Positions 1 to 46,686 of a DNA stretch of 46,686 nt are shown here, in pieces (within the stretch, counting starts at the first letter, position 1; every line of letters begins with the position of its first letter). The translations under genes were made by a program, and so were the position numbers. This stretch comes from Acidilobaceae archaeon (GTDB lineage: Archaea > Thermoproteota > Thermoprotei_A > Sulfolobales > Acidilobaceae), in NCBI GenBank assembly GCA_027082825.1, contig JALWTO010000052.1, positions 65,459 through 112,144 of the forward strand, written 5' to 3'. A model generated the notes under the pieces. That model worked only from the letters and a program-made list of their open reading frames with translations. It was not told the origin of the DNA and ran no database searches.

Positions 1-52
1 TGTATTTTTGGATAGACAAATCTTTTTATTTCAGCTTTATTTCACTTGATAA

Positions 53-544
53 TTTAATAGCTTTTATTTTATTTTTAATCCTAAGATTATACAGGACGTC
101 GTACAAATTTTCTATATAACATTATTTGTTGTAACAGGAGGACTGAACTATTCTGGGGCATTAAAGAGAGCTGCCATCGCCTTAGGATCTTCCTGGATGA
201 AAGGTAAGATACCCTCCTTTACCACATTCTATTGGTTTTCAGCTGCCCTTTCTACGATTGTGGAACATGACACAATAGTACTGGCCCTTCTCTATATGGC
301 CAAGGACTTTGCCAGAGCATATGGCCTTCAGGCATGGCCCCTTTATTGGGGCATAGCATGGGGAGCGACATTGGCTAGTAACTTAACAGCAGCTGCTGCA
401 CCAGCTCTCTATGTTTCCTTCTCTTTAGCTGAACAAAAAGGCTATAAGGTTAGACCACGAGAGTTCTTTAAATACTCGTCTTTCTTTGTCCTGTCATCGC
501 TAACGATACAATATCTAATATCACTTCTCCTATTTGTACACTAA
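53..544 (+). pseudogene. C-terminal fragment of an ion-transporter-superfamily (ArsB/NhaD/CitMHS-like) permease
   Basis: From the first ATG at 197 there are 115 residues. The same frame is readable back to about 53, where it meets tandem stops (TGA TAA, 47-52), and that extension has no ATG, GTG or TTG. The protein matches the last third of ArsB/NhaD/citrate-type permeases: a helix ending near HDTIVLALLY, the re-entrant segment with SNLTAAAAPA, a cytoplasmic EFFKYSS turn and a final helix. Family members have about 400 or more residues. Frame 3 is open from the window edge to about 116 and is also hydrophobic, so one frameshift near 80-100 could join the halves. The upstream half lies outside the window, so truncation versus frameshift is unresolved. 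The substrate cannot be named. Confidence 0.55.
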
Positions 545-568
545 AGCCAAAACAAAAGCTAAAAATCA

Positions 569-1783
569 CTAACCTCCAAAGCTAGCTGTTAGAGCAAGCT
601 CATCGATAGGTGCCAAGTATGTCTTTGCTCCTTTTCTACTTAGATAGTAAAAAGCCTTGTAAGAGTTTGTTAGCACTCTCAAATCTTTAATATCTAGAGG
701 ACTAACTACTAGGCATGTATCCTTGACTATAATTATTCCTAATTTTTTAAGTTCATCTACTATTTCTTTAATTCTTCTGTCAAGAAGTAGAATCCTTGGA
801 ATAGATACTATAAACTTCTTTCTAATTTTTCCTAGACTCTTGACTAATATGAAAAGCTCTAAGAGATCCTCTATTCCCATATGAGGACAACCAGCATATA
901 TGAGGTCTATATCTTTAGGATCCCTAGGCCTCAGTGAATATAAGCGGGATTTAAGAATGAATGAATCTACAATAACCCTTTCTCTAGGCTTCCAATTATC
1001 TGGTAAGGGCTCGGGTGTGAAATTTGGAATATATGTCATAGCTATGTTTCCAGCAGTTCCTAATGCTGCAAAAAATTCCTTTAAATGTAACTTTTTAGTA
1101 AAGGTTACTCTAACAAGAGGTGGTGTCTGCAAACTATGAATTCCAGCAATCACTTCACCAAGAACGCCTGCTAAAGCCTCATTAAGACCTTCTTTAGGTT
1201 CTTCAACTATATACTCAATTTCAGGTATCCTATACTCCTTTATGTGCATTCCATAATCATATGTATAACCTGATATCGCTGCCATCAATGCCAATGGGCC
1301 ACCTTCTCTGTTTGTCTTTAGACCTAGGAGACTATTTGCATATACTACTGCATTAGACTCGCCCCAAGCAACATGATCTCCTATATTCAAATTATATCTC
1401 TGTACAACTCCCAAATCATAAGGTGTGCATGAGAGAATCAGATCTCCTCCCATCATCCTCAAGGAATTTAGCACTTCCTTCTGTTTTTTAACGTACTCGT
1501 TACTAACGCCAAACACATTAGGGTTTTCTAAATCAAAACCTATAGGGTTAACTGTTGCTGGTACTGAGAACTTTACTCCTGAATCAGCAAAGCTTTTAAT
1601 AAGCCTTAGTCCAGCATCACCTATATTACTATAAGAAACACCTGAAATATGAGCATGTTTTACCTTGATAAGACCCCTTGCACCAAGGGCTTCTCCTACC
1701 TTAACTATTACCTCAAGTGCTTTTGCTTTGGCCCAACCCTCCTCTCCATTAAGGATCCTTTCAGCTCTCCTATCTAGGTACAT
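569..1783 (-). CDS. Phosphomevalonate dehydratase large subunit (aconitase X catalytic domain)
   Basis: This 404-residue protein is the catalytic half of aconitase X. In archaea with the modified mevalonate pathway the large and small subunits together dehydrate mevalonate 5-phosphate to trans-anhydromevalonate 5-phosphate. Visible family marks are SCTPYDLG (C119), the GESNAVVYANS stretch (about 141-151) and AGCPHMGIEDL (C299); such cysteines are expected iron-sulfur ligands. The length fits a large subunit alone, and no small subunit (DUF126, about 130 residues) is in the window. ATG start with GAGGCG upstream; it lies 10 bases after the decarboxylase stop, so the two are surely co-transcribed. 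An aconitase X acting on hydroxyproline derivatives is the alternative, but the UbiD neighbour argues for the isoprenoid role. Confidence 0.85.
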   Translation of the reverse strand: MYLDRRAERILNGEEGWAKAKALEVIVKVGEALGARGLIKVKHAHISGVSYSNIGDAGLRLIKSFADSGVKFSVPATVNPIGFDLENPNVFGVSNEYVKKQKEVLNSLRMMGGDLILSCTPYDLGVVQRYNLNIGDHVAWGESNAVVYANSLLGLKTNREGGPLALMAAISGYTYDYGMHIKEYRIPEIEYIVEEPKEGLNEALAGVLGEVIAGIHSLQTPPLVRVTFTKKLHLKEFFAALGTAGNIAMTYIPNFTPEPLPDNWKPRERVIVDSFILKSRLYSLRPRDPKDIDLIYAGCPHMGIEDLLELFILVKSLGKIRKKFIVSIPRILLLDRRIKEIVDELKKLGIIIVKDTCLVVSPLDIKDLRVLTNSYKAFYYLSRKGAKTYLAPIDELALTASFGG

Positions 1784-1793
1784 AATCTTCGCC

Positions 1794-3080
1794 TCAAACT
1801 CTAGGAATATCAGCCTTCATGAACTTTTCTCTTTCCTCAAGGGGGGCCGTTGCGTCTATACCTAACTTCGTAGTAAAAGCATTAGATGAACTGGGATCTA
1901 AGGTCGAGCCTCTGATGTTTCTTATAATTATTAAGTCTCTATCTCCTTGAAATCTAGTGGCTATGGCCCATTCAACATCCTCGAGATTATCTACATCGAC
2001 GTCTGAATCAACAACAATTACATGTTTCAGACTAGGATGAGCAGCAAAGGCTGCAATGATTGCGTTCTTTGAATCTCCATCATGATTTTTTTCTATTGAG
2101 ATTATTGCATGGAGCCAACCACCACCACCAACAGTAAGTCTAACTTTACTCACTTTCGGAACAACCCTTGAGACAGCCTCCCAGATGAAGGCCTCCTTAG
2201 GAAAGCCCATGAATAATGAGTGCTCTCTTCCTCCTGGAAGTATTACATGGAATGGTTCATTTGGATTAATATAAGCCTTTAGCACCCTGAGAACAGGCTG
2301 TTTCCTAATTCTATCGTAGGTTTTAGTAACATCAACAAAGGGGCCTTCCGGGGCTCTTTCCTTGGTTATTTCGGCCTCTATGAGAACAGAAAAAGGCCAA
2401 GGTACAGGATTATTATGGATAGGACTTTCAATAAATATTGCTTTTTCAGCATTAAACATTTCCGAAACCATTGGTAATTCAAAGGTCCCATAGCTTGGTG
2501 ACGTTGCAGCTGCTATAATAAAGGCTGGATGAACTCCAAAAACTATGCTTACAGGAAGGTTCTTACCCTCACCTATAGAAGTCGTATACATTTTCCAGAG
2601 ATGCCTAGGAACAAGTCTTATAACTGCAGATATTCTATCCCTTACCATTATTCTATGTATACTTGCATTACATGATCCATGGAAGCAAGATACTACAAGA
2701 GAAGAAGTGAAGTAAAGTCCTCCATCTTTTTCATAAAACTTTATTGCAGGAAGTTTGTAAAGATCTGGCTCTATTTCTTTGATTTTAAAAGGAAATCCTT
2801 CAACCTTTATATCCCTTTTTACATTTAATGCTGAAAGTATCTTTGTATAAGCCTCTTCGTCATTTTTTGCATTGAGAGCCCTAAGGATATGCACTCTATC
2901 TGATATGACCGAACCTACTGAAGGAGGAATTGCATTTTCGACCTTGAACAATACAGGTCTTCTTTTTTTCTCGGCATCCTTTATAACCGAAGTTGGTTCG
3001 TAAAGTCTTTTTAGTGTTCCAGAATTTAGAGGCGTCAATTCATTAATGAAAGAACTCAGAGCTAACACACCTATCCCCAA
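1794..3080 (-). CDS. UbiD-family decarboxylase, probable anhydromevalonate phosphate decarboxylase
   Basis: The 428-residue protein has the UbiD fold signature. A central block (about 173-215: KNLPVSIVFGVHPAFIIAAA, then a FELPMVSEMF helix) is followed by EAEITKERAPEGPF (235-248), the region carrying UbiD catalytic glutamates and arginine. In archaea this branch removes CO2 from trans-anhydromevalonate phosphate to give isopentenyl phosphate, using prenylated FMN made by UbiX; a UbiX gene is at 18700-19278. Placement directly before the aconitase-X gene is the diagnostic pairing. The start is uncertain: TTG at 3080 is the longest, GTG at 3068 is possible, and a start near LSSFINEL would match homologues better. 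A generic aromatic-acid UbiD is less likely in this context. Confidence 0.85.
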   Translation of the reverse strand: MGIGVLALSSFINELTPLNSGTLKRLYEPTSVIKDAEKKRRPVLFKVENAIPPSVGSVISDRVHILRALNAKNDEEAYTKILSALNVKRDIKVEGFPFKIKEIEPDLYKLPAIKFYEKDGGLYFTSSLVVSCFHGSCNASIHRIMVRDRISAVIRLVPRHLWKMYTTSIGEGKNLPVSIVFGVHPAFIIAAATSPSYGTFELPMVSEMFNAEKAIFIESPIHNNPVPWPFSVLIEAEITKERAPEGPFVDVTKTYDRIRKQPVLRVLKAYINPNEPFHVILPGGREHSLFMGFPKEAFIWEAVSRVVPKVSKVRLTVGGGGWLHAIISIEKNHDGDSKNAIIAAFAAHPSLKHVIVVDSDVDVDNLEDVEWAIATRFQGDRDLIIIRNIRGSTLDPSSSNAFTTKLGIDATAPLEEREKFMKADIPRV

Positions 3081-3106
3081 GTTCTTTACTAATACATTAG
3101 AAAAAG

Positions 3107-3664
3107 TTAAGAAGGAGATCCCTTAAAAAACGAAGTTGAAGCTCCTATTAAAGCTATTGTTATTGATGCCTGAATGTCTCTATCTTTAATAGTTCCTGTT
3201 ATACTCCAAGTACTTGGCATGCTTGTAGTTCCGTTTTCATCTATAACCTTAACTTCATACTTATCACTTTCAACCATCCTAATTACCTTTTCAGAGAACT
3301 CTCCACCTCCTATATAGATTCTTACAAAAGATGAGGGAATCCAACTTCTTAACCAAGAAATCTCATGCAAAATATCTTTAAGCCTAAGCTTTGAAATCCA
3401 TAAGAGTACATTATCAGCAACTGCAGAAAGACCTAAGACCTCAGGACCCGGGTCTATGCCCACATTAAGTGTCCTAAATCTCTTATTCGGAGCAAGTATC
3501 GCCAAAGAAAGCGCATACCAAGGATCTTTTATACCATCTATATAATAACTAGCCCTAATAGGCCATCTTACTTTACTCTCGGGGCTCTCTACATCTGGCA
3601 TGACAACCACATCTGCATAGATGGACTTGTGTAACGATGGTAAGATTATATCTATTCCCTGCAA
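3107..3664 (-). CDS. Conserved hypothetical protein with RNase H-like IDPGP motif
   Basis: Family not recognised by name. The protein (185 residues from TTG) contains NVGIDPGPEVLGLSAV at about 67-82, which resembles the first strand of RNase H/RuvC-like folds (hydrophobic strand, Asp, Gly, small turn). A later strand, SFVRIYIGGGEFSEKV (about 112-127), resembles the second strand with its acidic residue. The frame stays open and protein-like upstream of the TTG to a stop at 3749-3751, but holds no ATG, GTG or TTG. A CTG at 3742 sits 4 bases after GGTGAGG, so translation may begin there on a rare codon. It lies between the DUF2797 and decarboxylase genes in one minus-strand transcription unit. 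Confidence 0.6.
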   Translation of the reverse strand: MQGIDIILPSLHKSIYADVVVMPDVESPESKVRWPIRASYYIDGIKDPWYALSLAILAPNKRFRTLNVGIDPGPEVLGLSAVADNVLLWISKLRLKDILHEISWLRSWIPSSFVRIYIGGGEFSEKVIRMVESDKYEVKVIDENGTTSMPSTWSITGTIKDRDIQASITIALIGASTSFFKGSPS

Positions 3665-3760
3665 ACTTAGAATATACCTAAGGGTTTGTATAACTTTTAT
3701 CGAAGTAGGATCCCCTCTTAACCATGCTATAATTCTTCTCAGAGAGCCTCACCATTCCTA

Positions 3761-4660
3761 TCAAGTATCTCCTTCTTCGAGTATTATTTTAAATGAGAGC
3801 TTATGTAATAGTGGTCTCTCTTCGATAGAAAATTTCCCCCTAAGGCTTTTAATTATTATGAGGCCTCCCCAGTAGTCCACTGGATAAAGCTTCTGACCAA
3901 CTAGTTTATCATACTTTAATATTGGCGGTACCTCATATGAGGGTCTTATCATAAATAACTTTCCATCCCACTCCTGACCAAGAATATGTGAAACCTTTTC
4001 TGCAATTCCACTTAGCCTACTTGCTGCTTGTGCCCTACTTAGCCTAGCCCTACCTCTTCTTTGATGCTCCATAGCAAAACCTAAAGTTGATATCTTCATC
4101 TCTGCACTCCTAGCTTCTCTAGCACTCTCGTATATAGCCAAAAGAGTAGCAACAAGATGGCTCTGTTCAGCAATCCTCTCAAACAATCTGAAGGCCCTTG
4201 TACTCCCGACCTTTGGTTTCTTTCCTCCAGAATCTAACATATAAACAGCATACTCTGTTTTTATTCTTCTATCTAAGATCTTACATGCTTCTAAGGCCCT
4301 CTCTCCTTTAAGACTCATACACATATCGTAAAGATACCTGTCACTTTTTCTGTGTTGCCTGCAATACCCTTCTGCCCTAAGGTTACAATATATTCTTTCC
4401 CAGGGCCTGTCCCTAGAATCCAAAGAACCACTATGCCATTTACAGTAAGAGATCCAGGGTACTTGAAGGATCCTAAAGGGGCCTTTGTATCTTAACGGAT
4501 CTGTTGAAGAAGGATGTTGTAAAATCAAGGAATCAAATACAACCTTATATGTGTCTATATTGAAACTTTCAACAGTAGAAATCCCTCTCATCCTTACTTT
4601 TTCTAAACCCAGGGGTTCGATTTTCTTATATACAAGCCTTAATATGTTTTCATCTTCCAA
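3761..4660 (-). CDS. DUF2797 family protein
   Basis: This 299-residue protein resembles DUF2797. An N-terminal cysteine/histidine cluster (YCKWHSG, then YCNLRAEGYCRQH, about 92-123) probably binds a metal. It is followed by TEYAVYMLDSGGKKPKVGST and an ARG-containing helix like the GIY-YIG-type layout seen in this family. The biochemical role of DUF2797 is unknown to me. The start is TTG at 4660 with GAGGTAG upstream and a TATA-like TATTTAAG at about 4675-4684 on the minus strand, so this is likely the first gene of the operon that ends with the two isoprenoid genes. Whether the co-transcription is functional or incidental cannot be told. Confidence 0.7.
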   Translation of the reverse strand: MEDENILRLVYKKIEPLGLEKVRMRGISTVESFNIDTYKVVFDSLILQHPSSTDPLRYKGPFRILQVPWISYCKWHSGSLDSRDRPWERIYCNLRAEGYCRQHRKSDRYLYDMCMSLKGERALEACKILDRRIKTEYAVYMLDSGGKKPKVGSTRAFRLFERIAEQSHLVATLLAIYESAREARSAEMKISTLGFAMEHQRRGRARLSRAQAASRLSGIAEKVSHILGQEWDGKLFMIRPSYEVPPILKYDKLVGQKLYPVDYWGGLIIIKSLRGKFSIEERPLLHKLSFKIILEEGDT

Positions 4661-5041
4661 GAGTACTACCTCACTTAAATACTAATCTCTCCCTGGCCAT
4701 AAACTTTTTGAGTACAGTATGGCTGAATTCAACTATATGAATCCTGTTCTTTAGTTTCTTTCCAACAGTCAGTTCCAGAATTTTCCTTTACTCTTCAGAA
4801 TCATCAACAAATCAACTCTCTAAACTTATTTGAATTTGACAACATAAACATGTAAAATCAACATGTATCAATTATCAATACCTACTGTTCTGCAATCATG
4901 AAAGGATCTAAACAACTTTAACTATAGTTTCTGTCCCAATATAAGGTAACTAAAGAAGCATTTAGCTATTATAGCTCTTTTTATCTGATAATAATTTTTA
5001 AATAAATTGCTAATAATTAAAAATCCTATGGATGTGGAAAG
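4661..5041. other. AT-rich divergent intergenic region
   Basis: Separates the DUF2797 operon (minus) from the acetyltransferase gene (plus). Near 4990-5000 there is TTTTTAAATAAATT, a good TATA box for the plus-strand gene at 5042; GGATGTGG just before the TTG start is a plausible ribosome site. The minus-strand operon has its TATA-like sequence within the last 25 bases before its start. I see no coding potential, tRNA or strong inverted repeat in the remaining 300 bases. Confidence 0.5.
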
Positions 5042-5545
5042 TTGACACTAGAGGAATGCAAAAAAACTTTCAAAAAAGTTGTTATTAGGGGAAGGCCTAT
5101 AGGAATCAGACTTGCATGCAAAAATGATCGAGAAAAACTTATCAGGTTTTATGAAAGCCTTAGTGTAGAGACTATATACAATAGATTCATGGGAGTTATA
5201 AGATATTTTGATCCTTACGTAGACAGCCTATTAAGAAAGAGCAAGGCTATTGTAATAGTTGCTGAGGATGAAGAAAAAGATGAAATAGTGGGAGTTGCTG
5301 AGGCCGTTGGAGATGAAAGGGGTGCAGCAGAATCTGGAATTGCTGTATTAGAAAGATATCAGAGAGGTGGCCTAGGAACAGCCATGGCAAAAATTCTTGT
5401 AGAAAAATCAAAAAAACTTGGCTTTAAAACCCTGTATGGTTATATTTTATCACATAACATGGGCGCTTATAAGCTAGCAAAGAAGTTTGGAGCTAGAATA
5501 AAAAGAGATTATGGGGAGATGATAAGAATAGAAATTCCTCTATAG
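5042..5545 (+). CDS. GNAT family N-acetyltransferase
   Basis: The 167-residue protein has GNAT architecture: an N-terminal strand-helix (IRLACKNDREKLIRFYESL), a central strand ending VGVAEAV, the strand ESGIAVLERYQRGGLGTAM (about 98-116) holding the acetyl-CoA pyrophosphate-binding Q/R-x-x-G-x-G/A loop as QRGGLG, and a C-terminal HNMGAYKLAKKFGA helix. It transfers an acetyl group from acetyl-CoA; the acceptor (small molecule or protein N-terminus/lysine) cannot be read from sequence. It starts with TTG after GGATGTGG and is a single-gene unit converging on the TrmB-like gene, whose stop is 20 bases away. Confidence 0.85.
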   Translation: MTLEECKKTFKKVVIRGRPIGIRLACKNDREKLIRFYESLSVETIYNRFMGVIRYFDPYVDSLLRKSKAIVIVAEDEEKDEIVGVAEAVGDERGAAESGIAVLERYQRGGLGTAMAKILVEKSKKLGFKTLYGYILSHNMGAYKLAKKFGARIKRDYGEMIRIEIPL

Positions 5546-5565
5546 CGATACTTATAAAAGCTGGA

Positions 5566-6324
5566 TTATAATGGAGTGGCTAACTTAATGATATCATTAA
5601 GCCTTTCTTTTATAGCAGTAGCAAACGTCTTATTCTTAACCATAACTGAAACCACATCGCTCTTGCCACTCGGAAGACCAATTATTGTAGTATCACAGGC
5701 TACCATAAAGTCCATTATAGAAAATGGACTCTTAAATAGACGTATATTTCTTTTATTTAGTTCTTCCATTATTACTTCAGGTACCGTGACACTAACTGGC
5801 ATGATAATTTTTGATCCTGCGGGAAGGATATCTATTAATCTGACAAAGACCTCCCAAAAGTCCAGGACTTTCTCAGCTGCTTTGTATGTCATGAAAGAAG
5901 GTGATTCATTACATGTATTCACCTCGCTCATTGCTATCGTTATAGAATTAACCAGACCTCTAATTACCGCCAGACCCTCTTCGGTTTCTTCAGCCTTGTA
6001 CCTCTCTAGTATATCGCCAAGCTCCTCAATCTTCTTTGCTCTTTTTCTCGCTTCTATTAGAACCCTCATTGAGATTGCCTTAAAAACCTCTTGAGGTCTT
6101 CTAGGTAAATATAGACCATTTCTATCTAGAATAAAACCTTTAGATCCTAATGATTTTAATATGTCATATATTCTTTGATAAGGTATAGATGCCTCTTCTG
6201 CAATCTTTAGAGGTTTTGCTTCTCCTAATCTTAATAGGGCCATATAAGCTCTTGCCTCATAACTGTTAAGTCCAGCAAGCTCTTTTAATTCAACTATAAG
6301 GCCTTTTTCGCTTAGATCAGGCAT
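5566..6324 (-). CDS. TrmB-like winged-helix transcriptional regulator
   Basis: Residues about 8-65 form the TrmB-type winged helix (LNSYEARAYMALLRLGEAKP, then IPYQRIYDILKSLGSKGFI), followed by a helix rich in Arg/Lys/Glu (about 87-115, likely coiled coil) and an effector-like domain to residue 252. TrmB regulators usually bind sugars or other small ligands and control transport or metabolism genes. The start overlaps the stop of the preceding small membrane-protein gene by one base (TAATG), so the two are translationally coupled. No sugar transporter is adjacent, so the ligand is unknown. Confidence 0.8.
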   Translation of the reverse strand: MPDLSEKGLIVELKELAGLNSYEARAYMALLRLGEAKPLKIAEEASIPYQRIYDILKSLGSKGFILDRNGLYLPRRPQEVFKAISMRVLIEARKRAKKIEELGDILERYKAEETEEGLAVIRGLVNSITIAMSEVNTCNESPSFMTYKAAEKVLDFWEVFVRLIDILPAGSKIIMPVSVTVPEVIMEELNKRNIRLFKSPFSIMDFMVACDTTIIGLPSGKSDVVSVMVKNKTFATAIKERLNDIIKLATPL

Positions 6325-6563
6325 TAGGATACTTCACCTTTAAAGATGTATATCAAAGCAAAAAGGACAACTATTATCAGGAAAATAGTCAGAGAGAACA
6401 CTGCAAGATATATTATAATTGGAAGCAAAAAAGCCATCAAGATGCCGTATAATAGAGACTCTGAAAACTCCTTTTTCCTTGAATAACCATAAAAGAATCC
6501 TAAAATAAATCCTAAAATAACCATTGTTACAGTTGAGACCACATGCTTCACCTTTTTATCCAT
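6324..6563 (-). CDS. Small two-helix membrane protein
   Basis: This 79-residue protein has two strongly hydrophobic segments (about 10-26 and 37-73, the second long enough for two passes) separated by a charged loop (YSRKKEFSES). It has no recognised family. It is the first gene of a two-gene unit with the TrmB-like regulator, sharing one base at the stop/start. A minus-strand TATA-like ACTTAAATAAAG lies about 20-30 bases upstream. The pairing suggests a membrane partner or target of the regulator, which is inference only. Confidence 0.6.
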   Translation of the reverse strand: MDKKVKHVVSTVTMVILGFILGFFYGYSRKKEFSESLLYGILMAFLLPIIIYLAVFSLTIFLIIVVLFALIYIFKGEVS

Positions 6564-6639
6564 AAGGAATCCGTATACAAAGCTTTATTTAAGTATCTTC
6601 AAACATATTAATAGCTGAATCTGAATCCCTGGTGGAACA
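6564..6639. promoter_or_regulatory. Divergent promoter region between membrane-protein/TrmB unit and tldD
   Basis: Seventy-six bases serve two outward-facing units. On the minus strand ACTTAAATAAAG resembles a TATA box for the small membrane protein. On the plus strand ACATATTAATAG is a weaker TATA candidate, and GGTGG stands 5 bases before the tldD ATG. The TrmB-like regulator may act here, but no clear palindrome was seen. Confidence 0.35.
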
Positions 6640-8076
6640 ATGTCCTTAGTAGACGATATAGAGATTAAGAATCTAGAGGAAGCTGTTGGAAGATTATCTG
6701 TTAATGGTGCTATTTATGGAGAGATTAGATTTCATAGAAATAGGTCGCTGAACATAACTGTCATGAATGGAGTTGTGCTAGGTATAGGAAGAGAAACTAA
6801 AGAAGGTTATGGTGTACGCTCAATAGTCTCTGGAGGACTAGGATTTGCCAGTACAAATAATCTCTCAAAGGAAGGTTTAAATAATGCCTTGGAAAGGTCT
6901 CTTTCTGCTGCTAGGACAGCATCCAGAGGAGTGAAACAGAAAGTAAGTATGTCCCCAGCAAGACTAGGCCGTGCTTCCTACTTCATTAAACCAAAAAGAA
7001 GCTTCGAAGACGAGCCAATAGATGTCAAGATTTCTAGACTTATAGAGGCTTACAAATCCCTTAAACTATCTGAGAACTCATTTAAAGTATCATCAGTAAA
7101 CATTGTTTATAGGGAATCCGTTGAGGAAAAGATATTAATTACTAGTGATGGTGCTCTTATTGAATCGAGAACACCTAGAATATCAGTATTTTATAATATA
7201 AGTGCTCAATATGAAGGTAAGAGGGCAAACAGATGGTTCCAAGTAGGTGGTTCTGGAGGATTGGAAATTCTTGAAGAGAACAGACTTGACAAACTTATGA
7301 ATGACGATATAGAAAGCCTTTATATAAATTTAGTTAAGGCAAAAAACCCTCCTAAAGGTGTTATGGACGTAATCATTTCTCCTGAAATAGTTGGCCTAGC
7401 CGTTCACGAATCTTCTGGACATCCTAGTGAAGCTGATAGAATACTTGGAAGAGAAGCGGCTCAAGCAGGCCTAAGCTACAGAACCTTTTATAAAGGAACT
7501 AGGATAGGCTCAAGATATGTAACTGTAGTTGATGACCCTACAATACCTGGAAGTTATGGTTTCTATCTATATGATGATGAAGGTGTTTCGGCCAGAACAA
7601 GATATTTGTATAAAGATGGAGAGCTTGGAGAACTTCTCCATAATAGAGAAACCGCCAGTATATATGGGACAACAAGTAATGCTGCTGCAAGGGCTATGGA
7701 CTACAGAAGTGAACCAATAGTCAGAATGGCCAATACATATTTTGTACCTGGCGATTATACTTTTGACGAACTCCTAGAGGACATAAAGAATGGTGTTTAT
7801 ATAAAAAAGTATATGGAATGGAACATCGATGACATAAGATGGGGACAAAGATATGTTGGTTTAGAAGCATATTTGATAAGAAATGGAGAGCTGAAAGAAC
7901 CCGTGAGGGATGTCGCCTTTGAAGTGACAACTAGAGAGTTTTATACAAGCATAGATGCTGTAGGGAAGGATCTAAAGTTTTATGCTGGCACTTGTGGTAA
8001 AGGTGAGCCTGCACAGGGAGTTCCTGTATGGTTTGGAGGGCCACATATAAGATTAAGAGAGGTGAGATTTATATGA
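6640..8076 (+). CDS. tldD: TldD family metallopeptidase
   Basis: A 478-residue TldD homologue. The metal-binding HExxxH motif is clear as HESSGH (H256, E257, H261), followed by PSEADRILGREA. TldD is the catalytic partner in the TldD/TldE heterodimeric protease, which in bacteria trims peptides (microcin B17, CcdA) and in archaea has broad unfolded-protein or peptide activity. The next gene is the TldE partner and overlaps it by ATGA (8073-8076), the usual arrangement. ATG start preceded by GGTGG. Cytoplasmic; no signal peptide. Full length for the family. Confidence 0.93.
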   Translation: MSLVDDIEIKNLEEAVGRLSVNGAIYGEIRFHRNRSLNITVMNGVVLGIGRETKEGYGVRSIVSGGLGFASTNNLSKEGLNNALERSLSAARTASRGVKQKVSMSPARLGRASYFIKPKRSFEDEPIDVKISRLIEAYKSLKLSENSFKVSSVNIVYRESVEEKILITSDGALIESRTPRISVFYNISAQYEGKRANRWFQVGGSGGLEILEENRLDKLMNDDIESLYINLVKAKNPPKGVMDVIISPEIVGLAVHESSGHPSEADRILGREAAQAGLSYRTFYKGTRIGSRYVTVVDDPTIPGSYGFYLYDDEGVSARTRYLYKDGELGELLHNRETASIYGTTSNAAARAMDYRSEPIVRMANTYFVPGDYTFDELLEDIKNGVYIKKYMEWNIDDIRWGQRYVGLEAYLIRNGELKEPVRDVAFEVTTREFYTSIDAVGKDLKFYAGTCGKGEPAQGVPVWFGGPHIRLREVRFI

Positions 8077-9386
8077 ACGAATTCGAGGATGTAATTGAAA
8101 GAGCTAAAAACATAGTTGAACCCCTTGTTGATGAATATATACTTCTAGGAACAATTAAGGATGAAGCAATGATCAAGCTTGCCCATGGAGAAATATCTGT
8201 AGCTCAGTCATGGAACGATATTGATTTGGATATGTATATTGCAAAGAATGAGAGGATAGGAATTTACACAATAAATGTCAAAAAGCTAGAAGACGATATA
8301 AGAAAAGCTGTCTCGGACCTGGAAAAGTTAGAAAAATCACCCTTCTATGCCCCATTACCACAACCTTCAGGCAAATCTGATAAAGAAATAGACCCTAAGA
8401 TAAAAAATGCTGTTGAATCTGGAGATCTCTCATTTGTTGTCGAGGACCTTGAGCTGAAGAATATTGGAGATGCCGCTGGTATGATAACCCTTTCACTTAC
8501 AAATGAGCTATTCTTGTCTAGCACAGGAGGTAAATACAGTTCTTCTATAACAAAGTTTAACGGCTATGTAAGGGTGTTCAAAGATGAATCCAGTGGACAG
8601 TGGAGTTGGACCTCAACAAAATATAGTCTTCCATTAGCCAAGAACGCTATCGGCATTGCAAAGGAACTTGCAAACGATTGTAACAAGCTTCCTAGAACAA
8701 AGCTTGAGCCTGGAGCCTATAGAGTTCTCTTAGGCCCCATGATTGTTGGAAATTTAATAGAAGAGGTTGCAAGGGCAGCAAGTGCTGGCATGGTTGTTTT
8801 TGGCATGAGCTTTCTTATTGGAAAGAAACCAGGAGATGAGGTGGCCTCAGAAAAGCTCACACTAAAAGATATCCCCCTAAACAGAGAACTTCCTGGATTC
8901 AGAAGTTATGATCAGGAAGGTGTTGGTACTAAGAATAAATATATAATAGAAAATGGTGTCTTTAAAGGTTTTCTACATAATAGCAAAACCGCCAAACTAC
9001 TAGGAGGAGAGACTACTGGAAACGCTGGCTGGATCATGCCTCAAAGCTTTAACCTTGAAATAACTGAGGGAGAATTAAAGTCTGAAGAGGCATTCGAGAA
9101 CCTTAAAAATGGCTACTTCTTAACCAATAACTGGTATACAAGATTCCAAAACTATCTTGAAGGAACATTCTCAACTGTAACCAGAGATGCAGCATTCAAG
9201 GTTGAAAACGGAAAGCCTGTTGCGTGTGTCGAGAGAGCCAGGATAGCGGATTCGATGCCAAGAATCTTGAAGTCTATAGAAGGAATTACAAAGGAAAGAT
9301 GGCCTATAGAATGGTGGGAAGTAGGAACGCCTACGCTCACACCTTACCTGCTTCTTTCAGGAATCAAACTTACCATTCCTCAGTAA
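8073..9386 (+). CDS. pmbA: TldE/PmbA family protein
   Basis: A TldE-type partner of about 437 residues when started at the ATG overlapping the tldD stop; a longer open frame begins at 8028, but the coupled ATG is preferred. It shares the TldD fold (GVFKGFLHNSKTAKLLG; TGNAGWIMPQSFNLEI) but lacks the HExxxH zinc motif, as expected for the non-catalytic subunit. A T-rich stretch (about 9411-9424) after the stop may terminate the transcript before tRNA-Leu. Confidence 0.9.
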   Translation: MNEFEDVIERAKNIVEPLVDEYILLGTIKDEAMIKLAHGEISVAQSWNDIDLDMYIAKNERIGIYTINVKKLEDDIRKAVSDLEKLEKSPFYAPLPQPSGKSDKEIDPKIKNAVESGDLSFVVEDLELKNIGDAAGMITLSLTNELFLSSTGGKYSSSITKFNGYVRVFKDESSGQWSWTSTKYSLPLAKNAIGIAKELANDCNKLPRTKLEPGAYRVLLGPMIVGNLIEEVARAASAGMVVFGMSFLIGKKPGDEVASEKLTLKDIPLNRELPGFRSYDQEGVGTKNKYIIENGVFKGFLHNSKTAKLLGGETTGNAGWIMPQSFNLEITEGELKSEEAFENLKNGYFLTNNWYTRFQNYLEGTFSTVTRDAAFKVENGKPVACVERARIADSMPRILKSIEGITKERWPIEWWEVGTPTLTPYLLLSGIKLTIPQ

Positions 9387-9448
9387 AAAAACTAGGCAAC
9401 TTCTTTTCCCAAACTTTTTTTCTCTTCAGAAACTTAGATGTAGACGGC

Positions 9449-9536
9449 GCGGGGGTGCCCGAGCTTGGCCAAAGGGGTCGGGCTTAGGACCCGATGGCGT
9501 AGGCCTGCGTGGGTTCGAATCCCACCCCCCGCACCA
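9449..9536 (+). tRNA. tRNA-Leu (anticodon TAG)
   Basis: The acceptor stem GCGGGGG (9449-9455) pairs perfectly with CCCCCGC (9526-9532), followed by A and an encoded CCA (9534-9536). The anticodon arm TCGGG/CCCGA has loop CTTAGGA, giving anticodon TAG (reads CUA). The long variable arm (about 14 nt) is the class II hallmark of leucine tRNAs, and the T arm GTGGG-TTCGAAT-CCCAC is perfect. No intron is seen. The DNA downstream is accessory in character, and tRNA genes are common integration sites. Confidence 0.96.
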
Positions 9537-9803
9537 AATTTTGAAATATTATCAAAATTCCTCATCCTCTACTCTTTAATAGTTAATGTAAAATCCCATA
9601 CATAAACACTTAAAGTTTTAAGACTTGGTTGTGAGGCTCTTAGGATAAATGATACTTAACATTAGGACTGGAAGAAAATGTTAAACAAGTCTTAACTGGT
9701 AAAGCTGCTGAGAGCTTTTCCCGAGCTACTTCTGCTATGAGCCCCTTAGCAAGCTCAAGGGCCCTGGACTCATGAACTCATACCGCGTAGAAGGAAGGCC
9801 ATA

Positions 9804-9840
9804 CCTCCTAGATCCTAATGCTGCTCTAGGATCTAGGAGG
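9804..9840. repeat. Perfect 14-bp inverted repeat (hairpin)
   Basis: CCTCCTAGATCCTA (9804-9817) is the exact reverse complement of TAGGATCTAGGAGG (9827-9840), with a 9-base loop. No T-run follows, so it is not an ordinary intrinsic terminator. It could be the end of a lost mobile element, a structured RNA or a protein-binding site. Confidence 0.7.
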
Positions 9841-9943
9841 ATCCTTTCTAAATTATGAATGCATAGGTCCCTGGAAGTTAAGGTTATCAAAATAATGAAT
9901 ACAGAGCTATCTGTTTTAGCTGGACACCTCTATAGTATTTGTT

Positions 9944-9965
9944 TGTCCCGGTTAGAACCGGGACA
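9944..9965. repeat. Perfect 10-bp inverted repeat (hairpin)
   Basis: TGTCCCGGTT (9944-9953) is the exact reverse complement of AACCGGGACA (9956-9965), with a two-base centre. This near-continuous GC-rich palindrome stands out in AT-rich surroundings. Subterminal hairpins of IS200/IS605-type elements look like this, but no transposase is adjacent. Confidence 0.65.
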
Positions 9966-10231
9966 TATATGCTTCAAGTTAAGAAAGATATTTTAGATTT
10001 GAATAGTGCCTAGGCCATCAGATATTAGTGGAATAGAGGAGCTGTATCCAAATATATCCAAATAAAGGAATGCTTGGTATGTAGTTAAAGGAGTTTGTAT
10101 CTATATAGTGGAATTGAAAGAAGAGTATCTACATTACAAGCATCGAAAGATGGATAAAGCACATATTATGTTAAATTGCAATAGAGTTTTCTAGTGCTTT
10201 AAATTGAAAGTTTGATGGAGGCGTGTAGATA

Positions 10232-10679
10232 TTGGCTAGAAGAGTTTTCCTCATGACGCTTGGCTTTCATGAGAACTTTGCAATAAGAAGACTTACTGCA
10301 GGGGTGCTGGTAGAGATGACAAGCTCCTAGTCCTAACGCTCTCTCCTGCAATAAGTGGGGTTAAGAGTGCATTTGAAACCCTCTCAGCTTTTTCTAGAAG
10401 GCTTGGACTCGAGGAAGTTGTTCTGATGGATTTGGATCTGAGCTCTTGGGAAAAAGCTGTTTTGACAAGGAGAAGGCAATGATAATTTGTGAGGTTATGC
10501 TGAATCCTGGGATTATTGTTGAAGAGCTTTCAAAGAGGCTTAAAATGAAGGAGAAGACATTGAAGAACAGACTTGGGGAGCTAAGAGGTGAAGGGCTTAT
10601 AGCAAGGAGAGGTAGGAGAGGAGGAGTATACTTGACGCCTTGGGGAGAGGTTCTTGCTAAGAGCATTTCTGAGGCCTAG
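10232..10679 (+). pseudogene. csa3: Broken csa3 (CARF-winged-helix CRISPR-associated regulator)
   Basis: The TTG at 10232 follows GGAGGCG. It opens a Csa3-like N-terminus (RRVFLMTLGFHENFAIRRL) that stops at TAG after about 32 codons. Skipping one G in the GGGG run near 10302 restores the family pattern DDKLLVLTLSPAISGVKSAF and a following MDLDLSSWEKAV. The sequence then jumps into another frame that encodes the typical C-terminal winged helix (MIICEVMLNPGIIVEELSKR to LAKSISEA, ending 10679). About 70 residues expected between (the rest of the CARF fold) are missing. Intact Csa3 has about 210-240 residues and controls cas genes and spacer acquisition. No cas gene or repeat array is in the window, so this is probably a relic of a lost CRISPR locus. 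Confidence 0.75.
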
Positions 10680-10902
10680 ATGGCGCAATATGTAGCTCCT
10701 CTAGTTGGCTCAGATGCCTTAAATATCTCGCTGACCTTAACCATAAAAGTGAAGGCTGAGAGATTAAATAAAGGTCTATCCTCTAGCATTAACTCGATTA
10801 GTGCTAGGAGCAAGGTTATGCTCGTGGTCATGAATAACTTATTGAAAGTAGCAACATATTTATACAGTAGTAACAGGTTATTTTTTCCATAGGTGACATA
10901 AC

Positions 10903-11130
10903 TTGTCTACCATTACCGTTCGCATAGATCCTGAGATTAAGAGACGAATGAAAAAGTATAGCTACATTAACTGGAGTGAGGTTGTCAGGAAGGCTATCCT
11001 CGAGAAACTTAAGGAGGAGGAGAAGAAGAACATTGCTGAAGCACTCCTTATTAATGAGAAACTTAGGAGGAGGGCCCCGGAGGGCTGGGACTCTACGGAG
11101 GTTATTAGGAGTTGGAGAAGAAAAAGGTAG
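10903..11130 (+). CDS. vapB: VapB-type antitoxin (ribbon-helix-helix)
   Basis: A 75-residue protein starting MSTITVRIDPEIKRRMKKY, a ribbon-helix-helix DNA-binding N-terminus, then a charged C-terminal tail (WDSTEVIRSWRRKR) that would occupy the toxin active site. TTG start after GGTGAC, with a TATA-like ATATTTATAC about 40 bases upstream. It overlaps the VapC gene by 19 bases. It would neutralise VapC and autoregulate the operon. It sits in the accessory stretch beside the csa3 remnant, typical for toxin-antitoxin modules. Confidence 0.85.
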   Translation: MSTITVRIDPEIKRRMKKYSYINWSEVVRKAILEKLKEEEKKNIAEALLINEKLRRRAPEGWDSTEVIRSWRRKR

Positions 11131-11531
11131 TTGCTGATGCAAGCATAATTGTTAAGTGGTTCCTCAAGGAGGAGTTCAGCGAGGAGGCAATAAAGCTTAG
11201 GAACGACTATGTAAGGGGAATTATTAGGATAGCTGTTCCCTCGTTGCTTGAATATGAGGTCCTGAATGCACTTAAATATAGTGGTATATATATCCTTGAC
11301 GAGCTGAAGGATATAGGCATGGCCCTAAACAAGTATGGATTTGAGATCTATGAACTTGAGGGAAAGCTCAAGAAGAGTACAGTAGAAATCGCATTGAAGG
11401 AGAACATAACAATATATGACGCGAGTTATGTTGCTTTAGCTAGGCAATTGAACACAGTGCTGTATACAGCAGATAATGAGCTAATTAATAAGTTCCCAGG
11501 CATAGCAGTACATATAAAACAATACAAATAG
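11112..11531 (+). CDS. vapC: VapC-type PIN-domain toxin
   Basis: A 139-residue PIN ribonuclease. The acidic active-site residues are in order: D9 in VADASIIVKWF, E47 in SLLEYE, D103 in IYDASYVALA and D121 in YTADNEL. VapC toxins cleave tRNA or rRNA when freed from antitoxin. It begins at a TTG inside the end of vapB, in another frame, so the pair is coupled. The length is normal and all catalytic positions are intact, so it is probably active. Confidence 0.88.
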   Translation: MEKKKVVADASIIVKWFLKEEFSEEAIKLRNDYVRGIIRIAVPSLLEYEVLNALKYSGIYILDELKDIGMALNKYGFEIYELEGKLKKSTVEIALKENITIYDASYVALARQLNTVLYTADNELINKFPGIAVHIKQYK

Positions 11532-11552
11532 ATCACCTCCTACATCTTTTAA

Positions 11553-11819
11553 TTCCATAGAACAGCAGCGAGAACCTATCTTGATCCTGAAGTAAAAGGA
11601 GCGGTGGTCTACGAAAGCTGGCTAGGAGAACTGAGAACTAGCCAGTAAGGTCATAAGGCTGAGACAAGTATCGGGAACACCTACAGAATTCTTAAAAGGG
11701 CACCCCATCTAAAATATGATCTCAGCCCGAGTTCAAAGGGCCCTAGTGCGCTATCTGCCTATCTTTCTCACTATGACAATCCCACACTAGATAAATACCT
11801 TAAGTTACCTTTTTCTTGA
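11553..11819 (+). pseudogene. Possible decayed coding frame, unidentified
   Basis: In one frame the sequence reads HRTAARTYLDPEVKGAVVYE and onward, is interrupted by a single TAA at 11646-11648, then continues from GHKAETSIGNTYRILKRAPH to a TGA at 11817. I do not recognise either part, and there is no ATG or ribosome site. It may be the remnant of a gene lost with the rest of the accessory stretch, or chance. The rest of the 315-base gap between vapC and the MFS gene holds nothing else that I can see. Confidence 0.25.
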
Positions 11820-11846
11820 CTTAAGTTCCTTTATTAAAAAACAAAA

Positions 11847-13298
11847 CTAGGATACTGTCTTTAACGTTTTCATCTTAACTACCTCTTCTATAAACAATGA
11901 AACTAGAAGAAGTGCTATGTACAAAACTGCTGTTAATATAAACAAATAGTGATACGCTACAGGCTTAGGTATTTTGATATAGACAAACTTACCCTGAAGC
12001 ATTAAAGGTATTGTTATAGAGTACATACTCATTAAAGTTCCTGCAATAGCAGGTCCCCATGCTGCACCTAGGTTTCTGAAGAGAGTGTTAAGACCAGTAG
12101 CTATACCCATTACTCTTTTTCCTACACTAAATATTAGAATGTTTATTAAAGATACATTAAGTGCTGTCACAGCTGTTCCTACTAGTACTACTAAGCCAAC
12201 AAGTTTCCAGAGACCTAAGAGCGTCGGATTATGAGAAAGAAGCAAAAGACCAACAACAGCTAAAACTGCACCAATCTGAACAAAGAGTTTAGCTCCATAT
12301 CTAACCATAAGCCTTCCTACCAGAGGTGCAATTATTAGCATTGCTAATGCATTAGGTGTCATCAACAAGCCTGATTGCAAAATGTTCTTTCCGTACCCAA
12401 ATGGCGGTTTCATCTGTAATAAATAAATTACAGCCTGATTCATCATTTGTATAGCAAAGCCTGCCAGAAATATTCCTATATTCGTTATAAGCACATTTTT
12501 CGCTGTAAGAAGATTTATTGGAACTAAGGGATTTTCAGTCTTTCTCTCTTGTAATATTAAGAGAATTAGACCAAAAACTGAAAGCGAGAGCAATGATATT
12601 GTTGACATAGATACCCAGCCAACAGTAGGTGCCCTTGTGACAGCTACAAGACCTGAAACATCAAATACCGTTAGAAAGATCGCTCCTATGACATCAATTT
12701 TACCTGGAGTAATGTATCTGCTTTCCCTCAATATCTTAGCCGAGAGTATCAGCATCAAAACTATGAAGGGTATTACAGTATGATAGGTCCATCTCCATCC
12801 ATAATTTTCTGCTATATAACTACCAAGTGGGAGTGCTATAGCTATTCCAACACCAAACATCGCACTTATGAGTCCTTGAACCTGAGGAACCATCTCAGGT
12901 GGGAACTCTTCTCTCACAATTGTAAATCCTAAGGGGAATATGGCCATACCTATACCTTGTAAGGCTCTAGCCAAGAGTAGCATTGAAAATGTAGGAGCGA
13001 ATCCTGTAAATGTGGCTCCTATGGTGTATATTAATAAGGAGAAAAGAAAGAGTTTCTTCTTACCAAACATATCTCCTAATTTTCCAAGAATTGCAACGCT
13101 TATAGTCCCAGTAAGAAGATATATTGAAAGCACCCAACTTACAGCACTTGGCGTTACATGGAACTCCCTTTGTATAGTCGGTAATGACGGTATAAGAACT
13201 GCTTCTGTATACATAACTAGAATAGGTAAAGTAACTAACAACATCATTGCTCTTTTTGCATAACCTAGATCATAAGTCTCTTCGCTCCCAACCTTCAT
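11847..13298 (-). CDS. MFS multidrug efflux transporter (DHA2/EmrB-QacA type)
   Basis: This 483-residue protein has about 14 hydrophobic segments, the DHA2 count. The loop 2-3 motif A appears as GKLGDMFGKKKLF (about 72-84). The motif C-like glycine-rich helix follows WVLSIYLLTGTIS and later GVGIAIALPLGSYIAENYGWRW. DHA2 transporters export drugs, dyes or organic compounds by proton antiport. The start is ATG at 13298; a palindromic promoter element lies 20-40 bases upstream. It is a single gene convergent with the accessory stretch. The substrate is unknown. Confidence 0.88.
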   Translation of the reverse strand: MKVGSEETYDLGYAKRAMMLLVTLPILVMYTEAVLIPSLPTIQREFHVTPSAVSWVLSIYLLTGTISVAILGKLGDMFGKKKLFLFSLLIYTIGATFTGFAPTFSMLLLARALQGIGMAIFPLGFTIVREEFPPEMVPQVQGLISAMFGVGIAIALPLGSYIAENYGWRWTYHTVIPFIVLMLILSAKILRESRYITPGKIDVIGAIFLTVFDVSGLVAVTRAPTVGWVSMSTISLLSLSVFGLILLILQERKTENPLVPINLLTAKNVLITNIGIFLAGFAIQMMNQAVIYLLQMKPPFGYGKNILQSGLLMTPNALAMLIIAPLVGRLMVRYGAKLFVQIGAVLAVVGLLLLSHNPTLLGLWKLVGLVVLVGTAVTALNVSLINILIFSVGKRVMGIATGLNTLFRNLGAAWGPAIAGTLMSMYSITIPLMLQGKFVYIKIPKPVAYHYLFILTAVLYIALLLVSLFIEEVVKMKTLKTVS

Positions 13299-13317
13299 TT
13301 AGGGCACCGCTTCCTAG

Positions 13318-13341
13318 AGATATATCTGGAGATATATATTA
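13318..13341 (-). promoter_or_regulatory. TATA region with palindrome upstream of the MFS gene
   Basis: AGATATATCT at 13318-13327 is a perfect 10-bp palindrome, followed by GGAGATATATATT (13328-13340), a near copy that also supplies a TATA box on the minus strand about 35 bases before the MFS start. A repressor bound at the palindrome would overlap the transcription start, as is common for efflux genes. No regulator gene is adjacent. Confidence 0.35.
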
Positions 13342-13454
13342 CTGTCGAATTAGCATGCCATTTTTCCAAAACAGCCTTAAGTTGGTTAGGAAAACCAAAA
13401 TATAAGAAATATTTTATATACATAATTAGAATCTCATACTCAGGAGACAAGGAC

Positions 13455-13787
13455 ATGGATCGAAGAGTTCTTTATACAATCCTAATAATACTTCTTGTGT
13501 CTGCTATTTTAAGTATGGGTGTTCTTCTCTTTCTCTCACAGCCTAGCTCATATATCATTGTGAAAGTGTGGAGAAATAATAATACCTGTTACATAAAGGC
13601 CGTGCCTGATCATGGACATGTAGACAATACTTTAAGCTATTTGATTACTAATGGATATCTATATAAGGTAATAGAAATAAATCAATCTAAAAACTTTGTT
13701 GTAGCAATTAATAATATTGTCATCAATAACGGAAATTGCCCAAGAGCAAACTCAACAGCTGCTCCAGTACTAAAACAATATAGATAG
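13455..13787 (+). CDS. Small N-terminally anchored extracytoplasmic protein
   Basis: This 110-residue protein has one N-terminal transmembrane or signal-anchor segment (about 6-28, LYTILIILLVSAILSMGVLL) after a short basic start (MDRR). A polar domain of about 80 residues rich in Asn, Ile and Val follows, with two cysteines (NTCYIKA and NGNCPRAN) that could form a disulfide. No family recognised. It lies alone between the divergent MFS gene and convergent aIF5A; ATATTTTATATAC (about 13410-13422) is a good TATA box and AGGAGAC precedes the ATG. Confidence 0.6.
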   Translation: MDRRVLYTILIILLVSAILSMGVLLFLSQPSSYIIVKVWRNNNTCYIKAVPDHGHVDNTLSYLITNGYLYKVIEINQSKNFVVAINNIVINNGNCPRANSTAAPVLKQYR

Positions 13788-13918
13788 TTTCCAAATTTAT
13801 ATACTAATGAAATTTAACAACAGCAAAAATACAGAGATTCTAAACATTAATCACAAATAGTAAACAAATACAAACAAACTTTATTATACAGAAATAGCGT
13901 TCATAAATTTCTTTTTAT

Positions 13919-14332
13919 TCAACTTTGACCTCCACTTCTTGTTCTCATAATCTTAGGTCTTCCCATTATAAGCCAATATTCTATTTGAACACCTGGCTGG
14001 AGCCTATTTCTAAGATTTTCATCGTCTTTAGGTTTCTCTATTTCGAATGTATCATAAGTTTCGAGGTCCATAACCTGGACTGAATCCCCAAGATCTGCTA
14101 TAACCTGGCCCAACTTCTTTTCGACAATTGGTACCTGAACCCTTGTATCAACTGGAGCAACAAAAGTTTTCTTTTGACCACTAAAGATACCTATAGCGAC
14201 TACATGGGCCTTCGCACTACCATGCTTTCCTGTTTTCGCCTTAGTTATCTCGACTATTCTGCAAGGTTCTCCATCAATCACTATATAGTTGCCCTTCTTG
14301 AGCTCTCCAAGTGTTGCAAAGTCCACACTCAT
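13919..14332 (-). CDS. Translation initiation factor aIF5A
   Basis: The N-terminal SH3-like domain carries the hypusine loop KTGKHGSAK; the modified lysine is K36 counting from the preferred start, which gives 137 residues. The C-terminal OB fold ends with [14 protein letters not shown]. aIF5A relieves ribosome stalling, notably at proline runs. The open frame extends 8 codons upstream to an ATG at 14356 that overlaps the DUF429 stop (TAATG). ATG at 14332 is preferred because GGGGAG stands 4-5 bases before it and the N-terminus then matches homologues. Hypusine formation needs deoxyhypusine synthase, which is not in the window. Confidence 0.93.
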
Positions 14333-14355
14333 CTTTCTCCCCAAACTTAGCCTCA

Positions 14356-15012
14356 TTAACCATCACTTAAATGTTTTAGGAGGATTACCTCATTTTTCTT
14401 CAATCTAAATTTTGAAGCTGGAAGTACCAGAACGCCATCACTTTGACAAATAGTTATGTCTAGATTCTCTACCCACATGGCACCTACAGCTGCTGAGATT
14501 AATGCATCAGCTGAATGTCTTCCAAACGTTTCTCTGAAAAATTCTATATCTAATCCAGTAATAAGAGCTGCTGAGAAAGGATGCGTTTCCAAAACCACAG
14601 TCCCTATTTCACAGTATTTGAAATACAGAATCAAGCCTTCTAAAGATAGTTTTTTCATACCCTTCCAAATTGGAGGAAGGACTTTACCACCAAGAAGCCT
14701 CACTGCCTTATCAACAGCTCTAAAAGGTTTAGTTTCTAGACCTATGCCTAAAGGTGAATCAAGCATCAAAATCTTGACCCTGTCCGAAATTATAAGCTCT
14801 TCAATTATTTTCTTGACCTTACGTCCACTCTCTTCCCCTATAACCTTGATTCTCCAAACATCATTAGAGATCTTCTTAAGAAGAGCATAACCCCAAGGGG
14901 CTCTACCTCCCGAAGGATCCACTCCCAAAACCTTTTCAACCTTGGGTTTGTCCCTGAGAACTGCTACTGGACCACACCTAAAGACATTAGTGCAAGGAGG
15001 CCAGAATTTCAA
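14356..15012 (-). CDS. DUF429 family predicted nuclease (RNase H-like)
   Basis: A 218-residue protein with [18 protein letters not shown] (about 28-45), the first strand of an RNase H-like fold with its Asp, followed by [10 protein letters not shown] (about 85-94) and a late [15 protein letters not shown] helix, the usual DUF429 order. The family is predicted to be a nuclease, but its substrate is unknown. It overlaps the MarC stop by 26 bases from a TTG start, and the N-terminal 27 residues are poorly conserved in character, so the true start may lie later. It is joined by one base to the aIF5A frame. Confidence 0.72.
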
Positions 15013-15577
15013 CTATCCCCATCCTTATGAGTGATATAGAGAAACCTGCAATTATTAAGTTCATAAACTTATCAAGCAAAAGCACACCTTGGCGACCTAG
15101 AAGTTCGACTATTCTATCACCGATCTTAAATATAGGGTATATAAGAATGACATTAAGGATTAGAGAGATTAATGCCATAGGATATCCATACGTCTGTTTT
15201 ATATAAATAAGGACTGTAATACTTCCAGGTCCAGCAAGCAAGGGTGTTGCTATAGGAACTAACATTGATTCGGGCTGAACCTCTGTTGAAGATAACTTTA
15301 TGTTAAGAAAGCTTGCAACAGCATAGACAAGAAGTATTATACCCGCAGCTATTTTAAAATCAGACATATTAACTCCTAGGAGCTTGAACATTAGATCACC
15401 TATTACTGTAAAGAGTAAAAGCATAAAGAAGACAGAGGTTATTATCATATTAAGCAATTTTGATCTCTGAGAAGGAGAGAGTATAGAAGATCTACTTATA
15501 TATATAGGAGCTACAGAAAATGGATCAAGAACTATGAAGAGCTCAAAAAATGCCCTGAGGAAGTTTCCTAAAAACAT
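14987..15577 (-). CDS. MarC/UPF0056 family integral membrane protein
   Basis: About 196 residues with six hydrophobic segments. The MarC signature is evident: FFELFIVLDPFSVAPIYI near the N-terminus and PIATPLLAGPGSITVLI in the middle, both Pro/Gly-rich half-helices. The function of MarC proteins is unknown; the link to multiple antibiotic resistance was withdrawn. A TTG at 15589 would add four residues, but ATG at 15577 follows the nop10 stop directly (TAGAATG) and is preferred. The gene is downstream of nop10 and overlaps DUF429. Confidence 0.85.
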   Translation of the reverse strand: MFLGNFLRAFFELFIVLDPFSVAPIYISRSSILSPSQRSKLLNMIITSVFFMLLLFTVIGDLMFKLLGVNMSDFKIAAGIILLVYAVASFLNIKLSSTEVQPESMLVPIATPLLAGPGSITVLIYIKQTYGYPMALISLILNVILIYPIFKIGDRIVELLGRQGVLLLDKFMNLIIAGFSISLIRMGIVEILASLH

Positions 15578-15578
15578 T

Positions 15579-15758
15579 CTATTCACCAATGATTCCTAAC
15601 TTCTTTTTTAACATATAGCGATACTTCAAATACCTATCTTCTGGAGAGAATCTTGGTGGATGTGGAACTTTAACAGGAGCCCCACATACAGGACATTTAT
15701 CTCTTCTCAGTGTATATCTTCCACATCTGGTGCACTTTCTCAATAACCACTTAACCAT
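15579..15758 (-). CDS. nop10: H/ACA RNA-protein complex protein Nop10
   Basis: A 59-residue zinc-ribbon protein: MVKWLLRKCTRCGRYTL, then KCPVCGAPVKV, then the highly conserved PHPPRFSPEDRYLKYR. Four cysteines (C9, C12, C22, C25) bind zinc. Nop10 bridges Cbf5 and the guide RNA in archaeal H/ACA particles that make pseudouridine. It lies directly downstream of aIF2-alpha, a widely conserved archaeal pairing, but has its own TATA box in the 61-base gap. ATG start preceded by GGAGTGGAATAGGA. Confidence 0.95.
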   Translation of the reverse strand: MVKWLLRKCTRCGRYTLRRDKCPVCGAPVKVPHPPRFSPEDRYLKYRYMLKKKLGIIGE

Positions 15759-15808
15759 TCCTATTCCACTCCAGATCCGTCATACACCAATCCAAAAACA
15801 AAATATTA

Positions 15809-15817
15809 TTTATAAAA
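15809..15817 (-). promoter_or_regulatory. TATA box for nop10
   Basis: The minus strand reads CTTTTATAAATAAT here, a near-ideal archaeal TATA box about 50 bases upstream of the nop10 ATG. nop10 can therefore be transcribed separately from aIF2-alpha, whose stop codon begins three bases away. Confidence 0.6.
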
Positions 15818-15819
15818 GA

Positions 15820-16641
15820 TCATGCAGTCTTCAACCTTTCAAAGACAAAGCTTACTCCAAGGTTTTTGGCAACTTTTCTACCTTCATTAACTCCTCTTGA
15901 AAGAGCTCTCTCCATTATTTTATATTCATGGCTCTGAAGATCAATTCTGTACTTAGGAGATCCTATCGAATAAATCCTTACCCTTATCTGATCCCCTCCA
16001 TATTTTTCTATGGAGCTCTTAATACTCTCAAGGACCTTTCTTATTCTCTTGACACCATCGTTGGCCATTGTAGTAAGCGTAAACACACCGGCTATCTTAA
16101 CTTGCTTCACTTTTATCCTTGCCCTAGCCTCTTCTATCAGATCTTTTATCCATCCTTCTGGAACTCTTGCCTCCTTAAGAGCTCTCTCTCCATATATTAC
16201 TGCTCGCTCAAGACCCGTCAGAGGATCCCCATAATGATTATCTAGTCTCCAGAGAACTTCCTTAAAGGCCTCATCTTCACTTTTCCCTGCTTTCTCAGAA
16301 ACCAATTTTATTATAGTTGCAGCCTTCAAAACCCTCTTCCACCACATCATCTTTTTCCTTCTCTCAGTATCTGTAACTCTCTTAAGGCTTACGTCAACCT
16401 GTCTCCTTGCCCTGTACACCCTGATTACTTTAACAACGGCTTTCTGGCCTTCTTTCACAACCTGTCTTATGTTCCTTACCATCCTTGTGGCGACTTCACT
16501 CCAGGGAAGAAAAGCTCTAATTCCTCCATATTCATCCAGACTAAGATACGCACCAAAGTCGTAAACTTCCTCTACAGTCCCTACAACGAGTTCTCCTACA
16601 TTAGGTAAGGGCTTTCTGGGTTTTATTTCCACTGATGTCAA
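15820..16641 (-). CDS. Translation initiation factor aIF2 subunit alpha
   Basis: A 273-residue protein with the three-domain aIF2-alpha plan: an S1/OB domain (about 12-92; VGTVEEVYDFGAYLSLDEYG, QVDVSLKRV), a helical middle domain, and the alpha-beta C-terminal domain that binds aIF2-gamma (IRVRIYSIGSPKYRIDLQSH). With beta and gamma subunits it brings initiator tRNA to the ribosome. TTG start about 10 bases after AGGTG. In many crenarchaea rpl44e and rps27e precede this gene; here the upstream neighbour is a lipoate-ligase-like gene. Confidence 0.95.
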   Translation of the reverse strand: MTSVEIKPRKPLPNVGELVVGTVEEVYDFGAYLSLDEYGGIRAFLPWSEVATRMVRNIRQVVKEGQKAVVKVIRVYRARRQVDVSLKRVTDTERRKKMMWWKRVLKAATIIKLVSEKAGKSEDEAFKEVLWRLDNHYGDPLTGLERAVIYGERALKEARVPEGWIKDLIEEARARIKVKQVKIAGVFTLTTMANDGVKRIRKVLESIKSSIEKYGGDQIRVRIYSIGSPKYRIDLQSHEYKIMERALSRGVNEGRKVAKNLGVSFVFERLKTA

Positions 16642-16712
16642 CTCATTTCTTCACCTAGGAAAAATAAGGGCTTTCTGATCTTAAAAGGTTGACAAGATCT
16701 TTAGAGAACAAT

Positions 16713-17582
16713 CTACATACAGGATGTATCCTTAAAGATCTTTCCAAAAGCTTCCGTGAAATCCTGGGACCTTATTCCTAGGAGTTCTCCATAACTCTCA
16801 ACTCTAACGGCTATGACTTCTGACAACCTATTGTCTATTGGCATGCCCAATAATGACGAAACCGACGTAAATGGTTCTGAGGGTGGAGCTGCAAAGAAGT
16901 TTCCTGAAAGCGATACATTGGAAATGAAGCACTCAACTTCTGCAAGACCTACCTTTAATGAAAAAGGCCCATGTTTAATAGAGTGGGTATATGGAAGCTG
17001 AGAGAGTGTATGGACTCTCCATGTTATACTTGAGAATCCATTAGCTCCTCTTGAAAGTGAATCCCAATACGGATCCTCTCTTTTTTTAATACTGACATGA
17101 TTTTTTTCCTCAAAAAGACAATTTATAATTTCTGACACATCTAGCTCTTCTCTGATGAATAGTTCAATAAGGGTTGGAGCTTTAACCCCAGGCCTTCCAA
17201 GCCTTGTAATTCCATAAACTCCTTTTTCTTTCGCAATGATGATCCCATTACTAGCGTTTAAACCAACACATCCAAGTAATTTTTTAAGAAATAATTCAGT
17301 CTGAGAAAGTGAGTCTGACTCATTTATTATAGAAACGTAAAGATCTCCTATTTCAGAATTGAAACCAAAGCCTCCTGTAAATCTTCTCATAAGACTCCTA
17401 TACGATTCCTCATAAAAAGATGAAACATGACCTCTCCATTTCCACCTTGTTGATATTAGGACAGAACCCTTAACCCTGCCTAATGTTGCAAAGCCGAGAA
17501 TGCTTTCAATTAAGGCCTGAACATGATATGGAGATGGAGGATTCTTTAAGTTCCAGAACTCAAGAGAGGCCCTCTCTGACAA
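16713..17582 (-). CDS. Divergent lipoate-protein-ligase-like protein
   Basis: A 289-residue protein with LplA-family order. The N-terminus PSPYHVQALIESIL corresponds to the ALdEalL helix. MRRFTGGFGFNSEIGDLYVS (about 64-83) matches the RRxTGGGAVxHdxGdLnyS motif of biotin/lipoate ligases, and KVGLAEVECFISNVSLSGNF plus LLGMP near the C-terminus match the accessory domain. The usual KISGNAQ lysine segment is replaced by GVYGITR, so the lysine that holds the acyl-adenylate is missing at the aligned place. It may be an inactive or repurposed relative. TTG start after GGTGAGGAG with a TATA-like CTTAAATATGG. It is upstream of aIF2-alpha on the same strand with a 71-base gap. Confidence 0.6.
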   Translation of the reverse strand: MSERASLEFWNLKNPPSPYHVQALIESILGFATLGRVKGSVLISTRWKWRGHVSSFYEESYRSLMRRFTGGFGFNSEIGDLYVSIINESDSLSQTELFLKKLLGCVGLNASNGIIIAKEKGVYGITRLGRPGVKAPTLIELFIREELDVSEIINCLFEEKNHVSIKKREDPYWDSLSRGANGFSSITWRVHTLSQLPYTHSIKHGPFSLKVGLAEVECFISNVSLSGNFFAAPPSEPFTSVSSLLGMPIDNRLSEVIAVRVESYGELLGIRSQDFTEAFGKIFKDTSCM

Positions 17583-17660
17583 AATGCTCTCCTCACCATA
17601 TTTAAGAATTCCAGAGACTGTTTAAAAGACAGAGAGTAGCAGCTCTCTGGGGGAGTCACA

Positions 17661-18134
17661 TTGATAAAACTTAAGTGCCCTCCATCAATAAAAGTTCTTG
17701 AAGCAGCTGGAGCAATAGCCGATGGAAGAATTCACCTAAACCAGGAGATTAAGGGACTTATATCTGCAAAAGTTATATCATCTGAGGGCGATAGAACCTA
17801 CAGAGTTTTTATCAAAAAAGTTATTGACGGTTATAGTGTATACAGTGATGATAATGGAACAAGGTTCAGAAGATATATCGGATACCCCATAATATCAGTT
17901 CTTATGCTGACAGGTACTGTCCCGAGAAACCCTGACGTCGAAGAGGCTCTAAAAGGAATTAACTGGAGAAGACTTAATGAAACCTATAAAAAATATTCAC
18001 TTGTCGAAGAGATAATATTAAGAAGAATAGGAAATCAAAATAAGGTCGAAAAAATAGAGAACTTTAAAAAGAATGTAATGTCTCGACTTCGTTCAATGCA
18101 CATATATTATGACCCTTCATTAGGTAAAAGGTGA
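17661..18134 (+). CDS. Conserved hypothetical protein
   Basis: A 157-residue soluble protein I cannot assign. It begins IKLKCPPSIKVLEAAGAIAD, has a strand-rich middle (YRVFIKKVIDGYSVYSDDNG; IGYPIISVLMLTG) and a basic, helical C-terminus. TTG start following GGGGGAG, with TATA-like TGTTTAAAAG about 40 bases upstream, divergent from the lipoate-ligase-like gene. It is first in a plus-strand run with the macrodomain and UbiX genes (29-base gap, then overlap). Confidence 0.6.
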   Translation: MIKLKCPPSIKVLEAAGAIADGRIHLNQEIKGLISAKVISSEGDRTYRVFIKKVIDGYSVYSDDNGTRFRRYIGYPIISVLMLTGTVPRNPDVEEALKGINWRRLNETYKKYSLVEEIILRRIGNQNKVEKIENFKKNVMSRLRSMHIYYDPSLGKR

Positions 18135-18163
18135 TAGACATAGCTTATAAAAAGGTGAAATAA

Positions 18164-18730
18164 TTGAAATGTTTTAAAATAAATAACAGAATCGTAATTG
18201 TAATAGAGGGTGATATAACTCGAGTCTCTGTAGATGCGATAGTGAACCCTGCTAATAGTTTAATGTTCATGGGTGGAGGAGTAGCCGGAGCAATAAAAGA
18301 GGTTGGAGGGAAGGAAATAGAGAACGAGGCCCGTAAACAAGCACCTGTTCCTATAGGCAAGGCAATAGCTACTGGAGCAGGAAGGCTTAACGCTAGGTAT
18401 GTAATTCATGCTCCAACCATGGAAATGCCTGCAATGAACATACCTCTAGAAAATGCGATCAAGGCTACAAGAGCTGCGCTTAGAATTGCTAAGAAGCTTG
18501 GGATTGAAAGTATAGCGTTCCCTGCCATGGGAACAGGAGTTGGAGGACTTAGAGTCGATGAGGTTTCTAGAGCTATGGCTGAAGAATTCAGAAGGTTTGA
18601 AGAAGAATACCCAAGAACTATAGTAATGGTTGCATATGGGAGCAGAGCTTATAAAGAAATGATAAACGGTGTTAAAAATAGTTTGGGTGAAGCCAAGGAA
18701 TGTCCTGCAGACCTCAAAGTATTTCGATAG
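18164..18730 (+). CDS. Macrodomain protein (ADP-ribose binding, Appr-1''-p processing type)
   Basis: A 188-residue macrodomain: VIEGDITRVSVDAIVNPANS at the N-terminus (the Asp/Asn that bind adenine and distal ribose), the glycine-rich MGGGVAGAIKEVGG loop, ARYVIHAPTM, and FPAMGTGVGGLRVDE as the second phosphate loop. Such proteins bind or hydrolyse ADP-ribose derivatives. TTG start at 18164. It overlaps the UbiX gene by 31 bases in another frame, so the two are co-transcribed, although a functional link is not obvious. Confidence 0.9.
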   Translation: MKCFKINNRIVIVIEGDITRVSVDAIVNPANSLMFMGGGVAGAIKEVGGKEIENEARKQAPVPIGKAIATGAGRLNARYVIHAPTMEMPAMNIPLENAIKATRAALRIAKKLGIESIAFPAMGTGVGGLRVDEVSRAMAEEFRRFEEEYPRTIVMVAYGSRAYKEMINGVKNSLGEAKECPADLKVFR

Positions 18731-19278
18731 CCCTTACTGGCTCTAGCGGAATAAGAGTAGGAATTAGGTTCATAGAGGTTGCAAAATCTAGAGGAATAAA
18801 CATAGAAGGAATTATTGTAAGTAATGCAGCATTTAGAGTGGCCGAGCTAGAGGAGGGAATAAGACCTAAGGAACTTCTTGGCATTTTGAATGATTATGGG
18901 AAGGTCTATAAAGAACATGAGTTAGATAGCCCTTTGGCCAGTTCCAGCAATCAGCCTGATGCCATGATTATAATACCTGCGAGCATGAAAACCATAGCAT
19001 CAATAGCCTATGGGATCCAAGAAAATCTTGTAACTAGGGCTGCACTTTCAATTTTAAGACTTGGAAGAAAGCTTGTCGTTGTCCCTAGAGAGACTCCTCT
19101 AGGACCCACTGAACTCGAGGCTCTTTATATGATCTCATTAAGAGGAACTCTTGTAGTTCCTATGTGCATGAGTTTTTACATAAAGCCTAGAAGTGTTGAC
19201 GAACTCGTAGATTTTGTAGTCGGAAAGGTATTCGATGTCATTGGCTATAAATTTGATCTTTATAAAAGATGGAAATGA
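18700..19278 (+). CDS. ubiX: UbiX-type flavin prenyltransferase
   Basis: This 192-residue protein has the UbiX pattern: ISIALTGSSGIRVG at the N-terminus (FMN phosphate loop), a central MIIIPASMKTIASIAYG (the PASMNTLAKIA-like motif that contacts flavin), then LVVVPRETPLG before the C-terminal helices. UbiX attaches a dimethylallyl group from dimethylallyl phosphate to reduced FMN, making the cofactor for UbiD decarboxylases. A UbiD-family enzyme of the mevalonate route is at 1794-3080, so this is its likely cofactor supplier. Convergent with argS, whose stop is 4 bases away. Confidence 0.92.
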   Translation: MSCRPQSISIALTGSSGIRVGIRFIEVAKSRGINIEGIIVSNAAFRVAELEEGIRPKELLGILNDYGKVYKEHELDSPLASSSNQPDAMIIIPASMKTIASIAYGIQENLVTRAALSILRLGRKLVVVPRETPLGPTELEALYMISLRGTLVVPMCMSFYIKPRSVDELVDFVVGKVFDVIGYKFDLYKRWK

Positions 19279-19281
19279 TCG

Positions 19282-21228
19282 TTACATTCTTCGAAGAGGA
19301 GGTATTCCTAAGAGCTCTAGACCCTTCTTGACAGTCTCGGATATAAACTTAACCATTGCAACCTTACAGTATTTAATTCCTTCATTAGATTCTCTTATTA
19401 CTGGATCCCTCTGGTACCAAGCATTAAAAGAATCTGAAAGCTTTAGAAGATATGTTGCCAAATCCTCAGGAGCTAAGTCATCTGCTGCCTTAGCTGCAAT
19501 CATGGGGAATTTCATGGCATTTACTATAAGCCTCCTTCTCATAGGATCCTTACAGCCTTCATAGTCTATGAGGTTCCACCTTATCTCTCCTACCTTCTCA
19601 AGAATTCCCACAGATCTGGCATATGTGTATTGAAGATAAGGACCACTATTTTCCTTGAAATTGAGAGCCTTTTCTGGATCAAACGTTAGAGGTTTGCTGG
19701 CACTTGACTGAATCATAGAAAACCTAATTGCTCCAAGAGCCACAGCCTCAGCAACACTATCAATCCATTCAAGACTTTCATTAGGATTTCTCTTAAGGAC
19801 CTCCTCCTTTGCTCTAGCTTTGACTTCATCAAAGATATTATCAAGAGCCATATATACTCCTCTTCTGCCACTCATTTTCATTCCTACAAGTCTAACCATC
19901 TCATAATCATAGTGAATCAAATTGAGCGCCTCTTTCCTGAAGCCAAGACCCAAAAGAGCTAGTCTGATTTGCAGTTGTGGGAGCCTTTGCTCAGCACCAA
20001 CGACATTTATTACCTTGTCTGCACTAAACTCTCTGAACTTTTTTATTGTGTATGCAATGTCTCTCGTTGTATAAAGAGTTGTTCCATCACTCCTTACAAG
20101 TATTAGGGGAGGGACTTCAAGGTTTCTGGGTATCTTAAAGTTCTTTTTCATATCCTTGTCTTTAAGAACAATCTCCTTAATTATTTCGGGGATATTAATT
20201 GCTTCAACACCTTTATGTATCATATAATACTTGCTTTTCTTTGCCCTATCAAGAATTTCAGAAACAAGATCGTTCCAGACAAGGTCGCTTTCCCAGTCCC
20301 AATGATCGAACTCTATTTTCAACCTCTTTAGAGTCTCTTTGAAACCTTCAAGAACAAATTCAGAGACGGTTCTGACAATAGTTCTTTCGGGCTCAAGACC
20401 CCTCTCATATCTGTTTATCAACCTGCTGATAAGTTTCTCAGGATCATCTACTAAGGAAATAGAATTTAAAATTTTCTCAGTCCAACCTCCTACAGGCTCT
20501 CTCTCCTCAAGCCTGGCCAAACTATAGGCAAGCTCTTCGAGCTCCTTAGATTTACCATCGTTCTTAGCCTTAACCACATCCATCGCCGTATGTGTCGTAG
20601 CATATATCCATCCAGCAAGATGATCAGGTTTTATTCTAAGTTCCTCTGAAAGCATTTTAGGGTTCTTTATGTTTAGGAGCTCAAAGCCTAGAACAGCTAT
20701 AGCCACCTGCCTACCAACGTCATCTATGTAAAACCTTCTATTGACCCTATGTCCTCTGGCCTTGAGAAGTCTCGAAAGGGTATCTCCTAATATAGAGTTC
20801 CTTGCATGACCCATATGGAGAGGATGAATAGGATTAGCACTCGTATGTTCAACTACTATTCTCTTCGCTTCAGAACAAACTTCTGGTCTAGGCCTCCACC
20901 CCTTTTTCATTAGGAAAACGAGTCTCTTAAATGATTCCGGGATGTTAAGCCTAAAATTCATGAAACCAGAGACCAGTTCAATATTAACATAATCTATCCC
21001 AGAATTCTTAAGCCTCGTCATAATATCATTGAGTATTTCTATTGCGTCGAGCCTTCTTCCTTTCACATATCTCATTAAAGGAAACCCAAGATCACCATAT
21101 TCTTCCTTAATTGGTTGAAGAAGAAGCCTCCAGGCCTTCAACTCATCTATACCTAAGTTCTCTGAAAGAGCTCTAGAAACCCTCTCTATAAGACAAACAA
21201 AAGGATCCTTAGCCTCAGCATCTTTCAA
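19282..21228 (-). CDS. argS: Arginyl-tRNA synthetase
   Basis: A 648-residue class I synthetase. It has the N-terminal Add1 domain, the HIGH-type motif within SANPIHPLHMGHARN (about 131-145), a KMSKS-equivalent VGMKMSGRRG (about 470-480), and the C-terminal DALR anticodon-binding helices (SGPYLQYTYARSVGI, ending LELLGIPPLRRM). It charges tRNA-Arg. Full length, with no missing motif. It is encoded alone; the next upstream minus-strand gene is a regulator 43 bases away. Confidence 0.96.
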   Translation of the reverse strand: MKDAEAKDPFVCLIERVSRALSENLGIDELKAWRLLLQPIKEEYGDLGFPLMRYVKGRRLDAIEILNDIMTRLKNSGIDYVNIELVSGFMNFRLNIPESFKRLVFLMKKGWRPRPEVCSEAKRIVVEHTSANPIHPLHMGHARNSILGDTLSRLLKARGHRVNRRFYIDDVGRQVAIAVLGFELLNIKNPKMLSEELRIKPDHLAGWIYATTHTAMDVVKAKNDGKSKELEELAYSLARLEEREPVGGWTEKILNSISLVDDPEKLISRLINRYERGLEPERTIVRTVSEFVLEGFKETLKRLKIEFDHWDWESDLVWNDLVSEILDRAKKSKYYMIHKGVEAINIPEIIKEIVLKDKDMKKNFKIPRNLEVPPLILVRSDGTTLYTTRDIAYTIKKFREFSADKVINVVGAEQRLPQLQIRLALLGLGFRKEALNLIHYDYEMVRLVGMKMSGRRGVYMALDNIFDEVKARAKEEVLKRNPNESLEWIDSVAEAVALGAIRFSMIQSSASKPLTFDPEKALNFKENSGPYLQYTYARSVGILEKVGEIRWNLIDYEGCKDPMRRRLIVNAMKFPMIAAKAADDLAPEDLATYLLKLSDSFNAWYQRDPVIRESNEGIKYCKVAMVKFISETVKKGLELLGIPPLRRM

Positions 21229-21270
21229 CCTTTTACCCCAGAATAGGAGCCCAAAAACTAAACCTTAAAG

Positions 21271-22356
21271 CTACTCATAATCTTTCATAACCTTCTCTAT
21301 ATCGAAACTCCAATACCTTTTATGGGGATCATATTCAAGGCCTTTTATTGCTGGCAAAGTATAACTCTTTACTATCTCAACGACATAGAGATCCTTATGT
21401 TCCAGAAAACTTGAAGCCAGATTTGTAATCTTTGCGGTACATTGGGGAGGACCTGTATAAGTTATATAAACTCTGCCGGTATCCATAACTGTTACACCTG
21501 AAATAAAGGGGTGTTGTGCAAAGTTCTTTGCAATAGAAGTTACAACATCCTCACTTTTCCATTTAAGGGCCTGCACAAATATAGGCCCCAAGACATTATA
21601 GGGTTTGAAGAAAACCCCATAGCCTGATATGAACTTTCTGACTTTTTCGTCATAATGGTATTTTACTGATCTTTCCCTATAGCCGGCTTTCCTCGCCACT
21701 ACTACTGGAGGTGGAGGAATCCACTCTCTCTCAAGAACTGCCATTATTGCAAGATCTATGGCTGCAAAGCTTATTAATGGATAATTAGCTCGAAAACTGT
21801 ATCTTCCTATGTCTCTTTCTGTAGCATACTTAAGTTTCTCAAATGATTCTTTGCTACAGATGTCAGCAAGTTTAAGTCCGTACCATATGAAGTCCGGAGT
21901 GCTCCTTGTCCTATATATTACCTGTTCTACACTCTTGACTCCTTCTAATGATCTGAGATATGCTTTGAATACATTTATATTCTCTCTAGGAACATAGAAG
22001 ACAACAAGCGTATCTCCTGTAGGATAAATCCTTGATATACTTCTAACAAAGGGCTTCTCTATAAAACCACTTGCCTTATCTCCCTCAAATATTGCACTGA
22101 CCATTTCAAGACCTAATAGCTTATAATTGAACAAAGGTCTTACAGAAAATCCTTTTTTCTTTAATTGAATAAGTTTCCTCTTCAGTATTTCGTGGTGAAC
22201 TCCCATCTCAGCAGAGGCAGGCCTATAGAGCCTTTGTTTTACATTATAAAGCCTTTGAAGAACCATAGCTGTATCTCTTTCCATGAAATAATCGGTCATC
22301 GATGGTGGTAAGAACTTTACGCCAGCGATCTCCACTTTCTCTTTCTTCTTGCTCAT
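21271..22356 (-). CDS. Winged-helix transcriptional regulator (Lrp/AsnC-like N-terminus)
   Basis: About 361 residues from the ATG at 22356, chosen because GGAGAGCTT stands directly before it; the open frame runs 13 codons further up. Residues about 20-75 form a helix-turn-helix (RPASAEMGVHHEILKRKLIQ) followed by two alpha-beta repeats (YPTGDTLVVFYVPRENINVF; FISGVTVMDTGRVYITYTGP) reminiscent of ligand-sensing RAM-like domains. Similar long regulators occur in crenarchaea; the target is unknown. It is divergent from the small peptide gene at 22567, and both may use the near-palindromic TATA at 22462-22476. Confidence 0.6.
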   Translation of the reverse strand: MSKKKEKVEIAGVKFLPPSMTDYFMERDTAMVLQRLYNVKQRLYRPASAEMGVHHEILKRKLIQLKKKGFSVRPLFNYKLLGLEMVSAIFEGDKASGFIEKPFVRSISRIYPTGDTLVVFYVPRENINVFKAYLRSLEGVKSVEQVIYRTRSTPDFIWYGLKLADICSKESFEKLKYATERDIGRYSFRANYPLISFAAIDLAIMAVLEREWIPPPPVVVARKAGYRERSVKYHYDEKVRKFISGYGVFFKPYNVLGPIFVQALKWKSEDVVTSIAKNFAQHPFISGVTVMDTGRVYITYTGPPQCTAKITNLASSFLEHKDLYVVEIVKSYTLPAIKGLEYDPHKRYWSFDIEKVMKDYE

Positions 22357-22461
22357 AAGCTCTCCTTCCCTAATCACAAATATATTAGATTTCAAGAATA
22401 AAAATAATTACCTGAAAATCTCCAGATAAACCTCTTAGCCTATTCTTCTAGACAATAATAC

Positions 22462-22476
22462 CTTATTTAAATATTC
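22462..22476. promoter_or_regulatory. Shared near-palindromic TATA element
   Basis: CTTATTTAAATATTC reads as a TATA box on both strands. It lies about 105 bases before the winged-helix regulator start (minus) and about 90 bases before the small peptide start (plus). The leader of the peptide gene also holds GTGC-AAAATG-GCAC, a small inverted repeat near 22514-22527. Confidence 0.4.
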
Positions 22477-22566
22477 TTTTCCTTTAGAAAAAAAATTTTG
22501 TGCTGTAATATCGTGCAAAATGGCACATAACTGATACAGTTGAAATGCCTCTCGAGGTGTAGAAAA

Positions 22567-22716
22567 GTGAAGGCAGGCCTAAAGAAGTTTGCTCCTATGA
22601 TCCTCCCAATAGTCTTAGCATCGCTACCCCTTATAACAAAGCTAGCTCTGACCTTAGCTGCACATCATGTAGGAAGCACAGGCTACGAGATACCTGTAGA
22701 CGACTGCCCTTGGTAA
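22567..22716 (+). CDS. Small 49-residue peptide, likely membrane-inserted or secreted
   Basis: GTG start 8 bases after a strong GAGGTG. The product has a basic N-terminus (KAGLKK), an uninterrupted hydrophobic stretch with prolines (about 8-32, MILPIVLASLPLITKLALTL) and a 17-residue polar tail HHVGSTGYEIPVDDCPW with one cysteine. This is the build of a leader-plus-core or membrane-anchored peptide. No family recognised. It faces a divergent winged-helix regulator and is followed by degraded DNA and a TnpB remnant. It could be a signalling or antimicrobial peptide or an orphan membrane peptide; only the gene-like translation signals support expression. Confidence 0.5.
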   Translation: MKAGLKKFAPMILPIVLASLPLITKLALTLAAHHVGSTGYEIPVDDCPW

Positions 22717-23190
22717 TAACATAAAGAGAATCAATAATAGATTTTTAACCAATAACTTTTCTACTCTTTATAAAACTTTCACTGGACTTTGATTATGTTT
22801 TGTTGATGACTATAGAGCTATGTGCTAGAGTAATGATGCAAGAAACATGTCCTATCTTAGTAAATACTAACCTTCATGAATACCTTAGACTGGAAGAAGC
22901 TTGACAATAAAAGCAAAAGTTCTAGGATAAGCTTCTCAATATTCTGAAATCAAAATATACTCATAGAAGAATGTTCCTTAAGGAAGTTATGTTGGGAGCC
23001 ATTAAATATAAGGGGCTTGGTTTATAGCTGTTCTTGAATATTATTTCATGCCTTTAATTAATTTTATTTCCAAGAGAAGTTTTATGACAGTTTCAGGTAG
23101 AGAGTAGCTGGACTAAGGATCTTATCCCGTTTCTCCCTAGGTATTCATTCCAATCATTTTATGTAAGTTCATGGTCACCTCTAGGGAGTT
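22717..23190. other. Degraded stretch between the peptide gene and the TnpB remnant
   Basis: About 470 AT-rich bases without an intact gene. A TATA-like CTTTATAAAAC (about 22767-22777) stands 30 bases before an ATG (22806) that opens a 32-codon frame (MTIELCARVMMQETC onward, to TGA at 22904), which may be a relic or a leaderless micro-ORF. Further on, DKLLNILKSKYTHRRMF continues to a TAG at about 23025 without a good start. Neither is identifiable. Probably remains of genes lost around the element insertion. Confidence 0.4.
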
Positions 23191-23237
23191 CCACCTCGCC
23201 CATAACCCTACCAAAAGGGTTATGGGCTCATGGGTGG
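23191..23237. repeat. Long hairpin at the 5' edge of the TnpB remnant
   Basis: GCCCATAACCC (23198-23208) is the exact reverse complement of GGGTTATGGGC (23217-23227), with loop TACCAAAA. Outside it, CCACC (23191-23195) pairs with GGTGG (23233-23237) across small bulges. Stable hairpins like this are used by IS200/IS605-family elements near their ends, but here it overlaps the start of the surviving tnpB frame. Confidence 0.65.
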
Positions 23238-23814
23238 CTGTCGAGGCCAATGGAACGGGCCTCACATAGAGAGAATAAGGAACATAACAGAAGACTTTAC
23301 TAAAAGAGAGGCGAAAAGAATAGTAGACTTTGCTATTGCTCATAACGTGAATACTATTATAGTTGAAGACCTCAGAAACCTGAGTACAAATTCAAGGAGG
23401 CTTAAGAAGAGCTGGAGAGAGCGATTGATATACATGGTTTATAGAAAACTATTGTGGTGGATAGAATGGGAAGCAAGAAAACACAGTTTAGCGGTTGTTA
23501 GGATAGATCCAAGATATACTTCAACAACATGCCCGTATTGTCATGTAAAAATGATAAAAACAGGGTACAGGAGATATAGATGTCCGAGATGTGGTTTTGA
23601 AGCTGATAGAGATACCATAGCTGTCCTAAACCTAATTAATAGATACAAATCCCAGATGGGGACTTCTCTGACCAGCCCGACTGCCCTGCAGATGAAAGAT
23701 GTATCCCCGAATAGATGCGGGGAACCGATGAACCCTTTAGGGCGGGGAGGAGGTCAGATATACGAGCAGTACAGGGATGAAAAGAAGGTAGTGACCAGAT
23801 ACTTGACCACTTGA
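23230..23814 (+). pseudogene. tnpB: C-terminal fragment of IS200/IS605-family TnpB (OrfB)
   Basis: The 194-residue open frame matches only the C-terminal half of TnpB, an RNA-guided RuvC nuclease. It shows the helix RNITEDFTKREAKRIVDFA, the RuvC-II glutamate in TIIVEDLRN (E46), a CPYC...CPRC zinc ribbon and the RuvC-III aspartate in FEADRDTIAVLNL, ending with the usual TALQMKDVSPNR...GEPMNPLG tail. Full TnpB has about 370-420 residues; the N-terminal RNA-binding part and the RuvC-I Asp are absent upstream, where a hairpin and stops are found. No TnpA is present, so the element is dead. It ends 44 bases from tRNA-Ala. Confidence 0.85.
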
Positions 23815-23857
23815 TAGAATTGTTAAGGCATACAAGAGTTATATCAGAATATTGGTA

Positions 23858-23934
23858 TGGTGGACCGGCCGGGATTTGAACCCGGGGCCTCTCGGGTGCA
23901 AGCCGAGCGCTCTTCCAGGCTGAGCTACCGGCCC
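23858..23934 (-). tRNA. tRNA-Ala (anticodon TGC)
   Basis: On the minus strand the acceptor GGGCCGG (23934-23928) pairs with CCGGTCC, giving the G3:U70 wobble pair that is the identity element of tRNA-Ala. The anticodon stem CTCGG/CCGAG holds loop CTTGCAC, so the anticodon is TGC. The T arm CCGGG-TTCAAAT-CCCGG is perfect, and A plus an encoded CCA follow (to 23858). No intron. The TnpB remnant lies just past its 3' end. Confidence 0.96.
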
Positions 23935-24040
23935 GCCATGAAAAGCTCTTTCCTATCTGAGACTTAAAAATTAACTCCCTATTAAGCTTCTCTTTATTAA
24001 TCTGTGTACGAACTATCAAAACATGAAAGGGGGACTCCTT

Positions 24041-24922
24041 ATGACCTTCAAGAGAAGAAGACCTGCAGTAGCAGGTAACTTTTACCCTGCAGAGAAAGAA
24101 GAGCTTATTAGTGCCATAGAGAAGGTATTTCTTCATCCCATAGGCCCTGGAAAGCTTCCAGAACCTCTTTTGCGAAGAAGGAGAAAGAGCGTAGGCTTCG
24201 TTGTGCCTCATGCTGGTTATATGTATAGTGGTCCTGTGGCAGCAAATGCTTATTATAAGCTAGCCGAGGAAGGACCCCCAAGGACTGTTATATTAATAGG
24301 ACCAAATCATCAGGGCTTCGGAAGCCTTGTTGCTACATATGGAGAGGGAATCTGGGAAACCCCTCTTGGTGATATTGAAGTTGACTATGACATAGTTAAA
24401 GAGTTAGTCTCAAGAAGTAAATTCCTTGACATAGATGATAGAGCTCATAAGTTCGAACACTCAATCGAGGTACAACTTCCCTTTTTACAATACATATTTG
24501 GTTCCAGGTTTAGGATAGTCCCAATAACACTTCTTCATCAGACCCCAGATATATCAAGGGACTTAGCTAATGCCATTTATTCTGTAGAGAAAGATCTAGG
24601 CCTCGATTATGTCTTAATAGCTAGTAGTGATTTCACTCATTACGAGCCTCACGAGGTTGCTATAAAGAAGGATAACATAGCACTTGAGAACATCAAAAAA
24701 CTTGATCCAGAGGGGCTCTTCTCCTCAGTAGAGAAATATAACATCACCATGTGTGGGCCTGGGGCCATTTCAACACTACTTTATTTAGGAAAACTAGAGG
24801 GAGCAAGAGAAGCCGAGGTGCTAAAACATGCAACAAGTGGGGATATAATAGAAGAGAAAGATTGGGTCGTAGGTTATGCCGCGATCAGAGTCCCATTTCC
24901 TGAAGAAAAATCAGAAAAATAA
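24041..24922 (+). CDS. MEMO family protein
   Basis: About 293 residues from the ATG at 24041, preceded by GGGGGACTCC; an ATG at 24023 would add six residues. Family marks: KRRRPAVAGNFYPAEKEEL at the N-terminus, VVPHAGYMYSG, ILIGPNHQGFG, EHSIEVQLPFL, IASSDFTHY and MCGPGAISTLL, which contribute the His/Asp/Cys pocket of MEMO proteins (related to extradiol dioxygenases). Archaeal MEMO genes often stand beside the mevalonate-pathway genes, as here, but the archaeal function is unsettled. A TATA-like CTTAAAAATTAAC lies about 70 bases upstream. Confidence 0.92.
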   Translation: MTFKRRRPAVAGNFYPAEKEELISAIEKVFLHPIGPGKLPEPLLRRRRKSVGFVVPHAGYMYSGPVAANAYYKLAEEGPPRTVILIGPNHQGFGSLVATYGEGIWETPLGDIEVDYDIVKELVSRSKFLDIDDRAHKFEHSIEVQLPFLQYIFGSRFRIVPITLLHQTPDISRDLANAIYSVEKDLGLDYVLIASSDFTHYEPHEVAIKKDNIALENIKKLDPEGLFSSVEKYNITMCGPGAISTLLYLGKLEGAREAEVLKHATSGDIIEEKDWVVGYAAIRVPFPEEKSEK

Positions 24923-24984
24923 ACAAGAACCTTAGTTTTTATTTCACTAAATATACATAATCGGCCTAGGGGAAGATAAGAAAG

Positions 24985-25785
24985 ATGGCGCTAATAAAAC
25001 TCTCTTTAAAAGTACCAGTAGTACTCATAGGAATACCTATTCCGGAGTCTGAGAACCCGTACATAGCCGTTCCTATGTCATCTATTATAGTCAATGTTAA
25101 GCTTGATCGCTCTAAGGATCCATCTCTTGAGCTTTTGGGAGAACCTCCTAGAGCTCCATTAATAAGAGGTCTTCTTGATATGTTCTGGAAAAGACTCTGT
25201 AAAGGAATGAAAATGTCGTATACTGCAAAAATGTCTATTGAAGAATCCTTAGGATCTCCGGGTCCCTCTGGTCTTTATGCTACACTTACCGTTGCTCTTC
25301 TATATGCATTAGCCAAGGAGAACGGAGAGATCCTTGATACCTATGAGATCCTTGAAATGGGTAGGTTCTCTGATCCATTCAATGAAGGCCCTCCATGGTC
25401 TGGAGTTATAGATGCTCTTAGATTTTCTGTCTCATATGGAACTATAGTTGCTTATAGAAATGAAGAAGAAATAGCTAAGTTTAACTCAAATAAGATCAAG
25501 CTAAGATATGAAAGCTTCCTTCCTGTGAGGAATCCCAGAATAACCAGGAAAAGTATTGGAGGAGAGATCTATAATGCTCTAGTCAAGGTTTCTGGCCTTG
25601 AAGCTCTTGAGGCTGCCATAATGCTTAGGGAGGGGAAAGACATAATGGAAATCTTGGATAAGTTTTTACCTGTTCAGGAAGCTATAGCCTTAGGAGTATG
25701 GGGGATAACTCCAAGAAAAGGAAGAACTATAGCAGCAGGTCTTCCAAAAAATTTTGAATATTATACAATATCCCGAGGAGACTGA
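24985..25785 (+). CDS. Divergent GHMP-kinase-fold protein (mevalonate-kinase-like)
   Basis: A 266-residue protein aligning with GHMP kinases in outline. PVVLIGIPIPESENPYIAVP (11-30) corresponds to the N-terminal substrate strand, GSPGPSGLYATLTVALLYAL (90-109) to the ATP loop PxxxGLGSSAA, and GPPWSGVIDALRFSVSYGTI (135-154) to the PSGID block, keeping the aspartate (D143). The ATP loop has lost the GLGSS consensus and the C-terminal GAGGGG motif is not recognisable. It has its own TATA (AAATATACATA) and is followed 2 bases later by the isopentenyl phosphate kinase. It may be a divergent mevalonate kinase or a non-catalytic relative. Shorter than usual (about 310). Confidence 0.6.
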   Translation: MALIKLSLKVPVVLIGIPIPESENPYIAVPMSSIIVNVKLDRSKDPSLELLGEPPRAPLIRGLLDMFWKRLCKGMKMSYTAKMSIEESLGSPGPSGLYATLTVALLYALAKENGEILDTYEILEMGRFSDPFNEGPPWSGVIDALRFSVSYGTIVAYRNEEEIAKFNSNKIKLRYESFLPVRNPRITRKSIGGEIYNALVKVSGLEALEAAIMLREGKDIMEILDKFLPVQEAIALGVWGITPRKGRTIAAGLPKNFEYYTISRGD

Positions 25786-25787
25786 AA

Positions 25788-26519
25788 TTGACCTGCAAGA
25801 CCTCAGTTATTAAGCTTGGAGGAAGTCTCATAACAGTCAAGAATGACCTTCGTACAATAAATTGGAGTTCTCTAATCTCGGCCTCAGATCAACTCTCCAA
25901 ATATGTTAAGGATGGAGGAAGGATGATAATTGTACATGGTGGAGGAAGCTTTGGACATCCTGCTGTCAAAGATGTTATTATGAAAAGAGGAAGGATGGAC
26001 ATAAAAGGTGCTAGCTATGTCCAGGAGGCCATGCTCTCCTTAGCAACTAAGGTACTTAAAGTTCTAAGGGCCTATGAAATAGATGTCACTCTTCACACCA
26101 CACATACAATATGCGACTGTGAGAATTGTTCTTACAAAAATGTTGTTCGAGATTATAGAAATGAGTTAGTTCCAATGATATATGGAGATGCCATCCCATG
26201 TGGAGAAGAGTTCGTAGTGGTTAGTGGTGACAGACTTGCAGCCGAGATAGCCTCTTTACTAAATGTGGACTGTTTGGTGTACGCTGTTGATGTTCCAGGA
26301 ATTATTGTTAATGGAAAATTAATAAAGAGAGCCAGAGTAAATGAAGTACTAGAGTTTCTAGGTAATACAAGCGATGTAACTGGAGGAATGAGAGGAAAGA
26401 TTGTTGAGGCCTCAAAGGCTCTTGGAAAAGTTGGAAAGATCGTTATTGTAGGAGGAAGGAATAACGGTATTATAAGGGTACTGAGAGGTGAAAATGTGGG
26501 TACGGAACTTGTCGGATAA
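25788..26519 (+). CDS. Isopentenyl phosphate kinase
   Basis: A 243-residue amino-acid-kinase-fold enzyme. SVIKLGGSLIT (6-16) is the phosphate loop and IVHGGGSFGH (48-57) carries the histidine that marks isopentenyl phosphate kinases. The nucleotide site follows in VVSGDRLAAEIAS and YAVDVPGI. It phosphorylates isopentenyl phosphate to IPP, the last step of archaeal modified mevalonate routes, and so fits the dehydratase/decarboxylase pair at 0.6-3.1 kb. TTG start directly after the preceding stop with CGAGGAG upstream. A CDCENC motif (about 109-114) in an insert is unusual and could bind metal. Confidence 0.93.
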   Translation: MTCKTSVIKLGGSLITVKNDLRTINWSSLISASDQLSKYVKDGGRMIIVHGGGSFGHPAVKDVIMKRGRMDIKGASYVQEAMLSLATKVLKVLRAYEIDVTLHTTHTICDCENCSYKNVVRDYRNELVPMIYGDAIPCGEEFVVVSGDRLAAEIASLLNVDCLVYAVDVPGIIVNGKLIKRARVNEVLEFLGNTSDVTGGMRGKIVEASKALGKVGKIVIVGGRNNGIIRVLRGENVGTELVG

Positions 26520-27627
26520 GGAAACTGCAACTAGGAAGCTTGAGCACATAAAAATCGTACTTGAAAGAAATGTTGAGGCCTCTGAGGGCACTCTTCTGAA
26601 TTATGTTAGGCTTTTACATAATCCTCTTCCAGAACTAAACTTTGACGAAATAGATATCAGTATGAAACTTTTTGGAAAGAAACTCAATGCACCAATAATG
26701 ATAACTGGAATGACCGGTGGCCATCCTGAGGTTACATGGATAAATTCTGCAATTGCTAGAGTTGCTGAGAAATATGGAATTGCAATGGGTGTGGGAAGTC
26801 AGAGGGCTGCTCTAGAAGATCCCAGTCTTGAGAATAGCTTCAAAGTTGCAAGAGAAAATGCCCCTAATGCCCTTATAGTAGCCAATATTGGCGGAGCCCA
26901 ACTGGCTAAAGGGTTAAATCTAGAACAAATAGACAAAATTATCAACATGATTAAGGCTGATGCCCTAGCCATACATCTAAATCCTGCTCAAGAAGTTTTT
27001 CAACCTGAAGGAGAACCCATTTATAGAAATGTAATCAGATCTATAAAAAGGATTGTTGACGAACTCAGTATTCCAATTATAGTAAAGGAAACTGGAGCCG
27101 GGCTTAACGGAGTCATTGCCAGAGAACTTTGGGAAATAGGAATTAAGTGTTTTGATGTCTCTGGGCTTGGAGGCACAAGCTGGATAAAGGTTGAGAGCCT
27201 AAGAAAGAGGTTTAGAAGAAATCCTGATGGTTTCCCAGATCATTGGGGGAATCCTACGGCTCTCTCTATTATCGACATTAGAACCTCTGTTCCAGAAGCA
27301 TGTATAATAGCCAGTGGAGGAATAAGAACAGGTCTTGACATTGCAAAGAGCATAGCTCTTGGCTCGGATCTTACTGGATTTGCTCTCCCTGCACTCAGAG
27401 CCTTATCCTATAGAGGCGAAGAGGGACTTGAAAGGCTACTAGATGATGTAATATGGCAACTTAAGGTCGTAATGTTTTTGACAGGATCAAAAAAACTTGA
27501 TATATTAAAGTTAACCACCCCTCTCATCTGGGGAAGGCTTGCCGATGAGATGGAGATCCTAGGCATCTCCTTGGAGGAGCTTTTGAGGGCTAAATTAAGA
27601 AGGATCCTAACACAGAAAAAGAGGTGA
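26494..27627 (+). CDS. fni: Type 2 isopentenyl-diphosphate isomerase (FMN-dependent)
   Basis: About 377 residues. RKLEHIKIVLERNVEA at the N-terminus, MITGMTGG, GVGSQRAAL, ANIGGAQL, HLNPAQEVFQPEGE, IVKETGAGL, DVSGLGGTSW and ASGGIRTG are the characteristic type 2 isomerase blocks binding FMN and substrate. It interconverts IPP and DMAPP. ATG at 26494 has GAGAGG at spacing 5 and is preferred over GTG at 26488, which lies inside that site; a TTG at 26509 is also possible. It overlaps the kinase gene by 26 bases. DMAPP also feeds UbiX (as its monophosphate) and the prenyl synthase that follows. Confidence 0.95.
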   Translation: MWVRNLSDKETATRKLEHIKIVLERNVEASEGTLLNYVRLLHNPLPELNFDEIDISMKLFGKKLNAPIMITGMTGGHPEVTWINSAIARVAEKYGIAMGVGSQRAALEDPSLENSFKVARENAPNALIVANIGGAQLAKGLNLEQIDKIINMIKADALAIHLNPAQEVFQPEGEPIYRNVIRSIKRIVDELSIPIIVKETGAGLNGVIARELWEIGIKCFDVSGLGGTSWIKVESLRKRFRRNPDGFPDHWGNPTALSIIDIRTSVPEACIIASGGIRTGLDIAKSIALGSDLTGFALPALRALSYRGEEGLERLLDDVIWQLKVVMFLTGSKKLDILKLTTPLIWGRLADEMEILGISLEELLRAKLRRILTQKKR

Positions 27628-27632
27628 GAGGT

Positions 27633-28637
27633 TTGAGTGAGAGATTTGAGAGGCTACTAGATATCTATGCTAAAACTGTAACTGACTATATATTTAGAAT
27701 GGTGAAAGGGAGACCTGAGACACTTCACAAAGCTTCTCTTCATTTGATAAAAGCTGGAGGAAAGAGACTTAGACCTTTTATTGTACTGGCAACAGCCAGG
27801 ATGCTCTCAGGAGCCTCTGGTGAAGCAAGGGCCCTACCTTTAGCTGCTGCTGTTGAATTATTCCACAACTTCACCCTTATACATGATGATATAATAGATA
27901 AAGATGAGTTTAGAAGAGGTGTCCAGACTACTCATATTGCTTATGGTCTTGAATGGGCTCTTCTTGCTGGAGACTTTCTTTTTGCAGAATCATTAAGAAT
28001 CATGGAAGATGGTTTAGAGAGAGGACTGGGCTATGAAGATCTTGGCAGAGCCATGTTGATACTTTCTAGAGCAGCAAAAAGAGTTAGTGAAGGACAGGGC
28101 TATGATATGCAGTTTGAAAAAAGATGGGATGTTGATACAAATGATTATCTTGAAATGATCTATCTAAAGACTGGAGCTCTTATTGAAGCATCGGCAATGC
28201 TTGGAGGCGTGGCTGCCTTAGAAGATGATGAGGTAATCAATCTCCTTGGTGAATATGGAAGGCTTATTGGCATAGCCTTCCAAATAAAGGATGACATACT
28301 CGGAATATATGGCGATCCCGTCAAGACTGGGAAACCCATCTACAGTGATCTAAGACAAGGAAAGAAAACAATCCTAATAATTTATACGCTTAATAAAGTT
28401 GATGAAAATATGAAAGAGAAAGTCAAAAATGTTATGGGAAGGAAAGTTGATGAAGATAAATACAGAGAAGTTGCAGAACTTATCAAGGAAAGCGGAGCAC
28501 TAAAATATGCTGAAGACATGGCATATAATATGTCAAGAAGAGCCTTAAGAATACTTGATGGCTTAGATGTCGTTGATGATGAAGCTAGAGAGGCTCTTAA
28601 AGAGCTTGCACTTTTCGTAGTTGAGAGGGACCATTAG
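27633..28637 (+). CDS. idsA: Geranylgeranyl-type polyprenyl diphosphate synthase
   Basis: A trans-prenyltransferase of about 334 residues. The first aspartate-rich motif is HDDIIDKDEFRRG (DDIID at 85-89), the second is IKDDILGIYGD, and GGKRLRPF precedes them, as is typical. It condenses IPP with allylic diphosphates; in archaea the C20 product builds membrane lipids. TTG at 27633 is chosen with GAGGTG at 6-base spacing; GTG at 27624 overlaps the isomerase stop (GTGA) but is too near that site. The residue before the first motif (F/T pattern HNFTLIHDD) allows a C20 or longer product; chain length cannot be fixed. Confidence 0.93.
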   Translation: MSERFERLLDIYAKTVTDYIFRMVKGRPETLHKASLHLIKAGGKRLRPFIVLATARMLSGASGEARALPLAAAVELFHNFTLIHDDIIDKDEFRRGVQTTHIAYGLEWALLAGDFLFAESLRIMEDGLERGLGYEDLGRAMLILSRAAKRVSEGQGYDMQFEKRWDVDTNDYLEMIYLKTGALIEASAMLGGVAALEDDEVINLLGEYGRLIGIAFQIKDDILGIYGDPVKTGKPIYSDLRQGKKTILIIYTLNKVDENMKEKVKNVMGRKVDEDKYREVAELIKESGALKYAEDMAYNMSRRALRILDGLDVVDDEAREALKELALFVVERDH

Positions 28638-29155
28638 TGGATCTTAACCATGAATACACACCCGAAGACTACAAATTTCCAAGACTCTATGTCGTTGGAA
28701 AGAATTCTTCTGACACTATTACCTTATATCCAGACAAAAATTGTTATATAAAAGAAAGTAAAAAGGATGGTATAAAAGCAGGTCTTATAGCATATGAGGC
28801 TGGTTGGAATTTAATATTTGATCCAATAGAGGCCAAGGTGATTAGACCTTTTGCTATTATGATTCCCTGGATGAAGAATAGAATTATTTATGTTGAAAAT
28901 GAGTTGGAACTCAAGTTAGTCGAAGCCAAAGGCATCCAAGTATATCTGGTCTCAAGAGAAGGAGACAAAATTGATAAGAAAGATATAATGGCTTATATCG
29001 TTACAAATAAAGGCGAAACGAGAACATTAAGATCCCCTACAGATGGGGTTGTTGTATATATAGCATGGAAGCCTTTGTCTGCTCCAGAGAGATATATCTA
29101 CCTGCTTGTGGATCCAGAGAAGACTAGAATACTGAATCCTTTCTGTTCTAACTAA
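28637..29155 (+). CDS. DUF2118 family protein (barrel-sandwich hybrid)
   Basis: A 172-residue archaeal protein. The C-terminal half (about 90-145) reads like a biotinyl/lipoyl-type barrel-sandwich hybrid: VYLVSREGDKIDKKDIMAYI, a hairpin TNKGET, then LRSPTDGVVVYIAW. A lysine sits in that hairpin, one position off the canonical biotin/lipoate lysine. The function is unknown. It is joined to the prenyl synthase gene by TAGTG, so it is co-transcribed with isoprenoid genes. It converges on the Sm-like gene with a 4-base overlap of stop regions. Confidence 0.7.
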   Translation: MDLNHEYTPEDYKFPRLYVVGKNSSDTITLYPDKNCYIKESKKDGIKAGLIAYEAGWNLIFDPIEAKVIRPFAIMIPWMKNRIIYVENELELKLVEAKGIQVYLVSREGDKIDKKDIMAYIVTNKGETRTLRSPTDGVVVYIAWKPLSAPERYIYLLVDPEKTRILNPFCSN

Positions 29156-29415
29156 GATGAATACTCTGGAGCCGCTTGCTCTGGATTAAAACTTATATAT
29201 AAGACCATACTCCCTCTTATTAGAACATTGCCATACTTCGCGACGAGCCTACCACCATCTTTAACTTCAGCTGTATTTGACAGAATTAAATTCATAGTTC
29301 TATCTGTAACCTTAAGCATACCTACATACTCAGTACCATCCTTGAGTTTCACAAAGACGATTTTACCTATAGCCTCTCTTAGATACCTAAGAGGGTTAGC
29401 CTTTTGGATAGACAT
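29152..29415 (-). CDS. Sm-like (LSm) archaeal RNA-binding protein
   Basis: About 87 residues. Sm1 motif: NPLRYLREAIGKIVFVKLKD then GTEYVGMLKVTDRTMNLILS; Sm2: YGNVLIRGSMVLYISF. These proteins form heptameric rings that bind U-rich RNA. ATG at 29415 has GGGGTG 6 bases upstream; a GTG at 29424 extends the frame by three codons. TATA box at 29482-29492. It is convergent with DUF2118. Confidence 0.92.
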   Translation of the reverse strand: MSIQKANPLRYLREAIGKIVFVKLKDGTEYVGMLKVTDRTMNLILSNTAEVKDGGRLVAKYGNVLIRGSMVLYISFNPEQAAPEYSS

Positions 29416-29481
29416 CAACAGCACCCCTGGTTCCTTTTCTGACTTTATCCCTTGGAACCTCTTAGAGGAAGTTAAGATCTA

Positions 29482-29492
29482 GATATTTAAAG
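29482..29492 (-). promoter_or_regulatory. TATA box for the Sm-like gene
   Basis: The minus strand reads CTTTAAATATC, a good archaeal TATA box about 70 bases before the ATG at 29415, leaving a leader of roughly 40 bases. Confidence 0.5.
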
Positions 29493-29514
29493 AATTCTGA
29501 GATCTACAGAATAA

Positions 29515-30330
29515 CTAATCAAAACTTTCTTTGATACTTTGAAGTACACATGTTGGCCTTATCTCTTCCTCAACCCTATTTACTTGTTCCACAGAAGTGA
29601 CTCCTGTCAGAACCAATATTGAATCGACACCTGCAAGGTTTGCCATTAGTATATCAGTATCTAATCTATCTCCTATAATAACTGTACCTGTCGGAACCTT
29701 CTTTCCTACAGCTATCTCTACCATCCATGGATTTGGTTTACCGGCAACAAAATCTGGCTCTCTTCCAAGACAAGCCTCAAGTGCTGCAACTATTGCCCCA
29801 GCTCCTGGTGCCTTAGAGCCTTTTTCTAAGGGAAAAACTGGGTCCTTGTTCGAGGCTATAAAAATTGCACCATCGACTACTGCCTTATATGCAGCGTTTA
29901 GCTTGGAGTAGGTCAAGTTCCGATCGAGACCTACAATAACCGCCTCAGCAGATCCTGAAAGAGCCTCGCTCCTTGTTACGAGCTTTAAGCCAGCTTTTAC
30001 TGCTTCCTCAGCAAGGCCCTCCTCTCCCAGGATATAAGTTAATGAATTGGGCTTTATCTTAGAAAGCCAGAGGACTGATGCATAACCACTAGTAATTATA
30101 TGGTTTTCATCAACAGTAATTCCGAGTTTTTCTAAAAGAACCGAATAAACTGTTCTAGACCTTGTCGAATTATTTGTAACGAAAAATACTTCCTTCCCTA
30201 ATTTGATAAGTCTTTTTAATCCTTCAATATTGTCCGAAATAGGCTCTCTTCCTCTCCACACAACACCATCAATGTCTACTAAAAAAACGTCGTACTTTAT
30301 AATGTCACATTTCTTATATTTCTTATTCAT
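29515..30330 (-). CDS. HAD superfamily (class IIA, NagD-like) phosphatase
   Basis: About 271 residues. Motif I is DVFLVDIDGVVWRG, motif II is FFVTNNSTRSR, and the cap is followed by AGKPNPWMVEIA and motif IV VIIGDRLDTDILMA: the class IIA HAD order of NagD and 4-nitrophenylphosphatase/phosphoglycolate phosphatase proteins. It hydrolyses a phosphate ester that cannot be specified. ATG at 30330 follows AGGTGAAGGAC; a GTG at 30339 is the longer alternative. It lies 51 bases after purP on the same strand, so it may be read through from the purine operon. A role in nucleotide or sugar-phosphate clean-up is only a guess. Confidence 0.85.
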   Translation of the reverse strand: MNKKYKKCDIIKYDVFLVDIDGVVWRGREPISDNIEGLKRLIKLGKEVFFVTNNSTRSRTVYSVLLEKLGITVDENHIITSGYASVLWLSKIKPNSLTYILGEEGLAEEAVKAGLKLVTRSEALSGSAEAVIVGLDRNLTYSKLNAAYKAVVDGAIFIASNKDPVFPLEKGSKAPGAGAIVAALEACLGREPDFVAGKPNPWMVEIAVGKKVPTGTVIIGDRLDTDILMANLAGVDSILVLTGVTSVEQVNRVEEEIRPTCVLQSIKESFD

Positions 30331-30381
30331 GTCCTTCACCTAAAACTTTCAGAACAAACCTTAACAAAGAAGTACAAAACT

Positions 30382-31422
30382 TTATCTTAGGATTTTATTC
30401 AGTTCGTTCTTCTGTCTTGCAAGAATCACTTCTCTGGCTATTCTCCTTCCCATACTCATGGGTTCGTCCCAATAAAGCCAAGAATAAGGGCTTCCATTAA
30501 CATATATATTAGTTCCAGCCACTATTCTTCCTGAGAACTCAAAGACCACTATAGAAAGGTTCTCCTTAACTATACTTTCCAAACAGAAAGGACCAGCTAT
30601 ACCTCCATTCTCAACAGTTAGTGTCGCATTGACAAACCTATTACCGTATTCCATGACCTTTGGAAGGAGGCTTTCCCTAAGAACGAGAGGTATATTTCCA
30701 ACAACAGTGAATGTTGGCTCTATATACTCTCTTGGGACTCTTCCTAGAGAATCAGCATTTGATTCATATCTTATGTCCATGCCTAAGATTTCAAGCCTTC
30801 TCAAAACTGGACTATAGAAATAATGATAGTATGCCCTAACTCCTAATAAATATTCCTGTATAATAACATCTTTGACATTATTATTGAGTTTCTTCATAAC
30901 CTCTTCTTTTCCTTTTGCTATGAAATAACCTCTCCCTCCTTTTGCACCTGGCAACTTAACTATTACTAAATCATCGAAGTTTTCATCTAGAGAATACTCC
31001 CTAGGTACTGGAATGCCTGCAGATCTTAGAAGATTCATCTTCTTTTTAGGATCAGCCTCAACCTCCATAATCTTCCTAGATCCAAAGAGAGGAAGTTCTA
31101 AATTTAAAAAACATTCTGAGCCGATATATTCAACCATGCTACCATGAGGAACCAGTATCGTATTAAGTTCCTGTAACTTTCTTACAACATCATCCTTACA
31201 TAAATCCTTCCATCTATCTACAACTAACGTTTTATCTATTAGATGCGGAAAGTTATTGTAAAAGACTTCTCTTTCAGGTATGCTGATTAAAATAGTCTTT
31301 AATCCTTCTTTTTTAGCACCATAAAGTATCTGTAATGCAGAATGACTGGCCAAAACTCCTATATGTATGTCTTCTGTATCATAATTGGAAATTATCTCTC
31401 TAATATCGGTATTAGATATCAT
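30382..31422 (-). CDS. purP: 5-formaminoimidazole-4-carboxamide ribonucleotide synthetase PurP
   Basis: A 346-residue ATP-grasp enzyme that uses ATP and formate to formylate AICAR to FAICAR. It carries the canonical archaeal PurP blocks: [35 protein letters not shown] (the ATP loop), [39 protein letters not shown] and [10 protein letters not shown]. It is the last gene of the purine operon and overlaps purE by 11 bases (ATG within the purE 3' end). Of the two PurP homologues here this one keeps the family's conserved loop, so it is the likely genuine FAICAR synthetase. Confidence 0.93.
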
Positions 31423-31840
31423 TCTCGGAACACCTTCTGGCGAGTCTAAGGATTCTTAGAGCTAAATATGCCGCGTTCTCAGCTATACCTATACCAACAG
31501 TTGCAACAGGAACTCCCCTAGGCATCTGAACTATTGAAAGAAGTGCATCAAGGCCCGAAAGAGGTCCTACAGCAAGTGGCACACCTATTACTGGTCTATT
31601 AGTCCTAGAGGCTATGAAGCCTGGAAGGGCTGCAGAAAGTCCTGCCATTGCTATATAGATATCTATTTCGTTATCATTCTCTTTGATGTATTTTTCAAGT
31701 TCATCAGGATTTCTATGAGCGCTTAAGATTTTTACATCAACGTTTACTCCATGGCCATTAAGTATATTTATTGCTTTTTTTGCTATATCAATATCTTTAT
31801 TGCTACCAACTATTATTGCAACTTTAGCCTTACACTTCAT
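31412..31840 (-). CDS. purE: AIR carboxylase / N5-CAIR mutase PurE
   Basis: About 142 residues. [17 protein letters not shown] (nucleotide phosphate loop), [11 protein letters not shown] (the catalytic His motif), then [16 protein letters not shown] and [20 protein letters not shown]. It forms carboxyaminoimidazole ribonucleotide. The start is ATG at 31840, overlapping the upstream stop as ATGA; the longer frame to 31861 is less likely. No PurK is present in this cluster, so the enzyme may carboxylate AIR directly with CO2 or use a PurK encoded elsewhere. Confidence 0.93.
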
Positions 31841-32946
31841 GTTATCACTCTCTCGATACAATCCTTCTCAATACACTCTCTAATCTCTATGGCTATTCTC
31901 CTTCCCATACTTATCGGTATTCCAAAATAGAGTTTGCTGTATTGACTACCTAGTCCTAGGTAGATATTAGTTCCCCCTCCTATCCTTAATGCAACATCAA
32001 AAACAACAATATCCAAATCTGGAGTTACCATGAGCTGCAAAGTAAAGGGACCTATGAGACCCGGAGGCTCTATATTATCTACAGCATTAACAAATCTATC
32101 CCCTAGTTCGAATAGTCTATTTAGCATTCTCTCTCTTATCGTTACAGGTTCATGACCTATCTCTACATATTCCACATCAATTACTTCCCCTATTTTTAGC
32201 TGATCTGAGGCTGGAAGCCTCAGAAAACCATCAAGGTTCGTCTGAATTCTCCTATCTATGCTTAAGAGCTCTACGTCATTTCTGGCCATGGTTCTGAAAT
32301 AATTAACATTAAAATGAGCACCTACTATTAGCTCCTCTATCGAAGCATTCTTTAAGTCTTCCTCTTTTATTACACCATCAGAAACTAGTTTCCTAAATCT
32401 CTTCCAGAAATCATCTCTGTCTCTTGCAACAAAAAACCCTCTTTCAACTCTTCTCTTGGCGTGAGGCATTTTAACCATTACAGGCCTATCTATCTCATCT
32501 GGACTCGAGAAAGTTTTAGGCCTCCTTATTCCTGCAGTATCTAACAGTCTATAGTAAGTCTTATTTCCTGTTCTTTCCTCATAGCGAAGAAGATATCTAT
32601 TTCCATATATAGGAACTGGAAAGTTAGTTTCAATAGCATCATATCCAACATATACAGCAAAACTTCTATTAGGAATCATAATTGCATTCCTTTCTCTAAT
32701 CTTTTTCACAACCTCAGGATCTATCACCTCTGAAAACTTGTTTAATATGATGGTTTCATCAACAACTCTCTTAAACCTCAAATAAGCTATTTCTCTTCCT
32801 TTTTGGCAGATTGCTAAAGTTCTGAAACCTTCGTCCTTGGCCCCATCGAATACATCAAGAGCTGAATGACTGGCTACCGCGGCTGTAGCCAAGGATCCTA
32901 AATTATACCCATCAAGAAGATGGCCAGAAGAATATCTAGAGCTCAA
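31837..32946 (-). CDS. PurP paralogue (PurP2), function uncertain
   Basis: About 369 residues, clearly homologous to PurP along its length ([63 protein letters not shown]). The ATP loop differs: PGAKGGRG of true PurP is [10 protein letters not shown] here, the tyrosine-rich active-site block is NVNYFRTM, and RYESN is RIQTN. It is thus a distinct subfamily seen in archaea with two PurP genes. It lies between purM and purE, coupled by overlaps on both sides. TTG at 32946 is preferred (GAGGGGAG five bases before). Possible roles are a second formylation or a missing purine step; none is shown. Confidence 0.85.
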
Positions 32947-33955
32947 ATTTTCTCCCCTCTTCAACCTCTATAATAACCCTTTTACTACCTTTTATGACAC
33001 TACCCACAACAAGGCCCTCAAAACCCTCTCTTTCAACAAAAGAGAGGAGATCATCCACATTATCCTTCGAAGCAGAGAATATAAGACCTATACCCATATT
33101 AAAAACTCTATACATTTCTTCCAAAGGAACATTCCCTAGCTTTCTAATAACCTCAAAACCCTTATCATATACTCCAAGCTTTAAATATACATCCCCATCG
33201 GAAGGCAGAATTCTTCTAACCTTAGAGAATGCACCGCCCGTTATGTGTGCTGCCGCCTTAATTAAGTTGTTTCTTATAGCCTTTAGAATAAGTTCAGAAT
33301 ATATGGCTGTAGGTCTTGTTAACCATTTACCTAAATCAAAGCCATCAACAATGGCATCGAATCTTCCTAGAGTGTTCTTTAAAATTTTTCTTATAAGACT
33401 ATATCCATTTGCATGTGGCCCATTACTTCTCACACCGACAAGCACATCTCCTATATCACTCATTCCTTTGAACGTATTACTCCTCTTTCTTGTGGCAAGC
33501 ACAGTACAGACAACATCTATTCCATTAACCAAATCAGGGAGTATAGCTGTCTCTCCTCCAACCAACAGCACCTTAGATTTCTCAGATGCTTTTTTTATAC
33601 CATCGATTATCTTAGAAAAGGTTTTTGTGTCAGCACTTGGCATTGAGATATAGTCATTTAACAACATAGGCTGTGAACCTGTACATGCAACATCATTAAC
33701 GTTCATGGCAACACAATCCCAACCAGCTATATCAAGCCTGTCTAACTTCTCTAAGATAACAGTTTTTGTACCAACACCATCAATATGCATAACTAAATCC
33801 ATGTCATGTATTCTGACGGAAGAACCATAACCTTCGAACTTAACCATAATGCCTAACTTTTTTGATAACTCATCCATAATTTTATGGGCAAGTGTATGCA
33901 TTTCTCTGTGCTTCTTTAGGTCAACACCTGCTTCTGAGTAAGTCCACTCTTTCAA
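32936..33955 (-). CDS. purM: Phosphoribosylformylglycinamidine cyclo-ligase (AIR synthetase)
   Basis: A 339-residue AIR synthetase. It shows the N-terminal YSEAGVDLKKHREM, VMHIDGVGTKTVIL, the GWDCVAMNVNDVACTGSQPM block, LVGGETAILPD, and the C-terminal ATP-binding half with ITGGAFSKVRRILP. It closes the imidazole ring, converting FGAM to AIR with ATP. TTG start with GAGGTG upstream, 4 bases after the purT stop. The order T-M-P2-E-P1 follows the pathway. Confidence 0.95.
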   Translation of the reverse strand: MKEWTYSEAGVDLKKHREMHTLAHKIMDELSKKLGIMVKFEGYGSSVRIHDMDLVMHIDGVGTKTVILEKLDRLDIAGWDCVAMNVNDVACTGSQPMLLNDYISMPSADTKTFSKIIDGIKKASEKSKVLLVGGETAILPDLVNGIDVVCTVLATRKRSNTFKGMSDIGDVLVGVRSNGPHANGYSLIRKILKNTLGRFDAIVDGFDLGKWLTRPTAIYSELILKAIRNNLIKAAAHITGGAFSKVRRILPSDGDVYLKLGVYDKGFEVIRKLGNVPLEEMYRVFNMGIGLIFSASKDNVDDLLSFVEREGFEGLVVGSVIKGSKRVIIEVEEGRKFEL

Positions 33956-33959
33956 AGAA

Positions 33960-35195
33960 TCACCTCAGAGGTACTATCTTTAACATACTTGCAGCTAAGC
34001 TTACCTTATGTCTGGCCTTACTAGGAGTTTCTGCCCTTGCTAAAATTACAGCCATTCTTCTTCCAGGATATGTAGAAGGTTTACCAAACCATCTCACATT
34101 AACCCCTGGTATCTTTAATGTATCATAAACTCCCTCTAGATTTGGATACCAAGAGTTCTTAAGATCTGTATACACAGCATATGTTGCTGCAGGAGTAACT
34201 ACCTTAACCTCAGGGATTGGCAAACCTATTGTAGCTCTTACATGTATTGCAAACTCGCTCAGATCCTGGCTGAGCAAAGTAACCATTCCTGTATCGTGAG
34301 GCCTTGGGGCCACTTCACTGAAAAGAAGCCTTCCATCTTTCGTCAAAAGAAGTTCTATGGCATAAATTCCTAAACCACCTAGTCCCTCAGCGACCTTTAA
34401 GCCTAACTCTTTACATCTTTTTAGAAGTCCTGCATCTCTCTCTGAAGGTTGCCATGACTCTATATAATGGAATTCACCATGTCTCCAGTGCTCAATAGGC
34501 TCTATCACATTAGTCTTGATACCCTCTTCAGAGACCCACCTATATGCAAGTACTGTGAATTCTGTCTCCAGGCCCACAAACTCTTCAACTATAATTCTTC
34601 TACTATCTCCTCTAGCATGCTTTATTGATTCTCTATATGCCTCTATTATCTCATTTTTCGGCTTAGACTCCATGATCCTCACATGACCGTGTCCACTACT
34701 ACTCATTTCTGGCTTCATTAAGCATGGATATCCAACTCTTTCACATGCTTCATAGGCTTCCTCTTCATTTGAAGCAAACTTGTATTTAGTTGTTGGTAGG
34801 CCCAACCTTTCAGCGGCAAACTTCCTCAATTCTATTCTGTTCATAGTTATAGCTACTGCATCTGCATTAGGTATTATATTATACCCTTCTTCCTCAAGGT
34901 CTTTTAATGCATCAGTATTAATCGCCTCAATCTCAGGTATAATAGCTATAGGGTCTTCTCTGTGAACTATTTTAATTAATGCATCATAATCAAGCATATT
35001 AATGACATAATACCTATGTGCGACCTGCATTGCAGGTGCCATATGATATCTATCAACAACTATTGTTTCTAAACCCAATCTCTGTGCTTCTATAATAACT
35101 TCCTTGCCGAGTTCGCCACCTCCAAGAAGAAGTATCTTTGCTGATCTAGGACCTAATGGACTCGGAAGAACCCCAAGCCTCCTACCCTTTACCAC
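33960..35195 (-). CDS. purT: Formate-dependent GAR transformylase PurT
   Basis: A 411-residue ATP-grasp enzyme that forms formylglycinamide ribonucleotide from GAR, formate and ATP. ILLLGGGELGKEVIIEAQRL, VDRYHMAPAMQVAHRYYVIN, PEIEAINTDAL, MKPEMSSSGHGHV and EVAPRPHDTGMVTL are the classic PurT blocks. GTG start with GAGGAGG 10 bases upstream. Its presence instead of the folate-dependent PurN, together with PurP instead of PurH transformylase, shows that this pathway takes both one-carbon units from formate. Confidence 0.95.
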   Translation of the reverse strand: MVKGRRLGVLPSPLGPRSAKILLLGGGELGKEVIIEAQRLGLETIVVDRYHMAPAMQVAHRYYVINMLDYDALIKIVHREDPIAIIPEIEAINTDALKDLEEEGYNIIPNADAVAITMNRIELRKFAAERLGLPTTKYKFASNEEEAYEACERVGYPCLMKPEMSSSGHGHVRIMESKPKNEIIEAYRESIKHARGDSRRIIVEEFVGLETEFTVLAYRWVSEEGIKTNVIEPIEHWRHGEFHYIESWQPSERDAGLLKRCKELGLKVAEGLGGLGIYAIELLLTKDGRLLFSEVAPRPHDTGMVTLLSQDLSEFAIHVRATIGLPIPEVKVVTPAATYAVYTDLKNSWYPNLEGVYDTLKIPGVNVRWFGKPSTYPGRRMAVILARAETPSKARHKVSLAASMLKIVPLR

Positions 35196-35210
35196 AGGAA
35201 ACCAACCTCC

Positions 35211-36719
35211 TCAAGATGATAAACTTTTGGATGAAGAATAATCAAAAAACACGAGACCTTTCCCAGGTATCCAATCATAAACCATAAGCAATCCTTTAGC
35301 CCTTCTTCTAGTATATGCAAGCCTTGCAAGCCTTGCTTTCCTCAGTCTTATTTTTATATGACTGTGAGCTCCTATATCCCATCTATGAATTAGCCTATAA
35401 CCGTCGTAAGTAGATACATAATTTATCGCCTTCTCAGCAAGAGCAGATGCATCCTCGAAACCTTTTTCACTAGAGCAAACAATCTCAAGTGCCCTTGAAC
35501 CTGTTGTCAGAAGCTCTCCATCTACTAGATTAACTCCTCCATAAAGTATTTCACAACCTAACTTTCTGATCTCTCCTTCGTTTACTGAGATAGGATGTCC
35601 TTTAGCCTTTTCTCTTTCAAGTGGATAGCCTTCAGGAGCTATAGCTTTGTTGACAACGTAAATATTATCATTTATCTCTAGCTTGTACGACGAAAGTTTT
35701 CCTCTAGCAGCACTATCAAGCAGTTCTAAGAAGTCACTTTTTATCATGAACAAAAGGTTTCCTATTTCAGGATCCCCGAACCTTGCATAGTATTCTATAA
35801 GTGTAGGTCCCCAAAAGCTCGTTAGCATCATCTGACCACTTATAGCCCCTACATACTTTTCCTTTAATTCATTAAGAAGAGACTTTATAGTCATCTTAAC
35901 GATTTTTGTACTTTCTTTAAATTCCTCCTCTGTTATGAATGGAAGTACGAAAGAAGGACCACTTATTGAACCCATACCTCCTGTTTCAGGACCTAAATCC
36001 CATGGATAAAGATGAGGATGATCTTCAACTACAGGTAAGGATATGAGAGTATTCCCATCTGTAACGGTCATTAATGTGTATTCTACCCCTTCTACCCTCT
36101 CCTCAACAATAATAGAACTCTCTATATCTTTATATTTTCTCATTATCATCTCGGCTAATCTCTTTGTGTAAGTTGCTGCTGCCTCTCTGGCTATTCTTGA
36201 AAGATGCTCAGCTGTCTCACCAAAGACCCTAACTCCTCTTCCCCCAGCCTGTCTTGCAGGCTTTACCACAGAATCGCCTGAAGCCTTTGCGTATTCAGCA
36301 GCCTCTTCAGGATCTGTAAAGGTTTTATATCTAAGTCTTCCAGGTATCTTGTATTTCCACATAAGGTTCCTTGCAAATCCTTTATCTTTTTCAATAAGCG
36401 AGGTTCTAGAACTTGGACCAAACACAACAAAACCATCATTCCTCAGAACATCAGTAACCCTGCTAAAGAGAGGTTCCTCGGGCCCTATGATAATGAGATC
36501 AGGAGATATCTCTTTGGCTGCCTTTAATACATCTTCAGGATTTGTGGGTTTTCCTCTTAAGTATTTTCCTCCAGAGCTTTTGCAGAGCCTTAAAATACCA
36601 GGATTTATATTTGAAGAAACTACAAAAATTCTAGGCTCAAGCCTACTTTTTGAGACTAGAAGTGTCAATGCATGCTCTCTAGCCCCACCACCAACTATTA
36701 ATACCCTAAATTTACTCAA
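35211..36719 (-). CDS. purD: Phosphoribosylamine-glycine ligase (GAR synthetase)
   Basis: About 502 residues; the ATP-grasp plan is intact. VLIVGGGAREHAL at the N-terminus, IIIGPEEPLFSRV, VVKPARQAGGRGVRV (ATP loop), VEERVEGVEYTLM, GPETGGMGSISGPSFV and IEYYARFGDPE. It joins phosphoribosylamine to glycine. The C-terminal tail (RRAKGLLMVYDWIPGKGLVF) is longer than in bacterial PurD. TTG at 36719 overlaps the preceding stop as TTGA and has GGAGGTG at 9 bases; an in-frame ATG at 36740 lies inside the upstream gene. Confidence 0.95.
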   Translation of the reverse strand: MSKFRVLIVGGGAREHALTLLVSKSRLEPRIFVVSSNINPGILRLCKSSGGKYLRGKPTNPEDVLKAAKEISPDLIIIGPEEPLFSRVTDVLRNDGFVVFGPSSRTSLIEKDKGFARNLMWKYKIPGRLRYKTFTDPEEAAEYAKASGDSVVKPARQAGGRGVRVFGETAEHLSRIAREAAATYTKRLAEMIMRKYKDIESSIIVEERVEGVEYTLMTVTDGNTLISLPVVEDHPHLYPWDLGPETGGMGSISGPSFVLPFITEEEFKESTKIVKMTIKSLLNELKEKYVGAISGQMMLTSFWGPTLIEYYARFGDPEIGNLLFMIKSDFLELLDSAARGKLSSYKLEINDNIYVVNKAIAPEGYPLEREKAKGHPISVNEGEIRKLGCEILYGGVNLVDGELLTTGSRALEIVCSSEKGFEDASALAEKAINYVSTYDGYRLIHRWDIGAHSHIKIRLRKARLARLAYTRRRAKGLLMVYDWIPGKGLVFFDYSSSKSLSS

Positions 36720-37939
36720 GAACTCATACACCTCCTGCATGGATCTATTCCAAAAGACCTCAAATACTCTAAGGCATCATCCAAAGAAAGCCATATCAAA
36801 TCATCTACATCAAGGGCTCTTTTTATCTTCTCATCATCAAGGACCCTAGCTATGAGAGTGTTTGGATCTATATTATTGACTCCATAAGGACAGGCATTTA
36901 TTATCTTAGGACTAGATACTATTACATGTACCTCTTTAACAGCTTGAGTCCTTCTAAGTTTATGAACTACGGTCTTCAATGTCAAGCCTGTAACCACACT
37001 ATCATCGACTATTGCTATAGACTTACCCTCGAAGACGTTTGGAACAGGATTTAACTTGAGACTTAGAGCCATGAGGCGTTCTTCTTGAGAAAGTGGGGCT
37101 ATAGCTGTTCTCATTCTTCCTACAGTAGAAACAAAGGCTAACTCAAGAGGAACATTTCTTTCCTCAGCATATCCTAAAGCATATGGCAAGGCAGTTTCTG
37201 GAACACCAACTACCACATCAATATGAGTACTATTATGTCTCCTTGCTACTTTTGCCCCCATGGTCTTTCTAAAAAGGTAGACATTAATTCCATCAACATA
37301 ACTATCAGGCCTAGCAAGATATATATATTCAAAAAGTGATGTGGTTCTTTTTCCTCCTTCGAGAACATAACTTTCCAGAAAAGTTCTCGAACCATATACA
37401 ACTTCACCTGGCCTTAGATCATGCCTATACTCTCCTCCCATAAGAGTTATTGGAGCAGTCTCTGTAGCAAAATACACTGATTCAAACCCATATCCACCTA
37501 ATGAAAGAGGTCTAATACCATTTCTGCCTCTATAGGCTATAAACTCACCATCACTTGTAAGCCCAACAAATGCACATGAATCCATGCTTTCCTTGGAAAT
37601 AACTTCAGAAGATGCCTCATCTATTTTCTTAAATGAGGCCAAAATCTTGGCCACTCTTTCAGGATCACAAAGACCCTCAGAAACCACAGCTACTTTTTTA
37701 GTGTTTCCTGATGCTAGACCCAAGGAAGCCATAGGCTCAATACCAGCTATCACTGCATATCCTTTTGGCAACGACCATTTTTCAGACCAAGGGTTAATCC
37801 TACCAATTTCTATTCCGTTACCATTTAGAACAGCATAACTAGCTCTATAACCTCTATGCCTAAGTCCCATAATGCCATAATACGAATACTTTCCCGAGTC
37901 CTGATCTGTTTCAAAGAAGAAAGTTAAAAGAATACCCAC
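36716..37939 (-). CDS. PurF paralogue lacking the glutaminase cysteine
   Basis: About 407 residues, homologous to amidophosphoribosyltransferase over its whole length (RHRGYRASYA, FVGLTSDGEFIAYRGRNGIR, EYIYLARPDSYVDGINVY, VGVPETALPYALGYA, IAIVDDSVVTGLTLKTVV). With GTG at 37939 (GGAGGTG five bases before) it begins Met-Gly-Ile, so the catalytic Cys2 of PurF is missing. The glutaminase residues are also lost: RYSTSG aligns with EPMAS and FNGN with SEGL. The PRPP loop VDDSIVRGDT is changed to VDDSVVTGLT. It directly follows true purF (6-base gap), suggesting a partner or regulatory subunit, or an ammonia-using enzyme; this is untested inference. Confidence 0.85.
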   Translation of the reverse strand: MGILLTFFFETDQDSGKYSYYGIMGLRHRGYRASYAVLNGNGIEIGRINPWSEKWSLPKGYAVIAGIEPMASLGLASGNTKKVAVVSEGLCDPERVAKILASFKKIDEASSEVISKESMDSCAFVGLTSDGEFIAYRGRNGIRPLSLGGYGFESVYFATETAPITLMGGEYRHDLRPGEVVYGSRTFLESYVLEGGKRTTSLFEYIYLARPDSYVDGINVYLFRKTMGAKVARRHNSTHIDVVVGVPETALPYALGYAEERNVPLELAFVSTVGRMRTAIAPLSQEERLMALSLKLNPVPNVFEGKSIAIVDDSVVTGLTLKTVVHKLRRTQAVKEVHVIVSSPKIINACPYGVNNIDPNTLIARVLDDEKIKRALDVDDLIWLSLDDALEYLRSFGIDPCRRCMSS

Positions 37940-37944
37940 TGAAA

Positions 37945-39297
37945 TCACCTCCTACCTCTTGAAAAAAGAACCTCGAGCATATCAACTCTTATTTTAATCG
38001 GATAAAGAGAGGTAAAACATCCTAAACAGAGAGGCTTTCCTACAGAGTCCTTAATGTCTTTAACTGTGTTATAAATAAGAGTATCAGCGCCTATGTATCT
38101 TCTAATCTCCTCTATAGACTTTGAATATGCTATGAGTTCTTCTCTTGTTGGCATGTCTATACCAAAAAAGCAAGGCGAAACTATAGGCGGAGCTGCACTC
38201 CTGAGATGGACTTCCTTAGCTCCTGCATTTCTCAGCAATCTAACTAAATGCCTAGAAGTGTCACCTCTGACTATTGAGTCATCAACAAGTATGATTTTTC
38301 TGTCCCTGACACTTTCCTTCATAACCTGGAACTTCTTTAATAATACCTTTCTTCTTATTGTGGGGGCTGAAATGAATGCCCTCCCAGAAAATCTATTTCT
38401 ATAAATTACCTCATCTAGAGGTAAACCCCTTCTTATTGCATAGCCTATCGCAGCACTTCTCCCACTATCAGGAACTGGAGCAACTAAATCTGCTTCAACA
38501 TAATCTTTTTCAGCAAGCTTTGATCCCATTCTTTTTCTAGCCTCATGGGCATTTATTCCTTCGAAGAAGCTATCGGGCCTAAGAAAATATATGTATTCAA
38601 AGGCACAATAGGCTGGATCGAGAGTTTTTCCAAGAATTTCCTTAGAACAAGAGCCCAACTCTTGACAATAAATTAGATTATTTCTCTCTAGCTCTTTCCA
38701 TCCAAGACCTAAGGCTGAAAGACCGGCTGTCTCAGATGAGACAGCCAAATATTCATCTCCTAAGGAATAGGCAAGAGGTCTTATCCCCCTAGGATCTCTG
38801 GCAACCAAAATCTCTCCTCTTGAAGAAATAGCAACAAGACTATAAGAACCCTTAAGGATAGAAGAAATGTCTCTTATCGCATCGGCTAGATTGCCATGTT
38901 CCTCATATAATTCTTCTAAAATATCCACAAACGCCTTAGCATCCCAAACATAATTTTTCTTCCCCAAAAAAATAGTTGCTGCTTCTCTAAAGTTTATTAT
39001 ATTGCCATTGAAAGCTAATATTATCTTCTTGTTCCTTCCAACAACAGGCTGGTAAATCCCAGCATATGACCCACTTGTAGAATATCTCACGTGGCCAATA
39101 GCCAATCTAGCTTTATTATCAAGCTTTGAAGGATTTATTGCATTCCATACAAAACCTGAACCTCCTGCTATTTTTAACTTGCCGTTTCTAAGAAATGCTA
39201 TGCCCGCTGCATCATGGCCTCTATGTTGTATCTCTAAAAGAATTTCATATGTCATCTCAGAGGCGTTTTCACCAAACCAAGCAGAAATTCCACACAA
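37945..39297 (-). CDS. purF: Amidophosphoribosyltransferase PurF
   Basis: A 450-residue Ntn-type enzyme that commits PRPP to purines. The TTG start is followed directly by the nucleophile (MCGISAWFG, C2), with no propeptide. The glutaminase site is intact (R71YSTSG, FNGNI with N97 to N99). The transferase domain has VDDSIVRGDTSRHL as the PRPP loop, and a PLCLGCFTSLYP cysteine pair at the C-terminus together with PCFFGID could hold an iron-sulfur cluster as in some PurF enzymes. It lies 11 bases after purL, with GGTGG before the start. Confidence 0.95.
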   Translation of the reverse strand: MCGISAWFGENASEMTYEILLEIQHRGHDAAGIAFLRNGKLKIAGGSGFVWNAINPSKLDNKARLAIGHVRYSTSGSYAGIYQPVVGRNKKIILAFNGNIINFREAATIFLGKKNYVWDAKAFVDILEELYEEHGNLADAIRDISSILKGSYSLVAISSRGEILVARDPRGIRPLAYSLGDEYLAVSSETAGLSALGLGWKELERNNLIYCQELGSCSKEILGKTLDPAYCAFEYIYFLRPDSFFEGINAHEARKRMGSKLAEKDYVEADLVAPVPDSGRSAAIGYAIRRGLPLDEVIYRNRFSGRAFISAPTIRRKVLLKKFQVMKESVRDRKIILVDDSIVRGDTSRHLVRLLRNAGAKEVHLRSAAPPIVSPCFFGIDMPTREELIAYSKSIEEIRRYIGADTLIYNTVKDIKDSVGKPLCLGCFTSLYPIKIRVDMLEVLFSRGRR

Positions 39298-39308
39298 GAG
39301 TTTCCACC

Positions 39309-41471
39309 CTAAAGAGTTTTCTCCAAAGCTTCAAGGGACTCAGAAACTTTACTAAGGTCTAGTCTGATAACTTCTTTACCGTTATGTTGCACCCTAATGG
39401 TCTTCTCATTCCTAAGTGTATGCCCAATTACTGATGCCTTCAGCTTATAGCTCTGAGCCAGAGACAAGAACTCCTGAAGACTCTCAGGCTTTACTTCATA
39501 GAGAATCCTGGCCTGTGATTCAGAGAAAAGAGCCTCAAAAGGACTACACTCACAAATTGCCAAAGAGTTAAGAGTAATGCCAACATTTCCCCAATACGCC
39601 ATCTTAGAAACTGTAACTGCAATCCCTCCTATGGACACAGAGTGTGCTGCATATGCAAGTTCCTTCTCTGAGACCTTCTTTGCGAAACTTGCTAGTTTCT
39701 TTTCTGTATCGGCCCTAAATACTGGAGGTCTTCCATATACGTCCCCCAAGATTACTTCCTGAACCTCACTCCCTCCTAGCTCAGGTTCGGTCTTTCCAAT
39801 AAGAACAAGAGGTGAATCGCCTACAGGAACTACACCTAAAGCTTTGGTTATATTCTCTATCTTACCTATAACCATAATACTTGTAACAGGGTCTATCATA
39901 GAACCTTTCTCATCTTCATTATACAGGCTAACGTTACCCCCAATAATAGGTAGGTTGAGAATTTCAGATGCATAAGCTAACCCCTCAATCATCTTAACTG
40001 TATAATAATGTTGGTTAGGTTTTTCAGGGTTCCCAGAATTGATATTGTCAAGAGCAGCCAAAGGAGCTGCACCTACAGCAGACACCCTTCTATATGCATC
40101 ACCTAACGAAAGAGCTGCTCCAGTAAAGGGATCTAGCTTTACGTATCTAGGATTTCCTCTAACAGAGACTGCAAACCCTCTTTTGCTTCCATCTCTTAAC
40201 CAAATAACAGCTGAATCCCCATAACCAGGTGGCAGAACTGTCCTTCCTCCTACACCCCAGTCATATTGCTCATAAACTGCTTTTTTTAAAGAGACCCTTG
40301 GTGAAGAGAGAACACTAATCAAGGTCTTTTCTATATCTACGTCAGTAGGAAAAGGCACTTCAAAAGAAGATACTGGTGCTGAAACCTTTCTAGAAATTCT
40401 AGGTGGAGAGACCGCCAACTCTACAGGAATATCAACGACTGACCTGTTCTTAAAGAACATTTTAACCCTTTTCTCTGAACTGAAGTGACCGATAATACTG
40501 TACTCAATTTCATATTTGTCGAATATTTTGAAAAGCTCATTTAATCTATTGCTATCCTTAGGGATAACTATCATTCTTTCTTGACTCTCTGAAGCAAGAA
40601 TTTCAAATGGCTCTAAATCTGGTTCTCTGAGATGAACTTTATCAAGATAAACTGTTACCCCTACTTTGTTCTGTGCTGCTGTCTCAACAATTGCTGTACC
40701 AAGCCCTCCGCCTCCTAGGTCCTTTACGTGTGAAAGCAAGTTCTTATCAAAAGCATCAAGAAGTGCATCAATTATCAATTTTTCTATAAACGGATTACCA
40801 ACTTGTATCGCAGCTATATCCTTTTCGTCTAGAGGCTTACTAGCAAAACTACTTCCTAAGAAACCATCTCTACCAGTAGTATTCCCCAACAGAACTATTG
40901 GATCTCCAGGTTTAACTTTTCCTGAAAGAATTCTTTCTGGCTTAGTTAGACCAATGCATGCCACATTAACGAGTGGCTGTTTTTCATAAGACTTAGAAAA
41001 CCAAGTAAGGCCTGTGGCTGTTGGTATTCCCAGTCTGTTTCCATAGTCACCTATTCCCTTTACTATGTTTGTTGCAAGCCACTGCGAGTGCCTGGTCTTT
41101 AGACTACCCATATAGAGAGCATCAACTAGAAGAATAGGTTTGGCACCTAGACTTAGGACATCCCTAACTATTCCACCAACCCCAGTTGCTGCACCATTAT
41201 ATGGATCTACAGCTGAAGGATGATTATGACTTTCAATCCTTGCAACAAGTGCCACATCTTCAAAGAGCTTAATTGCTCCAGCATCCCTTCCAGGACCTAT
41301 TAAAACCCAGGGAGCTATTGTCTTAAGTTTTTTCAGATGTTCCTTTGTACTCTTATAGCTACAATGTTCGCTCCATTCAGCCTCAAGAAGTATAAGCTCT
41401 TCTTTGGTTAGTTTTCTTCCTAAAACTTTCTGAGCATATTCTATCTCAAAGCTAGTAAGTGGCACTACCAC
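39309..41471 (-). CDS. purL: FGAM synthase large subunit PurL
   Basis: A 720-residue small-type PurL, the ATP-dependent synthase subunit. The N-terminus has LEAEWSEHCSYKSTKEHL; RIESHNHPSAVDPYNGAATG, VKDLGGGGLGTAIVE and ASESQERMIVI are the first-half blocks, and a repeated half follows with GGNVSLYNED. With PurQ (glutaminase) and PurS it converts FGAR to FGAM. GTG start overlapping the purQ stop. Full length and intact. Confidence 0.96.
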   Translation of the reverse strand: MVVPLTSFEIEYAQKVLGRKLTKEELILLEAEWSEHCSYKSTKEHLKKLKTIAPWVLIGPGRDAGAIKLFEDVALVARIESHNHPSAVDPYNGAATGVGGIVRDVLSLGAKPILLVDALYMGSLKTRHSQWLATNIVKGIGDYGNRLGIPTATGLTWFSKSYEKQPLVNVACIGLTKPERILSGKVKPGDPIVLLGNTTGRDGFLGSSFASKPLDEKDIAAIQVGNPFIEKLIIDALLDAFDKNLLSHVKDLGGGGLGTAIVETAAQNKVGVTVYLDKVHLREPDLEPFEILASESQERMIVIPKDSNRLNELFKIFDKYEIEYSIIGHFSSEKRVKMFFKNRSVVDIPVELAVSPPRISRKVSAPVSSFEVPFPTDVDIEKTLISVLSSPRVSLKKAVYEQYDWGVGGRTVLPPGYGDSAVIWLRDGSKRGFAVSVRGNPRYVKLDPFTGAALSLGDAYRRVSAVGAAPLAALDNINSGNPEKPNQHYYTVKMIEGLAYASEILNLPIIGGNVSLYNEDEKGSMIDPVTSIMVIGKIENITKALGVVPVGDSPLVLIGKTEPELGGSEVQEVILGDVYGRPPVFRADTEKKLASFAKKVSEKELAYAAHSVSIGGIAVTVSKMAYWGNVGITLNSLAICECSPFEALFSESQARILYEVKPESLQEFLSLAQSYKLKASVIGHTLRNEKTIRVQHNGKEVIRLDLSKVSESLEALEKTL

Positions 41472-42139
41472 CCCCTCTTCAAGGAAACACCTAAACCTTC
41501 GAAGATCTTTCTTCCACCTGGTTCAAATCCTCTTGGTGACTGCCATGGGAAAGAAGCTCTTTCAGGGTGTGGCATTAATCCTAAAACAATACCATCTTTT
41601 TCTGCTACACCAGCTATTGATCTTATGCTTCCATTGGGATTTTCTATATATTCCATCCAAGGTTTCTTAATAACGTTTTCAGGGCTATCTGTAAAATAAC
41701 GGCCTTCTGCATGCGCTATAGGCATTGAAAGAACGGCTCCTTCTTCAATAAGAGAGAGCCAGGGTCCTTTAGGGTTATGAACTTTAACTCTAATCCACCT
41801 GGCTATAAATTTGGCACTTTCGTTATAGAGAAGATTTCCAGGAAGTATACCAATTTCTGTTAATATCTGAAAACCATTACATATACCTAAAATAGGTATA
41901 TCATTTTCGAAAGCTTTTTCAATCTCATTACTGGCCTTGCTCCATGATGCTATAAGACCTGCATGACCATAATCTCCATAACTGAAGCCCCCAGGCAATA
42001 TTATTGCATCCCATTCATCCATCTTAAATTCTGAGTGCCATACTATTCTTCCATCAAGCTTAGAGGCATTCCTTATGGCATAAAGTGTTTCCTCCTCACA
42101 ATTAGTACCAGGATACTTTATTATTGCAACTCTAGACAA
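41465..42139 (-). CDS. purQ: FGAM synthase glutaminase subunit PurQ
   Basis: A 224-residue class I glutamine amidotransferase. VAIIKYPGTNCEEE at the N-terminus, ILPGGFSYGDYGHAGLIA (oxyanion region), the nucleophile in ILGICNGFQIL, and the partner His/Glu in LMPHPERAS. It supplies ammonia to PurL. TTG start overlapping the purS stop by eight bases; it overlaps purL by seven bases at the other end. Confidence 0.95.
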   Translation of the reverse strand: MSRVAIIKYPGTNCEEETLYAIRNASKLDGRIVWHSEFKMDEWDAIILPGGFSYGDYGHAGLIASWSKASNEIEKAFENDIPILGICNGFQILTEIGILPGNLLYNESAKFIARWIRVKVHNPKGPWLSLIEEGAVLSMPIAHAEGRYFTDSPENVIKKPWMEYIENPNGSIRSIAGVAEKDGIVLGLMPHPERASFPWQSPRGFEPGGRKIFEGLGVSLKRGW

Positions 42140-42386
42140 TACTTATCACCATTATATCATGGACATTAGGATTATGGAGCTTTGTCTCGAAGGCTATTTT
42201 TTTGATTTTTTCTGAAGCCTCTTCTTTGTCTTTAGCCTCAATATCAAAAAAGAATGCTTTTCCAACCCTTACTTTGATAACTTCCTTATATCCTAGTGAT
42301 TTTAGTTCATGTGCTATGGTCTCACCTTCAGGGTCCCTAGCTGAGGCCTTATACGAGACAATCAAAAGTATTTTATAAATGGACAA
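42132..42386 (-). CDS. purS: FGAM synthase subunit PurS
   Basis: An 84-residue PurS: ILLIVSYKASARDPEGETIA, then VRVGKAFFFDIEAKDKEEAS. It forms the small dimer that assembles PurL and PurQ. TTG start after GGTGTGAG, 11 bases downstream of purC. Normal length for the family. Confidence 0.93.
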   Translation of the reverse strand: MSIYKILLIVSYKASARDPEGETIAHELKSLGYKEVIKVRVGKAFFFDIEAKDKEEASEKIKKIAFETKLHNPNVHDIMVISIV

Positions 42387-42397
42387 AGCTCACACCT

Positions 42398-43126
42398 TTA
42401 ACTACTACATATCCTAGTTGGATACCCTGCAATCTCTGCTAATCTTCTATAACCCTTGATAAGGAGATCTATATTCCTGGTTCTCCTGTAAACCTCTTTA
42501 TCTAGATGCTCACCCTTGTCTGTAAGCACTCTCATAGAATCCCCACTAAGATCATCAATCACCACTATATCATTGGTATTAGGATCCTTCCCTACTTCTA
42601 TTTTAAGATCAACAAGCCTTAGATTATGTTTATTCCAAAATTCTGAGAGAACTTCATTAACCCTGAGTGCAATCTCCTTAACTCTAATAAGCTCATCATA
42701 GTCAAGAAGCCCAGCCTCGTTAATGTCTTGGTCTAGAAGCAAAGGATCATGTAGCTCATCATTCTTGAAGTGGAACTCAACTATAGGCTTTATGAATTTC
42801 TTTAGAGGTTTAACCAAAGGCATCCTCTTTAAGAAACTACCATAAGCATAGTTTCTTACAATAATCTCCAAGGGTATAGCCTTATATTTCCTAACCTTAA
42901 GAAACCTGTCCTTTTTAAAACATATATAGTGTGTGTTCACACCAGCTTTCTCTAAAACTTCAAAAAGTGTTGCTGACAGCCTCGCACTAAGACTTCCCTT
43001 CTCTCTAACAATATCTTTATATTTTCCATCAAATGCTGTAACCTCATCTTTGAATTCCAACAGAAGCTCTTTATTTCCTAAATCGTATACCTTCTTTGAC
43101 TTACCCTCGTAAATAAGCATGGACAA
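42398..43126 (-). CDS. purC: SAICAR synthetase PurC
   Basis: About 242 residues. MLIYEGKSKKVYDL, LLEFKDEVTAFDGKYKDIV, then IPLEIIVRNYAYGSFLKRMP, FHFKNDELHDPLL and LVDLKIEVGKD are the SAICAR synthetase blocks. It joins CAIR and aspartate using ATP. TTG at 43126 is preferred (GGAGGT seven bases upstream), adding two residues to the ATG at 43120; a GTG at 43147 begins inside the ribosome-site region. It is the first gene of the twelve-gene purine operon, behind the TATA box at 43198-43206. Confidence 0.95.
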   Translation of the reverse strand: MSMLIYEGKSKKVYDLGNKELLLEFKDEVTAFDGKYKDIVREKGSLSARLSATLFEVLEKAGVNTHYICFKKDRFLKVRKYKAIPLEIIVRNYAYGSFLKRMPLVKPLKKFIKPIVEFHFKNDELHDPLLLDQDINEAGLLDYDELIRVKEIALRVNEVLSEFWNKHNLRLVDLKIEVGKDPNTNDIVVIDDLSGDSMRVLTDKGEHLDKEVYRRTRNIDLLIKGYRRLAEIAGYPTRICSS

Positions 43127-43197
43127 TTTGCCTACCTCCCAATTCACCCTCCAATGTACTCTTAGATAAGAAAGAGAAGTTAAAAAGATCTATTCTT

Positions 43198-43206
43198 CTT
43201 TTATAG
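43198..43206 (-). promoter_or_regulatory. TATA box of the purine operon
   Basis: The minus strand reads GACTATAAAAGAAG here, a strong TATA box about 70 bases before the purC start, giving a leader of about 50 bases. A perfect inverted repeat lies six bases upstream of it. Confidence 0.65.
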
Positions 43207-43211
43207 TCTTC

Positions 43212-43229
43212 TTTTCTTAGTTAAGAAAA
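43212..43229. promoter_or_regulatory. Candidate purine operator (8-bp perfect inverted repeat)
   Basis: TTTTCTTA (43212-43219) and TAAGAAAA (43222-43229) are exact reverse complements around a GT centre. The repeat lies between the purine-operon TATA box and that of the divergent helix-turn-helix/phosphoribosyltransferase gene. Its place just upstream of the purC TATA/BRE would suit an activator. Binding by the neighbouring regulator is inference. Confidence 0.5.
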
Positions 43230-43252
43230 ATAACTATTTTTACAACATAGTA

Positions 43253-43263
43253 ATATTTATTTA
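43253..43263 (+). promoter_or_regulatory. TATA box of the HTH-phosphoribosyltransferase gene
   Basis: ATATTTATTTA is a TATA-like element about 34-44 bases before the TTG at 43297, predicting a start of transcription near 43288 and a very short leader that still holds AGGAGAG. Confidence 0.5.
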
Positions 43264-43296
43264 TCCTTAACCGAGTAAAGATATAGGAGAGAAACC

Positions 43297-44010
43297 TTGA
43301 GAAGAACTAAAAAGCTTAAGATCCAACTAAGAGCTGTTGACCTACTTAGGATGTTACATAGAAGATTCAGCTATCATGAGCTTGAAAAAATAATAGACAT
43401 TCCTAAGTCTGTAATAGCTCTCTATGCTACTGGAGCACGAGTACCAACACCAGAGAATGCTTTGTTGATTATAAACAAAATACTAGACAAGGTGAATCCT
43501 GCAACACTAGTTATGAGCAGACTTGGTAATCTACAAGGCATGTCTGATTGGCAGGAACTTGTTCTTGACCCTCTCATATTAAGAATAACCTCAACTTGGG
43601 TTATGCTACGTTTTAAGGATCATAACATAGACAAGGTACTCTCAGCAGAGACTGTAGGAGTTCCTTTGGCTACAGCAATAGCCCTTGATCTCGACGCCGA
43701 TCTTGTCCTGGCCAGGAGAAGTCCTGAGGATCCTAGAAAGGAATATATTAGAGGAGAAGCCGGTGAGCCTCCATTCAACGTTAAGACGTTTTATGTATCT
43801 AAAACTAGTATAATTAAGGATGATAATGTCCTCTTAGTAGATGATCTAGCAAGAACAGGTATGACTCTTGAGGCACTAGCGAAAATAGTTAAAAACATCG
43901 AAGCCAACATTGCAGGTGCATTAGTTATAGTGGCATTAGGTTCATTCTGGAGAAAAAGATTGAAGAAGCTAGATGTTAGGAATATCTACTCCTTTATGGA
44001 GATAAGCTAA
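43297..44010 (+). CDS. HTH-phosphoribosyltransferase fusion, candidate purine regulator
   Basis: A 237-residue protein with two parts. Residues about 12-68 form a helix-turn-helix (FSYHELEKIIDIPKSVIALY, then GARVPTPENALLIINKIL). Residues about 85-237 form a type I phosphoribosyltransferase domain with VLSAETVGVPLATAIALDLD and the PRPP loop VLLVDDLARTGMTLEAL. The plan is like archaeal GfcR and, in logic, bacterial PurR, which sense PRPP through a PRT domain. It is divergent from the purine operon across 150 bases containing an inverted repeat, and convergent with purB (4-base overlap). It could instead be a salvage enzyme with an extra DNA-binding domain. TTG start after AGGAGAG. Confidence 0.8.
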   Translation: MRRTKKLKIQLRAVDLLRMLHRRFSYHELEKIIDIPKSVIALYATGARVPTPENALLIINKILDKVNPATLVMSRLGNLQGMSDWQELVLDPLILRITSTWVMLRFKDHNIDKVLSAETVGVPLATAIALDLDADLVLARRSPEDPRKEYIRGEAGEPPFNVKTFYVSKTSIIKDDNVLLVDDLARTGMTLEALAKIVKNIEANIAGALVIVALGSFWRKRLKKLDVRNIYSFMEIS

Positions 44011-45365
44011 CATTTCCTCAATATACCCGATGAGTATTTAACTGCCTCTGTAACAAGTTCTTTGGAAAGTCCAATATACTTTTCTGGATTAAGTATTTCT
44101 CTCAGTTTAGAACATTCTAAAAGCTTCTTTACAACATCCATAGAACAGGCTGCCTCCCATAACTTAAGTCCTCTATTAAGAGCAATCTTTGATGCTTTTT
44201 GTGACAATTTATATGCTTCTTCTCTTGCCAGCCCTTTTAGTATAAGTTCGTTCATTAAGGCTTCTGCTGTTACTACATCGTTGGTCATATGAAGGTCGTT
44301 CCTCATTTTCTCTGGATCATAAGCTAGTCTATCAAGAAGAGCTGCCATATCGTCTAATATCTGATCAGTCATCAGAAAAACGTGAGGAACAAGAAATCTT
44401 TCAAAACTACTATTACTTAAGTCTCTTTCGTGCCAAAGAACTATATTTTCAAGAGCCCCAGATACTAGCGATCTAAGTGCTCTCGAGAGGCCACTTATTC
44501 TTTCAGCAGTTACAGGATTTGCCTTGTGAGGCATAGCACTACTCCCAATAGCTTCTCCTCTGGCTTCCCATAACTCACCTATCTCTGTTCTTGCAAGCTC
44601 TCTTACCTCAACTGCAAACCTATCGAACTGAGATGCCAATATGGCAAGAGAAGAAACTAATTCTGCAATTCCGTCCCTAGGAGCTATCTGTGTTGTTATA
44701 ATATGATACCTCATACCCAATTTTTTTGCAAACGATTCCCTAAGATTCAAACCATTCTTTCCCCAAGAAGCCATAGTTCCCGTGGCCCCTCCAAATTTCA
44801 CAAGCAATAACCTTTTTTCGAGATCGCAAATCCTTTCATAGCTTCTACTAAGCTCATAGACATAATTTGCCAACTTAAAGCCTAAAGTTATAGGAGTTGC
44901 GTGCTGTCCGTGTGTTCTTCCAGGCATTGGTACATTCAAAGTTTTTAAAGCCAGATCAGAAAGCCTCTTAATTACACTCTTAAGTTTGTTCTTGATTATA
45001 CCTAAGGCTTTATTGAAAATTATAACCCAAGCAGTATCTACTATGTCATAGCTTGTTGCACCAAAATGGATCCATCGTGCAGCTTCTCTACTTGAAAACC
45101 TTCCGAGCAAGAAAACTAGGGCCGCTATATCATGACCTGTACGTTTCTCTTCGTCATAAACCATATCAGCTGTAACCTTATCAACAGCTTTTTTTACATC
45201 CTTAACTGCTTCAGAAGGGGCTATTCCAACATCATTTAGTGCCTCAACGAGGCTTATTTCAACATACTTCATTACATTAATTATATTCTCTCTTGAAAAA
45301 AGATGTCGCATCTCTTGGCTGCCATATCTCCATTCAAAAACACATAAATGATTATCTCCCTTCAA
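44007..45365 (-). CDS. purB: Adenylosuccinate lyase
   Basis: About 452 residues. The fumarase/aspartase signature GSSAMPHKANPVTAER is intact, as are MPGRTHGQHATPITLG (general acid His) and VKFGGATGTMASWG. It cleaves SAICAR to AICAR and adenylosuccinate to AMP. The start is placed at TTG 45365 because GAGGTG stands five bases before it; the open frame runs to 45431 inside the upstream dehydrogenase gene. It is outside the main operon, past the convergent regulator gene, so purine genes flank the regulator on both sides. Confidence 0.95.
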   Translation of the reverse strand: MKGDNHLCVFEWRYGSQEMRHLFSRENIINVMKYVEISLVEALNDVGIAPSEAVKDVKKAVDKVTADMVYDEEKRTGHDIAALVFLLGRFSSREAARWIHFGATSYDIVDTAWVIIFNKALGIIKNKLKSVIKRLSDLALKTLNVPMPGRTHGQHATPITLGFKLANYVYELSRSYERICDLEKRLLLVKFGGATGTMASWGKNGLNLRESFAKKLGMRYHIITTQIAPRDGIAELVSSLAILASQFDRFAVEVRELARTEIGELWEARGEAIGSSAMPHKANPVTAERISGLSRALRSLVSGALENIVLWHERDLSNSSFERFLVPHVFLMTDQILDDMAALLDRLAYDPEKMRNDLHMTNDVVTAEALMNELILKGLAREEAYKLSQKASKIALNRGLKLWEAACSMDVVKKLLECSKLREILNPEKYIGLSKELVTEAVKYSSGILRKC

Positions 45366-45381
45366 GAAATCACCTCGCTTC

Positions 45382-46686
45382 TTAGCTATCCTCAAGAGGG
45401 AGTTTTGCTTCAATTCCAAGCCGTTCAGCAATGCCCTTAGCTGCTAGATAACCTGTAGCAGCTGCCACATTTATACCTCTGCTAAGTCCAGCACCATCTC
45501 CAGCAACAAATATCCCTGGAATGTTGGTCTCAAAAGTCCTCGAGTTTATCTTAACCTTAAGAGAGTAATATTTTACCTCTGGAGCATAAAGTAGAGTATG
45601 TTTGCTCCAAACACCTGGAGCTAAGTCATCAAGTTTTTCTAGACCCTCTAATATGTCAACAAGTACCCTATGAGGCAGTGCCATACCTATGTCCCCTGGG
45701 GTAGCCCCCTTTAACGTTGGTTCTACAACACTCCTCTCTATTCTCTCCCAAGTGCTCCTCCTACCAGAGAGAAGATCTCCTAGTCTCTGGATAAGTGGTT
45801 TACCACCTCCAAGCTTCGTTGCCATTTTTGCTATACTTCTTCCATAGGCTAATGAGTCTTCCATTGGATTTGTTAGCCTTATTGTAACTAAAAAAGCAAA
45901 ATTAGTGTTAAGGCTTTCTCGGCTTGCATATGTCTCTCCATTGACACCTACTGATCCATCTTCATAGAATTCTTCGACAACAAATCCACGTGGATTTGTA
46001 CAAAAAGTTCTTACTCTATCATCAAATGTCTTGGTATGAAATATAACTTTGGGATCCCAAACTACCTTAGTTAAGGGTTCCATAACTGCATAAGGCACCT
46101 CAACCCTAACTCCGACGTCTATAGGACCATATTCTGTCTCGATCCCTAGTCTCTTAGCTTCTGCAGCAAGCCAAGATGAACCACTTCTTCCTGGTGCTAG
46201 AAGAACAACTCTGCTTTCCAATTTTCCTTTGGAAGTATCTAAGATGAAAAATCCATTCTTTTTATCTATGTGTTCTACTCTTGTTAAAGTAAATATCTTA
46301 ACACCTGATTCTTCAAGATATCTAGCCATTGCATCTATTACTCTAACCGTGTTTTCTGTACCTATATGTCTCTGCCTTGCTGGTATAAACTTTGCTCCAG
46401 CTCTCAATGCCTTTCTTATTAACTCGGAAGCTTTTTCAGGATCTGGCTCAAAGAGTCTATCTTTGGGTGCTCCAAAATGCACAAAGGCCTTGTCAATGAG
46501 ATCAATTATTTTTTGAGCTTCCATCCAACTTTTTGTTAATATATGAAGATCCCCTCCAACATCTGGCCTCAAGTTTATTATTCCACTACTAAGAGTTCCA
46601 GCCCCTCCTATACCTTGGAGTAGATGACAAGGTTTGCATCCTACACACCTACCTATCTCTTTTAATGGACACCTTCGTTGTGAAGC
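45382..46686 (-). CDS. FAD-dependent dehydrogenase (COG2509-like), 5' end beyond the window
   Basis: The frame is open to the window edge, so the true start is outside. A cysteine-rich stretch CPLKEIGRCVGCKPCHLLQG is followed by GIGGAGTLSSGIINLRPDVG, the substrate-side block of uncharacterised FAD dehydrogenases. PARQRHIGTENTVRVIDAMA, VVLLAPGRSGSSWLA and, near the C-terminus, IPGIFVAGDGAGLSRGINVA form the flavin-binding parts. The missing N-terminus should hold the GxGxxG dinucleotide fold. It lies 16 bases upstream of purB and is probably co-transcribed. The reaction is unknown. Confidence 0.8.
   Translation of the reverse strand, partial: ASQRRCPLKEIGRCVGCKPCHLLQGIGGAGTLSSGIINLRPDVGGDLHILTKSWMEAQKIIDLIDKAFVHFGAPKDRLFEPDPEKASELIRKALRAGAKFIPARQRHIGTENTVRVIDAMARYLEESGVKIFTLTRVEHIDKKNGFFILDTSKGKLESRVVLLAPGRSGSSWLAAEAKRLGIETEYGPIDVGVRVEVPYAVMEPLTKVVWDPKVIFHTKTFDDRVRTFCTNPRGFVVEEFYEDGSVGVNGETYASRESLNTNFAFLVTIRLTNPMEDSLAYGRSIAKMATKLGGGKPLIQRLGDLLSGRRSTWERIERSVVEPTLKGATPGDIGMALPHRVLVDILEGLEKLDDLAPGVWSKHTLLYAPEVKYYSLKVKINSRTFETNIPGIFVAGDGAGLSRGINVAAATGYLAAKGIAERLGIEAKLPLEDS

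Follow-up and report, generated by a model that had tools for sequence, protein, structure and literature searches.

The window analysed here, the whole 46,686-nucleotide stretch of contig JALWTO010000052.1 from an Acidilobaceae archaeon, carries a compact purine cluster in which purF, encoding the true glutamine phosphoribosylpyrophosphate (PRPP) amidotransferase, is directly followed by a paralogue, purF′, whose product keeps the phosphoribosyltransferase (PRTase) site and has lost the glutaminase site (Table 1). The initial annotation described a tandem of two full-length PurF homologues, and its coordinates, reading frame and content proved correct, as did its assignment of a catalytic Cys, RYSTSG and FNGN to the first homologue, in which VDDSIVRG is also seen.

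purF opens with TTG-TGC-GGT (M-C-G), and its stop codon is separated by 5 nt from the GTG start codon of purF′ (37937 to 37939; stop codon, 36716 to 36718). The motif GGAGGTGAT is a perfect Shine-Dalgarno sequence 4 nt 5′ of this GTG, and translation of purF′ and purD is likely to be coupled through the overlap of the two genes. Only four sense codons (E, V, I and S), none of them Cys, lie between the in-frame stop and the GTG, so no alternative start of purF′ yields MCG; an upstream start restoring the Cys, named in the initial annotation as a possible objection, is absent from the frame.

Table 1. Position and basis of features at the purF-purF′ locus of the window.
Feature	Position	Strand	Description or basis
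purF′ (PurF paralogue; PRTase site kept, glutaminase site lost)	36716-37939	-	407 aa, N-terminus Met-Gly
purF (true glutamine PRPP amidotransferase)	37945-39297	-	Cys1, RYST, FNGN, VDDSIVRG; TIGR01134 score
Shine-Dalgarno GGAGGTGAT of purF′	37944-37952	-	overlaps purF stop codon; read from sequence
PurF′ PRPP loop IAIVDDSVVTGL	36983-37018	-	from sequence and alignment
Overlap of purF′ 3′ end and purD start	36716-36740		25 nt
purD, operon gene after purF′	35211-36740	-	TIGR00877 above cut-off
Compact twelve-gene purine cluster purC-S-Q-L-F-F′-D-T-M-P-E-P	30382-43147	-	

No PurF′ or PurF match was found in 14 other surveyed genomes of the window's family, and no PurL-level match in nine genomes of that family, yet the window (genome G000, contig C52) encodes the complete purine cluster. 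The contig's ArgRS lies closest to that of the family (46-53%), whereas the closest matches of PurL and PurF′ are in family f3 (60-61%). The pathway would have been either kept or reacquired here, within a family that otherwise seems auxotrophic for purines.

In the window, purE has a PurP-like gene on either side (30382 to 31422 and 31837 to 32964). Among 69 genomes, two PurP genes are carried by most of those in which neither PurH nor PurO occurs, several of these having one distant PurP only, and six of the nine PurH-bearing genomes lack PurP; this distribution fits a speculation of 2011, by which one of the PurP proteins would be the missing IMP cyclohydrolase. In three genomes of family f61 (G332, G360 and G392), the match to PurH is divided between two neighbouring open frames, and in G360 and G392 its N-terminal piece is interrupted by a stop codon. 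Elsewhere in the window, an open reading frame at 23230 to 23814 (plus strand) resembles, by inspection only, a TnpB/OrfB-type transposon protein in its C-terminal portion, Cys motif included.

Fold and active sites of PurF′

In purine-making Crenarchaeota, PurF′ was described by Brown, Hoopes, White and Sarisky (Biol Direct 2011; PMC3261824) as a cluster without the N-terminal Cys, present once per genome next to purF and other pur genes; these authors guessed that it is an ammonia-dependent enzyme. By sequence, the window PurF′ belongs to this cluster: it has no Cys1, is separate from true PurF and shows no defining difference from the published group. The novelty implied by the initial annotation was therefore misplaced, as the protein, its position beside purF and the ammonia hypothesis were all in the 2011 paper. 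A search of the open literature found only that paper and no later work on PurF′, and a literature search for Sulfolobus islandicus essential-gene data linked to purine found nothing. Mlab_0150 of Methanocorpusculum labreanum is likewise a Cys-less PurF duplicate, recent and local according to the authors and with Ser for Cys (PMC3261824), but lies outside the PurF′ cluster. What is new relative to 2011 is a wider range, an intact PRTase site, the pairing with PurF, equal nonsynonymous divergence (dN) and Asgard members that keep Cys1.

The window PurF scores 355.5 bits against TIGR01134 (NCBIfam purF; cut-off, 350 bits) and PurF′ 166.8 bits, far under the cut-off. Against PF00156 (PRTase; gathering score, 26.3) the order is reversed, with 34.8 bits for PurF′ and 28.9 bits for true PurF, and PRTase is the sole Pfam model that the window PurF′ passes; in set A1, all 24 PurF′ match the Pfam PRTase model and at most 8 a glutaminase model (GATase_7). 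The window PurF′ matches PurF at 31% across the C-terminal 290 columns. An AlphaFold model of PurF′ (pLDDT, 91.6; pTM, 0.90) has the complete PurF fold, with TM scores by query length of 0.76 to 0.85 against PurF of Bacillus subtilis, Escherichia coli and Arabidopsis. PurF′ therefore resembles PurF (EC 2.4.2.14; structures 1ao0 and 1gph of B. subtilis, 1ecf and 6czf of E. coli, and 6lbp of A. thaliana) in its whole fold, its DDS..G.T loop, Tyr258, Arg332, Lys349 and, usually, the four B. subtilis-type Fe-S cysteines, but differs in the absence of Cys1, Arg73, Tyr74, Thr76 and Asn101, in Ala for Phe334 and in frequent Thr or Ser for Arg371.

Residues were counted in an alignment of 123 PurF and 120 PurF′ (E. 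coli numbering). The glutaminase site is almost uniform in PurF, with Cys1 in 121, Arg73, Tyr74, Thr76, Asn101 and Gly102 in 122 each, and Asp127 in all 123, whereas Cys1 persists in only 7 PurF′, Asn101 in 10 and Asp127 in 29; Arg73 is mostly replaced by Ser, Gly or Tyr and Tyr74 by Pro, Thr or Ser. The window PurF′ begins Met-Gly, as initially described, without the N-terminal Cys nucleophile required of PurF, and Cys1, RYST and the Asn of FNGN are all gone, with Glu at the positions of Arg73 and Asn101; the claim that FNGN is lost altogether was too broad, as its Gly persists (EGL). The Asp127 position is occupied by Asp in an alignment that is gapped and uncertain there. Four Fe-S cysteines are present in 114 to 120 of the 120 PurF′, and three in the window protein, where the fourth is Ser201.

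In E. coli PurF, one wall of the channel for ammonia consists of Tyr74 and Ile335 (PMC7953260). Since Tyr74 is replaced in PurF′, a channel of this type is probably absent; at the channel position Phe334, 91 of the PurF′ have Ala and 25 Met.

The PRTase site, by contrast, hardly varies. Arg261, Asp263, Arg332, Lys349, Asp366, Asp367 and Gly372 are each found in 120 of 120 PurF′ and Tyr258, Ser368 and Thr374 in 119, and several of these positions are more uniform than in PurF. The PRPP loop of the window PurF′ (IAIVDDSVVTGL) reads VDDSVVTGLT, with the two acidic residues of type I PRTases. Position 371 is Arg in 72 PurF′, Thr in 35, Ser in 10 and Lys in 2, and Thr is the residue in the window protein and in the majority of Sulfolobales. 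Type I PRTases usually carry DDxxxTGxT. The swap of Arg for Thr had been noticed initially and is present, but it is not the loss that it was taken for: judged from the loop, it brings back the motif common among PRTases and is no sign of degeneration. Because this motif is usual in PRTases and the window PurF′ outscores PurF on the PRTase model, PRPP binding is probably intact. The flexible loop of PurF′ has a conserved sequence of its own (TGRR.R[ST]A...QLKLNP), unlike that of PurF.

Range, pairing with PurF and selection

A total of 398 genomes of the window's phylum were searched, and the GTDB contig collection was scanned with a PurF′ alignment. PurF′ was found in records named Bathyarchaeota, Nezhaarchaeota, Brockarchaeota, Methanomethylicota, Wolframiiraptor, Culexmicrobium, Theionarchaea and Methanofastidiosia, in a few of Nitrososphaeria and, as an Asgard type, in Jord-, Njord-, Frey-, Sigyn- and Baldrarchaeota records. 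The distribution thus reaches well past Crenarchaeota. In a 91-row tree, made by a quick method and not to be trusted for deep order, all 38 PurF′ form one group (SH-aLRT, 100), and PurF with and without a PurF′ partner are interleaved. On these alignments and this grouping, PurF′ is an ancient PurF paralogue and the window protein a member of an archaeal PurF′ clade.

The initial annotation proposed asking whether a Cys-less clade always accompanies true PurF. A distinct clade does occur with PurF, but it is not uniformly Cys-less: seven Asgard-type PurF′ (L151, L152, L154, L156, L167, L172 and L185) still have Cys1, all in records named Jord-, Frey- or Sigynarchaeota. In four of the seven, viewed in detail, residues precede the Cys, Asn-Gly is kept, Arg73 is lost and the flexible loop is that of PurF′. 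These proteins are possible evolutionary intermediates. Since they already carry the PurF′ flexible loop, the PRTase domain would have specialised before the Cys was lost, and it is therefore the likely seat of the new function.

PurF and PurF′ stand in direct tandem, in that order, at 71 of 80 named loci and at 37 of 55 loci in a second set, which overlaps with the first in the genomes it covers. If PurF was not seen in the stretch around PurF′, the whole genome was searched, and PurF was present in each PurF′ genome checked except G228 (= G403), whose contig breaks off within PurF′; among the genomes checked, PurF′ without PurF was not found apart from this contig-end case. The converse does not hold, as PurF occurs without PurF′ in many families, e.g., f12 and f13. 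Genome G392 belongs to a PurF′-bearing family and encodes PurF, but neither an adjoining PurF′ nor any PurF′-level match was seen in it. In Vulcanisaeta sp. JCM 14467 (L153) and in G367, the matches to both purF and purF′ are broken over several frames or contain stops, through either a sequencing error or genuine loss.

PurF and PurF′ seem to move as a pair. G232 (L044) groups with Wolframiiraptor in both the PurF and PurF′ trees, and L159, a euryarchaeal MAG, with Sulfolobaceae in both, which a misbinned contig could explain. Pairwise identities of the two proteins are correlated (Mantel r, 0.71; none of 2,000 permutations as high), as shared descent alone would also give. The occurrence of PurF′ only together with PurF, and never in its place, favours a partnership.

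Between the window and L113, its closest relative (a MAG labelled Acidilobaceae, at 81-82% identity), dN is 0.120 for PurF′ and 0.121 for PurF, with synonymous sites saturated in both. Across 35 tandem pairs, mean identity in the PRTase part is 0.517 for PurF′ versus 0.476 for PurF, and in the glutaminase part 0.292 versus 0.367. As dN is the same in both, PurF′ is under purifying selection equal to that on PurF and is not decaying, which bears out the initial annotation, as does a deep clade with invariant residues of its own.

A putative partner subunit of PurF

We propose, with middling confidence, that PurF′ may be a PRPP-binding, glutaminase-dead partner subunit of PurF. An ancient paralogue with a specialised PRTase domain and a lost glutaminase would have been kept only beside a full PurF, as the second subunit, devoid of glutaminase activity, of a heteromeric PRPP amidotransferase. 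Its PRPP site would take up PRPP or, alternatively, purine nucleotides (compare the C site of PurF); this binding would set PurF activity, and PurF′ might make phosphoribosylamine (PRA) from ammonia as well. PurF′ would then act like HisZ with HisG or like PRPP-synthetase-associated proteins, and not as a second independent amidotransferase. PRPP-synthetase-associated proteins are non-catalytic enzyme relatives kept as regulatory partners. HisZ is described in PMC9734150 as a regulatory partner of ATP phosphoribosyltransferase. The likeness would lie in a non-catalytic relative serving as partner at the first PRPP-consuming or PRPP-making step, given a presumed association of PurF′ with PurF; HisZ differs in its origin, from HisRS rather than HisG.

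This reading is favoured because PurF′ depends on PurF, the trees place both jointly and the inactive N-terminal domain is retained. Its main weakness is that PurF appears to have no clear adaptation to a partner, the columns that separate partnered from solo PurF being few and weak. In addition, PurF in general does not need PurF′, a conserved PRTase site is equally expected of an active enzyme, the window PurF′ is short of one Fe-S cysteine, and co-occurrence, tandem order and correlated trees are also expected from shared descent in one operon. A division of labour, in which PurF loses its PRTase where PurF′ exists, was rejected, as the PRTase residues of PurF do not differ between partnered and solo proteins.

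The other leading reading, not mutually exclusive with a partner subunit and, like it, already proposed in the initial annotation, is that PurF′ might be a stand-alone ammonia-dependent PRA synthase (PRPP + NH3 → PRA) used when ammonium is plentiful, with PurF using glutamine. The near-invariant PRTase residues would fit such an enzyme, the altered channel positions (Tyr74 lost, Ala or Met for Phe334) would be compatible with ammonia entering directly, and E. coli PurF Cys1 mutants can still use ammonia (cited in PMC3261824). However, PurF′ is not found without PurF, and it retains the whole fold of a glutaminase-like domain that is inactive and that a free-ammonia enzyme could shed; we regard this role as rather unlikely.

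It is less probable still that PurF′ binds PRPP but performs another phosphoribosyl transfer or purine step, although its distinct, conserved flexible loop would be consistent with one. The missing crenarchaeal IMP cyclohydrolase is an example of such a step. The fold of PurO is Ntn-type, and it was this, with the absence of PurO and PurH from Crenarchaeota, that first brought PurF′ under suspicion as the missing enzyme. The candidate was rejected: PurH is also present in PurF′ genomes (G031, G332 and G360), many PurF′-less genomes, as in f12 and f13, lack both PurH and PurO, and paired PurP genes track the gap better.

Finally, the lost glutaminase motifs and the Ser at one Fe-S position would fit a recent decaying duplicate, or a wrongly called start hiding the Cys, but equal dN and deep conservation speak against decay and no Cys codon lies upstream of the GTG, which leaves this explanation with almost no credibility.

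Returning to PurF′ as a partner of PurF, we suggest, a little more tentatively than for the window itself, that in TACK, Asgard and some euryarchaeal archaea a two-gene PurF-PurF′ enzyme may run the committed step of purine synthesis. Its second subunit would be a PRPP- or nucleotide-sensing, or an ammonia-using, PRTase that specialised before the glutaminase Cys was lost, with the Asgard members as intermediates, and neither bacteria nor eukaryotes are known to have a heteromeric amidotransferase of this kind. With the residue pattern, the Asgard intermediates and the list of tandem pairs, the role of PurF′ becomes directly testable with two proteins. PurF catalyses the committed, feedback-controlled step of purine synthesis, and in many archaea a twin in the purine operon that is conserved, under selection and glutaminase-dead would mean a different make-up or a different control of this step.
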